Assembly: GCA_030425385.1 (NCBI GenBank)
Contig: JAUIAH010000020.1
Span: 62,001-126,000, forward strand
Origin: Verrucomicrobiia bacterium
GTDB taxonomy: Bacteria; Verrucomicrobiota; Verrucomicrobiia; Verrucomicrobiales; DEV007
Direction: 5' to 3'
DNA length: 64,000 nucleotides
Numbering within the stretch: the first letter of the stretch is position 1; every line of letters begins with the position of its first letter. The translations under genes were made by a program, and so were the position numbers. The notes beneath the pieces are model-generated. The model searched no databases, was not told where the DNA came from, and saw nothing but the letters and a program-made list of their open reading frames with translations. Shown piece after piece: positions 1 through 64,000 of the stretch.

Positions 1-129
1 CTTCTGGATATTCGAGAAGAGCTCGCTTTCTTCTGGGCCCACGAGTGAGATGGCAGTCCCCGTAGCGCCAGCGCGACCGGCTCTACCAATGCGATGAATG
101 TAATCTTCGCCAACCATGGGCAGGGTTTT
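1..129 (-). pseudogene. C-terminal remnant of a DEAD-box RNA helicase
   Basis: Read on the minus strand, the first 129 bases encode [19 protein letters not shown] followed by [17 protein letters not shown], the motif VI region (HRIGRxGRAG, ATP and RNA binding) of an RhlE-type DEAD-box helicase. The frame runs off the left edge of the window. Immediately upstream of LPMV the frame gives Thr, Lys and then a TAA stop (130-132), where the family normally has the strand ending in NYDLP. Similarity therefore stops abruptly at about base 123, and the N-terminal domains are not seen in the window. This looks like a helicase cut by an insertion or rearrangement whose new DNA begins near base 124. An alternative is an assembly join. 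The identity of the fragment is secure; the cause of the break is inference. Confidence 0.8.
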
Positions 130-168
130 TTATTAGTTCCGTTAATCTCCGTGGATCTATCATTATCT

Positions 169-1494
169 CTACGGCGCAATGCAGTAGAGGTGTTTTGTAG
201 ACCTAACTATTAGCCGGCCTCTACTGATGGCAGGGGTTGAAAGAAACTCTCCACCACCATCGAAGCTGGTTCTGCTCAGTTCCTCGAATCGTTCTCCTAA
301 CTGGATCGTCACCATCTCTCCATTGTGCCGTAAATGATACATATTGCTGCCTGCAGCGACTGGCGAGGCGTAGTCGCCACTGGATCGAGACAGCCTCCCT
401 GCGTTGCTCCTGCCTCTGGCGATCCTCGTCCGGTAGACACCTTTTCCTGTTTTCGCATCGAGGCAATATGCTGTATCACTGTTGATCCAATAAAGACGAT
501 CCGAGTAGTAAATAGGTGATGCGACCAGCCCACTACGCCCGCTTTCCCAAAGAACATGTGTTTGGTTGACATTCCCCTTGCCTCCAGACCGAACCGCAAA
601 CGTTCCTCCACCCCTGCCGCCAATGCCATAGACCATACCGTCATGGGCAATGACACTAGAAGTAGCGGTGTTGTCTTGAGAGCCGTCACAATGCCAAAGT
701 GGCTCACCAGTGTCAGGGTTGAAGCCAAGAGCCTTATTAGGCACGCTCAGAACTAATTCTGTTCGGCCACCTCCAATGACTAAAACTGGCGTTCCCCAGG
801 TGTTGCCGAAGTCCTCACTCTGCTGTCTCCAGACCTCTCGTCCTGTCTCTTTGTCGATAGCTACCAGCGCACTAGCTTCGATGGACGCGGTTACAATGAC
901 TAAGTTCTTATGGAGGATGGGGCTGGCCGCCGAACCCCTTTCTCGCGAATTGAGTTCTTTGCCGACTTTGGCTTGCCAGACCTTCGCTCCTTTCATGTCG
1001 AAGGCAACGACACCCGTCGTTCCAAAGAATGCGTAGATCTTCTCTCCATCGGAAACAGGAGTATGGCTAGTGTAGCCGTGGAGAGCTAGATTGCCCCCGT
1101 ATTCATCTATAGGAAGCACCGGTTCAATTTCCTGATCCCAAACCGTCGCGCCATCCTTGCTGTCTACACAAAGCAGATGAAACCTGAGGTGTTCTTGATC
1201 TCCGAGATTGTCGGGATCTATCCCATATCCTGTCCAGTAAGTGAGAAATATATGATTCCCGACGACAATAGGACTGGAATGCCCAGGGCCTGGCAAGGAG
1301 ATTCGCCACTTCGTATTCTTGCTAACACTCCAGTTGGCAGGCAACACTTGCCCGTCTGCATAGATTCCTGATCCATTGGGCCCACGAAATCGCGCCCAAT
1401 CGGCAGATTCAGCCTGCGTGCGACATGCCAATCCCGATGTGAGAACGAGCAAAATAAGCAATGCAGGGAATATCACGGATTTACAACAATTCAC
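169..1494 (-). CDS. Exported PQQ-like beta-propeller lipoprotein
   Basis: The 441-residue product starts with a hydrophobic signal segment (residues 5-20) and a lipobox-like LTSGLAC, giving a probable lipid-modified Cys24. Mature sequence begins near SADWARFRGPNGSG, the typical opening of outer-membrane PQQ-repeat proteins of Planctomycetota and Verrucomicrobiota. Repeated blades of the type LVAIDKETGREVWRQ, FAVRSGG and YCLDAKTGKGVYR are spread through residues 110-440, predicting a propeller. Such proteins are often called PQQ-binding or BamB-like, but most have no known substrate, and no dehydrogenase catalytic signature was recognised. It sits in the disturbed region next to the helicase remnant. 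Family is confident; function is unknown. Confidence 0.85.
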   Translation of the reverse strand: MNCCKSVIFPALLILLVLTSGLACRTQAESADWARFRGPNGSGIYADGQVLPANWSVSKNTKWRISLPGPGHSSPIVVGNHIFLTYWTGYGIDPDNLGDQEHLRFHLLCVDSKDGATVWDQEIEPVLPIDEYGGNLALHGYTSHTPVSDGEKIYAFFGTTGVVAFDMKGAKVWQAKVGKELNSRERGSAASPILHKNLVIVTASIEASALVAIDKETGREVWRQQSEDFGNTWGTPVLVIGGGRTELVLSVPNKALGFNPDTGEPLWHCDGSQDNTATSSVIAHDGMVYGIGGRGGGTFAVRSGGKGNVNQTHVLWESGRSGLVASPIYYSDRLYWINSDTAYCLDAKTGKGVYRTRIARGRSNAGRLSRSSGDYASPVAAGSNMYHLRHNGEMVTIQLGERFEELSRTSFDGGGEFLSTPAISRGRLIVRSTKHLYCIAP

Positions 1495-1563
1495 TTCTTT
1501 TATGTTGTTGATGGAATCAGCTATCCAGGACTAATTGTTCATGTTAGATGAACAGCAGTAATC

Positions 1564-1713
1564 TCACTCCCCCCCCTTTTTTTTGGGTGCTAAGGTGCTA
1601 TTTGAAAGCTTCTTACGTTCAATGAGGCTACTCTTCTTCTTTGCCGCAGCATTCGCCTGCTTAAGTTTTTGATCTTTGTTCTTCTGTTTGGATTTAGGTG
1701 ATTTGTCGCCCAT
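1564..1713 (-). CDS. Small, highly basic conserved protein (MGDKSPKSKQK type)
   Basis: A 49-residue reading frame on the minus strand starts MGDKSPKSKQKNKDQKLKQ and ends APKKKGGE before a TGA. It is almost entirely Lys, Gln, Ala and Ser with no hydrophobic core, so it is probably disordered. From memory, the opening MGDKSPKSxQK recurs in small uncharacterised proteins of many bacteria, which supports a real gene despite its length. The C-terminal codons lie in a run of eight A and eight G (minus strand; bases 1569-1584), a place where length slippage would change the end of the protein. The role is unknown; nucleic-acid binding would fit the charge but is a guess. Confidence 0.72.
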   Translation of the reverse strand: MGDKSPKSKQKNKDQKLKQANAAAKKKSSLIERKKLSNSTLAPKKKGGE

Positions 1714-1831
1714 GGTATGCTTTAGTTATAGGTTTGGTCTCGTGAGATTCGTTAAAGAGGGTGATTCTTCTTATGGCGGGCGCGCAGTTTCTAGTGAGGC
1801 GCGGCAGGTGCTGAGACCGTTTCTGCCGCTT

Positions 1832-2878
1832 CTAGGAATTCAGTTCCGGGCAAGCTCGGCCAGCCCAACTTGGCTCAGGGACCTGAAGCGCTAACGCTAG
1901 CTTTAATTCCCCAGAACTAGGCACGCGGCAGAGCGCATTTTCTAGCATCAATCCCACTACGCTTTCGTAAGACAATCCGTTGGCTATCTCACATGCTCTG
2001 GGAAAGTAGCTCGACCCACAAGTCATGCCAGGGACCAGGTTCGCTTCAAGGAAAAATAGACTCCCTTCCTTAGTCGATTTGATATCAATTCGACCAAAAT
2101 CCCTTGCCCCAAGCTCCCTAAAAACACGAGTAGCCAGGTCTGCCACCTTCTGCCTGAGGAAATCGTCATCGATTCGCATAAGCACCTCAGAATCTTCTCT
2201 TTTCACTGTCTCACCGAGTATCCTTAGCCCGTTGCCTGTTTCAGGCGGGACAATCTCAATCGGTGACACAGTCAATGATCCATCCGGATTTTCAATAATC
2301 GCAACGGTGAACTCGCGGCCATCCAAATACTGCTCTACCAATATGGGGAGATGATAGGATTCGTATAGTTCTGACACTTTCGACTGAAAACCTTTAAGAT
2401 CTTCAACGAAAAAATGGTCGTCGATCCCATTCCCGTTCGCCGCGTCTGATGGCTTCACGAAGCACGGGAACTCTATAGGGATCTCTTCTGTAGACTTGAA
2501 CTGCCCTGGCTCCGCCTTGAAAAAACCGGCTGTAGATACGCCTTGCTTCCTTAGATGTTTCTTTGCCGCGACTTTGTTAGAATCAAATCTCAGTACTCGC
2601 CTATGAGACCCCGTGAAATTGACCTCATGGTAATCGAAATAGTCAGCTAGCCAAAGGTCCTCTTCGCTTTCCCTTACTAGATACTTAACAGCCAAGATGA
2701 CCAGATCTGGTCTGCGTTCTACAATTGCGGCAAGGTCTGCCTCTGCCTGACAAACATTAAGTTTGACTCTGTGCCCCGCTCTTTGAATGGCTTCCCGTAG
2801 ACTCTCACAAGCCGCTGGTCCTCCAAATCCTGTCTCTTTTAGGGTCGTGTTTGGGGTCGTCGCGATTTCAATATCCAT
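1832..2878 (-). CDS. D-alanine--D-alanine ligase-like ATP-grasp protein
   Basis: The 348-residue product has an N-terminal Rossmann-like part (residues 1-95), then the ATP-grasp fold: FPCFVKPSDAANGNGI with the ATP-binding Lys and glycine-rich turn (about residues 137-152), LVEQYLDGREFTVAII (about 180-195), and RIDIKSTKEGSLFFLEANLVPGM (about 263-285), where Asp, Glu and Asn are the usual Mg ligands. It resembles Ddl but the N-terminus differs from canonical Ddl and there is no mur or fts context. It may therefore ligate another carboxylate-amine pair, such as an amino acid or peptide substrate. It lies in the accessory region, preceded by about 230 bp of AT-rich non-coding DNA. The fold is confident; the substrate is not. 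Confidence 0.8.
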   Translation of the reverse strand: MDIEIATTPNTTLKETGFGGPAACESLREAIQRAGHRVKLNVCQAEADLAAIVERRPDLVILAVKYLVRESEEDLWLADYFDYHEVNFTGSHRRVLRFDSNKVAAKKHLRKQGVSTAGFFKAEPGQFKSTEEIPIEFPCFVKPSDAANGNGIDDHFFVEDLKGFQSKVSELYESYHLPILVEQYLDGREFTVAIIENPDGSLTVSPIEIVPPETGNGLRILGETVKREDSEVLMRIDDDFLRQKVADLATRVFRELGARDFGRIDIKSTKEGSLFFLEANLVPGMTCGSSYFPRACEIANGLSYESVVGLMLENALCRVPSSGELKLALALQVPEPSWAGRACPELNS

Positions 2879-3111
2879 TATCTGTTCTCATCGTCATAGT
2901 TATCTGGCGTTTCCGGCCAAAGAACCATGAAGGCAGAGAAAAGCGGCGACATTGTTAGTGTAGTCGTCTTGCTTGATCTTCGCAGAGGATCAGTCGGTAG
3001 TAATTTCCACCATGGGACAGGATCTGAATAAAGCTAATCATCATTCTATTATTGATAAAATAGATTATCAAGATTTAGAATAGTTTCAAGAATTACCATC
3101 AGCTCGTCTAG

Positions 3112-3456
3112 GAGGCGCCATTGCCGCTGTTCCACTCAGACGATCCCCTTCCTTTCACCATTGCCCCAGCCCCTTTCGAGTGGCTCATTGGGCATCATGA
3201 CTCCTGATCGCGATTGTCGGCCGGTGGCGGCTGAGCTGTATTTCCTGCCCGTGCACACCCGGATGCTCCTGAAGTTTGAGGCGGAGACGGTCGAGTATGT
3301 CACCTGTGCGTGGTGTCGGATCACGGTGGAAGGCCGGGATGGGCGGCGAGCTTCTGGCTGGGGCGAGACGCCGTTGAGTGTCACCTGGGTGTGGCCTAGT
3401 GATCGGCCTTACGAAGAACGGCATCAGGCCCTTCAAAAGTGCTGCCACGCCGGGTG
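3112..3456 (+). repeat. Direct repeat A, copy 1 (duplicated 5' end of the enolase-family gene)
   Basis: This segment aligns without gaps to 5398-5732 at a fixed offset of 2286 bp for about 335 bp. I counted nine differences, all of them transitions (for example c/t near 3122 and a/g near 3179). It covers about 85 bp upstream of the start codon and the first 83 or so codons of the gene that is complete at 5483. Similarity ends at the GTGCTGCC near 3439-3446. The two copies bracket the secreted-protein gene at 3591-5285. The near identity indicates a recent duplication. Confidence 0.93.
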
Positions 3457-3457
3457 A
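3197..3457 (+). pseudogene. Truncated duplicate of the enolase-superfamily gene
   Basis: From the ATG at 3197 the frame reads MTPDRDCRPVAAELYFLPVH and follows the N-terminal domain of the protein encoded at 5483. After KCC it enters unrelated sequence (HAG) and stops at 3455-3457. Only the N-terminal capping domain is present; the barrel with all catalytic residues is missing, so it cannot be an active enzyme. It is best read as the stump left when the gene's 5' end was duplicated or when an insert separated it from the rest. Confidence 0.88.
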
Positions 3458-3522
3458 GCCAGCCGGTGGCCACGTCGTGTCGTGGAAGGTGTCAAACCCT
3501 CTATCTGATGAAGTGTTTGAGC

Positions 3523-3540
3523 GCCCATAACTTAACACAA
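3523..3540 (+). repeat. 18-nt motif GCCCATAACTTAACACAA, shared with 53642-53659
   Basis: This motif lies about 65 bp after repeat copy 1 ends and about 50 bp beyond the stop of the minus-strand gene at 3591. The same 18-mer with one A/G difference occurs at 53642-53659, inside the other insert bracketed by a gene-5'-end duplication. It does not fit the integron attC core consensus. It may be a recombination or end sequence of the inserted DNA, but that is inference from two examples. Confidence 0.5.
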
Positions 3541-3590
3541 TCTTTAATGTAAAAAATCCAGCGGTAGTGGATATCCGTGACAAAAACTGG

Positions 3591-5285
3591 CTACGGGCGC
3601 GAGACTGCAATCCTGAAAAGCCTCCAAGGGAGTTCCTGTATTTGCTGAATCGACTGAAGTTCAAAAACCAGCTGTCCTGGCTTCGATTGATAAGACTGAA
3701 CCAATCGAAAATGCCCACGAGCATTCTCCCAGAACCTCCCATCTACTGAGCCTTCGAAGTGCACCTCAACGCCTTTAGACTGAAGGCTCCTGGAATACGT
3801 TAACATCAACTGGGCGCGCAAGCCGTCTCGAACGATCGTCACGTCAGCTCCTGCAACTTGGGCGGGGTCGAGCGCATTCGTGCCCACGGCGTACTCTAGC
3901 AAATCTGTTGAGCCATCATCATCAAGGTCGCCGTCAGGCTCTCGACTAGGCGCAATTCTAACGAGGCGATCCAGCCATTCTTCAAAGGAGACCTCTGGTT
4001 CGGCGGAGAAATCTGCAAACGCCAGAGCTATCGAACCCAATCGCCTTGGAAAAACGGATAACACGCCCTGGGCATCTCTCGCACTAGTTAAGAAAACGGG
4101 AAGCCGGGAACCGAGGACTCCATGACGCCACCCGCTCGGTGGCCGGAATATTCTATAGTTGAGTGTGACTCGCCTCCCTTCATCTTCACTAACGCTTCCC
4201 TCTAGACGTGTCTCCACCGAAATTTCATCCACAAACACGCGTACATGATGACCAAGATCTATAAGTGTATTGGCTTCACGGTAACCTCCCACGGCGTCTA
4301 CCTTGACAGGTTCGAGACTTTCCAAATCGATTGAGGCACCAGGACTTTCCAGAATGACTTGAAAGGTGTGCTCCGGCAATTGGGGATCAACAATTGGGGC
4401 GGCAATCACTTGTGCAGATATTTGATCAGGCTGAACGACTGGCACGATCGGCTCGCCAATCTGCGCTAGCGAAAACAGTTCATAACTGAATTGAGTCTCT
4501 ACAGCCTGTCTCAATCCCCATCCTAGACGAGGATCCGGACTAAGTCGATATGACAGATTCGCTGTGCGGGAATCATCTTCCAGCGTTGCGTCAAGCAGCT
4601 CCATTTCCAACGGAACCTCATCGAGTGTCGAACCAGAACCGACCGAGGGGATTACGATGCGTGGTGGAATTGACCTCAGGCGACTCAAATCCAGAATAAA
4701 GTCTGCACTTACTCTATAGTGAAGCTCAACCGGCGCAGGAGTGGCTGCGTTCGCTTCTCCGACTTGTCTCACAAGAGCATACCGAATCATATTTCGCTTG
4801 GGCAGCCTCACCGGAATAAAGTCTGGCCGTTTAGTCCCTTCAATGGTGTAGCCGGCAGCATCGGAAACGGGTCGATTGCCAACAGCGAGGCTTAACCGGT
4901 CAGTTGGCAATACTTCCCAACCTCCGTTAGGGCGATCAATCTCGTAAGTGGCACGTATTGATCGCCCCGGAACGGACCATTCATCACTCAACGGGCGAAA
5001 CGAAATGAATCGAGGGGCGATGACTTCACCTACTTCGTTTTTGATAACCGTGGTAGAAAAAACGGACGTCACCGCCAGCACCCAGTTCTGGTCCCCGAGT
5101 GCCTCCGCGAGAATGGGATAGTTTCCGTGACTTGATAGATAGACATCAAACCGGTGGAAACTAGCTTCAGGATCTGAAATAGGCGCCGATTCAATAATCG
5201 CGGTTAATCCAGCGGACGCTCGACTGACTTGGACTACAAAAACACAAAAGAGAACAAAAAGAGTTGTAGAAGTTTTCACGGTCAT
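3591..5285 (-). CDS. Large secreted protein of unknown function
   Basis: I chose the ATG at 5285 because it begins MTVKTSTTLFVLFCVFVVQV and ends RASAGL, a good signal peptide; an upstream in-frame Met at 5333 would bury it. The 564-residue mature region is rich in beta-strand-like segments and has two similar halves, with SAPISDPEASFHRFDVYLSS near the start and AAPIVDPQLPEHTFQVILES near residue 300, implying an internal duplication. Near residue 445 it has SREPDGDLDDDGSTDLLEYA followed by VGTNALDP, a short Asp-rich calcium-binding-like motif that recurs near the C-terminus of secreted Verrucomicrobiota proteins. No enzyme signature was recognised. The gene lies wholly between the two copies of repeat A and is more AT-rich than downstream genes, so it is probably part of the inserted DNA. 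Confidence 0.8.
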   Translation of the reverse strand: MTVKTSTTLFVLFCVFVVQVSRASAGLTAIIESAPISDPEASFHRFDVYLSSHGNYPILAEALGDQNWVLAVTSVFSTTVIKNEVGEVIAPRFISFRPLSDEWSVPGRSIRATYEIDRPNGGWEVLPTDRLSLAVGNRPVSDAAGYTIEGTKRPDFIPVRLPKRNMIRYALVRQVGEANAATPAPVELHYRVSADFILDLSRLRSIPPRIVIPSVGSGSTLDEVPLEMELLDATLEDDSRTANLSYRLSPDPRLGWGLRQAVETQFSYELFSLAQIGEPIVPVVQPDQISAQVIAAPIVDPQLPEHTFQVILESPGASIDLESLEPVKVDAVGGYREANTLIDLGHHVRVFVDEISVETRLEGSVSEDEGRRVTLNYRIFRPPSGWRHGVLGSRLPVFLTSARDAQGVLSVFPRRLGSIALAFADFSAEPEVSFEEWLDRLVRIAPSREPDGDLDDDGSTDLLEYAVGTNALDPAQVAGADVTIVRDGLRAQLMLTYSRSLQSKGVEVHFEGSVDGRFWENARGHFRLVQSYQSKPGQLVFELQSIQQIQELPWRLFRIAVSRP

Positions 5286-5397
5286 TGGTCTGTGCATACA
5301 AAGCATATACATAGGATATCCATATTCAACCACAAACAGCTCTGCCGTAATGTGACATTATTGCCAGCAAACATCTTGCACTAATCTAATCCATCTT

Positions 5398-5737
5398 GAG
5401 GCGCCATCGCCGCTGTTCTACTCAGACGATCCCCTTCCTTTCACCATTGCCCCAGCCCCTTTCGGGTGGCTCATTGGGCATCATGACTCCTGATCGCGAT
5501 TGTCGGCCAGTGGCGGCTGAGCTGTATTTCCTACCCGTGCACACCCGGATGCCCCTGAAGTTTGGGGCGGAGACGGTCGAGTATGTCACCTGTGCGCGGT
5601 GTCGGATCACGGTGGAAGGCCGGGATGGGCGGCGAGCTTCTGGCTGGGGCGAGACGCCGTTGAGTGTCACCTGGGTGTGGCCTAGTGATCGGCCTTACGA
5701 AGAACGGCATCAGGCCCTTCAAGAGTGCTGCCGCCGG
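5398..5737 (+). repeat. Direct repeat A, copy 2 (at the intact gene)
   Basis: This is the matching copy of 3112-3456, continuous with the complete enolase-family gene that starts at 5483. It includes about 85 bp of leader, so both copies probably carry the same promoter or translation signals. Confidence 0.93.
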
Positions 5738-6862
5738 TTGGCCGCCCACTGGCCCACCCTCGATTTCTGGGGGCATCCGATGGAAATTGGCCACCATTTC
5801 ATTGAGAAACAGCTCCCCAGTTTCCCCTTGCCGGGCATGCCTTGGCTGGCGGCGCTCGTCTGCAATTCTCTCTTCGACATCGCCCTCCACGACGCCTATG
5901 GCCACCTTCATGGGGTGGACATCTACGAGACCTACCAGCGAGAGTGGATGAACCACGATCTCAGCGCGTATCTCTCGCCTGCCGAGGACACGGCCGTCTC
6001 TTTCAAAGGATTGTATCCGAGCGATTTCTTCCAGCCGCACGCGCACCCGAATGCCCTTCCCGCCTGGCATCTGGTTGGCGGACTCGATCCCCTCACCCAG
6101 AGCGACCTGACCGGGAACGAACCCGAGGATGGGTATCCGGTCTTGTTAGGCGATTGGATGGAACGCGACGGCCTTACCTGTCTCAAGATCAAGTTGCGTG
6201 GCAATGACTACGCGTGGGATTACGATCGCATTGTGGCCACAGGCAACATCGCGCTCGATCGGGGCGGCACCTGGCTGACGACGGATTTCAACTGCATGGT
6301 CACGGACCCGGCCTATGTCACGCGTTTGTTAGACCAACTTCGCGATGAACATCCGCGGCTATACGGGATGCTTCTCTACGTCGAGCAACCGTTTCCCTAC
6401 GAACTCTCCGATCACCCCATCGATGTGCATAGTGTCAGTGCTCGCAAGCCGCTCTTTCTGGATGAAAGCGCGCATGACTGGAAAGAAATCCGTCACGGCC
6501 GCGCGCTCGGATGGACCGGCGTGGCCCTCAAGACCTGCAAGACGCAAACGGGAGCTCTGCTCAGCGCCTGCTGGGCGCGCGCGCACGGCATGACTCTCAT
6601 GGTGCAAGATCTCACCAATCCCATGCTTGCACAGATCCCTCATGTGCGCCTGGCTGCTCAGGTGGGCACGATCATGGGCGTGGAAACCAATGGCATGCAA
6701 TTCTATCCGGAAGCTTCCCTAGCAGAAGCGCACGTACACCCGGGTCTTTATCAGCGGCGTCACGGGTGTCTGGATCTGTCTTCTCTCCACGGACCCGGCT
6801 TTGGCTATCGCACCGACGCTATCGAAAGACAGCTTCCTCCGGCGGAACCCCTTGACGTCTGA
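5483..6862 (+). CDS. Enolase-superfamily (mandelate racemase/muconate lactonizing enzyme type) protein
   Basis: The ATG at 5483 is preferred; an upstream GTG/ATG-type extension adds 29 non-family residues. The 459-residue product has the N-terminal capping domain (residues 1-140) and a C-terminal barrel. Visible barrel motifs are TCLKIKLRGND (the KxK catalytic-lysine strand, about residue 235), TDFNC (first metal Asp and Asn), LLYVEQPFPYE (second metal-ligand Glu) and LFLDESAHDW (third acidic ligand), followed by VALKTCKTQTG (a further conserved Lys). The family abstracts a proton alpha to a carboxylate: dehydratases, racemases and epimerases of sugar acids or dipeptides. Length and motifs look complete. 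The sugar operon on the opposite strand points to a sugar acid, but the substrate cannot be read from sequence. A selenoprotein gene follows 43 bp later on the same strand. Confidence 0.88.
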   Translation: MTPDRDCRPVAAELYFLPVHTRMPLKFGAETVEYVTCARCRITVEGRDGRRASGWGETPLSVTWVWPSDRPYEERHQALQECCRRLAAHWPTLDFWGHPMEIGHHFIEKQLPSFPLPGMPWLAALVCNSLFDIALHDAYGHLHGVDIYETYQREWMNHDLSAYLSPAEDTAVSFKGLYPSDFFQPHAHPNALPAWHLVGGLDPLTQSDLTGNEPEDGYPVLLGDWMERDGLTCLKIKLRGNDYAWDYDRIVATGNIALDRGGTWLTTDFNCMVTDPAYVTRLLDQLRDEHPRLYGMLLYVEQPFPYELSDHPIDVHSVSARKPLFLDESAHDWKEIRHGRALGWTGVALKTCKTQTGALLSACWARAHGMTLMVQDLTNPMLAQIPHVRLAAQVGTIMGVETNGMQFYPEASLAEAHVHPGLYQRRHGCLDLSSLHGPGFGYRTDAIERQLPPAEPLDV

Positions 6863-6905
6863 GGGGTGCGAAGGCATTTCATTGCATTGTATTGCCTTCC
6901 TCACC

Positions 6906-7271
6906 ATGTCCAAGACCATTTCCCGATACTACCACCGCGGCGGCTGAACCTCCTGCAAGCGCGCGTCATCCTGGATGGATGACCACGAGGTCACGGTCGA
7001 TACGATTACCAATGCGACGAAAGAAACCATCACGGGCGATGAGGCCATGCCACTGGCGCTGAACGCCTCGACGATTCTCGCTGCCAAAGGCAAGAAGATC
7101 GTCCGTTTCACCGTCAAGCATGGGAACCTCGCTGATGACGCCACGGAGGACGATCTCCACAAGGCCATCGTGGGTCCCTCGGGAAAGCTGCGGGCGCCGA
7201 CCCTTTGGTCAGGAAGCACCCTCCTCGTCGGGTATCATCCTGACATGTATGCCGAAGCTCTGTTAGACTAG
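6906..7271 (+). CDS. Probable selenoprotein, ArsC/thioredoxin-like with UxxC motif (in-frame TGA = Sec14)
   Basis: An uninterrupted frame from the ATG at 6906 to the TAG at 7269-7271 contains one TGA at 6945-6947. Translating it as selenocysteine gives MSKTISRYYHRGG-U-TSC-KRASSWMDD, that is U14-T-S-C17, a Sec version of a CxxC redox centre after a beta-strand. The rest (NATKETITGDEAM, ILAAKGKKIVRF, GPSGKLRAPTLWSG, LLVGYHPDMYAEAL) matches a small ArsC/Spx-like thioredoxin-fold family for which (seleno)protein members are known. The cis-Pro equivalent is probably the Pro in RAPT. Total length is 121 residues. Ordinary gene callers would start at Met24 (6975) and lose the active site. A 7-bp hairpin starts 17 nt after the TGA. 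It needs selA, selB, selC and selD elsewhere in the genome. A nonsense mutation is less likely because the frame continues on both sides and TSC follows at the right spacing. Confidence 0.85.
6965..6983 (+). promoter_or_regulatory. Candidate bacterial SECIS hairpin
   Basis: Bases GTCATCC (6965-6971) and GGATGAC (6977-6983) form a perfect 7-bp stem with a 5-nt loop TGGAT. The hairpin lies inside the coding sequence; its loop begins 24 nt after the UGA. Bacterial SECIS elements are hairpins placed immediately downstream of the Sec UGA, usually with a G in the first positions of the apical loop, and this fits. SelB recognition itself cannot be judged by eye. Confidence 0.65.
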
Positions 7272-7322
7272 ATCAGATTAGGTCGAGACAGACCAGAACG
7301 CGCTTACCACGCAGCACGTTTG

Positions 7323-8285
7323 TTAGGAATCTTCTTGGTTCATCTTATCGATCGCCACCGCGGCGAGGATGACGAAGCCTTTGATGATTTGTTGCCAGAA
7401 AGGCGACACATTGAGGAGGAATAGGCCATTGTTCAGCACGCCGATGATGAGGCACCCTAACACCGTCCCCAGGACGGATCCTCGCCCGCCGGAAAGCGAC
7501 GTCCCTCCGATCACGACGGCAGCGATCGAATCCAGCTCGTAGCCGAGGCCCGCATTGGGTTGCGCGGAATCCAAGCGGGCCGTCACCAAGAGCCCAGCCA
7601 CTCCGGCCAGTGCGCCACCCAAGGTATAGACCCAGATCTTTATCCGATGCACACGGAGCCCGGTCAATAAGGCCGCCCGCTCATTTCCCCCCACTGCATA
7701 GAGGTAGCGACCAAAGCGCGTCTTCTTCGTCACGACCACGAAGATTGCCACCAAACCAGCCGTGATCCAAACGGGCATGGGCACGCCTAACAAGACCCCC
7801 GTTCCCAAGTAGCCGAAGTGGGGCCCCAACCCGGTGATGGGGAACCCTCCCGTCCATAGCATGGTGAGCCCACGTGCGATGCTGAACATGCCTAACGTTG
7901 CCACAAACGGCGGCAATTTGAAACGCGTGATGACAAAACCATTGAACCACCCCAACGCTAGCCCTACGGCGATGGCACTCACAATAGCGCCCGTCACGGT
8001 GAATTGGAGGAGCACCTCCAAGACAGGGATCGGTAGTCCATTCTTGAGAAGGCCCGCCGCCACGGCCCCGGAAAGCGCCAAGATCGCCCCCACCGAGAGG
8101 TCGATGCCTCCGCTCAGGATGATCAGGGTCATGCCAATGGAAAGACACAGGTTTACTGAGATCTGGCGGAGGATGTTCCACCCATTCTCGGGTGTCAGGA
8201 AGCGATCCGACAACAGCGTCATGGCGATCACCATGAGCAGAAGGGCGATGAGCGATTGGAAACGAGCGAGACGGGCGGGCATCAT
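7323..8285 (-). CDS. Sugar ABC transporter permease (RbsC family)
   Basis: The 320-residue product is almost entirely hydrophobic, with about eight to ten membrane segments. It carries the RbsC/XylH-type signatures LCLSIGMTLIILSGGIDLSV (about residues 46-65) and the loop AAVVIGGTSLSGGRGSVLGT (about 254-273). It is the membrane channel subunit for a periplasmic-binding-protein-dependent sugar importer whose ATPase and binding protein are encoded upstream on the same strand. It is the last gene of the operon and is separated from the ATPase gene by 1.7 kb of repeats and a transposase gene, so its transcription must either read through many hairpins or start locally. Sugar specificity is inferred only from the operon. 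Confidence 0.9.
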   Translation of the reverse strand: MMPARLARFQSLIALLLMVIAMTLLSDRFLTPENGWNILRQISVNLCLSIGMTLIILSGGIDLSVGAILALSGAVAAGLLKNGLPIPVLEVLLQFTVTGAIVSAIAVGLALGWFNGFVITRFKLPPFVATLGMFSIARGLTMLWTGGFPITGLGPHFGYLGTGVLLGVPMPVWITAGLVAIFVVVTKKTRFGRYLYAVGGNERAALLTGLRVHRIKIWVYTLGGALAGVAGLLVTARLDSAQPNAGLGYELDSIAAVVIGGTSLSGGRGSVLGTVLGCLIIGVLNNGLFLLNVSPFWQQIIKGFVILAAVAIDKMNQEDS

Positions 8286-8485
8286 GGCAAGGAAAGTGGC
8301 AGATCGATCGGGGTCGCATGGCTCCTCATACTGAGGATCATGATCGGATCGTTTGGTGAGGGTGATGGTGGTCTGTTTCCCCTCGGAATGAGGGAATCGC
8401 CTATCAGATTCTCAAGGCTTCGGATGGGTTTCCGGCGGTCGAGCATTGAATGAACCCTAACGGATGGCCATTGGGTATTCGCCCC
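8286..8485. other. Spacer between permease gene and repeat array
   Basis: About 200 bp upstream of the permease gene. I see no gene here. It may hold the permease ribosome-binding site and a secondary promoter, but no clear consensus stood out. Confidence 0.5.
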
Positions 8486-8959
8486 ATTCTCGCGACCTTT
8501 CAGGCCGCTATTCTCGACTCGCAGATTCCCAAGGCTAAAGCCTTGGGCTAGGTTCTCGCGTCCTTTCAGGCCGCCTTTCTCGACTCGCAGATTCCCAAGG
8601 CTGAAGCCTTGGGCTGGGTTCTCGCGTCCTTTCAGGCCGCTATTCTCGACTCGCAGATTCCCAAGGCTGAAGCCTTGGGACTGGTTCGCCCTTCCTTTCA
8701 GGCCCCTATTCTCGACTGGCGGATTCTCAAGGCTGAAGCCTTGGGACTGGTTCGCCCGTCCTTTCAGGCCGCACTTGGTGATTACCGATATCCCAGGACG
8801 TGGATTCGTCAGATGCGCTAGGCGGCTGCCTTGCGATTTGGGAATGGGCCTATGAAGCGCGAAACGCTGGGGCTGAAGGCCCTGGAGAACAAAGCCCAAG
8901 GCTTCAGCCTTGGGAACCCGATAGGGACGTAGACATGCGGCCTGAAGGGTCGCGAGAAT
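8486..8959. repeat. Hairpin repeat array 1, bounded by terminal inverted repeats
   Basis: The array starts with a 23-nt end beginning ATTCTCGCGACCTTTCAGG (8486-8508) and finishes with its near-exact reverse complement (8937-8959). Between them the CAGGCC landmark recurs at 8501, 8567, 8633, 8699 and 8765, an exact 66-bp period. Each unit carries the hairpin CCCAAGGCTGAAGCCTTGGG or its TAAA-loop form (8-bp stem, 4-nt loop). A distinct segment of about 185 bp closes the array and contains one hairpin in opposite orientation near 8892. These are REP-like elements mobilised by the neighbouring Y1 transposase. A minus-strand reading frame runs through the array (22-residue period) but is probably not a gene. 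Confidence 0.9.
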
Positions 8960-8966
8960 GGTGCGT

Positions 8967-9419
8967 TCAGTCCCAGACATAACGTTCATCAAAGTCGATG
9001 TGATATTTGGTGAGAAATGCTCGGAATTCTTCTTGAAAGCTCTTCTTGCGATGGTGCTCGGCTTGATTGCGGATGTATCGCTGCACGTCCTCCACATGAG
9101 AAGCACTCACAGAGAACGCCCCATATCCCCCTTGCCATGCGAAGGCATGCAATTCCGGGAAGACGCTCTTCAGCCATTTGGATGACTCTCCCTTAATCGT
9201 TCCCAGGAACGTTGCTAGTGCCAGATTCTTCGAAAGCTTTACTAACAAATGGACGTGATCGGCCACACCGCCCACCTCCACGGCGCGAGATTCCTGACCC
9301 TCACAGGCCTTCGCCAAGTATGGGTAGAGCCGCTCCTGCACAGGCGCCGTCAACCAAGGGTATCGGCCCTTTGTGCTAAAGATCACGTGCAGGTAGTTTT
9401 GTGAGAGCGATTGCGGCAT
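8967..9419 (-). CDS. REP-associated tyrosine transposase (Y1, IS200/IS605-like TnpA)
   Basis: The 150-residue product opens MPQSLSQNYLHVIFSTKGR, as expected for this family. It has the HUH metal-binding motif in VADHVHLLV (His55, His57) and the catalytic tyrosine in VQRYIRNQAEHH (Tyr115). Length matches single-domain Y1 transposases. The enzyme nicks single-stranded DNA at hairpins and forms a 5'-phosphotyrosine intermediate. The flanking GCCTTGGG hairpins are the obvious substrates. The gene appears intact and is on the operon's coding strand. Confidence 0.93.
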   Translation of the reverse strand: MPQSLSQNYLHVIFSTKGRYPWLTAPVQERLYPYLAKACEGQESRAVEVGGVADHVHLLVKLSKNLALATFLGTIKGESSKWLKSVFPELHAFAWQGGYGAFSVSASHVEDVQRYIRNQAEHHRKKSFQEEFRAFLTKYHIDFDERYVWD

Positions 9420-9440
9420 AATCCTTCAGATTTGGGAGCG

Positions 9441-9977
9441 ATTCTCGCGACCTTTCAGGCCGCCATTCATGATCTCCGATATCCCAAGGCTAAAGCCTTG
9501 GGCTAGGTTCTCGCGTCCTTTCAGGCCGCTTTTAGATTTCCCAAGGCTAAAGCCTTGGGCTAGGTTCTCGCGTCCTTTCAGGCCGCTATTCATGATCTCC
9601 GATTTCCCAAGGCTGAAGCCTTGGGCTGCTTTCTCGCGTCCTTTCAGGCCGCACTTGGGCTCTGCCAGACAACCAAGGCTGAAGCCTTGGGCTGGGCTCT
9701 CTCTCTCGCGTCCTTTCAGGCCGCTATACTCGACTAGCGGACTCGCAAGGCTGAAGCCTTGGGACTGGTTCTCGCGTCCTTTCAGGCCGCTAGTGGTGAT
9801 TACCGATATCCCGGAACGTAGATTCGTCGGATGCGCTAGGCGGATGCCTTGGGATTTGGGAATGGACCCATGAAGCGCGAAACGCTGGGGCTGAAGGCCC
9901 CGGAGAACAAAGCCCAAGGCTTCAGCCTTGGGAATCCGATAGGGACATAGGCATGCGGCCTGAAGGGTCGCGAGAAT
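9441..9977. repeat. Hairpin repeat array 2, bounded by terminal inverted repeats
   Basis: The same architecture as array 1: 23-nt ends at 9441-9463 and, inverted, at 9955-9977. The CAGGCC landmarks lie at 9456, 9522, 9579, 9645, 9717 and 9783, giving periods 66, 57, 66, 72 and 66, all multiples of three. Hairpins of the CCAAGGCTGAAGCCTTGG type occur near 9483, 9540, 9607, 9672 and 9749, with an inverted one near 9912. The last 185 bp or so are a close copy of the end of array 1. Confidence 0.9.
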
Positions 9978-9997
9978 GGTGCGCATTGACATGTCCG

Positions 9998-11515
9998 TTA
10001 GGTTGGCAGGGCGGCTTTCATGATGGCTTCTTCGCTGGCTGCCGATCGCTCGAACTCGGCGGTCTTGCGTCCCTCACATAGCACGGCGATCCGGTCGGAA
10101 ATGGTGAGTATCTCCGGCAACTCGGACGAGACGACGACCACGGCCAACCCTTCGCTCACCAGTTCTCGGATCAAGGCGTAGATCTCGGCCTTGGCATTCA
10201 CATCGATGCCTCGCGTGGGCTCATCTAACAATAGCACTTCCGGATCCGTGGCCAACCATTTGGCCAGGACAACCTTCTGTTGATTCCCTCCACTGAGATT
10301 GCGGATCCGCTGATCTCCAGACGGCGTCTTGACATGAAATCGCTCGATGGCCTCTTCCACGGACTTCCTTTCGGCCGTTTCTTGCAGCCACCCCCCTCTC
10401 TCAAAACGACGCAGGCTCGCCAAGGTGGCATTCTCCCCTACCGTCATCCCTAACACCAAGCCTTCACGCTTGCGATCCTCGGGTGCCAATGCAAGCCCAT
10501 GCTGAATCGCCTCGCGCGGTGAACCCAGAGTCACTGTTTTCCCATGAATCTGAAGGTCACCACGCACGCGTTTGGCATGCAGCCCAAACAAAGTTTCCAA
10601 CAACTCCGTCCGCCCGGCTCCCATCAATCCAAAGATGCCTAACACCTCTCCCTTTCTCACATTGAGGTCAATCTCTCGGAGCACATAGTCATCGCCCCGT
10701 TCTGGATGAGGCAAGGAGAGATTCACTGCTTGCAGGATCACCTCCCCGTTGGAAGGTCCCGTCTTTCCTTGGAACTCCATGCCCTGAAAGGTGCGCCCGA
10801 CCATCATGCGCACAATCTCATCGTGACTGAGATCTGTGAGGGGCGCGGCCCCGATTGATTGACCATCGCGCATGACAAGCGCGTCGTCTCCAATGCGTCC
10901 AAGTTCTTCTAACTTGTGAGTGATGTAGGCAATGGCCACCCCCTGACGTTTGAGATCATCAATGATCCCGAAGAGGACGTCAATCTCGTGCTCCGTGATT
11001 GCCGACGTGGGCTCATCCATGATGAGGACACGGGCTTCACACGAAACGGCTTTGGCGATCTCAACCACTTGTTGCTGTCCCACACGTAGATTTGCCAACG
11101 GGGTGCCTGGATCCACGTCCAAATCTAACTTATCTAACAGCACCTTTGCCTGCTCGTGCAACGTCGATTTGTCAATGAGGCCCAGGCGGTTGAGAGGCTC
11201 TCGCCCCAGAAACAAATTCTGAGCCACGGTGAGATTCCCAAACAGATTCAACTCCTGATGAATCATGGCCACCCCAGCGGCGTTGGCCTCACGCGGGCTA
11301 TGGAAGCGCACAGGCTCTCCATCTAACAAAACCTCACCAGCATCCGGAGGGAACACGCCAGCAAGAATATTCATGAGCGTTGACTTTCCTGCTCCATTCT
11401 CTCCTAACAACGCGGTCAACCGCCCGCGCCGCAAGGTAAGGCTCACGTCGTCCAGCGCTTTCACCCCCGGAAAGTGCTTACAAATGCCCGTGGCTTGAAG
11501 CGTGATGGCACTCAT
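9998..11515 (-). CDS. Sugar ABC transporter ATPase (RbsA family, two nucleotide-binding domains)
   Basis: The 505-residue product has two fused ABC domains. Domain 1 has Walker [10 protein letters not shown] (38-46), signature [15 protein letters not shown] and Walker [12 protein letters not shown]. Domain 2 has a degenerate Walker A ([10 protein letters not shown], usual for this family), the signature [15 protein letters not shown] and Walker [11 protein letters not shown]. This is the classic RbsA/MglA/XylG layout energising monosaccharide import. Its start codon overlaps the stop of the DUF2291 gene by 4 bp (11512-11515), indicating translational coupling. Confidence 0.94.
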
Positions 11516-12159
11516 GGGAAGGCCACCTGCACCGGAACCACGGTCACCGTATCCAACGCCGTCTCTGAATCCCGAATCTCGACGCCCCCGACAAAGGTCA
11601 GCTCAGCCCCGACAGTGGCCTGTTCGCGCAGTTGAGGGAGCACGCTCTCTTCGACGCGGCGGTTGATCTCAGAAGAGAGCCCATTGAAATCCTGCGAATC
11701 CGCAAAGTCACTCACATTGAGCAAACCGCTGCCATCCCGGATGGCGTTTCCAAAGATGGGACCGGTAGGAAGCACCACCTTCCCACCATCTGCCAAGGCC
11801 ACGATGACTTTGCTTTTCGCAACGTCGCTCACCTTACCCTTACCCGTCACCCAGTAAGACGACTGCCCACTCAATCCCAAGCGATGCCCGTACTGTTCGG
11901 CAGCCGCCTTCGGGTCCTGAGAGAAGGCCGCGCGCAACACGTCAATCGCAACCGCATCGTCTGCGGAAGGGAGGAGTTCCTCTTCCCAGAAACGCTCCAC
12001 GAACGCGCCAGGATCGAAGCTTTCGGCGGCGGCCTGAGCCTTCGCGCGCTCTAACGGAACAATATGAAAGAGGGGTAAGAATGTCCACCACAACACGGCC
12101 CCGGCGGTGATGCCTCCCCATAGCCACCACCGACGTTTGCCAGACTCAGTCGTCGCCAT
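11512..12159 (-). CDS. DUF2291 family membrane-anchored protein
   Basis: The 215-residue product has a single N-terminal membrane segment (about residues 11-31, WWLWGGITAGAVLWWTFLPL) and a periplasmic domain. Features such as RFWEEELLPSA, GLSGQSSYWVTGKGKV and LPTGPIFGNAIRDGSG are those of DUF2291, a family found beside RbsABC-type importers. Its function is unknown; a role in substrate delivery or importer assembly is a guess. It overlaps the ATPase gene by 4 bp and follows the binding-protein gene by 12 bp. Confidence 0.85.
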   Translation of the reverse strand: MATTESGKRRWWLWGGITAGAVLWWTFLPLFHIVPLERAKAQAAAESFDPGAFVERFWEEELLPSADDAVAIDVLRAAFSQDPKAAAEQYGHRLGLSGQSSYWVTGKGKVSDVAKSKVIVALADGGKVVLPTGPIFGNAIRDGSGLLNVSDFADSQDFNGLSSEINRRVEESVLPQLREQATVGAELTFVGGVEIRDSETALDTVTVVPVQVAFP

Positions 12160-12171
12160 GCGTTCTCTACC

Positions 12172-13125
12172 TTACTTGCGACCGTAGTCGCCGAAGTTGC
12201 CCACGTTATCCTTGTGCACGAGTTCTACCGCGACCGGGGTCTTCTGAGGAAACTCCCGCTCCCCCTTGAGATACTTGTCAGCACTTTCGGCAGCGGTCTG
12301 CGCCATCACCTTGGGAAACTGCATGCCAGTGGCCACGATCTTGCCTTCCGCGATGAGCTTGACGACGTCATCGGCACCATCAAATCCAAACACTTTGACC
12401 GTCTCCGCTTTCCCTGCCGATACCAAGGCCTGATACGCACCCATCGCCATGGCATCATTGCCGCAGAATACCGCATCAATGGCAGGATTTGCCTGTAAGA
12501 TCGCTTCCATGACTTCCAAGGCTTTGGCCCGATCGAAATCCGCGCTTTGTTGCGCAACCATTTCCAGTCCCTCAAAGCGATCGACCACGCTGTGAAATCC
12601 TTTCGACCGATTCCAGGTATTGTTATCTCCCACCAATCCTAGCAATTCCACATATTTGCCAGTCTCGCCTACCTGCTCAACAAAGAACTGGCCGAGCGCC
12701 ACGCAACCCGAGTAGTTGTCCGAAAGGATCTGCGAAACCGCGGCATCCGTGGCGTTGATCTCGCGGTCCATACAGAAGACAGGGATGCCCGCTTCTTTGG
12801 CTTTGCGCACATTGGCAACGGAGCCATCGGCATCGGTCGGATTGAAGAGGACTGCCGCATAGCCAGACGCGATGATATTCTCGTAATGGGAGGCTTCCTT
12901 CGCCGGGTCGTTCTGAGAATCGAAGATAGTGGCTTCGTATCCCAATTCCTGAGCGCGATCACGCGCCGTTTCCGCCAGAACGACGAACCAGGGGTTGTTC
13001 AGCGTCGAGATCACGACAGCTACTTTGTTAGAATTACCAGCACTAGCATTGGAGCCAGACTTGCTGCAAGCGACCAGCCCTAGCACGAGTGTCAGGGCCA
13101 CGATCCATTTGAGGTAGGGTTTCAT
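12172..13125 (-). CDS. Periplasmic sugar-binding lipoprotein (RbsB-like, Peripla_BP_4)
   Basis: The 317-residue product begins with a lipoprotein signal ending LGLVAC, giving Cys20. The two-lobed binding fold follows: [20 protein letters not shown] (about 34-53), [49 protein letters not shown] and [15 protein letters not shown]. These strand-loop motifs are those of ribose/xylose-type binding proteins. It captures the sugar for the ABC importer encoded downstream. The preference for D-apiose over ribose or xylose comes only from the operon content. Confidence 0.92.
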
Positions 13126-13175
13126 GGTGTTCGTGTTGAATTAGGTGAAGTGAGTATGGCAGAGCGGCAGGATGA

Positions 13176-14654
13176 TTAAAAGACGCGTTTCACGGCCACG
13201 TTCCAACCGTGGAGGTAGCGTTGCACCGTCGTCGTGTCCATTTGCGGCCGGAAGACATGCGATTCTCGAGGAAGCGCCGCAAGTTCCTCCAAAGTGACCA
13301 CCTCATTCATGCCCAGCATGCCAGCCATGCTGGCACCGAGGGCCGAGCAATCTGGGACAGCAGCGGCATGGACGTCGATTCGCAAGAGGTCAGCCGTAAA
13401 CTGCATGAGAAAGCGGTCACGGGTGGGGCCGCCGTCTGCCTGGATGCTCTGAAGACTCGTCTCGGCATCTGCATTCATCATATGCAACACGTCGTGCAAC
13501 TGATAGGCGATGGACTCCTCCGCAGCGCGTACCACGTGGTGACGCGTGGCCGCTGGCGTCAACCCTACAATGGCAGCACGGGCTTCCGGCTTCCAGTGCG
13601 GTGCACTCAGCCCAGCAAATGCGGGGACCAGATAGACACCACCGTTATCCTCCACCGCCGCAGCAAGGTCACCAGCTTCAGCAGAGGTCTGCAATAGGCC
13701 TAACTGATCTTTCAGCCAGGCAATCGACGCCGCCGAGTAATTGATGATCCCCTCAAAGCAGTAAGCCGGCCGCCCGTGCCGCACCCAAGCAATCGTACTA
13801 ACCGAACCACTTTCGGTAAATCGTAAGGTCTCACCAATGTTGAGCAAGACGGAAGACCCCGTGCCAAACGTGACCTTGGCTGAACCGGGCTCGAAACAGC
13901 GCTGAGCGAAGAGCGATGCCTGGGAATCGCCCATGACCCCGCAGATGGGGATGGGATTCGGCAAGAGCCCGTCGATGGTCGTTTCTCCGAAACGAGCACT
14001 GCTCTCGCGCACCTCAGGTAGCGCCTCTTTCGGCACATGGAAGAGTTCGCACAATCCCTCATCCCATCTCAGCGCACCAATGTCGTAGAGCAAGGTACGG
14101 CTTGCATTGGTATGATCCGTGGCGAAGACCGCGCCTTCTGTGAGACGATGCATTAGGTAGGTATCGATCGTTCCCACGAGGGCCTCGCCCCTTGCCAGCG
14201 CTGCCTTCAACGCGGGCTGGGCCTCTACAAGCCATCTCAATTTCGAAGCCGAGAAATAGGTATCCAGGCGCAGACCCGTGCGCTCCCGCACCTGCTGCCC
14301 GTGCCCACCATCTTCCAGATCCTGACAAATGCCTGCGCCTCGTCGGCATTGCCAGACGATGGCATGATGCAGGGGACGCCCCGTCCCGCGCTCGAAGACA
14401 CCAATCGTTTCTCGTTGATTGGTCAAGCTCAGACAACGCAGTGACGACACTTTGTCAGGATGCTCTGCGAACAACTCTCGCACGACGGTGAGGACATTCG
14501 CCCAGATCTCCTCCAGATCATGCTCCACCCAGCCAGGTTGAGGATAGATCTGGGTGTGCTCGCGACTCGCCTTGCCCAGCACCGCCCCTTGAGCATCGTA
14601 GAGGAGGGCCTTCGTCGCCGAGGTACTCTGATCGATGGCGAGAAAGGTACTCAT
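13176..14654 (-). CDS. FGGY-family carbohydrate kinase (candidate apulose kinase)
   Basis: The 492-residue product starts MSTFLAIDQSTSATKALLYD, the phosphate-binding loop of FGGY kinases, with SLTNQRETIGVF and a TIDTYLMHRLT segment typical of the glycerol-kinase branch. The C-terminal ATPase half has VTFGTGSSVLLNIG and IQADGGPTRDRFLMQFTADL. Glycerol kinase is the nearest familiar relative, but there is no glp context; instead it overlaps a split transketolase gene by 4 bp. This suggests it phosphorylates the ketose made by the upstream isomerase. D-apulose kinase is my preferred hypothesis; a xylulose- or erythrulose-type kinase is possible. Confidence 0.88.
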   Translation of the reverse strand: MSTFLAIDQSTSATKALLYDAQGAVLGKASREHTQIYPQPGWVEHDLEEIWANVLTVVRELFAEHPDKVSSLRCLSLTNQRETIGVFERGTGRPLHHAIVWQCRRGAGICQDLEDGGHGQQVRERTGLRLDTYFSASKLRWLVEAQPALKAALARGEALVGTIDTYLMHRLTEGAVFATDHTNASRTLLYDIGALRWDEGLCELFHVPKEALPEVRESSARFGETTIDGLLPNPIPICGVMGDSQASLFAQRCFEPGSAKVTFGTGSSVLLNIGETLRFTESGSVSTIAWVRHGRPAYCFEGIINYSAASIAWLKDQLGLLQTSAEAGDLAAAVEDNGGVYLVPAFAGLSAPHWKPEARAAIVGLTPAATRHHVVRAAEESIAYQLHDVLHMMNADAETSLQSIQADGGPTRDRFLMQFTADLLRIDVHAAAVPDCSALGASMAGMLGMNEVVTLEELAALPRESHVFRPQMDTTTVQRYLHGWNVAVKRVF

Positions 14655-15652
14655 GCTTGAACTAACAATGCCCTCGCTGTTTCTGTCAGACCCTCCATGG
14701 AAATCCCGTAATGCCGAAAGATATCAGCCTGCGCGCCTGTGACGGTCTCCTCATCGGCAATGCCCACGATGCGAAACGGTTTGGCCATTCCAGCATGCAT
14801 CAACACACTTGCACACGCTTCCCCGAGACCACCATGGACCAGGTGCTCCTCTACGGTGACGATCGCTCGGCAATCCCGCGCCGCTCGGAGGATCGCCTCG
14901 GCGTCGAGCGGCTTGATCGTGTGCATGCTGAGAACCCGACTGAAGATCCCCTCGCCCTCCAACTGGGCCGCGGCTAACAACGCATGAATAACCGTCTCCC
15001 CTGTGGCCAAGAAGGCCACGTCCGTCCCCTCTCGGATCACACTCGCCTTGCCCAGTTCGAAAGATTTCTCACGAGGCAGATCCACCATGGCGGCCTTGCC
15101 GAAACGCACAAACATGGGGCTCGGCGCCGTTGACGCGACGCGGATGGCTTCCCGTGTCTCCGTATTGTCGGCCGGAACGATGATAGTGATATTGTTAAGG
15201 GCACGCAAGACGGCCAGATCATGGAGCGAGTGGTGCGTGCTTCCCAGCGCGCCGTAACTCACTCCTGAGCTGATGCCAATCAACGTCGCAGGCACATCTG
15301 AGTAGCAGACATCATTCTTGATCTGCTCTAATGAGCGCGCGGTGAGAAAGCAACCCGGAGAGACACCAAAGGCCTTCTTTCCGCAGGCAGCCAGACCCGC
15401 CGTGATCCCTACGAGGTTCTGTTCCGCGATGCCGACCTCAACGATTTGCTGTGGCAACGCATTTCCGAACGGTACGAGCTTGCCCGATCCTCGCGAATCA
15501 CTCGTCACCACCACCACATTCGGATCATCCTGCGCCAGCTCTAACAAGGTTTCTGAAAACACTTCCAGGTTCGGACGTCCCTGGGTCAGCCCGAGGCTCT
15601 CCATCAGTGCCTTGGCTTCGGGTGTGAACATGGTGGGAGCCGGTGCACTCAT
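14651..15652 (-). CDS. Transketolase C-terminal subunit (candidate apulose-4-phosphate transketolase)
   Basis: The start at 15652 is chosen because it makes the ATGA overlap with the N-terminal subunit gene and opens MSAPAPTMFTPEAKALMESL; the longer frame has no family sequence. The 333 residues correspond to the pyrimidine-binding and C-terminal domains of transketolase. They include VEVGIAEQNLVGITAGLAA with the catalytic Glu77 that activates thiamine diphosphate, and GSTHHSLHDLAVLRAL. Split transketolases act as heterodimers of these two chains. Downstream it overlaps the kinase gene by 4 bp. Confidence 0.9.
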   Translation of the reverse strand: MSAPAPTMFTPEAKALMESLGLTQGRPNLEVFSETLLELAQDDPNVVVVTSDSRGSGKLVPFGNALPQQIVEVGIAEQNLVGITAGLAACGKKAFGVSPGCFLTARSLEQIKNDVCYSDVPATLIGISSGVSYGALGSTHHSLHDLAVLRALNNITIIVPADNTETREAIRVASTAPSPMFVRFGKAAMVDLPREKSFELGKASVIREGTDVAFLATGETVIHALLAAAQLEGEGIFSRVLSMHTIKPLDAEAILRAARDCRAIVTVEEHLVHGGLGEACASVLMHAGMAKPFRIVGIADEETVTGAQADIFRHYGISMEGLTETARALLVQA

Positions 15653-16470
15653 GCGGCCCCCTCCAGCTGATTCAGTTCTGCGAGAGCCTGTTCGTATTCC
15701 TCGGAGCTTGGCACGCCATGATGCCACTTGGGGACATTCTCCATGAAACTCACGCCTTTGCCTTTCACTGTGTTAGCAATCACGACGAGCGGCTTTCCTG
15801 CCGCTGGCGCGTTTGTCAGGGCCTCGGTCAACTCCGTGTAGTCATGCCCATCGACTTCACGGACATCCCAGCCGAAGGCCTGCCATTTCTCAGCCAAGGG
15901 CGCCGTGCTCATCACTTCCTTGGTGGGCCCAGTGATCTGCAAGCGATTGTGATCGAGAATCGCCACTAAATTGTCGAGTTGATAGTGGGCCCCGGCTAGC
16001 GCCGCTTCCCAATTAGATCCCTCTGCCAATTCGCCATCGCCTAACAACGTGAAGACGCGATAAGGCGCACGGTCCATCTTTCCAGCCAAGGCCATGCCGA
16101 TGCAAATCGGCAAGCCATGTCCCAGCGCGCCCGTGTTCATTTCAATCCCTGGGATGTGGCGGGTGGGATGTCCCACATAGTGGGATTGATAGTGACAGAC
16201 GGTCTCCAAATCACTCGGAGGAAAGAACCCACGATCACTAAGGACCGTGTAGAGAGCTTCCACGCAATGCCCTTTACTCTGCACATACCGGTCACGGTGA
16301 AGATCGGTAAACGTCTCGGGGGAGACCTTCAAGACCCGGTTATAGAGAACATTCAGGATATCCAGACAGGACAAGCCGCCACCCGTGTGACCAGCCCCTG
16401 CACCAACGATGACACCGAGCAGGCGCTTGCGCAGGCCGATGGCCTTTATTTCTAGCTCTCTGTCAGTCAT
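15649..16470 (-). CDS. Transketolase N-terminal subunit (thiamine-diphosphate-binding)
   Basis: The 273 residues cover the TPP-binding domain: GAGHTGGGLSCLDILNVLY (His28), YVQSKGHCVEALY (His68), TGALGHGLPICIGMALA (His118), then GDGELAEGSNWEAAL (from 144) with the downstream Asn that binds the Mg-diphosphate. Transketolases move a two-carbon ketol unit between sugar phosphates. The gene overlaps the isomerase gene by 4 bp upstream and the partner subunit gene by 4 bp downstream, so the pair is probably made in equal amounts. Confidence 0.92.
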   Translation of the reverse strand: MTDRELEIKAIGLRKRLLGVIVGAGAGHTGGGLSCLDILNVLYNRVLKVSPETFTDLHRDRYVQSKGHCVEALYTVLSDRGFFPPSDLETVCHYQSHYVGHPTRHIPGIEMNTGALGHGLPICIGMALAGKMDRAPYRVFTLLGDGELAEGSNWEAALAGAHYQLDNLVAILDHNRLQITGPTKEVMSTAPLAEKWQAFGWDVREVDGHDYTELTEALTNAPAAGKPLVVIANTVKGKGVSFMENVPKWHHGVPSSEEYEQALAELNQLEGAA

Positions 16471-17912
16471 GCTTCTGATTTCTCATGATGATAGACTTCC
16501 CATCCCAGATAATGCTCAAACGCTTCCTCAAGGATCTCCGCGGTGTGTGACAAATTCATGACCACATGATGCTCAAAGCCCTGTGAACAAACATGACGCA
16601 TGAGTCGCTGCAATTGAGGAACCTGGGCCACTGCCCGATTGCCAAACGTCTTGAGCTCATCATTCGTGAGATGGCCTTCGCCCACGTAGGCACGAATGGT
16701 TCCCGTGTTATCATCCGTCGTCAGCCGCCCGTAAGTCAATGGACCCGCGGGGGTGCGGCCGTCCAGGGCACCATAGGTATTGTCTACCCCGAGGATGCTC
16801 CCAAGGATAGGAGCATTGGCGATCTTGATATCAGGGAGAAATGTCTTGGCCCAATTGCCACAATGAAAGAGCACGCACTTGTCGTCGTCTTGCCCATAGT
16901 TGTTGTTCCAATCCACCAGCGCGCTCGGCGACATGGACGCCAATTGCATCGCAACCATCGTGAGCACGCCCGTGACGTCGACTTCGCACGCGCTCGGCAT
17001 GAAGCGCTCGCTCATCATGCTCATGAGCGTGCACACATTGCAGCCAAAGTTCTCTTGCACAGAGGTCCAGCACTGGATGGCGGTGGCCTCGATCGCATTC
17101 TCGTCCATCCACTCGTCCAGAATCACACCGAGCCGAGCCATCTGGAGCAGTTTCTCTTCAGGAACGCCTGGAGCGGGTGCGTAGCCTGCGATCTCTGCGA
17201 GTTTCCCAGACACACCTTCATGGGATGGTGCTAGTTTCTCCGCTCGCGCGAGAAACTCTGACAAATCCACCGTGGTCACGCTGATCCCATGCCGTTCCAG
17301 AATCTTCTCACTGTAGCGCACCGTGTTGAAGGCGCCAGGCCGAGCACCAACCGCACCTAACCTCAGTCCGCGCAAGCCCTTGACCACTCGGCACACGCCC
17401 AGGAAGCGCTCAAGGTCCGCTCGAAACGCATCAGAATCTGGCCGTTCGACATGACGGCGCGTGAGCGAGAATTTGATACCCGCCTGCGCCAAATTATTGC
17501 ACACTGAGATCTTGCCACAGAAGCCATCGCGCCTCCTTGACACGGTCAGTTGGTCGAGATCATCGGGATACGCTTGGACAAGCACGGGCACGTGGAGGCC
17601 AGCCATCTTGAGCGCATCCGCGACCCCTTTCTCATCGCCGAAATTTGGCAAGACCACCAAGATCCCATCGATCGCATCCCGATGCTCCCCAAAGAGCGCC
17701 GCGCATTTGCTCGCCTCTGCGTAAGTCTCCACGCCGCCCAATTTCGAATCTTCCTCAGCCAGCTGGATCGCCCGGATCCCGAGCTTCGCAAACAACGCCT
17801 CCACGTCGGCCCGCGCCTCAGTCACCAGTTGATCTGGGAAGAAATCACGGTTGCCGTAGAGGACCCCGAGGGTGGGTGTGCGAAAAGCGTCGACGGTGGA
17901 AGTTGCAATCAT
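16467..17912 (-). CDS. L-fucose/L-arabinose isomerase-like protein
   Basis: The 481-residue product belongs to the L-fucose/L-arabinose isomerase fold. It has an N-terminal Rossmann-like part (TLGVLYGNRDFFPDQL, DGILVVLPNFGDE), a middle part with GLRLGAVGARPGAFNTVRYS, and a C-terminal active-site region containing AIQCWTSVQENFGCNVCTLM, SACEVDVTGVLTMVAM and DKCVLFHCGNWAKTFLPD. The Glu and His in these segments are the expected metal ligands. It would interconvert an aldose and a ketose as the first step of the pathway. It is the first gene of the operon and faces the AraC regulator gene across 87 bp. Substrate D-apiose is a hypothesis from the operon; L-fucose is less likely because a transketolase follows instead of an aldolase. 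Confidence 0.82.
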   Translation of the reverse strand: MIATSTVDAFRTPTLGVLYGNRDFFPDQLVTEARADVEALFAKLGIRAIQLAEEDSKLGGVETYAEASKCAALFGEHRDAIDGILVVLPNFGDEKGVADALKMAGLHVPVLVQAYPDDLDQLTVSRRRDGFCGKISVCNNLAQAGIKFSLTRRHVERPDSDAFRADLERFLGVCRVVKGLRGLRLGAVGARPGAFNTVRYSEKILERHGISVTTVDLSEFLARAEKLAPSHEGVSGKLAEIAGYAPAPGVPEEKLLQMARLGVILDEWMDENAIEATAIQCWTSVQENFGCNVCTLMSMMSERFMPSACEVDVTGVLTMVAMQLASMSPSALVDWNNNYGQDDDKCVLFHCGNWAKTFLPDIKIANAPILGSILGVDNTYGALDGRTPAGPLTYGRLTTDDNTGTIRAYVGEGHLTNDELKTFGNRAVAQVPQLQRLMRHVCSQGFEHHVVMNLSHTAEILEEAFEHYLGWEVYHHEKSEA

Positions 17913-17999
17913 AGATCAACTATTCTCTTCTACTCTTGCCGTTGGGATAAAGAACATTCATCCTGAAATCGTTTCATTTAGTCCTGTATCCTTAGTTTC
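17913..17999. promoter_or_regulatory. Divergent promoter region of the sugar operon and araC-type gene
   Basis: These 87 bp separate two divergent start codons, so they must hold both promoters. A direct repeat GTTTCAT occurs at 17971-17977 and 17995-18001, 24 bp apart and partly covering the regulator's start codon. Direct repeats near such spacing are common for AraC-family operators, but the match is short, so it is only a candidate. Confidence 0.5.
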
Positions 18000-18860
18000 A
18001 TGCAGCGTTTTGACCACAGTCGCCCTGACTTCGAGCCCTATGGCTTCACCTGCCAGCTGTGGACAGCTGCGCGCATGAGGCGTCCTGATCGTCACAACGA
18101 GATCGAACTCAATCTCCTCAAGCATGGCTCTCTCACGTATCTTTTCGGGGGAGAGCGTATCACGATTCCTCACGGAGCGCTGTGCGCATTCTGGGCAGCC
18201 ATTCCCCATCAGATCATCGGGTATTCGGACGATCCCGAATACTATGTGGTGACCCTACCATTGTCATGGTTCTTGCAATGTCGACTTCCCGGAGCCCTGG
18301 TCGATTCGCTCCTGCATGGCCAACTCCTCCGAGATCCCACTCCGGAGCGCTTCGATCTCGATATCCGCCTTTGCCAGACCTGGTCTACCGACCTCGACCT
18401 CAACCGAAGCCAACCGGATGCCTCTGTTCGTCTCGAGTTGCACGCGCGCATGCTCCGCCTCACGCAGGCCATCGCCGCGTCCAAGGAGAATGCTACCTGC
18501 GACATGCCCAAAGCCTACCTGGGCGCTGGGGATCTCAACAAGGTCGAGCAAATGGCGGCATACATTGCCAAACACTATCAAGATCCTATCCTGATCGATG
18601 AGATTGCTAGCGAAGTACGGCTCCACCCGAACTACGCGATGAGCCTCTTCAAGAAGACCTTCAATCTCACCATCAACGAGTATCTCACGCAGCATCGCCT
18701 ATCACATGCCCAGCGTCTTCTCGCGACGACCAATCGCAAGATCATCGATATCGCGATGGAAGCGGGCTATCCCACGTTGAGCCGCTTCTATGAGGCATTT
18801 CGCAAAGCATGTGGCTGCTCACCGAGCAGCTACCGTAAGGAACATCAGATCGGCGAATGA
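18000..18860 (+). CDS. AraC-family transcriptional regulator
   Basis: The 286-residue product has an N-terminal cupin-like sensor part (RRPDRHNEIELNLLKHGSLT, ITIPHGALCAFWAAIPHQII) and a C-terminal pair of helix-turn-helix motifs (about residues 185-285). The DNA-binding part includes ILIDEIASEVRLHPNYAMSL, INEYLTQHRLSHAQRLL, IIDIAMEAGYPTLSRFYEAF and CGCSPSSYRK. It is divergent from the sugar operon and is probably its activator, sensing the imported sugar in the N-terminal domain. Confidence 0.92.
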   Translation: MQRFDHSRPDFEPYGFTCQLWTAARMRRPDRHNEIELNLLKHGSLTYLFGGERITIPHGALCAFWAAIPHQIIGYSDDPEYYVVTLPLSWFLQCRLPGALVDSLLHGQLLRDPTPERFDLDIRLCQTWSTDLDLNRSQPDASVRLELHARMLRLTQAIAASKENATCDMPKAYLGAGDLNKVEQMAAYIAKHYQDPILIDEIASEVRLHPNYAMSLFKKTFNLTINEYLTQHRLSHAQRLLATTNRKIIDIAMEAGYPTLSRFYEAFRKACGCSPSSYRKEHQIGE

Positions 18861-18945
18861 TAGCACCTGCAAATCTCGCCGAAAGGTGAGGAGCCCCCCT
18901 GAAACGTACTTGCTCCGATGAGCGAATCCGTCAGGATAGGCTGCA

Positions 18946-19824
18946 ATGAAAGCCCTCCTTACGTTGATCCTCGTCGGAATGATAGTCTTCTTTTCAAGTG
19001 CCTCGTGGGTTTGTGGACAGAACAGCCCGATGCCGGACCGCAAACGCCTCGTCTTGATCGGTGACTCCACCGTCAAGTGTGGCCGAGGCTTGGGGGAAGA
19101 CGGTCTCTGGGGATGGGGGCAGGTATTGGGACAGCACGTGGACCACGCAAAGATCACGATTGAGAATCGCGCTCTAGGAGGACGGAGCAGCCGCACCTAC
19201 TGGACGGAAGGGCTCTGGGAACGCTCGCTGCGAAGACTACGCAAAGGCGATTTCCTCCTCATGCAATTCGGGCACAATGATAATGGCGAAATGTTTGAGG
19301 GAGATCGGCCGCGTGCCTCCATCAAAGGCAACGGAGACGAGACGGTGGAAGGGACCGTCGCCACCACAGGCAAGCAGGAGGTGGTTCATAGTTACGGATG
19401 GTACTTGCGTCAGTATATCGCGGGTGCACAAGCGAAAGGCGCGATACCCATTGTCCTATCACTCGTTCCGAGAGACCGTTGGGCCGATGGGCGCGTGATT
19501 CGCTCTAGCAATGATTTCACACGCTGGGCGCGGGAAGCTGCCGAGCAATCGGGAGCGCATTTCATCGATTTCAATGACCTCGTTGCCCAGCGGTATGAGA
19601 CCATGGGACAGGAACGGGTGGGATGGGAACTCTTCAAGCACGACGATTGGACACACACGATCAAAGCGGGCGCAGAGGTGAACGCTGCGGTCCTCGCAGA
19701 GGGCATCCGCGCGTTGGACGATTGTTCCTTGAAGGACTACCTGCGTGATGACTATCCAAACGAGCGGCATCGGTGGCGATTCGACTTTGGTGAGGGTGTC
19801 CTGCGGAAGGTTTCCAAGCCGTGA
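18946..19824 (+). pseudogene. First part of a frameshift-split rhamnogalacturonan acetylesterase/esterase gene (SGNH, CE12-like)
   Basis: The 292-residue product has a signal peptide (MKALLTLILVGMIVFFSSAS) and an SGNH esterase domain: LVLIGDSTVK with the nucleophile Ser, ENRALGGRSSRTY (oxyanion Gly), MQFGHNDN (Asn) and KHDDWTHTIKAG (catalytic Asp-x-x-His). This is the family that removes acetyl groups from rhamnogalacturonan. It is a complete catalytic module, so the product may still be active. After it the protein enters RWRFDFGEGV and then VLRKVSKP, and stops. The continuation of the FDFG domain lies in the -1 frame and belongs to the next reading frame, so the two ORFs appear to be one gene broken by loss of one base near 19797-19802. 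Confidence 0.8.
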
Positions 19825-21764
19825 ATCCCGCCACACTTTACACGCCGGCGAGAGGCTACGGGTGGGAGCCGGGACCTCACCTGCGGTCGATCGATACCTC
19901 CGACGGCGATGCCTTGACGAGCGATGAGGCCATGCCGTTCTCCGTCGCGGTACCTGAAGGCAACTATCACATTCGCCTCCGCAGCCCAAGCCCCAATCTC
20001 ACCGTCAAGGCCGAAGTGCGCCGATGGATGGCGGGGCCTCTGTTGAGGCAAGACCTCGCACCAGGGGATCACACTTTTGTGGTCAATGTGAGACGCCCGG
20101 ACTTGCCCGATGGGGAACGCGTTCGCCTCAAACCTCGCGAACGGAGCTCAGAGAAGTGGTCCTGGGATGAACGGCTTACTCTTGAGTTTCTCGGAGAGAA
20201 TCCGGCCATCAGCATGATGGAAATCACCCCCATGCCGCACTTGCCAACGCTCTTCTTAGCGGGTGATTCCACGGTCGCCGATCAGGCACCCGAACCATGG
20301 AATAGTTGGGGCCAGATGCTCACGCGCTTCATGGGGCCGGAGATCGCCATCGCTAACCATGCGGAATCGGGCGAATCCATTCGCAGTTCGTTAGGGGCAC
20401 GGCGTTTCGACAAGATCTTTAGCCTGATCCAGTCCGGAGACTATCTCTTCTTCCAGTTTGGTCACAATGATATGAAAGATACTGCGGAAGATGCCCTCGA
20501 CACCTATCGCAAGAATCTGACCGCTCTGATCGAGAGAACCCGCAAGGCAAACGCACACCCCGTCCTGGTGACGTCGATGGAACGCAAACGCTCCCCCATC
20601 GAAGACACTCATGGGGCTTATCCCGATACCGTACGCCGCATCGCCCAAGACCTGGAGGTGTCCCTCCTTGATCTCCATGCCATGAGCAAGACGCTCTACA
20701 CCGCGCTGGGGGACAGACTGGAGGACGCCTTTCAAGATGCCACCCACCACAACAACTACGGGAGTGCTTTGTTAGCCTTGTGCCTCGTTCAAGCCCTACG
20801 TGAAGAACTTCCCGACCTGGCATCATGGATCGCGGGCGATGTCCCAGAGTTCGATCCCCGAACCCCGCCGTCGGCTCACGAAATGGCCATCCCCACCAGT
20901 CCTGCCCGCATCCCGAGAGACCCATCCTTCACCCCGCAGTCTGCTTATGCGAAAGAGAAGACACGCTTTCCTGACATTGCCCTTGTCACCGCAACAGGTT
21001 CTGACGGAGTGCAGTGGCAACGGGGACTGGTCTATAAGGAAATCCCAGGGACCTCATACGGGGATCGCTCCCTACGTTTGGATCTCGTCCTCCCGAAAGT
21101 CGCCAAGCCCGATGGCCATCCTGCGGTGATCCTGGTCCATGGCGGTGGATGGCGCGCCGGCAGCAAAGCGAATCTCTTTCCACTTGCCGAGCGTCTCGCA
21201 GAAGCGGGCTACGCTGCGGTTCCAGTAGAATATCGCCTCTCGATGGAGGCCCCCTATCCTGCCGCCGTTGAGGATCTCAACGATGCTCTCCACTGGCTCC
21301 GAGGCCCAGCCATGGATGGCCTGATCGATCCTGACAAGATTGCCATTCTCGGCTGCTCGGCAGGGGCGCAATTAGCCACTCTGATAGGAGTGAAAGGCGA
21401 TGTCCAGGCCGTGATCAATATCGACGGCATCGTCTCCTTCATCCACCCCGAAGCCGCTCCCGAATGGAAAGGAGCCTCCGCAAATGCCTGGCTGGGTGCT
21501 CGCGACGAGCATCTGGAGCGATGGAAGGAAGCCTCTCCTTTGGAACATGTCAGTGCACACGCAGCCCCAACTCTCTTCATCAACAGCGCCATTCCCCGGT
21601 TCCATGCGGGGCGCGACGACTTCATGGCGGCTTTGAAAGCGCACGGCATCATGACAGAATCACACACCTTTGAGGATTCCCCGCATCCTTTCTGGCTCTT
21701 TGAGCCTTGGTTCGAACCAACCGTCGAGAAGACGAAAGCGTTCTTAGAACGAACGATGCATTGA
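19821..21764 (+). CDS. Second part of the split gene: second CE12-like module plus alpha/beta-hydrolase esterase
   Basis: As drawn it starts at a GTG overlapping the previous stop (GTGA), but the same frame is open back to 19794 and reads PAEGFQAVNPATLYTPARGY, the expected continuation of the FDFGEG motif of the previous ORF. From there it has a small beta-domain (to about residue 140), a second SGNH module (LFLAGDSTVADQAPEPWNSW, GESIRSSLGARRF, FFQFGHNDMKD, QDATHHNNYGSALL) and a C-terminal alpha/beta hydrolase (ILVHGGGWRAGS oxyanion loop, ILGCSAGAQLA nucleophile Ser, DSPHPFWLF catalytic His). Three deacylating modules in one polypeptide would suit heavily acetylated pectin side chains. This half has no signal peptide of its own, so export depends on the fusion. 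Confidence 0.82.
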   Translation: MNPATLYTPARGYGWEPGPHLRSIDTSDGDALTSDEAMPFSVAVPEGNYHIRLRSPSPNLTVKAEVRRWMAGPLLRQDLAPGDHTFVVNVRRPDLPDGERVRLKPRERSSEKWSWDERLTLEFLGENPAISMMEITPMPHLPTLFLAGDSTVADQAPEPWNSWGQMLTRFMGPEIAIANHAESGESIRSSLGARRFDKIFSLIQSGDYLFFQFGHNDMKDTAEDALDTYRKNLTALIERTRKANAHPVLVTSMERKRSPIEDTHGAYPDTVRRIAQDLEVSLLDLHAMSKTLYTALGDRLEDAFQDATHHNNYGSALLALCLVQALREELPDLASWIAGDVPEFDPRTPPSAHEMAIPTSPARIPRDPSFTPQSAYAKEKTRFPDIALVTATGSDGVQWQRGLVYKEIPGTSYGDRSLRLDLVLPKVAKPDGHPAVILVHGGGWRAGSKANLFPLAERLAEAGYAAVPVEYRLSMEAPYPAAVEDLNDALHWLRGPAMDGLIDPDKIAILGCSAGAQLATLIGVKGDVQAVINIDGIVSFIHPEAAPEWKGASANAWLGARDEHLERWKEASPLEHVSAHAAPTLFINSAIPRFHAGRDDFMAALKAHGIMTESHTFEDSPHPFWLFEPWFEPTVEKTKAFLERTMH

Positions 21765-21776
21765 GCGAATCCCCAA

Positions 21777-23423
21777 TCACCCTTGCGGGACTTCACTCAA
21801 TGCCGGGTCGACGAAAGTCGAGGTCAATTGGTTGTTCCCCAACTGCACATCGGTCTGATAGGATGGTAACGATAGGGTGGTGGAATAGTCGACACTGCCT
21901 TGGATCTCCGCTTGCCGTGTATCCACTACGACTTCACGGACGAGGACGTCTCCCGGCTTGATAGGACCCAGCGTGTATTGTTGTTCTCCTAGAGGCGAGC
22001 CAATGACCAGGGTGCTCGCTTGAAGAGGCTCTGTTCCGCGATTCTCGACTACCACTTGCAGAATCTCACGACCATTGCCTTCCACATCACCCGCGTAGTA
22101 GTGACTGGCCACCGCGGCGTCATAGATGCCTGATTCGCCGGCCTGGACGACTCGCCCGACGTTGAGGATGCCATCACCGTAGATGCCATCATAACCCGGC
22201 GCGCCCGCTTCATTGGCGTGGGTGACGAGCAAATCATAGGCTTGCTGTCCGGTAAGAGATGGATCCATCGACATGATGGCCGCAATGGATCCCGAAACGA
22301 AAGGCGCGCTCGCTGAGGTCCCGGTGAATTGAATCACCTGTTCGCCCGGCCAGGCAGCAGGCACTTCGTATCCCGGAGCAGAAATATTGAGATCTTCGGA
22401 GGTATTGGAGAACTCTAAATGCTGGCCTAACGCATCGATGGAGCCCACCGAAATGACCCCTTCGTAGGCTGCGGGATAGGTGAGTTCGTGCGTGCCATTG
22501 TTTCCCGCCGCGGCCACCACCGTCGAGCCCGCCTCCAAGGCTGCCGCGATGGCTTCCTCTACCACGCTGCTATTGCCTGTGGAGCCCATGCTGATGTTGA
22601 TGACGTCGGCACCATCCGCTACCGCTGCGAGGATGCCCTCTGCCAGAGTGAAACTATCACTGTTCCCATCGCCATCAGCCACCCGGTAACTAAGGACCTC
22701 AGCAGCGGGCGCCACTCCCGGTGCCGCCGGATGGGAACCCGCAGCGACGGAGGCGACTGCCGTGCCATGTCCGTTGACTTCGGGATTCACGCCTTCTTCC
22801 TCGGAGACGAAATCCTGGAAAGCGCCCACCTGGGTTTCCCCAAAGGTCGTGTGGGCCTCGACCCCAGTGTCAATGATAGCAATCTTCTTCCCCAACCCCC
22901 AATTCTCATTCTCTCCCACGCCTAACCAACCCAGCGCACTGCTCCCGAAGGGAACGGCTGAATCCTGAATGCCTGGCCCCTGATTGCTGGGAGGCGTTGG
23001 TAGTTGCACCAAATAATTGGGAGCCGTCTCTGCATTGTCCGGGATGTCTTTCAAATCGTCAATATCATCGTAGCCCACGCGCACGCGGCCCAACTCCGGA
23101 AGCGACCCGAGCACTTTGAGACCCCCGCTATTCTTGAGGAAAGCTTCCAAATCTGCTCTTGAATCAAATGATAGGATCGCTTCATAAGCAATGGCTCCCG
23201 GTTTCAAGAGCGAACGCACGATGTGTCGCAAACGGCCATCTCCCGGGGCTCCCGCCCCTTCGGGAAGTTCGGGCACCTTCGTCCACGAGATGTCTGGCTG
23301 CGGCGCTTCGGAGCGCTGGCCGAAGGCGTTCAACGCATTGAGGAAATCGTCCCCTCGCAGCCATAACAGGGCCGCCATGACCACGAGGAAGGCAGCGGCG
23401 AGGGTGTAGAGAAAGCGGTTCAT
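21777..23423 (-). CDS. Subtilisin-like serine protease (S8 family), exported
   Basis: The 548-residue product has an N-terminal membrane or signal segment (residues 4-22), a prodomain-like region, and a complete catalytic triad: Asp185 in IAIIDTGVEAHT, His219 in NGHGTAVASVAAG and Ser370 in FTGTSASAPFVSGS, with the oxyanion Asn in AAAGNNGTH (about 308). About 100 residues after the catalytic domain resemble a CARDB-like beta-domain (ILQVVVENRGTEPLQASTLV). Probably a secreted or envelope-attached protease. It is convergent with the esterase gene and has no evident operon partner. Confidence 0.92.
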   Translation of the reverse strand: MNRFLYTLAAAFLVVMAALLWLRGDDFLNALNAFGQRSEAPQPDISWTKVPELPEGAGAPGDGRLRHIVRSLLKPGAIAYEAILSFDSRADLEAFLKNSGGLKVLGSLPELGRVRVGYDDIDDLKDIPDNAETAPNYLVQLPTPPSNQGPGIQDSAVPFGSSALGWLGVGENENWGLGKKIAIIDTGVEAHTTFGETQVGAFQDFVSEEEGVNPEVNGHGTAVASVAAGSHPAAPGVAPAAEVLSYRVADGDGNSDSFTLAEGILAAVADGADVINISMGSTGNSSVVEEAIAAALEAGSTVVAAAGNNGTHELTYPAAYEGVISVGSIDALGQHLEFSNTSEDLNISAPGYEVPAAWPGEQVIQFTGTSASAPFVSGSIAAIMSMDPSLTGQQAYDLLVTHANEAGAPGYDGIYGDGILNVGRVVQAGESGIYDAAVASHYYAGDVEGNGREILQVVVENRGTEPLQASTLVIGSPLGEQQYTLGPIKPGDVLVREVVVDTRQAEIQGSVDYSTTLSLPSYQTDVQLGNNQLTSTFVDPALSEVPQG

Positions 23424-23502
23424 CGCAGAGGGGGTGTTGAATCGGGGTTGATCTTCCTATTACGGTAGCGTCACTAAGCGCTGATTTCCTTTGATTTCTT
23501 TC

Positions 23503-24213
23503 ATGGCGACCAAACCTCTCCTCTTGTTGACGAACGACGATGGCATCGATGCTCCTGGACTCCTTGCCTTGGAAGCGGCCCTCCAATCTGATTGGGACGT
23601 CCACGTGGTGGCGCCCTCCAGCGTCATGTCCATGTGCGGCCATCGCGTGACCACGGATGAGCCGCTGCGGGTGACGTCCAAGGCCCCGCACCGGCATGCC
23701 GTGGATGGCACCCCTGCCGATTGCGTACGCCTGGCGCTCACCGCGCTCTTGCCACGCTCTCCGCAATGGGTCCTGTCTGGAATCAATCACGGGGGAAACT
23801 TGGGCGCCGACATCTTCATCTCGGGAACAGTCGCCGCTGTTCGCGAAGCTGCTTTCCTCGGCGCCAAGGGCATCGCTTTCTCTCATTTCAAGAAACGCGA
23901 TCGCGATTTCGATTGGGAATGGGCAGCACGCTGTGCGCTCCATGCCATGGATCAGCTTATCTCCCTGCCTCTTGAGGCGAAGGCATATTGGAATGTGAAT
24001 CTCCCTCACATTGCCCCCACGCCGACCCTACCCAAAGCCGTGACCTGCGCCCCTAGCAAAGAACCCTTACCAGTGAGTTTCCGAGAATCGCACGCTGAAG
24101 GAGAGCGCGCCTTTCACTATGACGGCGTCTATCAGGATCGCCAGCACGAGCCCGACTCTGACATTGCGGTCTGCTTCGGAGGGCAAGTCGCCATCTCCAA
24201 ACTCAGCGTGTAG
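23503..24213 (+). CDS. surE: 5'/3'-nucleotidase SurE
   Basis: Starting at the ATG at 23503, the 236-residue protein opens MATKPLLLLTNDDGIDAPGL, with the Asp-Asp pair (12-13) that binds the divalent metal. SGINHGGNLGADIFISGTVA is the second metal-ligand and phosphate-binding segment. The nucleotide-binding loop reads APSSVMSMCGHRVT rather than the usual DRNRSG form, a modest divergence. SurE dephosphorylates nucleoside monophosphates and is stress-related. The phospholipase D-type gene begins 4 bp after the stop, indicating co-transcription. Confidence 0.93.
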   Translation: MATKPLLLLTNDDGIDAPGLLALEAALQSDWDVHVVAPSSVMSMCGHRVTTDEPLRVTSKAPHRHAVDGTPADCVRLALTALLPRSPQWVLSGINHGGNLGADIFISGTVAAVREAAFLGAKGIAFSHFKKRDRDFDWEWAARCALHAMDQLISLPLEAKAYWNVNLPHIAPTPTLPKAVTCAPSKEPLPVSFRESHAEGERAFHYDGVYQDRQHEPDSDIAVCFGGQVAISKLSV

Positions 24214-24217
24214 CGGC

Positions 24218-25438
24218 ATGGCGGTCGTTCCCGAGTTCGTCAAGCGCCCCCTGCGGCATCGGCATCTCTTGCTGCGACCCGCGGTGCTGCGGAAATTGAC
24301 GGACATCGCCGAGAGCGCGCCGACATTCGGCAATGCCTACGAAATCTTCCAGGGCGGCGATGCCCTCTATGCCAGCATGCGAGAAGCCATCGCGACGGCA
24401 CAGGAACGGGTCCTCTGCGAGTTCTACATGTTTCTCTCGGATGAAACGGCCTGGACTTTTGCCAAAGCGCTAGCCGAGAAAGCACACGAAGGCGTGGTCG
24501 TCCGCTTGATCTACGACGCCGTGGGATCGCTCAATGCTAGGGCCTCGATCTTCGCGTTTCTGCGAGAGGCCGGCGTGGAGATTCTCGAATACCGCCCCTT
24601 GGCTCCGTGGAAACGGCGGTTTGGCATCTTTGGCAGGAACCACCGCAAGATCCTCGTGATCGATGACGACGTAGGCTATGTGGGTGGATTCAATCTCGGC
24701 AATTTCTGGTCGGAATCCCAACTGGGCGCGGCCGCTTGGCGCGACACGCACTTGCGCCTCCAAGGCCCCGCCGCTAAAGACCTCACGGTCCTCTTCGCGG
24801 AAACGTGGCATCGCGAGACTGGCAAGTTGCTCTCCATCAATGGGACGGACATCGCTGCGGAACACCTTCAGGACGACCCCTCGCCAGACCTTCCTGGGGG
24901 CACCTTGATCATCGGCGGACGCGGCCATTACCGGAGGCGGATCGAGCGGCTCTATCTTCTGAAGATTGCTGAGAGTCGGCAGCGCGTGCTGCTCACCAAT
25001 CCCTACATGGTGCCCTCTCGACGCATCCGCGAAGCCCTGTGCGAAGCCGCTGATCGCGGCGTGGATGTTCGGCTGCTACTCCCCTATCATTCAGACGTTC
25101 CAATCGCCGATCTGGCTGGGCGACGATTCTTTCGGCAATATCTCAAGCGCGGCATCCGCATCTACCTATACCAACGCACGATCCTTCACGCCAAATGCAT
25201 GATCCTGGATCAGTCATGGGCATCGGTAGGATCTGCCAACCTTGACGCCCTCTCCCTCAGGCAGAACTTGGAAGCCAACGCCGTTGCTCTCGATCCAGAC
25301 GTGGTCACCCTGTTAGAAGACCAATTCTGGGCAGACCTCGATCACACTCTAGAACTCTCTCTACACACGTGGAAGAAACGCCCGTGGAAGGAGAAATGCT
25401 TTGAATGGATGGCCTCTTGGTTGCGCCCTTGGCTCTGA
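24218..25438 (+). CDS. Cardiolipin synthase-like phospholipase D family protein
   Basis: The ATG at 24218, 4 bp after surE, is preferred over an upstream frame that would overlap surE. The 406-residue product has two HKD motifs: NHRKILVIDDDVGYVGGFN (His142, Lys144, Asp149) and LHAKCMILDQSWASVGSANL near residue 325. QGGDALYASMREAIATAQ and EFYMFLSDETAW match the start of the bacterial cardiolipin synthase domain. It lacks the usual two N-terminal membrane helices, so it resembles ClsB-type synthases. It would condense or transfer phosphatidyl groups at the membrane. Confidence 0.9.
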   Translation: MAVVPEFVKRPLRHRHLLLRPAVLRKLTDIAESAPTFGNAYEIFQGGDALYASMREAIATAQERVLCEFYMFLSDETAWTFAKALAEKAHEGVVVRLIYDAVGSLNARASIFAFLREAGVEILEYRPLAPWKRRFGIFGRNHRKILVIDDDVGYVGGFNLGNFWSESQLGAAAWRDTHLRLQGPAAKDLTVLFAETWHRETGKLLSINGTDIAAEHLQDDPSPDLPGGTLIIGGRGHYRRRIERLYLLKIAESRQRVLLTNPYMVPSRRIREALCEAADRGVDVRLLLPYHSDVPIADLAGRRFFRQYLKRGIRIYLYQRTILHAKCMILDQSWASVGSANLDALSLRQNLEANAVALDPDVVTLLEDQFWADLDHTLELSLHTWKKRPWKEKCFEWMASWLRPWL

Positions 25439-25444
25439 TGTCTG

Positions 25445-28400
25445 TTAGGGCGCTTCCGTCGCGCGGTAGAATCCCGTGGCCAATCCTGTCCGCGCGGCGT
25501 CCGTGTCCTCGTAGACGGTCGTTTCTCCACCGGACGCCAGCGCTTCGCTCGTGATGGTCGTCCAGGCGATGAGGTCTGAACTATGCTGCACATGATAGGC
25601 AGCTCCACCTTCACTGGTGAAACTCAACTGCACGTTCCCTGCCGCGTCACGGTTCATCGTGAGAATGGCAAAGCTGTCTGCGGGAGGATCCACGATCGGC
25701 GGGGCAGCATCTGGATCGTAGAGGACGCCGGGGAACATTTGAAGTCCACGCGTGAGATCGAGCGTGCCAGAGGCAAAGTCGAGACCGCCCCCCAGCGCCG
25801 TATTCCCTCCGCCCGCCGCGAAACTATCACTTGCCGCACCAAACGACGCGCCATTGGAGCCCGTCCAATCCGGGTCCATGTCTCCCGACGCCTCGCCAAC
25901 CAACACACCATCCACAAACAGCGCGATGGATTGGCCGGTCGACGCGTCTCCATTATCGACGTCAAAGGTCCACGCCACGGGAATGAATCCTGCGGACAAT
26001 TGCGCCTCTGTGAGAGGGTGCATCACCGTCGTCACCGTGTTGCCTCCGTTCCCTGCCGCTCGCAGGACAAGGGTATTGTCAGACTCATAGACCAGTGCGA
26101 GCCCCACCGTGCCGCCGCCCGACTCCCAGATCATCTCGCGCTCTTCTTCTCCGAGAGTGTTCGCGCGGAAGTCAATCCACACACGGAAAGTCACGTCCTG
26201 TTTGTCGAGATCTCCCTGGAAATTGTCGTAGGTTGGCAGCGCCTCGACAACCATCCACGAATACTCAGGTTCTCCTAACAGATCCGCAGGCAAACTGGAT
26301 GCATCATTGGGATCCGAGCCCTCCGTCACTTCGAAACCATCCCGGAACGAATCGCCGTCTGTGTCCTCCACTAACGGATTACTCGTGGGATCTCCATTCA
26401 CCTCCTCTCCGTCAGTGCGCAGGTCGCCATCGGTGTCGGCGTTCAATGGATCTGTGTTATGTGTGGCCACCTCAGGACCATCATTCAAACCGTCCCCATC
26501 AGTGTCCGGCCCATTCGGGTCCGTGTGCGCGTCAAATTCCCTTTTGTCCGTGAGGCCATCACTGTCTTCATCACCGGTTCCATCTCTAGCCAAATCCCCA
26601 AAGACAGCCATTTCCCAGTTGTCATCCATGCCATCGCCATCGCTGTCGACAGGCACCACCGCCGTTGCCATCAATAATTCATGCACCCCCGCATCAAAGC
26701 TCGCTGAGCTATCGCCCGGGGTAGGACTCCAGAAGACTTCGACACCCGAACCGCCTCCACGCTCAAAGTAGAGCAGCTCCACTTCGTGAAACCCAGGAGC
26801 AAGGTTCACCGTGCCTAAGCTATCTGCCTGGCCACGCGTTCCGAGGAAAGCTGCCGCCGAAAGCCCACTCACAGAAACCCTCGCCCCATCGTCAGAATTC
26901 ACGCCAAAGGTGTAAACGCCTGTCTCACTAACAAAGATACTGGTGGTGGCATGCACCACGAAATCGTTGAGATCGGCACCATCTATTTCCTCAAGATTAT
27001 CAAAGGGGACATCACCGTCGTAGTTTCCAAAGGCTGCGGTCCCCACAAAGTTGATGACCGCGTGCTGACGTTGGATCACCTCGGAGTAGTCCTGATTCGC
27101 TAAGGCGGCTTCCGCATCAGCGACGCTATTCAGTGTTCCCCGCGCCTGATACGTCGCGACCGACCACACAGAGGGATCATCGCTCCCATCCGTCGGATCA
27201 CTGCCATTGGCCAACTCATAACCATCCCAAGCACCACCGCCATCCGTATCCAGCACCGTAGGATCTGTTCCCCCATCAACTTCCGCACCGTCTAACAAAC
27301 CATCCCCATCGGTATCCGCCACCAAAGGATCTGTCTCATAGGTGTTCACCTCTTCTTCATCACTGAGCCCATCACCATCACTATCGACCGGCAAGACATC
27401 GCCCAACGTTTGCTGTGGGCTGCTAAACAAGGTGCTCACATCCTCGGCACTGATGGCGCGATTGTAGAACTGCACCTCATCGATGACGCCAGCCAATGGG
27501 AGAGACCCATTGACTGACCCCAGGTGAAAGAACGACTCTAACTCCATGTCGAAATCCACTGGGTCTGGATCGGCCTCATCCAAGACCGGTTCGCCATTCA
27601 GATAGAGCGCCAAGGCATCCGCAGCATAGGTCACGACCACATGCGCCGTCTCCCCCGCCGTGAGCACCGGATCCGTCTGCGACTTCAATTCGCCTGCCAC
27701 AAACCACCACAGGGCTCCCTCGGAAGACAGCACCGCCCAGTCAGGCGTCGGCCCACCAAAGGCCGCAATGGTCTGCGTCCCCGCAATCGTGTCTGGCTGC
27801 ACCCATGCAGACACCGAGAACGCCTCGAAAGCTTCGAAGAGGTTTCCAGGAACCGCCATCTGCTCGCCGCCAGCCACACGCATCGCTGTCCCGTCGCTCC
27901 CCGCGATCGGCGATTCGCCTAACTGAACACCTCCCGTCACCATGCCATGACGATCCCAGCCACTCGCGTCATTCACCGTCTCTGAGCCCGCTGCCTCGTT
28001 CAAACGATAGTGTGCCACTGGTCCACTCAGATTGATCACGGACGCACTCACTGCCACCGGAAATTCCGTCGCCCCTTCCTCATTGTTCAGAATGATAAAC
28101 TCCGCAGCAAAGCCGCCCGATTCACCACCCGAATCGAACACATAGGTCACTTCACCCGACTCGCCGGGTGCCAAGCTCGATGGAAACGCCGACACGGCGA
28201 ATCGGTCAGGATTCACCCCGCGCACATCAATGCCGCTGATTTCTAACACATTCTCTTCGCCCAGATTGCGAATGGTGAAGGTGCCTTCATGCGTGTTTGG
28301 CACGGCCGTCACCTGACCCAGCGACGCCTTTCCGGGAGCCACCAGGTTGGGATCACCCTCGCTCACTGGGCGCGTGCCCTCTGCTAGGACCTGAATTTCC

Positions 28401-29107
28401 TCCGCTGACAATCCCCGTTCCCAGATACCCAACTCATCAATCGTCACCAGCGAGAACCGTTTCGTCGTTCCCAGAAAGCCCATGCCGATCGTTACTTCTA
28501 CAGCGCCTTCGTCAGGATCCGTTGCCGTATCGACCGTTTGTCCCCCATTGCCATTCACATCCATCAGCACGCCGTCCACATACAGTTGGACATCGCCGAT
28601 CGTTGTTCCCCCGGCAGGCAAGACGGATGCCACGTGATGCCATTCTCCATCTGTCACCACGGTATCACTAGCAAAGTTCTGCCCACCTTGGTTCTCCGTC
28701 CGGATGCTCTGGGTAGTGTGCTCAAACTTGAAATGCCAGCGACGCCCATTCTCATTCAGCCCCCACCCCACCAGCGCTGTCGCCCCCCCTGGCACTTGCC
28801 AATCCGTCTTCAGCCACATGGAAATGGTTCGCGGTGTGCTCCCGCCGAGCCCATAATAGTTCTCGATCTTCGCATAGGATGCCTCATCGAAATGCAGGGC
28901 ACTGCCGACCTTGCCCTCCACCCACATTGGCGAGCTATCGACTTCCTCATCGACAAAGACGACCCGATTCGCTCCTCCTGCCAGGTCCAGTGATTCCGTT
29001 CCTGCCCCTTCATCAAAAGACCAGAACCCCACGAGCCCATCTTCCAAGGCAGAGGCAGTATTCATGAACGCAACGGATAGAGCGAGGTAAGGAAGGAGTG
29101 TCTTCAT
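25445..29107 (-). CDS. Giant secreted LamG / thrombospondin-3 / PA14 protein
   Basis: The 1220-residue product has a signal peptide (MKTLLPYLALSVAFMNTASA). Domain order: LamG-like lectin fold (about 22-235), an immunoglobulin-like domain (about 255-355, LGEENVLEISGIDVRGVNPD), a second LamG (about 358-565), a thrombospondin type-3 calcium block (about 570-645, VDSDGDGLSDEEEV), a PA14-like domain (about 650-800, FVSETGVYTFGVNSDDGARV), a longer second type-3 block (about 815-940) and a third LamG-like region (about 950-1140). The C-terminus resembles a fibronectin-like beta-domain. All domains bind carbohydrate or calcium; no catalytic module was found. A cell-surface polysaccharide-binding or adhesion role is inferred. 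Confidence 0.9.
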   Translation of the reverse strand: MKTLLPYLALSVAFMNTASALEDGLVGFWSFDEGAGTESLDLAGGANRVVFVDEEVDSSPMWVEGKVGSALHFDEASYAKIENYYGLGGSTPRTISMWLKTDWQVPGGATALVGWGLNENGRRWHFKFEHTTQSIRTENQGGQNFASDTVVTDGEWHHVASVLPAGGTTIGDVQLYVDGVLMDVNGNGGQTVDTATDPDEGAVEVTIGMGFLGTTKRFSLVTIDELGIWERGLSAEEIQVLAEGTRPVSEGDPNLVAPGKASLGQVTAVPNTHEGTFTIRNLGEENVLEISGIDVRGVNPDRFAVSAFPSSLAPGESGEVTYVFDSGGESGGFAAEFIILNNEEGATEFPVAVSASVINLSGPVAHYRLNEAAGSETVNDASGWDRHGMVTGGVQLGESPIAGSDGTAMRVAGGEQMAVPGNLFEAFEAFSVSAWVQPDTIAGTQTIAAFGGPTPDWAVLSSEGALWWFVAGELKSQTDPVLTAGETAHVVVTYAADALALYLNGEPVLDEADPDPVDFDMELESFFHLGSVNGSLPLAGVIDEVQFYNRAISAEDVSTLFSSPQQTLGDVLPVDSDGDGLSDEEEVNTYETDPLVADTDGDGLLDGAEVDGGTDPTVLDTDGGGAWDGYELANGSDPTDGSDDPSVWSVATYQARGTLNSVADAEAALANQDYSEVIQRQHAVINFVGTAAFGNYDGDVPFDNLEEIDGADLNDFVVHATTSIFVSETGVYTFGVNSDDGARVSVSGLSAAAFLGTRGQADSLGTVNLAPGFHEVELLYFERGGGSGVEVFWSPTPGDSSASFDAGVHELLMATAVVPVDSDGDGMDDNWEMAVFGDLARDGTGDEDSDGLTDKREFDAHTDPNGPDTDGDGLNDGPEVATHNTDPLNADTDGDLRTDGEEVNGDPTSNPLVEDTDGDSFRDGFEVTEGSDPNDASSLPADLLGEPEYSWMVVEALPTYDNFQGDLDKQDVTFRVWIDFRANTLGEEEREMIWESGGGTVGLALVYESDNTLVLRAAGNGGNTVTTVMHPLTEAQLSAGFIPVAWTFDVDNGDASTGQSIALFVDGVLVGEASGDMDPDWTGSNGASFGAASDSFAAGGGNTALGGGLDFASGTLDLTRGLQMFPGVLYDPDAAPPIVDPPADSFAILTMNRDAAGNVQLSFTSEGGAAYHVQHSSDLIAWTTITSEALASGGETTVYEDTDAARTGLATGFYRATEAP

Positions 29108-29227
29108 GGGCAGTGTGAGGGGTTCCGACGGTTTTACACAATCCCGCCACGCGGGGTCAACCGTGGACTCTCACCACTCTGAGGGCCGTTCCCCAACCAG
29201 AATGGTTTCGAAAGAACGGTTCCGCTT

Positions 29228-30973
29228 TCACTCCACACGCACCCGTTTCCGCCTTCTAGCCATGTCGCCGAAGTGTTTCTTGGCGCGATCTGAGAGCGAA
29301 GTGTCGGGCAGGAGCTTCAGCACGGTGTCAGGATCATCAAAGAGCCATTCGTTGAGAACCTTTCCAATGCCGTCTCGCCGCGAATCTTCGGGGAGCAATT
29401 CCGCCGCGGCAAGCGCTCGGGGACGATCACTCTCTAACCAATCGCGAATCAAGGCCTGACAGGCATACAGGCGCCCCTCTCCATTTGGCCGTTCGCTGAG
29501 CCATGCAAGGGCTTTGTCAGGATCCTCTTTGGCGAGCGCTTCTACAATCGGCACAACCGCATAGGCATCGCGATGGAGTGTCGTGACCCATTGCGCGGCG
29601 TCAGCCAAGGCTGTCTCCGCCCAAACGCGAGCGACGACATTCGTGGCGATATTTGCCTTTGCGGCCCATTGAGCGGCGTCACGCGGGGATTGAGAGGCCC
29701 ACGCATTCATGACTATCGCCTGGGCAGGAGCGAGCCCGCCATGCGGCACCTTGAGACGTTTGATCCATTCAATCGCACCGGGAAGATCCTGAGCCACATA
29801 AGCTTCCGCCACCGATTCCAGAATACGGACGTTCTGCGTGGGCGCCGCAGTTTCAAGAAAGCCCGCCGCCACGAAAGGGGCTTCGTGTAAGAGGATCATG
29901 GCCTCGATCCACACAGCATGGCTGTCATTGACCACCTCAAGCAGCTTGCGAGCCTCGCGGGCATTCCACTCGACGATTGTCTTCACGGTCCGATCCCAGC
30001 CTCCCTGGGAAAGCGCCCTCGCAAGCCCTCCATCAGGGGGTTCTTGAAGGGACCAATGGTCCAACCACTTCACTAAGAACTCTAGTGCTGCTCTAGGATC
30101 CTCTTTGGAAAGATTTCCTAACGCCAATTGATAGTATTGTATGAACCACCCACTGTTCAGCTTCTCATCGTCCCGTGCTGCCCAAACCAAATCCACATAA
30201 GCTCCAGGCCAATTTCGGGCGACCGCTCCCGCTAGTCGACCTTCGTAGAAATCAAACGCTCGGATTCTCTGCAGATCTTCCTCAAACCAAGACACCATTC
30301 TGTCAGGATCCTTCCCCAACAGAAACGTTACCGTGGCGATAACGACAGAGGCGGCCGCCGTTTCATCATCGCGCCCACCATTCCGAATGCGTCTATCAAT
30401 ATCTACCAAGGACGCCTCAGGATCCGTCTCCGCTAAGAGCACCGCAGCCCTTGCAAAGACCTCAAAGTGATCATCATTGTCGTCGGCCACCCGCCACGTT
30501 CCCATCACGAAACGATGATATTCCTTCGGATCCGTTTCTCTCAAATGATTGAGAATGGGAACCGACAAGATTTCAAACCCTTCCTCATCTCGCAGAAACA
30601 ACGCCGCCAAGCGTCGTGCCTCCATCACGTCACGCTCGACGAGATCATTCGCCACGCGCCGCCTTTCCGCATCGAGAAGCGGACAGTCTTCATCAAGCAT
30701 CCAGCGCACAGCAGCTTCTGCATCCGCTAGGATCCACGGATCGATGAGAACCTGTGCCCGTTGACGCGCTTGATTCGAGCCCTCATCGAGCAAGGTCTCG
30801 CCCGCTTGCTGCGGGTTAGCGGCCGCAAACGTCGCCCATTCTTGATCAGTTAGAGCCTCATGACCCTGCTCTCGCACCCGCTTCTCCAGGGCCTCCGTCC
30901 CAGGCGACTCCTGGCCGCAGGCTAGCCAGGAGCAGGCCGCCAAGAGGATCAGCACTTCCCGGATCGCCCTCAT
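29228..30973 (-). CDS. Large alpha-helical lipoprotein of unknown function
   Basis: The 581-residue product begins with a lipoprotein signal (LILLAACSWLACG, likely lipidated Cys) and is then almost wholly alpha-helical, with many short repeats of the form DPDKALAWL, DPRAALEFL and DPEASL, suggesting a solenoid of TPR or HEAT type. No enzyme motif was recognised. Its start lies 1 bp from the stop of the S46 peptidase gene, so the two are almost certainly co-transcribed. It could be a partner of the peptidase in the periplasm, but this is context only. Confidence 0.72.
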   Translation of the reverse strand: MRAIREVLILLAACSWLACGQESPGTEALEKRVREQGHEALTDQEWATFAAANPQQAGETLLDEGSNQARQRAQVLIDPWILADAEAAVRWMLDEDCPLLDAERRRVANDLVERDVMEARRLAALFLRDEEGFEILSVPILNHLRETDPKEYHRFVMGTWRVADDNDDHFEVFARAAVLLAETDPEASLVDIDRRIRNGGRDDETAAASVVIATVTFLLGKDPDRMVSWFEEDLQRIRAFDFYEGRLAGAVARNWPGAYVDLVWAARDDEKLNSGWFIQYYQLALGNLSKEDPRAALEFLVKWLDHWSLQEPPDGGLARALSQGGWDRTVKTIVEWNAREARKLLEVVNDSHAVWIEAMILLHEAPFVAAGFLETAAPTQNVRILESVAEAYVAQDLPGAIEWIKRLKVPHGGLAPAQAIVMNAWASQSPRDAAQWAAKANIATNVVARVWAETALADAAQWVTTLHRDAYAVVPIVEALAKEDPDKALAWLSERPNGEGRLYACQALIRDWLESDRPRALAAAELLPEDSRRDGIGKVLNEWLFDDPDTVLKLLPDTSLSDRAKKHFGDMARRRKRVRVE

Positions 30974-30974
30974 T

Positions 30975-33275
30975 TCATTTGACGCCCATTTCCTTCAGTA
31001 GAGCATCCAATCCTTCGATCTCATCCAGGACCCAGAGAGCGTAGCGGATGTCTAGCAGAATGCTTCTTACATTCGCATCAAAGACGTAATCACCGTAGAG
31101 AGAATCCGTGTTCCCATCGAAGAGCAACCCGACCAATTCCCCCTTGGCATTCAAGGCCGCGGACCCGGAATTACCACCGGTCGTGTCCAGATTGGCCAAG
31201 TAATTGAGTGGGAGTTGGCCGTAGAACGCATCTCCGTAGGGACCATATCCATTCGTCCGGGCTCGCTGGTAAGCGGAAAGCCATCGCGGAGGCAGCTCGA
31301 AATCTTTCCTACCCGGCTGGTGCTCATCTTCCGCCAGTTGGCGCATATTCGTAAACGCGGGGACGCGCTTGATATCATCTCCGTCCCGTTTCTCATAGCC
31401 TCCCACTTTGCCGAAAGTGACCCGCAAGGTAGAATTGGCGTCCGGAGCCATGAGTTGATCGCGACTCTTGAGGAAATCACGCAAGACCTCAATGTAAAGC
31501 GGTGACACTAACAACATTTCACCCGCTTGCCGCTTGCTATGCTCTTCGTTGGCGAGAATGGTAGGTTCGGCGGAAATCGCGAGTTGGATGAGCGGATCAG
31601 GATTGACTTTGAGATCATCGAAGGCTGCATGCTGAAAGAGATCCAAGCGCGTCTCGGGATCCGCCAGGCTCGTCTCGTTGAGAAGGGTCGCCATCTTGGC
31701 CCGAATCTCCGCCCCGTCGATGGACGCCATGATCTCCTCACCAAGGAGTGCCTTGACAAAGGCAGGATGCTCTCCTTCCACTTCTAACAAACGCTTTAGG
31801 AAATGGGTGCTCACTTCGACGGCAATCTCAGGGGCAAAGGTTCCTTGCATTTGCCTTAACCCATCGCGCAAGTTGTCATACTCGCGCTCTTGATAGCTGG
31901 GAAGCCGTTCAGCGTCAGGCTTCTCCTTCTCTTTCGCGGTGCGGACAATGGTCATGGCCGCATTCAGAATCCCGTTGAAGTAGCCGTGGAAGAGGCCCCG
32001 CGTGAAGACCCGTTTCTTCCAGCCTTCCTCATACCGCTTCTGGATCGCATCCATGCGTTCCAGCACCGGCGCATATTTCTCGGCACGCGCGGGATCTTCT
32101 TTCGTCCACGCCACCAGGTCTTTCTCTAATTGCTCCTTCTTGGCGAGATATCCAATGCCATCGAGGATGGCCAAGGCTTCGCGGTTATTCTTCAAATAGT
32201 TCTCGATCCCAAAGAGTGGCGGCTGCGTCTTTGTCGCCAGCGTTTCATTGCGGCTCTCCAATTCGCGAAACACGTCTCGCAGATTCCCCAAATACTCGAC
32301 ATTGAAAGGCATGGTGCGCCCCACCGTGTCTTGCGCCTCGGCAAAGGTCGTGGCGCGATTCGTCCGTCCAGGATACCCTGCCACCATCACCAAATCACCC
32401 GGTTCCAGGCCCGGCCCACCATGGGCGACCGGCACCGTATTCTTCGCTTGATACGGCTTGTTCGCGTTCGCGTGCTCCGCGCTTTCACCATTGGGCCCTG
32501 TGTAGACACGAAGGAAAGCAAAGTCACCTACGTGACGCGGAAACTCCCAGTTACGCTCGTCCCCACCAAAGTAGCCCACCGCCTTCGGCGGCGCGTAAAC
32601 CATCCGTAGGTCCTTCAACTGGCGCTTGCGAATGAGAATAAACTGCTCACCACGAAAGAAACTCCGCACTTCCGCACGAATGCTAGGATCACTTTCTGCC
32701 TCCTTGAGAACCGCCTTCTCTCTCGTCTCGAGCTCGTTGTAGCGCTCTAACGGGTCGGCGATCTCTTCCAAACCAGCCGTCATGCGCTCGGTGATATCCG
32801 TTTGCTCAAAGGTGATAAAGACGCGGGACTCGGGGCCGGTAAAGCGCTCACCCCCTTTGCGATAATCATAGCCATCACGCATGTAGTCGATGTCGGCCTC
32901 GATGGGAGGCAAGCCTTCTTCCGCGCGCTTGGCATTCTGCTCTTTGAGTGCTGCCTTATCCTGCTCCGTCATGTAGGAAAGATAGGACTCCACGCAATGG
33001 TGATTGGTGATGATCAATCCATCCTTGGAAACGAAGGATCCGGAACAGCCATCCAGACTAACGATCGCATTAAGCGTATTAGAAGTCGGGTCTGCCAGTT
33101 CCTGAGGATCAATCTCCAAACCAAGATCGCGCAAACGATCTTCCAGTTGCGGCATCTGACTGGGCAACCACATGCCCCCGGTGGGCGGGAAATCCATGTT
33201 CGAGCTTTCTTGGGCTACCAAGTTAGTAGTGCCAAAGGTGAGTAGAATGAGGATGAGCGACAGGGAAGGTTTCAT
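30975..33275 (-). CDS. S46 family dipeptidyl-peptidase (DPP7/DPP11-like)
   Basis: The 766-residue product has a signal peptide (MKPSLSLILILLTFGTTNLV AQ) and is the normal length for the family. SLDGCSGSFVSKDGLIITNH then HCVES contains the catalytic His93. The catalytic Ser lies in TTGGNSGSAALNAKGELVG near residue 655, followed by LFDGNTDSLYGDYVFD, the region that sets P1 specificity. S46 peptidases release dipeptides from peptide N-termini in the periplasm. Whether it prefers acidic or hydrophobic P1 residues was not resolved. It is the first gene of a pair with the helical lipoprotein gene. Confidence 0.93.
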   Translation of the reverse strand: MKPSLSLILILLTFGTTNLVAQESSNMDFPPTGGMWLPSQMPQLEDRLRDLGLEIDPQELADPTSNTLNAIVSLDGCSGSFVSKDGLIITNHHCVESYLSYMTEQDKAALKEQNAKRAEEGLPPIEADIDYMRDGYDYRKGGERFTGPESRVFITFEQTDITERMTAGLEEIADPLERYNELETREKAVLKEAESDPSIRAEVRSFFRGEQFILIRKRQLKDLRMVYAPPKAVGYFGGDERNWEFPRHVGDFAFLRVYTGPNGESAEHANANKPYQAKNTVPVAHGGPGLEPGDLVMVAGYPGRTNRATTFAEAQDTVGRTMPFNVEYLGNLRDVFRELESRNETLATKTQPPLFGIENYLKNNREALAILDGIGYLAKKEQLEKDLVAWTKEDPARAEKYAPVLERMDAIQKRYEEGWKKRVFTRGLFHGYFNGILNAAMTIVRTAKEKEKPDAERLPSYQEREYDNLRDGLRQMQGTFAPEIAVEVSTHFLKRLLEVEGEHPAFVKALLGEEIMASIDGAEIRAKMATLLNETSLADPETRLDLFQHAAFDDLKVNPDPLIQLAISAEPTILANEEHSKRQAGEMLLVSPLYIEVLRDFLKSRDQLMAPDANSTLRVTFGKVGGYEKRDGDDIKRVPAFTNMRQLAEDEHQPGRKDFELPPRWLSAYQRARTNGYGPYGDAFYGQLPLNYLANLDTTGGNSGSAALNAKGELVGLLFDGNTDSLYGDYVFDANVRSILLDIRYALWVLDEIEGLDALLKEMGVK

Positions 33276-33447
33276 CGCTCCATCCTGCCATGGAACGGAA
33301 TCAATGCAATCCGTAGAAGCTGGCAGAAAGGTTGGCTAGACAACTCACAGCAGAGGAGAGGAGTCCTCCAAGGGCCCTTTGTGTTTCGGGGGCGCTCACA
33401 CCGACACCTCTTCACGCGATCTCATCGTCTTTCCGCCTTAGGCGTAA

Positions 33448-34032
33448 TCACTGAGAGACTGAGGAAACTACGGACAAGGCCACACAGGTGATGAATATGC
33501 CGACAAGGACAACGATATTCACGATGCATGGGACCATCCCAAATGGCAGGGATCGATAACGGGACCAGCTTGTGGCACGCGCATCGAATAAAACCATCAA
33601 GATCACAAAGGCAATCAGCGCGTAGTGCCCATAACGGAATAGTGACTCGAAGATTATCATAGGAGTGCTCAGTAGTGACTGCGATTGGTCTATGTTAGCT
33701 AATTCCCACAAGATTTGGACTTTCGGCACCATAAACGTGGCGACAAACGCGCCGATCCCCAGCGCTGGCAACACCAGCAGCAGCGAGTAGAACCAATGAC
33801 GCCAGACACGCACGGGGCTTGCTTTCGCATATTCGTGCCCAAGTTCACTTGGGCTGCCCAGGCGGGAAACACCAATCGAAAAGGCTTCTTGCTCCGAAAG
33901 CCCAACATTCATCAATGCGGCAATCTGCTCTCGCAAGTGTCCCTCCAATTCCTCCAAGTCATCCTTCGAACACGCCGTCTCTCGTTGCATGGCGACTTTC
34001 CATTGGGTGATTGATTGGTCTAGATTGTGCAT
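33448..34032 (-). CDS. PadR-associated membrane protein (HAAS-like N-terminus)
   Basis: The start at 34032 gives MHNLDQSITQWKVAMQRETA, overlapping the end of the PadR gene by 13 bp; a longer upstream frame is not family-like. Residues 1-70 form the helical HAAS-type region (LEELEGHLREQIAALMNVGL SEQEAF) common in proteins encoded after PadR regulators. Three or four membrane segments follow (about 82-104, 130-148 and 160-190). Such proteins are thought to work with their PadR partner in envelope regulation, but mechanisms vary. Total 194 residues. Confidence 0.82.
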   Translation of the reverse strand: MHNLDQSITQWKVAMQRETACSKDDLEELEGHLREQIAALMNVGLSEQEAFSIGVSRLGSPSELGHEYAKASPVRVWRHWFYSLLLVLPALGIGAFVATFMVPKVQILWELANIDQSQSLLSTPMIIFESLFRYGHYALIAFVILMVLFDARATSWSRYRSLPFGMVPCIVNIVVLVGIFITCVALSVVSSVSQ

Positions 34033-34364
34033 GGCTCCAAATTCCAAAGTTGATTGAGAACATGATTCGTCACTTGCCACTGTGATTGTTGTTCCGCCAG
34101 GGCATTCCGCCCCTTACGATTGATCTGATAGTATCGCCTCTTCTTACCCGTCTCTTCCGCAATTCGCCATCGGGATTTCACGAGGCCCTGCTTCTCTAAA
34201 CGTCGCAATACCGGATACAGCATTCCGTCCGACCACTCGATCTTCGAATCCGACGTGGCACGCACTTCCTGTATCATCGCGTAGCCATAGGTCTCGCCCC
34301 GGGTCAGGATCGATAGAATCATCGGCGTCGCCGATGCCGCTACAAGTTCTTTAGATTGGAGCAT
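34020..34364 (-). CDS. PadR-family transcriptional regulator
   Basis: The 114-residue protein is a winged-helix PadR regulator: PMILSILTRGETYGYAMIQE (helices 1-2), SDGMLYPVLRRLEKQGLVKS (recognition helix) and GKKRRYYQINRKGRNAL (wing). PadR proteins act as dimers, usually repressing their own operon. A perfect palindrome of ATGTAT/ATACAT type stands 37 bp upstream of the start. The overlap with the downstream membrane protein gene indicates one operon. Confidence 0.93.
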   Translation of the reverse strand: MLQSKELVAASATPMILSILTRGETYGYAMIQEVRATSDSKIEWSDGMLYPVLRRLEKQGLVKSRWRIAEETGKKRRYYQINRKGRNALAEQQSQWQVTNHVLNQLWNLEPCTI

Positions 34365-34400
34365 GAGACTCTCAAACCTCCTCCGTTAATACATTGCACT

Positions 34401-34426
34401 GCCATGTATCAACATGCATACATGGC
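34401..34426. promoter_or_regulatory. Palindromic PadR operator candidate
   Basis: GCCATGTAT (34401-34409) is followed after 8 nt by its perfect reverse complement ATACATGGC (34418-34426). PadR regulators typically bind ATGT-N8-10-ACAT dyads, and this fits with 9-bp arms. A further ATGTATGT lies at 34433-34440. The position just upstream of the padR gene argues for autoregulation. Confidence 0.75.
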
Positions 34427-34563
34427 CGCGCTATGTATGTCAAGGATTTGATGTCCGTTTTGAAAGGTCAGCTCCTCAATGATTTAGCAGACAAGAGGCA
34501 CCCTGGATACTTGGCGCCAGCGTAGAAATCTGAAAAACACCCTTAATCCTCTTTGCTATAGCG

Positions 34564-34953
34564 TTAGTCTTCGATGCACTCGATGCTCTCGCCTGTTGAA
34601 GACGCCGTGTCCATGAGACGATCGAACGCGTCGAGAAGACGCAAGAAGTCGCTACGATTCACCTTCTTTGTAATCTCCTTCCGCAAGGGGTGAGTCTGCC
34701 ACCCCGTCGTGACCTGCCATGACGTTGGCTGCTGCCGTATTCGCTCCCTCACTTCCGCAGTGATATCCCGCAGGCGAGGGAATTCGCTTGGGGAAAACTC
34801 CACACGTCCGTAGAGATCGATGTATTTGCCAGTCTGTTTAGCAAGCGACTCGAACCATGGGTGCATGAACCAATAGTATCCGTCATCATCGAATGAGAGA
34901 CCATGTCTAAGCGCATTGGGCAGCGCTCCTTTGATCGTAAGGTCCAGGGCCAT
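34564..34953 (-). CDS. Hypothetical protein
   Basis: The 129-residue frame opens MALDLTIKGALPNALRHGLS and contains DDGYYWFMHPWFESLAKQTG and TAEVRERIRQQPTSWQVTTG. There is no signal peptide or membrane segment. Residues 90-120 form a charged helix (KKVNRSDFLRLLDAFDRLMD). No family was recognised, but composition and the sensible acidic end (SIECIED) look like a real soluble protein. It stands alone between the PadR operator region and the PDZ protein gene. Confidence 0.6.
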   Translation of the reverse strand: MALDLTIKGALPNALRHGLSFDDDGYYWFMHPWFESLAKQTGKYIDLYGRVEFSPSEFPRLRDITAEVRERIRQQPTSWQVTTGWQTHPLRKEITKKVNRSDFLRLLDAFDRLMDTASSTGESIECIED

Positions 34954-35019
34954 CGTTCCAATTGAAGATTGCGATAGTGGCTGAATGACTGGGAAAGCGC
35001 AACGCCTCTAAGCCCGGCT

Positions 35020-35676
35020 TCAGTGATCCTCCGGGCCATTCGCTTTCACAGGCTGCTCCGAAGCATTCTCTTCGATGGAGGCTTCAAGCTTCTCAAAGGC
35101 GCGCGTCAATGCCTCCCATTCGTCCTCAGTGTCATCAAAGAGTTGTTCCATTGCCTGGGCTTCGCGAAATTCTGGGAGCCCTGGTTGCCAGAAATCCTTC
35201 AATGGGTAAGCCGCGCGATCTTCGGCCTTCACCTTTATTTCCAATTCAGGCTGATCAAGGCAGCGATAAACGTGCAACGTGACTTCCGTACCCACCGTCA
35301 TCGCGTTGATGCGTTGCTCCAGGTCACTCTTCTGCGCCACGGGCTCGCCATTCCACGCACGAATGATATCGCCGCGGCGGAGGCCAGCGCGTTCCCCTGG
35401 ACCTTGCGGTGCGACCTCGGAGAGGCGCACGCCTTTGGCGGCAGCCGCCTCCTCGAGAGCATCAGCATCTTGCAGCACGAGCCCGATCCAGGGCTCAGGC
35501 ACCGCCGTCTCCTGCACGGAAAGCAGGCTTCCAAGGCTTCCCAAGTCCATTGTATCCCCAAAACGGATGGGGGCGTCATCCAGCAACCGCATGTCCTCGG
35601 TTGCGCAGAGGATGAACGGGGCAAGCACGATTGCGTATAAGGCTACCTGGCGCACGCGGGAAATTACGCTGGTCAC
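35020..35676 (-). CDS. Exported PDZ-domain protein
   Basis: The 218-residue product has an N-terminal hydrophobic export signal (VALYAIVLAPFILCATED). One PDZ domain spans about residues 60-155: WIGLVLQDAD, GVRLSEVAPQGPGERAGLRR, GDIIRAWNGEPV and TLHVYRCLDQPELEIKV, the classic substrate-tail-binding fold. No protease domain is attached. A Glu-rich helical tail follows (EDEWEALTRAFEKLEASIEE). It may be an adaptor for an envelope protease. The coding strand is divergent from the lactonase-like gene. Confidence 0.83.
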   Translation of the reverse strand: MTSVISRVRQVALYAIVLAPFILCATEDMRLLDDAPIRFGDTMDLGSLGSLLSVQETAVPEPWIGLVLQDADALEEAAAAKGVRLSEVAPQGPGERAGLRRGDIIRAWNGEPVAQKSDLEQRINAMTVGTEVTLHVYRCLDQPELEIKVKAEDRAAYPLKDFWQPGLPEFREAQAMEQLFDDTEDEWEALTRAFEKLEASIEENASEQPVKANGPEDH

Positions 35677-35768
35677 GTGCCTCTGCCAAGCGTCGATCCC
35701 ACTGCAATTCGCCTTGCTAGAGGAGGCCGCCTGCGTCTTGATGAGACTGGTCGTTCACTTTCCATTCT

Positions 35769-36815
35769 ATGGCTGATTCTATTCCCTTCTACATCGGCAC
35801 CTATACCCATGGTGCGAGCAAAGGCATCTATCGCAGTGCCCTCGACCTTGAGACTGGCATGTGTGCGAAAGCAACACTCGCGGTAGAGACCGATCACCCT
35901 TCGTTTCTCGCCATTCACCCTCACAAGGAGTATCTCTATGCCGTGAATGAGACGGGCGCGGGGTCGGTGTCCGCGTTTGCCCGGCAAGCAGACGGTTCAC
36001 TGACGCATCTCAACACCCAGGCGTCTCATGGTGGTGCCCCCTGTCACCTTGTGATCGATGCCACTGGGAACCATGTGCTCGTGGCGAACTACAGTGGCGG
36101 TAGCATCACGAGTCTTCCCATTCAGAAAGACGGCCTTCTCGGGGAAGCGACCGCGACCGTGCAACACACCGGCGCGAGCGTGAATCCGCGTCGCCAACAG
36201 GAGCCTCACGCGCATTCGATCAATCTGACCGTCGACAACCGTTATGCGCTTGTCGCGGATCTTGGTTTGGACAAGGTGCTGTCGTATCCTTTCGACGCAG
36301 AGAAAGGCACCTTTGGCCCATCCCCTCACATTGGCCTCACCGCCCCGGGCGCTGGTCCGCGTCACGTGGCCATACACGGGCGGCGGGTCTATGCGATCAA
36401 CGAATTGCTCAACACCATCGACTTGTTCCACCTTGAGCCCAGCGATGGAAACCTCACACCCATGCAATCGATCAGCACTCTGCCTCCAAGCTATCATGGC
36501 CGCTCCCACACCGCTGAGGTGGTACTATCATCAGACGGCCAGTTCGTCTACGGATCCAATCGCGGGCATGATAGCATCGCCGTGTTTCGGGTCACGGACG
36601 GCGATGGTCAGCTCGATCTGGTGGAAATCGTCCCCACTCAGGGCAAAAGCCCGCGGAATTTCGTCATTGATCCTTCGGGGCAATTTCTTCTAGCCGAGAA
36701 CCAAGGCTCAGACACGGTGACGGTGTTCCGTCGAGACGCCAAGACCGGAACCTTGGTCGCTCTGAAAGACCAGTTGAAAGTCGCCAATCCCGTCTGCATC
36801 CGCTTCCTCGGCTAA
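35769..36815 (+). CDS. Lactonase-family beta-propeller protein (6-phosphogluconolactonase-like), cytoplasmic
   Basis: The 348-residue product is a seven-bladed propeller of the YbhE/Pgl type. Blades carry FYIGTYTHGASKGIYRSALD, FLAIHPHKEYLYAVNE, GGAPCHLVIDATGNHVLVAN, EPHAHSINLTVDNRYALVAD, GAGPRHVAIHGRRVYAINEL and SPRNFVIDPSGQFLLAENQG. There is no signal peptide, unlike the second copy of this family at 59036-60148. Known members hydrolyse 6-phosphogluconolactone, but many homologues are untested. Confidence 0.88.
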   Translation: MADSIPFYIGTYTHGASKGIYRSALDLETGMCAKATLAVETDHPSFLAIHPHKEYLYAVNETGAGSVSAFARQADGSLTHLNTQASHGGAPCHLVIDATGNHVLVANYSGGSITSLPIQKDGLLGEATATVQHTGASVNPRRQQEPHAHSINLTVDNRYALVADLGLDKVLSYPFDAEKGTFGPSPHIGLTAPGAGPRHVAIHGRRVYAINELLNTIDLFHLEPSDGNLTPMQSISTLPPSYHGRSHTAEVVLSSDGQFVYGSNRGHDSIAVFRVTDGDGQLDLVEIVPTQGKSPRNFVIDPSGQFLLAENQGSDTVTVFRRDAKTGTLVALKDQLKVANPVCIRFLG

Positions 36816-36885
36816 TGGCCATTGTCATTACAAAGCCAACACTTCCTCATTGAATTGCTGACGAGGCCAGCTTAAGTCCCTCTCT

Positions 36886-38607
36886 ATGTTCGAACGAGAC
36901 GAAGACGGCACTTTAGTCATCGAAATCAGCCCCACGATGCGGGTCGTGATCCTTGCGGCTGTGATGATCTTCGCAGGGATGATCGTTTGGTGGTTCTCCT
37001 CGGGGAAAGAGCAGGCGGAAGCCGCCAGGCAGTCGCGTGTTCCCGGCGATATCCTGCCGACGGATGAATTCGGACCGGACAATCCCGACAAACTGATGGG
37101 GGTCGAACAGGATATCGGCGTCAGTCCCTACTCTCTATTAACGATCGAGCGATTGGCTGGTGCGGATCGCGAAGAACTAGAGAAGATCTTCGACGAGATC
37201 CTTGATCGCGGACTTCCTGATCTGACCAGTGAGGAGGCTCAGCTCTACAACGGGCTCATTTCCCGCAGCGCCGAGATCGCTCCTAACCGATCCCTCCGCT
37301 TTTATGACATGTTAGAAGGCGGCAATCAGCGAGCCTATTCGATCAGCCAGCTCTACAGCAAATGGTCGGAGATCAAGCCGGAGGAAGCTGTGGAGACGGC
37401 CAAACTGGTAGAAGAGCCGCTTCGTTTCAAGATCATGGCAAGAGACTTGCCAAAGCTGGTCGACACGAAGCCGATCGACGCCCTGACCCAAGCGGTCGTC
37501 ACGAGCAAAGATTACTTCAAGCACGTCACGCCTAATTTCATTCGACCCGTTGTCCGCAAATGGGCGAAGACGAGCTTTAGCGAAGCCGAGAAAGCCGTCT
37601 ACGCGCTGAAGGATTCAGACGCCCGTCACCAGGCCATTCAGGGTCTAGCACTCGCCAAACTCGACGCCGCCGCCGACTGGAATGAGGCTTATCGCTGGGC
37701 TGGGAAAGTGAAAGGATCACAGGAGCGTTTGTGGGCGCAGCTCACGATCGCCGAAATGGGGGTGCATAAGCATTGGGGTGCCTTGGGTCAAGCATTGAAC
37801 AATTTCCCGCACCAATCGCTCAAGCAACACCTCCTGCGTTTGGCTGAAGCGCGCCGTCTCGTGGAGGCCGTCCCTGAGCAAGAACGCGCTAACAAGGCCA
37901 TCAAGCTATACACTTCCACCGATCCTTACGACTACCATGGACGGCTCTGTATCGTGAACACGTTTGCAGATGACGAGCAGCGCGAGCGAGAGGGCATCAT
38001 GGTGCGCACCCGCTGGCCCATGCTGGGGCGTGTCACCTTTCTCGCCGATGGCTACACGCTCTGTGGCAATGTGCCCCCCAATATCAAGCAGGCACCTTTG
38101 GTGGATTTGCTAGAGCGTGGTCAATCAGCCTTGGATAAAGGCGATCTCAAGAGCTCCAAACGTGATTTCCTGAAGTATCTCCATTACAATCCCGAGACGG
38201 ATACCGTCACGCCCTATCTCACCGAGTGGTCCAAAGCTGCCGGTGTTTGGTTAGGCCCGGGGGCTTCCAAGCTCGACGAGGTGACTGTCAGCGCAAATGA
38301 GGTGCCCGTTGAAAGTGATTTCTTTGAAGTCATGGCAGGGTTGCAAGAGCAGTTCGAGGCCACCACGGGCCAAGCGTTGGAGATGCACATCTTCGAGGCC
38401 ATCTCAGGCATCAAGCCCGACCTCATCTGGTCGTGGGGCAAGCATGGCGAAGTGACGGTACGGGAGGCGCTCGACGTGCTCTCCGAATTCAGCGGACTCA
38501 CGATGATCTATCACGAATACGGGATCGTTGGCTTCTATTGGCGTGACGAAGACATCGCTCTCACCATGGGGTCTCCGTTAGAGCTCGTCCCCTACCCCAC
38601 CTACTGA
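36886..38607 (+). CDS. Membrane-anchored helical protein with STN-like C-terminus
   Basis: The 573-residue product has one N-terminal membrane segment (about residues 19-38, VVILAAVMIFAGMIVWWFSS), a long alpha-helical middle with solenoid-like repeats (about 80-440), and a C-terminal part (about 470-560) with EVMAGLQEQFEATTGQALEM and VREALDVLSEFSGLTMIYHE. The latter resembles the secretin/TonB short N-terminal (STN) fold. No enzyme signature was found. It could belong to a secretion or outer-membrane assembly, which is speculative. The next gene, gatC, starts 81 bp later. Confidence 0.68.
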   Translation: MFERDEDGTLVIEISPTMRVVILAAVMIFAGMIVWWFSSGKEQAEAARQSRVPGDILPTDEFGPDNPDKLMGVEQDIGVSPYSLLTIERLAGADREELEKIFDEILDRGLPDLTSEEAQLYNGLISRSAEIAPNRSLRFYDMLEGGNQRAYSISQLYSKWSEIKPEEAVETAKLVEEPLRFKIMARDLPKLVDTKPIDALTQAVVTSKDYFKHVTPNFIRPVVRKWAKTSFSEAEKAVYALKDSDARHQAIQGLALAKLDAAADWNEAYRWAGKVKGSQERLWAQLTIAEMGVHKHWGALGQALNNFPHQSLKQHLLRLAEARRLVEAVPEQERANKAIKLYTSTDPYDYHGRLCIVNTFADDEQREREGIMVRTRWPMLGRVTFLADGYTLCGNVPPNIKQAPLVDLLERGQSALDKGDLKSSKRDFLKYLHYNPETDTVTPYLTEWSKAAGVWLGPGASKLDEVTVSANEVPVESDFFEVMAGLQEQFEATTGQALEMHIFEAISGIKPDLIWSWGKHGEVTVREALDVLSEFSGLTMIYHEYGIVGFYWRDEDIALTMGSPLELVPYPTY

Positions 38608-38688
38608 AAGGAACGGGGTCCCGCCTCAAGAGCTAGATTCGCATTGGCGGAACGCGCGAAGGCGTGGTAGACAGCCGCAGCGAGACCC

Positions 38689-38982
38689 ATGAGCGCAGCA
38701 GACCCCGATTTCAACATCCGTTACGTCGCCGATTTGGCCCGGCTCGAATTGACCGAGGAGGAAATGGCCACGTTTGAACCCCAGCTTCAGGCTATCCTTG
38801 GCTATATGAAGAAGCTCGATGAGATTGATGTCGATGCGATCGAGCCCACAGCCCACGCCAATCCCGTCTTCAATGTGACGCGACCAGACACGCCACGGCC
38901 CAGTCTGACTCCTGAGGAGGCGCTGCGCAATGCGCCCAAGGCAGCCAAGGACCAGTTCATTGTGGCCAAAGTAATTGAATAG
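38689..38982 (+). CDS. gatC: Asp/Glu-tRNA(Asn/Gln) amidotransferase subunit C
   Basis: The 97-residue product has the family core FNIRYVADLARLELTEEEMA and LQAILGYMKKLDEIDVDAIE, then PTAHANPVFNVTRPDTPRPS. GatC stabilises GatA in the GatCAB enzyme that amidates misacylated Glu-tRNA(Gln) or Asp-tRNA(Asn). gatA follows after 10 bp. gatB is not in the window. Confidence 0.94.
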   Translation: MSAADPDFNIRYVADLARLELTEEEMATFEPQLQAILGYMKKLDEIDVDAIEPTAHANPVFNVTRPDTPRPSLTPEEALRNAPKAAKDQFIVAKVIE

Positions 38983-38992
38983 GAGCGCCCCG

Positions 38993-40447
38993 ATGAGTCT
39001 AGCCACCCACACCATCGCCGAGCTGCGTCGACTCCTCGATGCCAAAGAGGTCGAAGCGAAAGACATCATTGATAGTGTCCTTGATGCCGCTGAGAAACAG
39101 GACGACCGCATCGGCGGCTATCTTTCATGGGATCGCGAAAAGGCCTACGCCGATGCCGCCCAAGCTCCCGAGGGGCCGCTCCAGGGGATTCCCATTGCCA
39201 TCAAAGATTTGATCAACGTGAAGGGGCATCCTTGCGGGTGTGCCTCCAAGATACTCACCAACTACGTGGCCCCTTACGATGCTACCAGCATTGTGAACCT
39301 GCGAGAGGCAGGTGGCATTCCGCTAGGGCGAGCCAACATGGATGAATTTGCCATGGGGTCGTCGAACGAGAATTCTGGGATCAAACCCGCGCACAATCCG
39401 TGGGATCTCGAACGCATCCCGGGCGGATCGAGCGGGGGCTCAGCCGCTGTGGTAGCTGCGAACGAAGCCATTGCCGCGCTTGGGTCCGACACCGGTGGAT
39501 CCATCCGCCAACCCGCTGCGTTCTGTGGCTGCGTGGGACTGAAGCCCTCCTATGGCCGCGTCTCCCGCTTTGGCCTCACCGCCTACGCGTCCTCGCTCGA
39601 CCAGATTGGCCCCCTCACCAAGACGGTGGAGGATGCCGCCATCCTGCTAGGCGCCATCAGCGGCAGCGATCCTAACGATAGCACCTGTCTCGATGAATCC
39701 GTGCCCGACTACCGCGGATCGCTCGAAGGCTCCATCGCTGGCAAGAAACTGGGGCTTCCGAAAGAATACTTCACCGAGGGCATCGATCCCGCCATCCGCT
39801 CGGCGGTCGAAGCGGCGGCCAAGCAATTCGAATCCCTCGGGGCCGAGATCGTCGACGTGTCCATGCCCCACACCGAGCAGGCCATGGGCGTCTATTACAT
39901 CATTGCCACGGCCGAGGCCTCTGCCAATCTCGCCCGCTTTGATGGCGTGCGCTATGGACACCGCTCTCCTGAGGCCTCCAATCTGGCAGAACAATACGCC
40001 AAGTCTCGTGCCGAAGGCTTTGGGCACGAAGTGAAATTGCGAATTCTGCTAGGCACCTATGTCCTCAGCTCCGGCTATTACGATGCCTACTACCTCCGCG
40101 CCCAGAAACTCCGCACCTTGATCCGTCAGGATTTCACCAACGCATTCGAGCAGGTGGATGCCCTGCTCACCCCCGTCAGCCCCGCGCCTCCCTTTAAGAT
40201 TGGCGAGAAAGCCTCGGATCCTCTCGCCATGTATCTCGCAGACATCTACACCACGAGTGCCAACCTCGCAGGCATCTGCGGGCTCAGCCTTCCTTGTGGG
40301 TTCATGACGCCCAAAGATGGTGCACGCGAAGTGCCGATCGGCATGCAACTCCTCGGGGCTCCCTTTGCTGAGAGCACCATCCTTCAGTTAGGCCATCACT
40401 ACGAACAGGCAACGGATTGGCACACGAAGCAGCCGGCACTCGGCTGA
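38993..40447 (+). CDS. gatA: Asp/Glu-tRNA(Asn/Gln) amidotransferase subunit A
   Basis: The ATG at 38993 is chosen because AGGAG stands 7 bp upstream; an in-frame start at 38975 would overlap gatC. The 484 residues contain the amidase signature with the catalytic triad: Lys71 (IPIAIKDLINVKG), Ser146 (RIPGGSSGGSAAVV) and Ser170 (GSDTGGSIRQPAAFCG). It hydrolyses glutamine or asparagine to supply ammonia to GatB. Length and motifs are canonical. Confidence 0.96.
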   Translation: MSLATHTIAELRRLLDAKEVEAKDIIDSVLDAAEKQDDRIGGYLSWDREKAYADAAQAPEGPLQGIPIAIKDLINVKGHPCGCASKILTNYVAPYDATSIVNLREAGGIPLGRANMDEFAMGSSNENSGIKPAHNPWDLERIPGGSSGGSAAVVAANEAIAALGSDTGGSIRQPAAFCGCVGLKPSYGRVSRFGLTAYASSLDQIGPLTKTVEDAAILLGAISGSDPNDSTCLDESVPDYRGSLEGSIAGKKLGLPKEYFTEGIDPAIRSAVEAAAKQFESLGAEIVDVSMPHTEQAMGVYYIIATAEASANLARFDGVRYGHRSPEASNLAEQYAKSRAEGFGHEVKLRILLGTYVLSSGYYDAYYLRAQKLRTLIRQDFTNAFEQVDALLTPVSPAPPFKIGEKASDPLAMYLADIYTTSANLAGICGLSLPCGFMTPKDGAREVPIGMQLLGAPFAESTILQLGHHYEQATDWHTKQPALG

Positions 40448-40460
40448 TCTTTGTCCTCAT

Positions 40461-41426
40461 TCATGCCCGGTCTCGCAGAAACGCCAACACGCGTGCTTCT
40501 TGATAGAATCCATCTTTCCCAAATTGCACGTAGCCGACGTGGCCGCCATGCGGGGTGATTTCCGCGTGGAGATGCTCATTGCGATCCGCTTCTTCGCGTA
40601 AATGACAGGGCGGTGAGAGGAAGGGATCATCTTCCGCATTGAGAAGGAGCGTGGGCACCGCAATGGACTCTGCCACGGCTTTGGCACTGCACCGCGTCCA
40701 GTAATCTTCGGCGGAGGCAAATCCATGCACTGGCGCGGTGAAACGCCCGTCAAAGTCATGGAAATTCTCAGAGGCCAGGACTGCATCGTAGTCCAGCGCG
40801 TCGGGGAAGGCTTCTTGTCGATGGCGCACCTTCTCAAAGAGAAATCTCAGAAAGCGCTTCATGTAGAAGCGGTTGCCCGGTTGGGCAAAGCGCTCGGCAC
40901 AGGTTTCCAAATGGCAGGGCACCGAGATCCCGACGCCCGCCATGACACCTTGCGCCCTCACGGATTCCCCACGTTCCCCCAAATACCGTAGGACCACATT
41001 CCCTCCCAGGCTGAATCCGATCAATAGAAGGGGCTGATCTCGGCGCCGCGCCCGCACATCGGCCACCACCGCCTGGAGGTCATCGGTCACGCCACTATGA
41101 TAGGACCGCAAGCGCCGATTGGGTTCGCCGCTACACCCTCGGAAATTCATCGCCACGATGTCCCAGCCATTCTCCGACAATGCCCGCGCCATGCCCCTAA
41201 CGTATGGCGCATCGGAAGAGGACTCCAGTCCATGGAGAACGATGGCCACGCGCCCCTGTCCGTCATCAAGCTCGTCCAGATCGAGGAAATCACCGTCGTC
41301 GAGCTCGAGGCGACGGCGTTGATAGGGACGCCTTCGGATCCGTCGCAGGGACCGCGCCAACACCGTCTGGGCATGCCCATTGGTGAGCCACCACGGCGCC
41401 CGGTAGCTCGACGGCAACCTTGGCAT
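40461..41426 (-). CDS. Alpha/beta-fold hydrolase, YheT family
   Basis: The start at 41426 gives MPRLPSSYRAPWWLTNGHAQ, the conserved YheT opening; the upstream extension is the symporter gene read in another frame. The 321-residue protein has LHGLESSSDAPYVRGMARAL, MNFRGCSGEPNR, the nucleophile elbow LIGFSLGGNVVLRYLGE, and a C-terminal His in HGGHVGYVQF. YheT-type proteins are esterases or lipases of unknown natural substrate. The gene starts 14 bp after the symporter gene ends. Confidence 0.9.
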   Translation of the reverse strand: MPRLPSSYRAPWWLTNGHAQTVLARSLRRIRRRPYQRRRLELDDGDFLDLDELDDGQGRVAIVLHGLESSSDAPYVRGMARALSENGWDIVAMNFRGCSGEPNRRLRSYHSGVTDDLQAVVADVRARRRDQPLLLIGFSLGGNVVLRYLGERGESVRAQGVMAGVGISVPCHLETCAERFAQPGNRFYMKRFLRFLFEKVRHRQEAFPDALDYDAVLASENFHDFDGRFTAPVHGFASAEDYWTRCSAKAVAESIAVPTLLLNAEDDPFLSPPCHLREEADRNEHLHAEITPHGGHVGYVQFGKDGFYQEARVLAFLRDRA

Positions 41427-41439
41427 GATGATGCTTGTG

Positions 41440-43209
41440 CTAGGCCGTTTCTTCGGGCACGCGAATATTCTCGACCATGGCTTGCACCTCCACCGGAGGC
41501 TCCGGAGTGAAACGCGAAACCACCCATGCGGTGACGAAGTTGAGCAGCATGCCAAGGGTCCCGATGCCTTCAGGGGAAATCCCAAACCACCAATTGTCCG
41601 CCGTGTTCGCAGAAGGATTGATGAACTTGAAGTAGATGATGTAGCTCGCCGTGAAGAGGATGCCGACAATCATTCCCGAGATGGCGCCTTCACGGTTCAT
41701 CCGCTTGGAAAAGATGCCCAGGATAATGGCCGGGAAGAAGGAAGACGCCGCCAGACCGAATGCAAAGGCGACCACTTGAGCCACCCATCCCGGAGGATAG
41801 ATCCCTAACAAACCCGCGACGATCACCGCCCCCACCGCCGCCAGGCGCGCCGCCACCAGCTCACCCTTCTCTGAGATGTCTGGCTTGAGCGTGCGTTTCA
41901 ACAGATCGTGGGCAATGGCCGTGGAGATGACTAACAAGAGCCCCGCGGCCGTTGACAGCGCCGCCGCCAGGCCACCCGCCGCGACGAGACCAATCACCCA
42001 ATTCGGCAAGTTCGCGATCTCAGGATTGGCCAATACCATGATGTCCCTGTCCACATAGAGCTCGTTGTCTCCGGGCGCCGATTCATTGGTCACCAGCCGC
42101 TGCCCATGCGCGCCGCGCGCCTCGTCACCGCCCTCGGCAAAGCTCGGTTTTCCCTCGAAGGCGAGCCCTTTCGTGTATTGCACCGCCCCATCATTGTTCT
42201 TATCCACCCAGGCGATCAAACCGGAGTCTTCCCAGGTCTTGAACCACTGCGGGATCTCGGCGTAGGCCTTGTTGCTCACGGTGGTGATCATGTTCGTCCT
42301 CGCAAAGGCCGCCACGGCAGGCGCGGTCGTGTAGAGAATGGCAATGAAGAGCAGTGCCCAGAAAGCCGACATCCGCGCGTCTTTCACCTTCTTCACCGTG
42401 TAGAAACGGATGATCACGTGCGGCAAGCCCGCCGTCCCCACCATCAAGGCCATGGTGATGAAGAACACATCCTGCATGCTCTTGGACCCCGAGGTGTAGG
42501 CATTGAATCCGAGTTCTTCACTCAATCCATCAAGCTTATCTAACAGATACACGCCTTCCCCACTCAGCTGGCTCCCCATGCCCAACTGCGGAATGGGATT
42601 GTTCGTCAGCATGATGCTGATGAAGATCGCCGGCACCATGAAGGCGAAGATGAGTACACAATACTGGGCGACCTGAGTGTAGGTGATGCCTTTCATCCCA
42701 CCGAGCACGGCATAGACAAACACAATCGCCATGCCGATGATCACTCCCATAGTCACATCCACTTCGAGGAAGCGCGAGAAGACCACGCCCACTCCACGCA
42801 TCTGCCCGGCCACGTAGGTGAAGGAAACAAAGATCGCACAGGCAATCGCCACCAGGCGCGCGGTCGACGAATAGTAACGGTCGCCCACGAAATCCGGTAC
42901 GGTGAATTGTCCAAACTTCCGTAAGTAGGGGGCTAACAAGAGCGCCAAGAGGACATAACCACCCGTCCACCCCATGAGATAGACCGCACCGTCCCGTCCT
43001 TGGAAGGAAATGATCCCCGCCATGGAAATGAAGGAAGCAGCCGACATCCAATCCGCGGCCGTGGCCATGCCGTTGGCCACCGGATGAACGCCGCCTCCCG
43101 CCACGTAGAATTCACTCCGCTTCGAGGTCCGCGTGTAGATGGCAATGCCGATGTAGAGCGTGAAGGAAAGCCCGACAATGATAAGAGTCCAGATTTGGAT
43201 CGCTGACAT
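41440..43209 (-). CDS. Sodium:solute symporter large subunit (SSS family, ActP-like)
   Basis: The 589-residue product has about 13 membrane segments and SSS-family signatures: YVAGGGVHPVANGMATAADW MSAASF near residue 38, GMKGITYTQVAQYCVLI, and GLAAALSTAAGLLLVISTAI AHDLL. Together with the preceding DUF4212 gene this matches the two-component symporter subfamily (acetate- or short-carboxylate-type transport with sodium). The hydrophilic insertion around residues 310-390 (SFAEGGDEARGAHGQ) is seen in this subfamily. The substrate is not defined by sequence. Confidence 0.9.
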   Translation of the reverse strand: MSAIQIWTLIIVGLSFTLYIGIAIYTRTSKRSEFYVAGGGVHPVANGMATAADWMSAASFISMAGIISFQGRDGAVYLMGWTGGYVLLALLLAPYLRKFGQFTVPDFVGDRYYSSTARLVAIACAIFVSFTYVAGQMRGVGVVFSRFLEVDVTMGVIIGMAIVFVYAVLGGMKGITYTQVAQYCVLIFAFMVPAIFISIMLTNNPIPQLGMGSQLSGEGVYLLDKLDGLSEELGFNAYTSGSKSMQDVFFITMALMVGTAGLPHVIIRFYTVKKVKDARMSAFWALLFIAILYTTAPAVAAFARTNMITTVSNKAYAEIPQWFKTWEDSGLIAWVDKNNDGAVQYTKGLAFEGKPSFAEGGDEARGAHGQRLVTNESAPGDNELYVDRDIMVLANPEIANLPNWVIGLVAAGGLAAALSTAAGLLLVISTAIAHDLLKRTLKPDISEKGELVAARLAAVGAVIVAGLLGIYPPGWVAQVVAFAFGLAASSFFPAIILGIFSKRMNREGAISGMIVGILFTASYIIYFKFINPSANTADNWWFGISPEGIGTLGMLLNFVTAWVVSRFTPEPPVEVQAMVENIRVPEETA

Positions 43210-43232
43210 GATTGGAAAGAGATATGCTAGAG

Positions 43233-43514
43233 TTACTTCGAAGACCTGTCGTTCCGGCGATAATCCGCGTCGAGTTTGTTCATGTAGCGCACGTAGATGA
43301 GGATGAGGACGACAAAGACGTAGATACTCCCCTGCTGAGCGAACCAGAATCCAAGCTTGAAGCCCTTGATCCGAATGGCGTCCAGCTGATCCACGAAAAG
43401 AATCCCGCAGCCGTAGCTGACCACAAACCAGATCGCCAACAAGATACCCAGAATGGTCAGATTCTTACGCCAATAGACGCGATGAGGCTCGTGAGATGCG
43501 GATGGATCACTCAT
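43233..43514 (-). CDS. DUF4212 symporter small subunit
   Basis: The 93-residue protein has two membrane helices (LTILGILLAIWFVVSYGCGI and FAQQGSIYVFVVLILIYVRY) and the family's closing YMNKLDADYRR. These small proteins are encoded directly before SSS symporters and are thought to be subunits. It precedes the symporter gene by 23 bp. Confidence 0.92.
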   Translation of the reverse strand: MSDPSASHEPHRVYWRKNLTILGILLAIWFVVSYGCGILFVDQLDAIRIKGFKLGFWFAQQGSIYVFVVLILIYVRYMNKLDADYRRNDRSSK

Positions 43515-43596
43515 GGCGTGAACCTATGGCGACAGTCGCCACGCTGGGAAGGATAAAAGTGGCCTTCTCGTAGGAATGCGAGCGCCAAGGGGACGA

Positions 43597-45063
43597 TCAG
43601 CTCCCCTGGGCGGCGGAACGCGCCTTCTCGTCCCAAGGGAGGACTCGATCAAAGAAGCGTCCCCCTTCCTGGTAACGATGATAGGGCACCGCCTCGCGTT
43701 TCCATTTCTCCACCGCCTGATCGTAGAGTTTCCGCATCTCGGGCAGCGCAGGATCGCTCTGGCTCGTCGGCTCTAATTCCAAGGGATCCCGATCCAAATG
43801 ATAGAGTTCCTCAGTCGGCGTGAAGCCCTCGCCTCCGTAGGGCCAGAAGATATACTTCCGTGAGGGCGTCACCACGGAGAGGCTATGCACGGCACGAGGT
43901 CCCCACACATTGATCAAGGGCAGGGAGCCATGGTGCTCCCTCTCCGGGTCATCCAGGAGGGGCAACAACGACCGTCCATCCATGTTCGCCAGCGGCTCCA
44001 GCCCCGCTAAGGCCAGCATCGTCGGGGCAACGTCAACATTTCCCGTCAAGGCCGCGCACCGACGCGCCTTGCCGTGCTGGGATTGGCGTGGATCGACGAT
44101 GATCAGCGGCACGCGCGAGGCCTCTTCATAGGGCAAGACCTTGGATCCATAGCCATGCGATCCACACAGAAACCCATTGTCAGACGTAAAGATGAAGACC
44201 GTGTTCTCCGAGACGCCGTGGGTCCGGACCGCCTCCCGGATCATGCCGACAGCGGCATCGACGGCATAGATCTGCTGATGATACTTCGCCATGACCGCAT
44301 CGTAGTCTTCCGCATACCCCCAACTCTCGAAGCGTTCATACTGTCGCCCCTGACGGCTTTGTTGACTAAAGTGTTGGCCTTTGTCGCGACCATAGTTCGC
44401 CGGCTTGGTAAACGTCTTGTTCGCATACACCGCATCGTCCACCGGATCGGGTTCCACCGGTCGATGCGGCGCTTTGAAGCTAATCGAGAGGCAGAAAGGC
44501 TTCTTCTCCTGAGCCGCTCGTGCCACGAAATCCCTCCCAAAGGCACCATACGCGCGCGTTGCGTGCGGGTAAGCCTCCGCGTAGGCTTTCATTGAGGGAT
44601 TCTTCGCCGTTTGATAGTGCGTTTGTCCCGGCCCTGCGCCCCATTGGTCAAAGTCCTCCTCAGGCAGCATCCCCTTCCCTCGCGGTTCCGTCGCCACGAC
44701 GAAACCAATCTTACCTGCCATGGCCGTGAGGTAGCCTGCCCTTCGCAATTGCAATGGGTAGGAGCGCTCCCAGTGTTCCCGCAAGAGCGGTCCGTGCTCG
44801 AAGTTGCACCCCGTCTTATACTCGAACATGCCGGTCATGATGCTGGCCCGGCTAGCCATGCAGATGGCAGTGGTGTCGTAGTGACGATCAAAGGTCACCC
44901 CTTCCGCAGCCAGGGCATCAATGTGAGGAGTCTGCACATCTTCATTTCCATAACACCCCAACGAATAGGTGGTCTGATCGTCAGTGAGAAGAAAGACGAT
45001 GTTAGGCCTTTCGTCGCCCCAGGCCACTGCGAGCCCCATTCCCAATAACAGAAGAAATCTCAT
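43597..45063 (-). CDS. Secreted type I sulfatase with CMASR maturation motif
   Basis: The 488-residue product has a signal peptide ([16 protein letters not shown]) and opens [20 protein letters not shown] with the metal-binding Asp pair (28-29). The modified Cys is Cys68 in [15 protein letters not shown]; the core is C-x-A-S-R rather than the common C-x-P-S-R, an accepted variant recognised by formylglycine-generating enzyme. [20 protein letters not shown] supplies the later metal ligands and [11 protein letters not shown] a conserved His. It acts on a sulfated glycan or small sulfate ester. It follows another sulfatase gene by 5 bp, so the two are co-transcribed. Confidence 0.92.
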
Positions 45064-45068
45064 CGAGC

Positions 45069-46550
45069 TTAGAACGTTGGTGCGACCCAGGTAGGAATGC
45101 CACGCTCGGCAAGTTGCTTCTCGTAACGCACCGACTGCGGCTGCTCAGGCGCGAAGGGAACGTCTTCATTCACCATCAAGGGCAACGTCGCTTCCCACCA
45201 GATGTCGTAAGCGCGGCGAATCGCTGCCACGACGTCTGGATGCTTCTCGATCACATTCGTCGTTTCGTAAGGGTCAACAGTGATATCGTACAACTCAGCA
45301 TTGTTCACCAGCCGCCAGCGCGTCGTGCGCACCGCGCAATTCTTGAACTTGCTGGCGTTAGGGTGCGAACCCTTCTCCCATCGCCCCTGATGGGTGAACA
45401 AGTGCCGATCCTCCCATGGCGCCTCGGGATCTTCTAACAACGGCACCAAAGATCGACCATCGATCTTCTGAATCCCTTCTGGGAGATCGATCCCTGCAAG
45501 CGTACAGAAGGTCTTGTAGAGATCAATGTGCGCCGTCAGTGCGGGGATGTCTACGCCTTCCCCTAACACTCCTTTCCACCGCCAGAACGCTGGCACGTGC
45601 GTTCCGCCTTCGTAGGGCGATCCCTTACCCGATTTAAAACCAGCGGTGAAGAGCTTCGTCCGTTCACCGTAACGCCTTGCCCCACGCCCCGCCTGGCCAT
45701 TGTCCGTCATGAAGATCACCAAGGTATCATCCCACGCATCCCACGCATCGAGCTTATCCATGAGGAGACCAAAGTTGGTGTCGAGATTCTCGATCATCCC
45801 ATAACGTCCAGCCGTGTTGCCATCGTAACCGAGATCTAGGAAGCGCTGCTTGTAGCGCTCGGGCGCAATCATGGGACCATGCGGTGCGTTGGTGGAAATG
45901 TAAGCGAAGTAAGGCGTCTCCGCCTCGCGCTGCTTCTTGATCCAACCCAGCGCAGCCTGGAAGAAGACATCCGTGCAGAATCCCTTCGTTTTCACAATCG
46001 TATCGTTCGCGAGCACGTGACAGTCGAAATAGCGGTTCTCGCGGTTGGGCGGGAAATCCGCACAACTGCCAGGATACGATTGCCCGATGCCGCCCGCGCC
46101 GTGAATAAAGACTTCGCTAAACCCGCGATGGTATGGTTGATAGGCATCCTCGTCGCCAAGATGCCATTTGCCAAAGATGCCCGTCCCGTAGCCGGACTGA
46201 TGCATCAGCTTCACAAAGGTGGTTGTGCTCAGGGCCATCCGTTCGCGCTCCTTGATCGTGTGGGTCACCCCATTGCGAAACTCGTGCCGCCCACTAAAGA
46301 TCGCTGACCGGGTTGGTGCGCACGTCGGGCTGACATGGAAATCAGTGAAGCGCGTCGATAAATGATAGAAGCGATCCAGGTTGGGCGTGCGCAAGAGAGG
46401 ATTCCCCAAACAAGAGAGATCTCCCATGCCCTGATCATCGGTCATGAAGAGAATGACATTGGGTCGGCTTCCAGCCAATTCCTTAGCCTTGATGGAATGC
46501 CCAAGGCTCAGAGACAATGCAAGGATGAGGATCGTCACGCATCGATTCAT
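45069..46550 (-). CDS. Secreted type I sulfatase with CAPTR motif
   Basis: The 493-residue product has a signal peptide ([19 protein letters not shown]) and [20 protein letters not shown]. The formylglycine precursor is Cys77 in [34 protein letters not shown] holds the downstream metal ligands, and [18 protein letters not shown] is the conserved Lys-Trp-His segment. Family and catalytic residues are complete. It is the first of two adjacent sulfatase genes. The substrate is probably a sulfated polysaccharide in seawater or host glycan, by analogy. Confidence 0.93.
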
Positions 46551-46594
46551 GCGCTCAGCCTAGGCAGCGCTTGAATTCCCCAGCAAGCGCAATC

Positions 46595-49348
46595 TCACTC
46601 AGAGGCGGTCACAACGACGACGCGATCCCCCCCGACAAGTTGCAGCCTGGCAGCACTGTCCACGACCAATTCCCCGTTCAGCTCGATGGCATTCATATCG
46701 AAGGTTGGCGCACTATAGCCTAACTGCTCCAAAACATCGTTAAGCCAGAAGCTCGGGATCACGGCCTCATTCCCTTCTTCTACCAACCGCTTCCGCTGCG
46801 CGAAGCGACCGCTGATTGAATAATGATAGAGTTGTGACTGCAAGACCACTTTGCGATCATTCACCGCGATCTGACAGCGCGAGCCCTTTCGGATCAGGGT
46901 TTGCAGGTGGTCCGGCAACGTGACGGGACCGGTTTGGCTTTCCCCTTCCCGACGCGGGAGTTCAAGACGATCTCCCCATTGCAAGGCGAGCCATCGCCGG
47001 TCTTCTGGCAGGGGGCTTCCCCATGGGAGCACCATCCGCTCGTCGCCACGCATGAGCACGCACTGATCCCAATCGGTGTCTGCCAGGACGGCGACGTCAC
47101 TTTGATAGGCCGCCGCCAGTGCGTCGATCACATCGACGTCCAGCTCACGCCCTGGCTCTCCCTCAGCGCGGAAACGCAAGTGGTCCCGCTCTCGACTCCA
47201 CAGGGTTTGGGAAAACAATTCAGCCTCACGCGTCACCACAATTGTTGAAGCCGCTTCTAACGTTTCCTCCAAATCTAGCAACTCAATGGTGTCCCCATCA
47301 CGCAACCAAATCTCTTCCCCGGGCCAGGCGGGCTGAGTGGCATCGCAGCGCAAGACGCGACCATCCGCACGGGTCAGTACAACTTTGGTGAGATCGACTG
47401 GCAATCCCACAAGCCCTGCTCGATTGAGAAATGGGCGCAAATGGCTCGCCACCAGCCAGGTGTACCCTGGCACATACACACCCGGATCAATGATCGCAGG
47501 CACTGTCTCCACCACTTTCTCGCGCCCACTCGCGCGCACGGTGACCGACTTCTTCGCGGCATCCAGAAGGAGCGGCACGTTAACCGTTTGCTGAGTGCGA
47601 TCCCCGTCCACAGTGGTTCCCCAGGGAATTGCCAGGGGATCAATCCCGCCTCTCCCCTCCTCATGTTTCGCCTGAATGCCAGAGGCCACCATCACATCAG
47701 TCCACTCAACGGTCTCGCCCGTCCTCTCCGACTTGCGAAGGATCGGATCGCGATCCTGCCAGATGGCCAAGGATTCTTCCTGCCGTTTGCGAATCCGCAT
47801 CTGCTCCATCAAATAAGCGGAATGGCGTAGGTCGAATGCTCGTTTGCCGTCACGGTTCTTGGCAAACACATCCACCCCTTGCGTCACGAGCATGGGAAGG
47901 ATCGCTTCCGCTTCCGAGTGCACAAACACATGGAGCGCGGTGTTTCCGTGAGCATCTCGCCCATGCACATCTGCCCCCGCTTGGATCAGGCGCTCGACCA
48001 TCTCTGGTCCCTTGGCCAGCATCAATAGCGACTTTCTATCCACATATCGTCTGTTCACGGACTCCATCTCTCGGGCTATCAATAGCGCAACCACTTCATG
48101 CGCCTCGTGCATGACGGCTCTCGCCAGAGGATCGTAGCCGTCATGCGCCCGCGCATCAGCCTTGCAGCCGAACAACAGCAGCGCCTCACATAATGCCACT
48201 TGGTTGCGCATGGCGGCGCCATCGAGCGCCGTACGCCCCGCATCATCCGTCGCCGTGAGATCGGCCTCGGCGACTCCAAGGATTCTCAACGTCGCCTCAT
48301 CCGCCGCGAAATGCACGGGCGAACGCCCGTCATGCGTCACCGCATGCACGTCCACACCGTTCCTCAGCAGAAAGCTCAACTCCTCAACCCAGCCCGCTTC
48401 GGAGACCAAGTGGATGAGCCGTTTCCCATTGATCAATTCAGCATCCAGACCGCCACCTTTCTCTAGCAGAGCTTCGAGAATCTCGACGGGCCGCCGCTTG
48501 AGCACGGCTAACTGAAACGGGTCTAACGGAAATCCTTCCTTGGTGTGAAGCGTGAGCTCTCCCCAATGCCATCCGAAAGAACCAGCAGCTCGCCCAACAG
48601 CCCCCACTTCTAACAAATAGGCCACGAGCTTGTCTCGTTCGCTCCAAACGGCGTGGTGTAGTGCCTGCAGCCCTTTCCATCCCTGGGTCTGCACGTCCGC
48701 ACCCGCATCAACCAAGCGTTTCGCCATCGCCAGATGACCAAGCCGCGCGGCGGCATCTAAAGGAGATCTCGCAGATTCCATCGCCGGAGCATTGGGATCC
48801 ACCATCGGCTTGCCGTCCGTTCCCTTCTCTAGCAAGAACGCGACCACATGCAGGTGATTGGCTTCCACGGCTCGATAAAGCGGCGTTCTTCCCGAGGCAT
48901 CCCTTTCCTCCAACAGGTCGGGGCTGTTCTTGGCCTTGAAGCGGAGATCATCGAGGATGTCTCTCTCTTCGCGCGTCAGAAGGAGATCTGGAGAGACCGT
49001 TCCCGAATATGGCAAGGCACGACCCATGGCTTTCAATTGGTCTTCCGCTAGAGCCACCAATGCATCCTCCTCGGGAAAGCCCGTGATGATTCTTTCAAAG
49101 CCAGCAGCCGCAGCCGCGTCGTTCTTCAACTTTCGCTCACATTCCGCCAAACGATACTGAGCAGTGGCCGCGATCTTTCGCTGTTGTTCGAAGTGCTGGA
49201 GGAGCGTTTTATAGCGTTTCCTAGCCAGATCGAGATCCAAGAGGACTTCCTCCGCATACAGTCCTTGGGCTAAAGTCGCATCTTCCGGATCTTGCCCAAG
49301 CACAGGCAGAGCCGCCAGGAAGAGAAGGGTGAGTGTTCGCGTGATCAT
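46595..49348 (-). CDS. Large exported ankyrin-repeat protein coupled to a two-component system
   Basis: The 917-residue product has a signal peptide (MITRTLTLLFLAALPVLGQ) and a helical, TPR-like start (about 25-115). About ten ankyrin repeats follow (about 150-500), with typical units GRTPLYRAVEANHLHVVAFL, ARSPLDAAARLGHLAMAKRL and DAHGNTALHVFVHSEAEAIL. The C-terminal 400 residues have no repeats but contain beta-rich SLBB-like pieces (VRASGREKVVETVPAIIDPG, LRDGDTIELLDLEETLEAAS, VVDSAARLQLVGGDRVVVV). Periplasmic ankyrin proteins generally mediate protein contacts. Its start overlaps the response-regulator stop by 4 bp, so all three genes are translated together. Confidence 0.87.
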   Translation of the reverse strand: MITRTLTLLFLAALPVLGQDPEDATLAQGLYAEEVLLDLDLARKRYKTLLQHFEQQRKIAATAQYRLAECERKLKNDAAAAAGFERIITGFPEEDALVALAEDQLKAMGRALPYSGTVSPDLLLTREERDILDDLRFKAKNSPDLLEERDASGRTPLYRAVEANHLHVVAFLLEKGTDGKPMVDPNAPAMESARSPLDAAARLGHLAMAKRLVDAGADVQTQGWKGLQALHHAVWSERDKLVAYLLEVGAVGRAAGSFGWHWGELTLHTKEGFPLDPFQLAVLKRRPVEILEALLEKGGGLDAELINGKRLIHLVSEAGWVEELSFLLRNGVDVHAVTHDGRSPVHFAADEATLRILGVAEADLTATDDAGRTALDGAAMRNQVALCEALLLFGCKADARAHDGYDPLARAVMHEAHEVVALLIAREMESVNRRYVDRKSLLMLAKGPEMVERLIQAGADVHGRDAHGNTALHVFVHSEAEAILPMLVTQGVDVFAKNRDGKRAFDLRHSAYLMEQMRIRKRQEESLAIWQDRDPILRKSERTGETVEWTDVMVASGIQAKHEEGRGGIDPLAIPWGTTVDGDRTQQTVNVPLLLDAAKKSVTVRASGREKVVETVPAIIDPGVYVPGYTWLVASHLRPFLNRAGLVGLPVDLTKVVLTRADGRVLRCDATQPAWPGEEIWLRDGDTIELLDLEETLEAASTIVVTREAELFSQTLWSRERDHLRFRAEGEPGRELDVDVIDALAAAYQSDVAVLADTDWDQCVLMRGDERMVLPWGSPLPEDRRWLALQWGDRLELPRREGESQTGPVTLPDHLQTLIRKGSRCQIAVNDRKVVLQSQLYHYSISGRFAQRKRLVEEGNEAVIPSFWLNDVLEQLGYSAPTFDMNAIELNGELVVDSAARLQLVGGDRVVVVTASE

Positions 49349-50076
49349 GAGTCTTTGTCAGTAGTGGCGTGCGTTTGAAGACGATAGCCTTCGCCGTGGA
49401 CGGTGATGAGGAATTGCGGTTCGTGAGGGTTGGGCTCGATCTTCTGCCGGAGCCGTCGCATGTGCGTGTCCACCGTGCGCGTCGTGGGATAGGCACCATA
49501 ACCCCACACGACATCTAGAAACTGTTCGCGCGTGACCGTTTCCCCTTCGTGCATGGCCATTAACCGCAACATGGCGAATTCTTTGCTGCGAAAGTTCATT
49601 TCCTCACGCCCTTTCCAGCCGCGCTGCTGAGCGAAATCCAATCGAACCTTACCCAGTTCAAGCGTCTTCACCGATCGTTCCAGGGCGCGTGAGCGACGCA
49701 GGAGCGCGCGCAAACGGGCCAGGAGTTCCTGAGGGACAAAGGGCTTCACCAAATAGTCATCGGCCCCCAGATCGAGACCGCGCACCCGATCGTCCACGTG
49801 CCCTTTGGCCGTCAGGATGAGGATGGGCACTTCCGGCTGATGTTTGCGCAATTCCTGACACACTTCGAACCCGTTCATCACTGGCATCATCACATCCAAC
49901 AAGACGAGATCCGGCTTCTGTTCCAATGCCAGGGTGAGCCCTTCCTCTCCCTGGGAAGCGGTGATAACCCGAAAGCCTTCCGCGGCCAGGCAGTCTTCCA
50001 GAGCGAGGCGCATGGGAAACTCGTCCTCCACCACCAAGATGCGCGCCTTTGCCGATGCCGTTCCCTGCTCAGTCAT
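49345..50076 (-). CDS. OmpR-family response regulator
   Basis: The start at 50076 gives MTEQGTASAKARILVVEDEF, overlapping the kinase stop by 8 bp. The 243-residue protein has a receiver domain with acidic pocket (VEDE, about 16-19), phospho-acceptor Asp61 (LVLLDVMMPVMNGF) and Lys111 (ADDYLVKPF). The winged-helix output domain has MNFRSKEFAMLRLMAMHEGE, TVDTHMRRLRQKIEP and FLITVHGEGYRL. It is phosphorylated by the upstream-encoded kinase. Confidence 0.95.
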   Translation of the reverse strand: MTEQGTASAKARILVVEDEFPMRLALEDCLAAEGFRVITASQGEEGLTLALEQKPDLVLLDVMMPVMNGFEVCQELRKHQPEVPILILTAKGHVDDRVRGLDLGADDYLVKPFVPQELLARLRALLRRSRALERSVKTLELGKVRLDFAQQRGWKGREEMNFRSKEFAMLRLMAMHEGETVTREQFLDVVWGYGAYPTTRTVDTHMRRLRQKIEPNPHEPQFLITVHGEGYRLQTHATTDKDS

Positions 50077-52060
50077 GATCCATGGGCAATTGAATTTCAA
50101 AGCGACTCCCCAGGCCTGGGGTGCTCGTGACCTGGACCGTGCCGCCGTGGCCCTCGGCAATGTGCTTCACGATGTGGAGACCAATGCCTGAACCAATCGT
50201 CCGCCGTGTCCATTCGGATCCCACGCGATAGAAGGGCTCAAAGATACGCTTCTGCTCTCGTCGTGGGATGCCTCGCCCGGAGTCGGACACGGCGAGATCG
50301 AGTGTCTCGCGTTCGAGCGATCCACCGATCTCAACGGAAACAACGCTTTTGGCAGGCGCGTGTTTGATCGCATTGTCTATCAAATTGACCAAAGCTTGAC
50401 GCACCGCTTCGGCATCGATTGAAGGTTCCCATTCGTCCGCGCCATCGACTGCTTTCCACCACAAGGAGACCTCTTTCTCGTCGGCCGCCGGCCGCATGAG
50501 CGCGACGGTGTCCTCCACAAGTGAGACGATGGCCGTTTCCTCAAACACATAGGCTTTACGCCCCTGCTCAATGCGCGAGGTGTCTAGCACATTCTCGATC
50601 AGACGGCCCAGCCGTCGGCACTCCTGCCCCATCAACTCGTAGTAATGCTCCCGCTTCTCCCGCTCAGTCACTCGACCTTCCTTGAGACTGTCAGTCATCA
50701 AACTCACCGATGCAATCGGCGTGCGAAGTTCGTGAGAGACACTTGAGACGAAATCACTCTTCATCTGATGCAAGGCGCGCTCACGTCGAAATCCGCGTTC
50801 CTGCACAAAGATGCCTAACATGGCAACCGTCAACGCACCCAACACCATGGCATGCGTCATGGTGCGACGTTCGCGCAGCGTGTTCTCCAAGACAATCGGA
50901 TCGTGCACCCAGGCTCGGACTCGAAAGGGACCGATCTCCGCCATCGCGAGCGGATCTTGGTCATAGGGCTGATGAATGAGCGCCCTCTCGTCCCCACCCC
51001 AATCGCGGATCGACAACGCAACCTTCTCCGATGCCAAGGGAGGTGCCACATGCCTTTCAATCTGAACAGCAAAGCTCTCGAAGTCCTTGGCAGACAACGC
51101 GCGGACCCGTTTCTCAGCCGCATCCTCGGAAACATGGAGGTAGACTTGCGAAGACGACTCACTGAAGTCCACGAACGCCATCTCAACTGGGCTCCCATCC
51201 AGCCCCATCATTTCGATGCGGAAGGGCTCTTCTGGCTTCCCTATGGTGAATGCCCGCCACAAGGTCGGCTCAATCACGAGCAGACGCCCATGCTCCCAGG
51301 CTCCATCCTCAAGGAGGCACTGCGCCAATTGCCGGTCGCGCTCATCCTCCTGCCATTGTTGCCAATCGCGCTTGGCCTCTTCGCCTCCCACAAGGCTCTC
51401 TGTCACTTGCAGAAGAGCTGGCGTCAAGGCAGATGGCCTTTCCATGACCAGTCGGCGTAAGGCACGCACCGATTCCAACGAGGACGCTCCCGCCAGGTCA
51501 TGCCGTCGCGCGGCCGCCACCACTTGGATAGGAAGGCCCGAGGGTGTGTAGACAGTTTCTGACAATGTCGCCAATTGCTCCAGCACTTCCATTGCTTTGT
51601 CAGGACCATGGCGTTCGCTGATGAAGGGGACGCCTAACAAGAGCAGCCTCTGTTCATCCTCGAAGGAGAGTTCCAGTGCCTCACTCACCTGCCGAATGGC
51701 ATCCATCGCGGAGAGATCACTAGAGGCGAGCTTCTCAAAGACAGCGCGTTCCATGGCTCGGATCGCGGTGGAAGTGACGACGGGAGTGGGCGCGTCCTCG
51801 TAGAGCAGAGGTGCGACGAGCCTCCCCTCACGGAACACCACCTCGGGCATCCAATGACGCGTGTCCTTCACATAGCGCTCCCATTCACTCGTCACCCACG
51901 GGGTCAACTGCGCCAAGCGCTCCGTGGCTTGCTGACGCCAACGGGCTTCCAATCGGAGCCGTTCGCCCTGCAGCGTCCACAGCGCGTACCCGGCCAAAGC
52001 TACCATCGGCAACACAATCAGTGCTGTCTGCCAGAAGAAACGCTTGCGAGTGATGTCCAC
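50069..52060 (-). CDS. Membrane sensor histidine kinase
   Basis: The 663-residue product has a membrane helix at about 9-30, a long periplasmic sensor region (about 31-400) with no recognised domain, and a second helix at about 402-419. The H-box is FVSSVSHELRTPIASVSLMT with His443. The ATPase domain has NLIDNAIKHAP (N box), LAVSDSGRGIPRREQKRIFE and GSGIGLHIVKHIAEGHGGTV (G2 box). The large sensor may detect an envelope state or a ligand, perhaps via the coupled ankyrin protein, but that is inference. Confidence 0.93.
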   Translation of the reverse strand: MDITRKRFFWQTALIVLPMVALAGYALWTLQGERLRLEARWRQQATERLAQLTPWVTSEWERYVKDTRHWMPEVVFREGRLVAPLLYEDAPTPVVTSTAIRAMERAVFEKLASSDLSAMDAIRQVSEALELSFEDEQRLLLLGVPFISERHGPDKAMEVLEQLATLSETVYTPSGLPIQVVAAARRHDLAGASSLESVRALRRLVMERPSALTPALLQVTESLVGGEEAKRDWQQWQEDERDRQLAQCLLEDGAWEHGRLLVIEPTLWRAFTIGKPEEPFRIEMMGLDGSPVEMAFVDFSESSSQVYLHVSEDAAEKRVRALSAKDFESFAVQIERHVAPPLASEKVALSIRDWGGDERALIHQPYDQDPLAMAEIGPFRVRAWVHDPIVLENTLRERRTMTHAMVLGALTVAMLGIFVQERGFRRERALHQMKSDFVSSVSHELRTPIASVSLMTDSLKEGRVTEREKREHYYELMGQECRRLGRLIENVLDTSRIEQGRKAYVFEETAIVSLVEDTVALMRPAADEKEVSLWWKAVDGADEWEPSIDAEAVRQALVNLIDNAIKHAPAKSVVSVEIGGSLERETLDLAVSDSGRGIPRREQKRIFEPFYRVGSEWTRRTIGSGIGLHIVKHIAEGHGGTVQVTSTPGLGSRFEIQLPMDHD

Positions 52061-52285
52061 GATGCCTGCACAGTAGCATCCCGTCAGGTTGAGTTGTCAC
52101 CACCTTGTGAACTTTGGTCTTCAACGTTTCGAAAGTTTCTGTGCATTTGGCGCCTTTTTGGATGACTCTCGTTCGTCAACTCCCCTGCAAACCACCGCCT
52201 CTTTCGGAATCGTTTCCAGTCGGCTTATCCCGGTAGATCGGCTTTGATTTGCTATCCACATTTCAAAACACACCACTACACTAAC

Positions 52286-52711
52286 ATGATTCAACCTTAC
52301 TTATTCTTCAATGGTCGCTGCGATGAGGCGATCGCATTCTACCGTGACTGCCTCGGGGCCGAGGTCGAGTTGATCATGCGCTTCAAGGATTCGCCTGATC
52401 CCCTGCCCTCAGAGATGCCAGACGATTGGGGTGAGAAAGTGATGCATACGACCCTCCGCATCGGGGAATGCCGCATCATGGCTTCTGACGGTTGTGAAAG
52501 CGGCAAGGACGACTTTAAAGGCTTTGCGCTTTCGTTCACACTTCCAAACGAAAGCGAAGCCACTCGCGTCTTTGGCCTTCTGTCAGACGGTGGCTCCGTG
52601 CAGATGCCGATTGGGAAAACCTTCTGGTCTCCCTGTTTCGGCATGGTGCAGGATAAGTTTGGGATTCACTGGATGATCACCGTCCCAGAGACAGGACAAC
52701 CGCAACGCTAA
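52286..52711 (+). CDS. VOC-family (PhnB/glyoxalase-like) protein
   Basis: The ATG at 52286 opens MIQPYLFFNGRCDEAIAFYR, the standard start of PhnB-like vicinal-oxygen-chelate proteins, followed by MHTTLRIGECRIMASDG, FKGFALSFTLPNESEATRVF and WSPCFGMVQDKFGIHWMI. The 141 residues form two beta-alpha-beta-beta-beta modules. Members of this branch are often called 3-demethylubiquinone 3-methyltransferase-like, a name without support here. The DUF1428 gene follows after 16 bp. Confidence 0.88.
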   Translation: MIQPYLFFNGRCDEAIAFYRDCLGAEVELIMRFKDSPDPLPSEMPDDWGEKVMHTTLRIGECRIMASDGCESGKDDFKGFALSFTLPNESEATRVFGLLSDGGSVQMPIGKTFWSPCFGMVQDKFGIHWMITVPETGQPQR

Positions 52712-52727
52712 CGAACTCAATCACTTT

Positions 52728-53099
52728 ATGAGCAATGCATCTAACGAATACGTCGACGGTTTCGTGATCGTCGTTCCTACAGATAAGATCGATGCCTATC
52801 GGGAGGTCGCGACGGAAGCCGCGGCCATTTGGCGAGAGCACGGCGCGCTCGACTATCGTGAATGCATCGGTGACGACCTTGAGGTCACTGAGCAAGTCCC
52901 TTTTCCGAAACTTGCGGGTGCCAAGGAAGGCGAAACCGTCATCTTCTCCTGGGTCGTCTTTCCCTCGCGCGCGGCCCGCGATGAAGCCAATGCGAAGATC
53001 ATGGAAGACCCTCGGGTCGCCGCCATGTGCGAGAAAGCGAAAGCGGCTTTCGATTGCAAGCGGATGGCCTACGGCGGTTTCAAGACCCTGGTCCACTGA
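52728..53099 (+). CDS. DUF1428 family protein (YbaA-like)
   Basis: The 123-residue product contains YVDGFVIVVPTDKIDAYREV, HGALDYRECIGDDLEV, VIFSWVVFPSRAARDEANAK and CKRMAYGGFKTLV, the hallmarks of the small dimeric alpha/beta-barrel DUF1428 family. The function is unknown. It is probably co-transcribed with the VOC gene and is followed 25 bp later by a strong hairpin. Confidence 0.9.
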   Translation: MSNASNEYVDGFVIVVPTDKIDAYREVATEAAAIWREHGALDYRECIGDDLEVTEQVPFPKLAGAKEGETVIFSWVVFPSRAARDEANAKIMEDPRVAAMCEKAKAAFDCKRMAYGGFKTLVH

Positions 53100-53124
53100 T
53101 TCCCGTCCAGTGCCAACAAAGAAA

Positions 53125-53160
53125 GAGCCCCTTCTCCAAGGGAGGTCGGAGAAGGGGCTC
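53125..53160. terminator. Strong hairpin, probable terminator (repeat B copy 1)
   Basis: GAGCCCCTTCTCC (53125-53137) pairs perfectly with GGAGAAGGGGCTC (53148-53160) around a 10-nt loop. An A-rich run precedes it, so a T-run follows only on the minus strand; it can act as an intrinsic terminator for leftward transcripts and at least as a 3' barrier for the DUF1428 transcript. Confidence 0.65.
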
Positions 53161-53317
53161 AGGAGGGATGTGCTTGGATGTGAAATCAGTCTACACACTT
53201 CCGAAGGGATGTCTAGTTTAAATGCCAATTATTTTACGAGATTCTCGTAAAGACCTGATTTCTTGCGATTTCCCAACCGCTTCGCTAGCGTGTCCCTCCC
53301 TAGCGTGTCCCTCCCGA

Positions 53318-53426
53318 ATGAAGTGCCCCAGTTGCCAAGCCAGCTTGACGGAATCGGCGGTGCCCTGCCCTCGCTGCGGGTTTCGCCTACGATCAGATCG
53401 GAGAGAGAGAGGCCTTTGGACGCATG
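53318..53426 (+). pseudogene. Broken copy of the zinc-ribbon/TPM gene 5' end
   Basis: From the ATG at 53318 the frame reads MKCPSCQASLTESAVPCPRC, like the intact gene at 54724. An extra T in GGGTTTCGCC (GGGTTCGCC in the intact gene) then shifts the frame, and a GAGAGAGAG expansion follows. Similarity ends at GGACGCATG. No TPM domain is present. Confidence 0.85.
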
Positions 53427-53945
53427 GGGCGGGCTGGGCTGTCCGTTAGGAGAGACCAGGTCGAACCGGCTCGATGCTCGCGGGTGGTTTGGGGGGGCGG
53501 AGATGGTGGCTGCCGCATGGCCGGCGCGGGTGAGCTGGCTGTTCCGTTAGGACAGCCAGGCTGCCAATCAGCGGCGGCCATGCGGACGGTTGGGAGGCCG
53601 GTTAGGAATGCGAAGCCTGACTAAGCGCTGGCGCGGCTCCTGCCCATAACTTGACACAACTCGCGGTAAGGTAACGTGGACGCCCAGCTGGGAGGGGCCC
53701 CTCTGGGGAGGGAACCAGACCAATAGGCGGGCACTTTGCCTTACCGCCGTTGTGTCATGGCTATGAAGCAGGGGGCGTGACAGCGCGTCGGGCGGGTGGT
53801 TGGCTGCGGTGGGAGGGCAGTGGACGTGACAGGTGTTAGACAGCTCCACGCGTTAGCGCGGAGATGGCTGCACCTGGCGCGGGCGCTGCGGGGTTGGGGG
53901 TGGTTGGCGCGGAGCTTTCCACACGGACCAAGTGAAGCGAGGGTG
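53427..53945. other. GC-rich non-coding insert with a long imperfect inverted repeat
   Basis: About 520 bp in which I see no credible gene. TGACACAACTCGCGGTAAGG (53652-53671) is mirrored by CCTTACCGCCGTTGTGTCA (53739-53757), about 67 nt apart, with the palindrome GAGGGGCCCCTC (53693-53704) between them, so the whole block could fold into one large branched hairpin. GCCCATAACTTGACACAA (53642-53659) overlaps the left arm and repeats the 3523-3540 motif. The segment to 53640 is G-rich with GTTAGGA and GTTAGGAC words and no clear feature. Confidence 0.6.
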
Positions 53946-54227
53946 TTATTTATCTGTGCTATTGGATTTCTTCCGCCCAAAGCGCCTGACAATTATTCCA
54001 ACCACACCCACTACTCCATTCAGCGTCTGCCAACCGAAGAAGCCAACAAGCGCTCCGCAAACAGCTGAAACAGCTACAGAAGCATCCAACATCCAATAGA
54101 ACACAACAAACCCAGGAAGAGCAATTAGAACTCCAAAGGCGACTACCCCTAGCAGAAATCCCGCCAACCCAAATTTATCTTTCCTAGTGTTGGCCAATGA
54201 TCCTTTCGTCTTCAGTGAACTTTCCAT
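53946..54227 (-). CDS. Small membrane protein carried in the insert
   Basis: The start at 54227 gives MESSLKTKGSLANTRKDKFG, then two membrane segments (about 20-45 and 50-77; LAGFLLGVVAFGVLIALPGF and AVSAVCGALVGFFGW) and a basic, Ser-rich tail. The 93 residues match no family I recognise. Base composition is clearly more AT-rich than the flanking DNA, supporting foreign origin. The frame extends upstream without a better start. It could be a toxin-like or cargo protein, but nothing shows this. Confidence 0.55.
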   Translation of the reverse strand: MESSLKTKGSLANTRKDKFGLAGFLLGVVAFGVLIALPGFVVFYWMLDASVAVSAVCGALVGFFGWQTLNGVVGVVGIIVRRFGRKKSNSTDK

Positions 54228-54543
54228 CTCGGGCAACTCGATAACAATTGCATGCCTTCGTGGCTTCGTAGCCAAGAATGACCCAGCCAACGATCGGGAG
54301 CATCTTTGTTCCAACGCGCCCCCAACTTTGGGACGTTACCTATATTTTAAACTCTTCGACCGGGTGTCGATTTAAGAATCTAACAATAGCATTACATAAC
54401 TCAACATCATTCTGCGCGCTGAACAATTCTAACTCGGAAGTCATATCTCTCTAGGAAATCTACTACATATAGCCCATCCACCTTGCAATAGAATCGAGCC
54501 AAGCCGGGTCTCTCGCGTGTGCGCCGACAATCCCAGGACGGAT
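54228..54543. other. AT-rich non-coding stretch of the insert
   Basis: About 315 bp upstream of the small membrane protein gene. I see no gene. It probably carries that gene's promoter. It ends at repeat B copy 2. Confidence 0.5.
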
Positions 54544-54825
54544 AAAGAAAGAGCCCCTTCTCCAAGGGAGGTCGGAGAAGGGGCTCAGGAGGGATGTGCT
54601 TGGATGTGACATCAGTTTACACATCTCCGATTGAGTGTCCACATGAAATTGCAATTATTCACGAGATTCTCGTAGGGACCCAGTCTTGCGGATTCCCAAC
54701 CCTATCGTTAGCGTCCGCTTGGAATGAAGTGCCCCAGTTGCCAAGCCACCTTGACGGAATCGGCGGCGTCCTGTCCTAGCTGCGGGTTCGCCTATGAGCG
54801 CATTGGAGAGGCCTTCGGACGCATG
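54544..54825 (+). repeat. Direct repeat B, copy 2 (at the intact gene)
   Basis: This copy runs into the complete zinc-ribbon/TPM gene and carries its own identical hairpin (54551-54586). Confidence 0.88.
54551..54586. terminator. Strong hairpin, probable terminator (repeat B copy 2)
   Basis: The same 13-bp stem GAGCCCCTTCTCC/GGAGAAGGGGCTC as at 53125, preceded by AAAGAAA. It lies 138 bp before the start codon at 54724, so it could insulate that gene or form part of its leader. Confidence 0.6.
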
Positions 54826-55308
54826 CCCACCCTTAAAGGCGAACTCTCTGACATGGTCGGCATTCTCTCTCCTCGACAAGCGGGTAAGATCCGAACCGAG
54901 ATCAAACGCTTTGCCAGGGAGTTTCCCCAACTGCAATTCCATGCCTTTCTGACTTCGGTATCGTCTGATCACCCCATCAGCACCTACGCTTTCTGGCTCT
55001 TCAATGGATCTGGCATGTGCTCGCATCTGCAGAAGGGGGGACTCAATTTCCACACCCTGCTGGTAATCGATGTTGAGCACGGACGCTCCAATTTGAGTGT
55101 GGGCTACGGCATCGAGCCGTTCGTGGCCGACGACGATCTTCGGCGCGCGTTGGAAGCGGGGCAGGAGGCTCTCCAAGCGAAAGACTACGGCCAGGCTGTC
55201 GTAGCGATCATCGAAATGATCCGTGAAGTGTATCACGAGAAGAGCGCCCGCATTCCCCAGACCTTTGGCATGCGCCCCAAGACGCGCGATGATAGCGCTG
55301 CCTTCTAG
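54724..55308 (+). CDS. Zinc-ribbon protein with TPM domain
   Basis: The 194-residue product starts with a four-Cys zinc ribbon, MKCPSCQATLTESAASCPSC (Cys3, 6, 17, 20). A TPM domain follows (about 38-160: GILSPRQAGKIRTEIKRFAR, FHAFLTSVS, FHTLLVIDVEHGRSNLSVGY, DDLRRALEAGQEALQAKDYG). TPM domains occur in acid phosphatases of photosystem II repair and in YgcG proteins, usually in envelope contexts; here there is no membrane segment. Its 5' end is duplicated upstream. Confidence 0.85.
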   Translation: MKCPSCQATLTESAASCPSCGFAYERIGEAFGRMPTLKGELSDMVGILSPRQAGKIRTEIKRFAREFPQLQFHAFLTSVSSDHPISTYAFWLFNGSGMCSHLQKGGLNFHTLLVIDVEHGRSNLSVGYGIEPFVADDDLRRALEAGQEALQAKDYGQAVVAIIEMIREVYHEKSARIPQTFGMRPKTRDDSAAF

Positions 55309-55390
55309 TCGCTGAGTCTGGACAAGCGCCATCTCGTGCGGTAATGCGCGAGTGACAAGCCCATCTCGCAATACGAAAGACACGCTATTT

Positions 55391-58177
55391 ATGGAAACTC
55401 TACGCAATTTCACTACTGGATCCGGAACCGAGGCCCAATTCTACTCTTTGCCCGCCCTTGAAGAGCAAGGGATTGGGAAGATTTCTCGGTTACCCGTCAG
55501 CATCCGCGTTGTCTTGGAGAGCGTTCTTCGAAATTGCGATGGCAAGAAGGTGACGGAGAAGGATGTGAAGAATCTCGCGCAGTGGGATGCCAAAGCGCCG
55601 GGTGATTATGAAATTCCATTCACCGTGGCTCGGATCGTGTTGCAGGATTTCACAGGCGTCCCTCTGCTTGTCGACGTCGCCGCCATGCGTGATGCTGCGG
55701 TCAAGCAAGGCGCTGATCCGAAAGCCGTCGAGCCGCTCGTACCTGTCGATCTCGTCGTGGATCACTCAGTGCAGGTCGATTTCGCCGGCTCACAAGTGGC
55801 CCTGGATCGCAACATGCAGATCGAGTTCATTCGCAATCGCGAACGCTACGAATTCCTCAAATGGGGTCAACAAGCATTCGACACCTTCTCCGTCGTGCCT
55901 CCTGGCATTGGCATCGTCCATCAGGTGAACTTGGAGTATCTCGCTCAAGGGGTGCTGTCGAAAGACAATGTCTATTATCCTGACACTTTGGTCGGGACTG
56001 ACAGTCATACCACCATGATCAATGGACTCGGCGTCGTTGGCTGGGGAGTAGGCGGCATCGAAGCCGAAGCGGGTATGTTAGGTCAGCCAGTCACCTTTCT
56101 CGTGCCGGAAGTGGTGGGCGTCTACTTGCATGGAAAGCTCGCCGAAGGCGTCACAGCCACGGACCTCACTCTCAAGGTGACGCAGATGCTGCGGGAACAC
56201 GGGGTGGTCGGGAAATTCGTAGAGTTCTATGGTCCTGGTGCTGAGGCCCTCTCTTTGCCTGACAGAGCAACCATCGCCAACATGGCTCCTGAATACGGCG
56301 CTACCATGGGATTCTTCCCAGTGGATAGCGAAACCATCCACTATCTCCGAGGAACAGGACGTTCGGAGGAACTGTGCTCCACTGTAGAGAACTACTTCAA
56401 AGCGCAAGGCCTCTTCGGCATTCCAAGCAAAGGCAGCATCGACTACACGGACGAGCTGGAGTTGGACCTCGGCAGCGTGGTCCCCGCCGTTTCAGGACCC
56501 AAGCGGCCTCAGGATCGGATTGATGTGCCAGCGTTAGGCGATCGCTTCAACGCTCTCTTTGAAATGCCGGTCTCCGAAGGCGGGTTTGGCTTGGATCCCA
56601 GCAAACGCAACACGCGCATCCCGATTCATTTGGATTCCCCCGCTGGCGAATTCGACAACCCATTGATTGAGGGAGAAACCATTACCGCGACCGATACCGA
56701 TACGGTGCTAGGCCATGGATCCATTCTCATCGCCGCCATCACCAGCTGCACGAATACTTCCAATCCCAGCGTCATGCTTGCGGCTGGCCTCGTGGCCAAG
56801 AAAGCTAACGAGAAAGGCCTGAAGGTCGCCCCCTATGTGAAGTCTTCGTTAGGGCCCGGATCACGTGTCGTCACGGACTACCTGGAGGCGACCGGCCTGC
56901 AGAAAGAGCTCGATCAGTTAGGATTCCAAACAGTGGGCTACGGCTGCACCACCTGTATCGGCAACGCGGGGCCGCTTCATCCCACCATTGATGGTGCCAT
57001 CAAAGACGGCGATCTCGTGTGCGCAAGCGTCCTCAGCGGCAATCGCAACTTCGAGGCACGGATTCACGGAGCCATCAAGGCAAATTTCCTCATGAGTCCT
57101 CCACTCGTCGTCGCCTACGCGCTCGCTGGTCGCGTCGATCTGGATCTCACCAAAGATCCACTCGGCACGGATCAGGACGGCAATCCAGTCTTTCTCACTG
57201 ATCTCTGGCCCAGTCAGGATGAAGTCAAAGCTCTCCTCGGCAGCGCTCTCAAGCCTGACGTTTACGCCAAACTCTATGGTGACTTTGACAGTGCCAATCC
57301 CAAATGGGGTGAGATTCCTGGCAAGACTGGGGCCGCCTACGAATGGGACGAAAGCTCGACTTACATTCAGTTGCCTCCTTTCTTCGAGGGCTACGACGGC
57401 AAACTCGCCGACATCACGGACATCGTCGATGCGCGTCCCCTGGGCATCTTCGGAGATTCCGTCACCACGGACCACATCAGCCCTGCGGGTGCGATCAAAG
57501 AAGACAGCCCTGCCGGCACCTATCTGCTAGAGCACGGTGTGGAGAAAGCGAGCTTCAATAGCTTTGGGAGTCGTCGCGGGAACGATCGCGTGATGACTCG
57601 CGGTACCTTCGGCAACGTCCGCATCAAGAATCTCATGGTGCCCGGTACGGAAGGCGGGTATACCACCTACTTCGGCGACGGCCAGGTGCCGGTATTGGAC
57701 AATCCACAATCCACGGACTCGGGCACACCAACCCATATCTTCGATGCTTGTCAGGCCTATCAACAGGCCGGCACCCCGCTAATCGTTATTGGTGGCGAAG
57801 ACTATGGCATGGGTTCCAGCCGAGACTGGGCCGCCAAAGGCACGCGTTTGTTAGGCGTGCGCGCTGTGATCACTAAGAGCTTTGAGCGGATCCATCGAAG
57901 CAACCTCGTGGGCATGGGAGTGCTCCCGTTGAACTTCAAGAACAAGGAAGATTACGACAAAGCCACCGCCCACCACGACGCGACCTTCAGCATCACCGGA
58001 TTGAGCAACGCGACCGAGCCGCGTTCGGAAGTCACGCTCACCGTGAAGGCGGTGGACGGCAGTGAAAGCCACTATCCTCTCATTGTCCGCATCGACACAC
58101 CGGTTGAGATCGACTATTATCGTGCGGGTGGCATCCTACCCTACGTCCTCGCTCAGATCCTCGACACCACGGCGTAA
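55391..58177 (+). CDS. acnA: Aconitate hydratase A
   Basis: The 928-residue protein from the ATG at 55391 has the normal length and domain order of the IRP/AcnA branch. Iron-sulfur cluster cysteines are in [17 protein letters not shown] and [12 protein letters not shown]. Substrate and active-site segments include [35 protein letters not shown] and [17 protein letters not shown] (the swivelling domain). It interconverts citrate and isocitrate. It is preceded by the TPM gene by 82 bp and followed by the TfoX-C gene. Confidence 0.97.
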
Positions 58178-58202
58178 TTGCTCGCAGTTGCCCCTGCTAC
58201 CG

Positions 58203-58487
58203 ATGTCCGAACCCGTCACTCAGCTTCGGAACATCGGCCCCCGCTGCGCGGAGTGGCTCGCAGCCATTCACGTCCACACCGCCGACGACCTCCGTCGGCT
58301 CGGTGCGGCCACGGCTTACCGTGAACTCGTGCAGCGTGATATTGTGAGCCCTCATCGCATGATCCTCTACGCACTTGGCGGTGCCGTGGGAGACCTTGAT
58401 TGCACGCGCTTGCCATCGGTTCTCAAACAAACGTTAGAAGAAGAGGCAAGTATCCACCACAGTCCTGGCAACCAGCGCCTCTTCTAA
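58203..58487 (+). CDS. TfoX C-terminal domain protein
   Basis: The 94-residue product has the helix-hairpin-helix-like TfoX-C fold: LRNIGPRCAEWLAAIHVHTA DDLRRLG, and LVQRDIVSPHRMILYALGGA VGD. Stand-alone versions are common; competence or DNA-related roles are suspected but unproven. It begins 25 bp after acnA. Confidence 0.85.
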   Translation: MSEPVTQLRNIGPRCAEWLAAIHVHTADDLRRLGAATAYRELVQRDIVSPHRMILYALGGAVGDLDCTRLPSVLKQTLEEEASIHHSPGNQRLF

Positions 58488-58489
58488 CA

Positions 58490-58981
58490 TTGGCCAGAGC
58501 AGAAACAGACGCTCCCATCCATCTGGGCATCGTCACCCAATCGGTGGCCCCCGCCATCCTTGCCGCCTCACTGGCAGCAAAGCCGCTTCCGGTGCTCTAC
58601 ATTGACCCCAAGACATGCGGTTCCGTCCACGCCTTCGCCGCTGATCTTGCCGCAGCCTTGCTGGCCCATCCCGTGACACCCTCAGCGGCGGATCTCGCCC
58701 ATTTAGAAGGCAGCTATCGCTTCCGAGCCGAGAACGATCCCCGAGTCTCGGTCCATGGGAGCGCGGATCAGTGGCTTCTGTTAGCGGAAGAAGACACCCT
58801 CTTCGCGCACGCCACCGGCGCGTCCCAACTCTTTGTAAAACCCTTCCCCGATCATTGGGAACAGGCCTTCTTATATCTCCGTCAGGATGCCGTCACCCAC
58901 GTCACCCTCTGGACACCCGACGACTCGGAATACATGGCCTGGCAATCCCTCTTTCCCAAGGCGGACGTCCAGCTCGCCTAA
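58490..58981 (+). CDS. Hypothetical protein (TTG start proposed)
   Basis: The best start is a TTG at 58490, 2 bp after the TfoX-C stop, giving a 163-residue protein opening ARAETDAPIHLGIVTQSVAP; the only ATG in frame lies far inside the previous gene. The sequence has no signal peptide. It includes VLYIDPKTCGSVHAFAADLA, SADQWLLLAEEDTLFAHATG and DAVTHVTLWTPDDSEYMAWQ. No family was recognised. Codon use and length suggest a real gene, co-transcribed with its neighbour. Confidence 0.6.
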   Translation: MARAETDAPIHLGIVTQSVAPAILAASLAAKPLPVLYIDPKTCGSVHAFAADLAAALLAHPVTPSAADLAHLEGSYRFRAENDPRVSVHGSADQWLLLAEEDTLFAHATGASQLFVKPFPDHWEQAFLYLRQDAVTHVTLWTPDDSEYMAWQSLFPKADVQLA

Positions 58982-59035
58982 CTGAACCATCATCCAGGTC
59001 GATCTATTCGATCTCTTTCCTGGCCTGGGGAAGCG

Positions 59036-60148
59036 TCATGATTGCGGCACGAAGAGGATGCAAATGGGTGAGGGTACGTTGATGATGGATCCTCTCTGAA
59101 ACACCAAGGCACCTGATTCTTGATCGATGGCAAAGACGGACACGGTGCTGGATTGTCCACCGGCGGCGAGGAGCCATTTGCCTGAAGGATCCATATTAAT
59201 GTTGCGAGGCCAAGCGCCACGAATGGGCTCCACTTCGATGACGGTGAGTTCGCCCGTCTCGGGATTCGCTCGATAGGCAGTAACACTATCATGTCCACGA
59301 TTGGCGGAGTAGACGAATTTGCCGCTGGGATGAACGAGGATTTCCGAGGCTGAGTTAAACGTCTCTTTCGCTTTCACCTCTTCAGACAGGGCTGGGGTGG
59401 TCGTGAGTCGCTTCGTGGTGCCCGACTCGGCATCGTAGGCAAAGGTGGTGACCGAGAGGGTGAGTTCATTGAGGAGGTAGATGAATCTGCCATCGACTGA
59501 GAATCGCATGTGCCTGGGGCCGCCTCCGGGCACGGACTCGGCAAAGCCATGCTTGGTCAGCGTGGCTTTGTCAGGATCGACCTTGTAGATCACCATACCA
59601 TCCATTCCCAGGTCTGGCACCAAGGCGAAACGTCCATCAGGCGAGAAGCCGCACCAATGAGGATGCGGGCTATCCTGACGGTTTCCCACCACACCTGAGC
59701 CGCCCTCGTGCTCTACCACAGTGGCGTCGCGCAGGCTCCCATCCGGGTTGAGCCCGAAGATCGCGGTGGATCCTCCTCCATACTGTGCGGTGAGGAGGCA
59801 TTTCCCTGACGGATGCACCGCGACGTGCGTGCCGCCACCATCGCCAGTGGGTTTGGCATTGATGCGCCTGAGCTTCCCATCTTTGGCTATTTGATAGGCC
59901 GCGACTCCGGGGCCATCCGGCGTCCACGTGACGCCATAGACCTTCTGACCATCTGGGTGGATCGCGAGGAATCCTGACGGACTGTCTTTCACCGCCAACG
60001 TGGGTGGACTCAGGGTACCTTTGTCAGGATCGAATGCGGAATGATAAATGCCTTTCGATTCCTCTCCACGGGTCCCGAAGTAGACATGGAGGGACTGGGC
60101 GGAAAGCGTGGTGGAGCTGAGAAGCAGTGCGGAGAACCAAGATTTCAT
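59036..60148 (-). CDS. Secreted lactonase-family beta-propeller protein
   Basis: The start at 60148 gives a signal peptide MKSWFSALLLSSTTLSAQSL. The 370 residues form the same propeller family as the cytoplasmic protein at 35769: VYFGTRGEESKGIYHSAFDP, GFLAIHPDGQKVYGVTW, GGTHVAVHPSGKCLLTAQYG, SPHPHWCGFSPDGRFALVPD and WPRNINMDPSGKWLLAAGGQ. It is divergent from the Gfo/Idh/MocA gene (88 bp), another exported sugar-related protein, so both may act on periplasmic sugar lactones. Confidence 0.87.
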   Translation of the reverse strand: MKSWFSALLLSSTTLSAQSLHVYFGTRGEESKGIYHSAFDPDKGTLSPPTLAVKDSPSGFLAIHPDGQKVYGVTWTPDGPGVAAYQIAKDGKLRRINAKPTGDGGGTHVAVHPSGKCLLTAQYGGGSTAIFGLNPDGSLRDATVVEHEGGSGVVGNRQDSPHPHWCGFSPDGRFALVPDLGMDGMVIYKVDPDKATLTKHGFAESVPGGGPRHMRFSVDGRFIYLLNELTLSVTTFAYDAESGTTKRLTTTPALSEEVKAKETFNSASEILVHPSGKFVYSANRGHDSVTAYRANPETGELTVIEVEPIRGAWPRNINMDPSGKWLLAAGGQSSTVSVFAIDQESGALVFQRGSIINVPSPICILFVPQS

Positions 60149-60236
60149 GATCCACGCATAGCAGGTCGCCTCCGTGTGACAAGCCTCGAGCAAACAAGGT
60201 CTTGCTCTGCTTCGCGCTGCTCTCTAGAAAGTGCGC

Positions 60237-61580
60237 ATGCAGAGACGTCAGTTCCTATCGAAATCCGCCGCCGCCACTTTCGGGTTCCAAGTGGTCGCCA
60301 GTCACGTGGTCCGTGCGCAAGACGGCAAGCCCTCACCAAATAGCAAGATTCGCATCGGCGCGATCGGTTGTGGCGGACGTGGCGAGGCCAATTTGGATGG
60401 GATGAAGGATGAAGCCATCGTCGCTCTCTGCGACGTCGACGAACGGCGCGCAGCGGGCGCCCGGAAGAAGTTTCCCGATGCCAAGACCTTCGTAGACTAT
60501 CGCGCGATGTTCGCTGAAATGGGCGACCAGATCGATGCCGTGCTCGTGGCGACGCCCGATCACACACATGCCGTGGCGGTGCACGCCGCGATCGAGAAAG
60601 GCAAGCATGTGTATTGTGAGAAACCGCTCGCCAAGTCCATCGCTGAAGTGCGCTCCATGCGGCAAGCGGCCTTGGAGAAGAAGGTGATCACCCAGGTGGG
60701 CAATCAAGGGCACTCCTCAGATCACATTCGTCTCTTTTGTGAAATGGTGTGGTCGGGTGCCATCGGCGAAGTGACCGAGGTGCACGCGGGCTGTGATGCC
60801 TTCAAGAACGTTTACTGTCAGATCGATAAGATCGGCGATTTCACACAGCAGCACGAGATTCCCGCAGGTCTGGATTGGCAACAATGGTTGGGGCCATTGC
60901 CGGATCGTCCCTATCATCCTCACTATCTTCCCTTCAATTGGCGCGGCTACTCCGCCTACGGCAGCGGCTGCATTGGCGATTGGGTTTGCCATGTGTTAGA
61001 CCCGACCTTCTGGGCTTTGGATCTGGCCATGCCCACTGCCATCACCGCAGAGGTGCAAGGCTACGATCCGATGATTCACGCCGAATTCTACCCCGCCGGC
61101 ACGCGGATCACCTTTGAATTCGCCGCCACGGAGAAGAATGGCCCTATCAAGATCATCTGGCATGATGGGGAAGAGAGCATTCCTCGTCCGAAGGAGTTGG
61201 AGGAGGGGCGCAATCCGGTGCGCACCGGGGCTGTCGTGCACGGGACCGAGGGGGTGATTATGCATGGTTCCCACGGTGCTGGCGGCTGTCGCTTGATCCC
61301 CGAAGCACGCATGAAAGCCTTTGAGCGCCCTGAGCAGAAGATTCCACGAGTGCCGGGTGGACACCATCAGAAGGATTGGCTCACCGCTATCCGCGAGGGA
61401 CGCCAGGCAGGCTCCAACTTCGAATACGGTGGTGCCCTGAGCGAGATCGGTCTTCTGGCTATGATCGCCATCCGCCGTCCCGGCAAGCGCCTGGAATGGG
61501 ATGCTCAGGCCATGCAATTCAAGAACGATGCTCTTGCAAACACACTGATCAAGCCGGTGTATCGCGCAGGCTGGGCGTAA
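60237..61580 (+). CDS. Tat-exported Gfo/Idh/MocA family oxidoreductase
   Basis: The ATG at 60237 gives MQRRQFLSKSAAATFGFQVV, a twin-arginine signal; a GTG 6 bp upstream is possible. The mature protein has a Rossmann NAD(P)-binding start, IRIGAIGCGGRGEANLDG, then VLVATPDHTHAVAVHAAIEK and HVYCEKPLAKS with the catalytic-region Lys of EKP. YGSGCIGDWVCHVLDPTFWA holds a conserved Asp-x-x-x-His pair. About 447 residues, typical of the exported branch abundant in Planctomycetota and Verrucomicrobiota. The substrate is probably a sugar or sugar alcohol; unproven. Confidence 0.92.
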   Translation: MQRRQFLSKSAAATFGFQVVASHVVRAQDGKPSPNSKIRIGAIGCGGRGEANLDGMKDEAIVALCDVDERRAAGARKKFPDAKTFVDYRAMFAEMGDQIDAVLVATPDHTHAVAVHAAIEKGKHVYCEKPLAKSIAEVRSMRQAALEKKVITQVGNQGHSSDHIRLFCEMVWSGAIGEVTEVHAGCDAFKNVYCQIDKIGDFTQQHEIPAGLDWQQWLGPLPDRPYHPHYLPFNWRGYSAYGSGCIGDWVCHVLDPTFWALDLAMPTAITAEVQGYDPMIHAEFYPAGTRITFEFAATEKNGPIKIIWHDGEESIPRPKELEEGRNPVRTGAVVHGTEGVIMHGSHGAGGCRLIPEARMKAFERPEQKIPRVPGGHHQKDWLTAIREGRQAGSNFEYGGALSEIGLLAMIAIRRPGKRLEWDAQAMQFKNDALANTLIKPVYRAGWA

Positions 61581-61745
61581 ACAACCAGGGAGATTGGCGC
61601 GCTGCTATCAACTCCTCTTTGCTAGGACAGAGTTGGCTGGGGGAAGCTTTCTCAACCAACCTTCCAGCGTTGGTCATGACCGCTCTCTACCTGCTCGCCA
61701 TCGTGCTCACCATGCCCTAGAGAGGTGACACTGACACTTCACTCA

Positions 61746-62087
61746 TCAACCCGGAGGCCACTGGAGCGGGCGCCCTCCTAACAGATGAATGTGCATGTGG
61801 GGAACGGTCTCCCCACCATTCTCGCCGTTATTGATCACGACTCGGAAGCCAGATTCCTTGATGCCTGCGCTCTCTGCCACTTCACCCACCTTCAGCAAGA
61901 GATGGCCCAGCAATGCCTGATCCTCAGACTCGGCAGCGGCGACACGCGGGATGGGCTTCTTGGGAATCAAGAGGATGTGCACCGGCGCCTGTGGACCGAT
62001 GTCATTGAAGGCGAGGCAGAGATCATCCTCGTAGACAATGTCTGCTGGAATCTCGCGCGCAATGATCTTCTCAAAGAGCGTGGGCAT
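61746..62087 (-). CDS. HIT-family (histidine triad) nucleotide hydrolase
   Basis: The start at 62087 gives MPTLFEKIIAREIPADIVYE, the family opening. The histidine triad is in VPHMHIHLLGGR (His97, 99, 101). The 113-residue length is that of HINT/HinT proteins, which hydrolyse nucleoside phosphoramidates. It lies 28 bp downstream of the hypothetical gene coupled to nrdR. Confidence 0.94.
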   Translation of the reverse strand: MPTLFEKIIAREIPADIVYEDDLCLAFNDIGPQAPVHILLIPKKPIPRVAAAESEDQALLGHLLLKVGEVAESAGIKESGFRVVINNGENGGETVPHMHIHLLGGRPLQWPPG

Positions 62088-62115
62088 GGTTTCGAATGAT
62101 GCTAGGGTGAGTATT

Positions 62116-62673
62116 CTAGAGTAGCTGGAGCTTGAGCGTGTGATGCTCCCGCACGTGATTCTGAACGAAGGCAACGATCTCTTCGTGAAGCCGTTGACAG
62201 GCACGGGTCCAACGCTTCGCCCCTAACAGTACCTTCACCGCATTCTCCGATTCCGTCGCCACAATGACCTCAGCGCTTGTGCGCCGTGCCTCGTCGAGCA
62301 TCTCCGCGAGGCGCGTGAAGAATCGCCATTCGTAGAATCCACTAGCAGAAGCTTCGAGAGCGAGATGATGCAGCTGGATCCGGCAGGGTGGCACCTCATC
62401 GTGAAGGTGATCGGCGATATCTTGGAAACCAAGTGCGCCCAAGGTGAGGCGCAGTTTCTCAAAGAGCTCATTGACCGTGATGACGCCAGAGGTGAAGCGC
62501 TCTCGCAAATAGAGAAATAGGCTTTTGACAATGTCAGCAGCAAACCACCACTCAGAATGCCCCGCCTCTTTAGCAGCCGAACGAATGGATCCTTCCAACC
62601 ACTCGGCAGAGTATTCTCGGATACCACAGTCACCGATTTGAAGAACGGGCAGGCCTGATGCGAGGGCAATCAT
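62116..62673 (-). CDS. Hypothetical protein translationally coupled to nrdR
   Basis: The 185-residue product opens MIALASGLPVLQIGDCGIRE and continues with AAKEAGHSEWWFAADIVKSL FLYLRERF and SGVITVNELFEKLRLTLGAL. The latter resembles an ATP-cone-like helical stretch, but I do not see the full ATP-cone signature. Its start overlaps the nrdR stop by 4 bp, so it is made with NrdR. No domain was identified with confidence. Confidence 0.72.
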   Translation of the reverse strand: MIALASGLPVLQIGDCGIREYSAEWLEGSIRSAAKEAGHSEWWFAADIVKSLFLYLRERFTSGVITVNELFEKLRLTLGALGFQDIADHLHDEVPPCRIQLHHLALEASASGFYEWRFFTRLAEMLDEARRTSAEVIVATESENAVKVLLGAKRWTRACQRLHEEIVAFVQNHVREHHTLKLQLL

Positions 62674-63206
62674 GTTGAGGGAGAGGTCGTGACGGGAGGG
62701 TTGAGTTTCGCTTCCTTGATCTTAAAGAGTTCGGGATGATGCGCGCCATGGAGCGGATCATTGTTCATCGTGCGGATTTCCTCGATGAACTCACCCACGT
62801 CCTGAAACTCGCGGTAGACGGACGCGTATCGGACATAAGCCACAGGATCGATCGCCTTGAGCTTGCGCATGACGGCAAGACCGATGCGTGACGACTGGAC
62901 CTCCTTCTCGCTCAACTCCTCTAGCTCCGCCATGATGCCATCTACCGCCTCCTCCAGCGTCTCGCGGCTCACCGGACGCTTTTCCGAAGCTTTACTCAAG
63001 CTCTGCAGGAGCTTGGTGCGTTCCAACGGTTGGCGACTATTGTCCCGCTTCACCACGAACAGCTCGCGCTGTTCCAACACCTCGTAGGTCGTGAATCGGT
63101 GCCCGCAGTGCAAACACTCACGGCGACGGCGAATCGAACTCCCATCCTTGGAGGATCGGGAATCAATCACCTTGTCTTCGTGAGTGCCACAACGGACGCA
63201 ACGCAT
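62670..63206 (-). CDS. nrdR: Transcriptional repressor NrdR
   Basis: The 178-residue product has the N-terminal zinc ribbon MRCVRCGTHEDKVIDSR with Cys3 and Cys6, then RRRECLHCGHRFTTYEV with Cys31 and Cys34, and the ATP-cone domain (about 48-135: VVKRDNSRQPLERTKLLQSL, VAYVRYASVYREFQDVGEFI). NrdR senses ATP/dATP and represses ribonucleotide reductase genes. The C-terminal tail is about 25 residues longer than the usual 150-residue form. Two NrdR-box-like sites stand just upstream. Confidence 0.96.
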   Translation of the reverse strand: MRCVRCGTHEDKVIDSRSSKDGSSIRRRRECLHCGHRFTTYEVLEQRELFVVKRDNSRQPLERTKLLQSLSKASEKRPVSRETLEEAVDGIMAELEELSEKEVQSSRIGLAVMRKLKAIDPVAYVRYASVYREFQDVGEFIEEIRTMNNDPLHGAHHPELFKIKEAKLNPPVTTSPST

Positions 63207-63222
63207 GGTGCCGCGAGGCTAC

Positions 63223-63270
63223 CTCAACATGTAGTGGCGTCAACGAGAAACCCACCACAACATGTAGTGC
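63223..63270. promoter_or_regulatory. Tandem NrdR-box-like sites
   Basis: CCTCAACATGTAGTGG (63223-63238) and CCACAACATGTAGTGC (63255-63270) start 32 bp apart, about three helical turns, the usual spacing of paired NrdR boxes. Against the consensus acacwAtATaTwGtgt I count about 11 and 12 matches of 16. They lie between nrdR and the divergent radical SAM gene, so NrdR may control itself, the other gene, or both. Confidence 0.75.
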
Positions 63271-63341
63271 CTATTCTAAAAACTTCGCAAACATTCCGCA
63301 AATTCGCTGGCAACTGTTCTTGTGAACAGGTAGGCAATGCC

Positions 63342-64000
63342 ATGCCCGATCCCGCTCATCACCTTTCGCGAGCGTTTGCCCGCGGACGGGGCACCTCGCA
63401 AGCCCCGCCCAACCGCTTCGAAAAGCTCTCGATAGCATGGGAACCCGAAGTCCAAGCAGGTGTCGCGCCGGATGGTGATCCAGAGAGTTCCCCTCGCCCA
63501 CTCAAGACGACCTTCTACGAGGACGACTCCCAAACCATCATCACCCACAATGACAGTCCGGACATTGGCTTCAACGCGAGTTTGAATCCGTATCGCGGAT
63601 GCGAACATGGCTGTGCCTATTGCTACGCCCGGCCTACCCACGAATATCTCGGCTTCAACGCCGGTTTGGATTTCGAATCCAAGATCATGGTGAAGAAACG
63701 CGCGGCCACGCTCTTGGAGAAAGCCCTCGGCAAGCCCTCTTGGAAACCCACACCGCTCGCCTGCAGTGGCGTGACGGATTGCTATCAACCCGTGGAGAAA
63801 GCGTTAGAAATCACGCGCGCCTGCCTCGCGGTGCTCGCGCGTCTCCGTCATCCCGTGGGGATCATCACCAAGAACCACCTCGTTACCCGCGACTGCGATC
63901 ATCTCGCGACTCTCGCAGCCTATCGCGCTTCTGCCGTCCATGTCTCCATCACCACGCTCGATCCGAATCTCGCCCATCGGTTAGAGCCACGCGCCTCCAG
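63342..64000 (+). CDS. PA0069-family radical SAM protein (partial, runs off the window)
   Basis: The frame from the ATG at 63342 is open to the window end (219 codons). It has FYEDDSQTIITHNDSPDIGF, NASLNPYRGCEHGCAYCYAR with the radical SAM CxxxCxxC cluster motif, then CSGVTDCYQPVEKALEITRA and HVSITTLDPNLAHRLEPRAS. This is the PA0069/spore-photolyase-like family, often annotated as DNA-repair related. The C-terminus is outside the window. The gene is divergent from nrdR. Confidence 0.9.
   Translation, partial: MPDPAHHLSRAFARGRGTSQAPPNRFEKLSIAWEPEVQAGVAPDGDPESSPRPLKTTFYEDDSQTIITHNDSPDIGFNASLNPYRGCEHGCAYCYARPTHEYLGFNAGLDFESKIMVKKRAATLLEKALGKPSWKPTPLACSGVTDCYQPVEKALEITRACLAVLARLRHPVGIITKNHLVTRDCDHLATLAAYRASAVHVSITTLDPNLAHRLEPRAS

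Follow-up and report, generated by a model that had tools for sequence, protein, structure and literature searches.

A selenoprotein gene hidden behind an in-frame TGA

Positions 6906–7271 (forward strand) of the window, the 64,000-nt stretch of Verrucomicrobiia bacterium DNA analyzed here, almost certainly hold a selenocysteine-decoded ArsC/Spx-like selenoprotein gene, judging from its family match, its conserved TGA codon, and the selenocysteine (Sec) machinery of the genome. The same three lines of evidence uphold the proposal of the first-pass annotation, made from the letters alone, that a selenoprotein with a UxxC redox center lay concealed here. The frame opens with an ATG at 6906, closes with a TAG at 7269–7271, and is free of other stops besides a single TGA at 6945–6947 (forward strand), which was read as U to give one 121-residue protein: MSKTISRYYHRGG from the ATG, then the TGA-encoded U at position 14, and then TSCKRASSWMDDHEV... 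The TGA thus falls within GG-U-TSC, as originally described, and supplies the first residue of a U-T-S-C redox motif, the last residue of which, Cys17, is encoded at 6954–6956 (forward strand). No Shine-Dalgarno-like sequence was evident upstream of the ATG at 6906. A standard ORF finder run on the window returned only 6975–7271 (forward strand; 98 aa), a shorter frame that starts at Met24 and lacks the active site, exactly the loss that had been foreseen for standard annotation. The locus is therefore an example of a gene cut at its active site by standard annotation, as the Sec codon resembles a stop.

Family assignment

With the TGA read as Cys, the full-length protein matched the NCBIfam model NF041106 (ArsC_rel_Se_1, “ArsC family (seleno)protein”) with an E value of 8.8e-31 and 106.7 bits, over the curated cut-off of 85, whereas the fragment starting at Met24 scored 76.1 bits, under that cut-off. 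The protein shares with NF041106 the UxxC motif, with Cys homologs in the same column, and the exchange of Sec and Cys at that position; it differs in being a member from a Verrucomicrobiota genus, on a distinct and fully supported branch described below. The Pfam ArsC model PF03960 was not reached (20.6 bits versus a gathering cut-off of 24), nor were the Spx models NF009885 (27.2 versus 152 bits) and TIGR01617 (Spx/MgsR; 26.3 versus 75 bits). The window protein belongs to the ArsC superfamily as a divergent relative, and the earlier assignment to an ArsC/thioredoxin-like family was borne out by the NF041106 match, the alignment with Spx, and the fold matches.

The selenoprotein family itself is already known, and NF041106 is in the literature: it is cataloged as “Arsenate reductase-like protein” with the motif UxxC in a 2026 review (PMC13188914), a protein of that name and motif was placed under COG1393 in an earlier review (PMC9312934), and ArsC-like bacterial selenoproteins date back to 2006–2008 (PMC1794560, PMC2398784). 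The GOS “Arsenate reductase 2” (cd03032, UxxC) and “ArsC-like” selenoproteins (PMC2398784, PMC1794560) are likewise described as ArsC-like in fold and as carrying UxxC or Sec. What is new is that a single Verrucomicrobiota genus has the family, apparently alone among the sampled members of the phylum, which extends the range of NF041106. The arsenate reductase label is a name given by homology only; no ars genes were present among the scanned neighbors.

Predicted fold and function

The AlphaFold2 model (pLDDT 88.7, pTM 0.84) placed a strand at residues 7–10, followed by U14 immediately ahead of a helix at 15–26. The best PDB matches by both sequence and fold were Spx/YffB proteins (TIGR01617; PDB 6ghb, 1z3e, and 1rw1), with Foldseek TM-scores of only about 0.5. 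These proteins lack Sec and have CxxC where the window protein has UxxC; UTSC aligned with CTSC, the redox switch of Spx, and the conserved R96-A97-P98 aligned with L-R-R-P of Spx.

In the favored reading, the UGA at codon 14 would be decoded as selenocysteine by the SelA, SelB, SelD, and tRNA-Sec of the genome, with a hairpin 17 nt downstream directing Sec insertion, to yield a 121-residue thioredoxin-fold protein (fold predicted) of the ArsC/Spx superfamily. Sec14 and Cys17 would lie where the first helix begins, at the place of the CxxC switch in Spx, and would most likely form a reversible selenenylsulfide. The protein could then be a small oxidoreductase acting on thiols/disulfides (or oxyanions), a role that we consider probable, with redox chemistry and substrate both putative; candidate activities concern protein disulfides, low-molecular disulfides, oxyanions, or Spx-like signaling.

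The last of these corresponds to an alternative in which the protein is a Spx-type RNA polymerase-binding redox regulator rather than an oxidoreductase, and UxxC serves as a faster peroxide switch. Among solved structures, Spx proteins come closest in both sequence and fold, and TIGR01617 does match weakly; however, the score against NF009885 is far under the Spx cut-off (27 versus 152 bits), and the Spx/YffB-type proteins of the phylum group in a clade of their own with full support. Other genomes of the phylum gave weak NF041106 matches (E values of 1e-3 to 1e-7, no internal stop), which look like such Spx/YffB-like paralogs and were rejected as members; five of them, placed in the tree, formed the separate clade. 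An oxidoreductase is preferred because these paralogs of the phylum group apart, and the regulator is considered unlikely.

Conservation and distribution

The three remaining genomes of the genus each have the gene, in every case with a single TGA (four of four with the window), and encode proteins 58–64% identical to the window protein and with start codons at matching places. RYYHRGG-U-TSC is invariant in all four genus members, and the protein is conserved on both sides of the TGA. Beyond the genus, no match over the cut-off came from any further genome among the 75 of the taxonomic family or the 388 sampled from the phylum. The same TGA, again with the protein conserved on both sides, was present in locus L071, in a genome of another phylum, where the family occurs in 82 of 392 genomes, most of these having one TGA and others TGC or TGT at the same codon. 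We infer that the phylum of L071 differs from that of the window from the frequency of the family (82/392 versus 1/388) and from the non-overlapping genome lists. Homologs extend upstream of Met24 and have Sec or Cys at position 14; homologs lacking both features had been named beforehand as grounds for rejection. Within the other phylum, Cys and Sec forms interleave in one well-supported clade (the Sec form L096 beside the Cys form L094, then L084 with Cys, then L087 with Sec), a pattern that would reflect recent exchange between Sec and Cys.

Searches of genome contigs with the single window protein gave no match, and a search with the four-member alignment recovered the three congeners and one new locus. 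A plasmid search gave no match, and a phage search gave weak matches only (26–28% identity).

This distribution bears on the alternative that the gene is an ordinary truncated gene or pseudogene, in which 6945 is a true stop and translation begins at Met24 (6975). ORF finders do return exactly 6975–7271; however, the same TGA stands in four species of the genus with no other disruption, the region upstream of it is conserved as protein, and Met24 lies inside the predicted helix 15–26, such that the shorter product would lack the active site together with strand 1 and the greater part of helix 1. Truncation is thus regarded as very improbable.

Selenocysteine machinery

The genome (8.0 Mb, 95.5% complete) was examined for selA, selB, selD, and a Sec tRNA, the absence of which had been named beforehand as grounds for discarding the selenoprotein reading, and all four were found: SelA at 400.8 bits, SelB at 283.4 bits (cut-off 242), SelD at 361 bits, and tRNA-Sec at 65.1 bits (cut-off 47), the last also called by ARAGORN as tRNA-SeC with anticodon TCA. 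These genes sit on different contigs, and no Sec operon was seen; SelA is present in all three congeners. We infer that Sec is inserted in the cell. The alternative that UGA encodes a standard amino acid, through a code change or Trp/Cys readthrough, accounts for a frame that runs on past the TGA but has a negligible chance of being correct, given that the Sec machinery is complete, that TGA is a real stop in the group (at 6860–6862 in the enolase-superfamily gene, and in the congener gene L052), and that the TGA-less homologs read here have Cys at the position, never Trp.

The selD gene (L048, contig C23, 120876–121799, minus strand) also encodes a selenoprotein, its one in-frame TGA lying in the context KTCG-U-AAK.

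SECIS-like hairpin

The perfect 7-bp hairpin reported initially, 17 nt past the TGA, was located at 6965–6983 (forward strand) as GTCATCC-TGGAT-GGATGAC, with a 5-nt loop. In the bSECIS model, a small apical loop with a G within its first two positions lies 16–37 nt after the UGA (PMC13188914); here, the apical loop lies 24 nt after the TGA and the loop, UGGAU, has G at position 2, in agreement with that model in both loop and spacing. No Rfam family, and no SECIS family among them, matched over 6900–7060. When identical limits on loop and spacing were applied to every TGA in the window, 6.9% were followed by a stem of at least 7 bp, and the hairpin by itself is therefore weak evidence; the case is made by conservation.

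The stems of the five closest sequences, from the four genus members and L071, are GTCATCC/GGATGAC, GTCGTCC/GGACGAT, GTCCTCC/GGAGGAA (twice), and GTCTTCC/GGAAGAC. One pair takes all four Watson-Crick forms across them (A-U, G-C, C-G, and U-A), and 94.3% of cells in the five-sequence stem alignment are paired, versus 23–66% in slid controls; no other pair covaries across all five, and two of the sequences lack the outermost pair. Changes on the 5′ side fall at third positions of a Ser codon and those on the 3′ side at third positions of Asp/Glu codons, and random synonymous choice for this peptide gave a stem of at least 6 bp in ∼8% of cases per sequence. In more distant Sec members, a hairpin at a similar distance often folds. 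Four-way covariation at one pair, much of it via synonymous codons, is a small but clear illustration of a bacterial SECIS element under selection.

Phylogeny and origin

Phylogenetic analysis grouped the four genus members with L071 in a clade of 100/100 support among sequences of the other phylum, and because of this grouping, horizontal transfer of the gene between phyla is suggested. Whether a selenoprotein gene reached one Verrucomicrobiota genus from another phylum, with both UGA and SECIS hairpin preserved, and was kept there as Sec rather than Cys, we judge to be evenly balanced. L071 may instead be a mis-binned contig.

Genomic neighborhood

The gene had been described as directly following an enolase-superfamily gene, and an MR_MLE/enolase-superfamily protein is indeed encoded upstream (5396–6862), but the congeners do not share this neighbor: one has MlrC/M81, penicillin-binding protein, and UvrC genes, and the other two have PIG-L and 3-keto-disaccharide hydrolase genes. 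There is therefore no conserved operon, and a functional tie to the enolase-superfamily gene was dropped. The downstream gene, on the opposite strand, encodes a BPD_transp_2 ABC permease.

Farther along the window, over 8397–9986, palindromes close to CCCAAGGCTGAAGCCTTGGG, at least 11 in number and many at 66-nt spacing, stand on either side of an IS200/Y1_Tnp-like transposase gene (8967–9419, minus strand) in a REP/RAYT-like arrangement. The single Rfam match of the window, the “Acido-Lenti-1” RNA at 9606–9651, is one of these repeat copies, and the Rfam “Acido-Lenti-1” sRNA may thus be a REP element.
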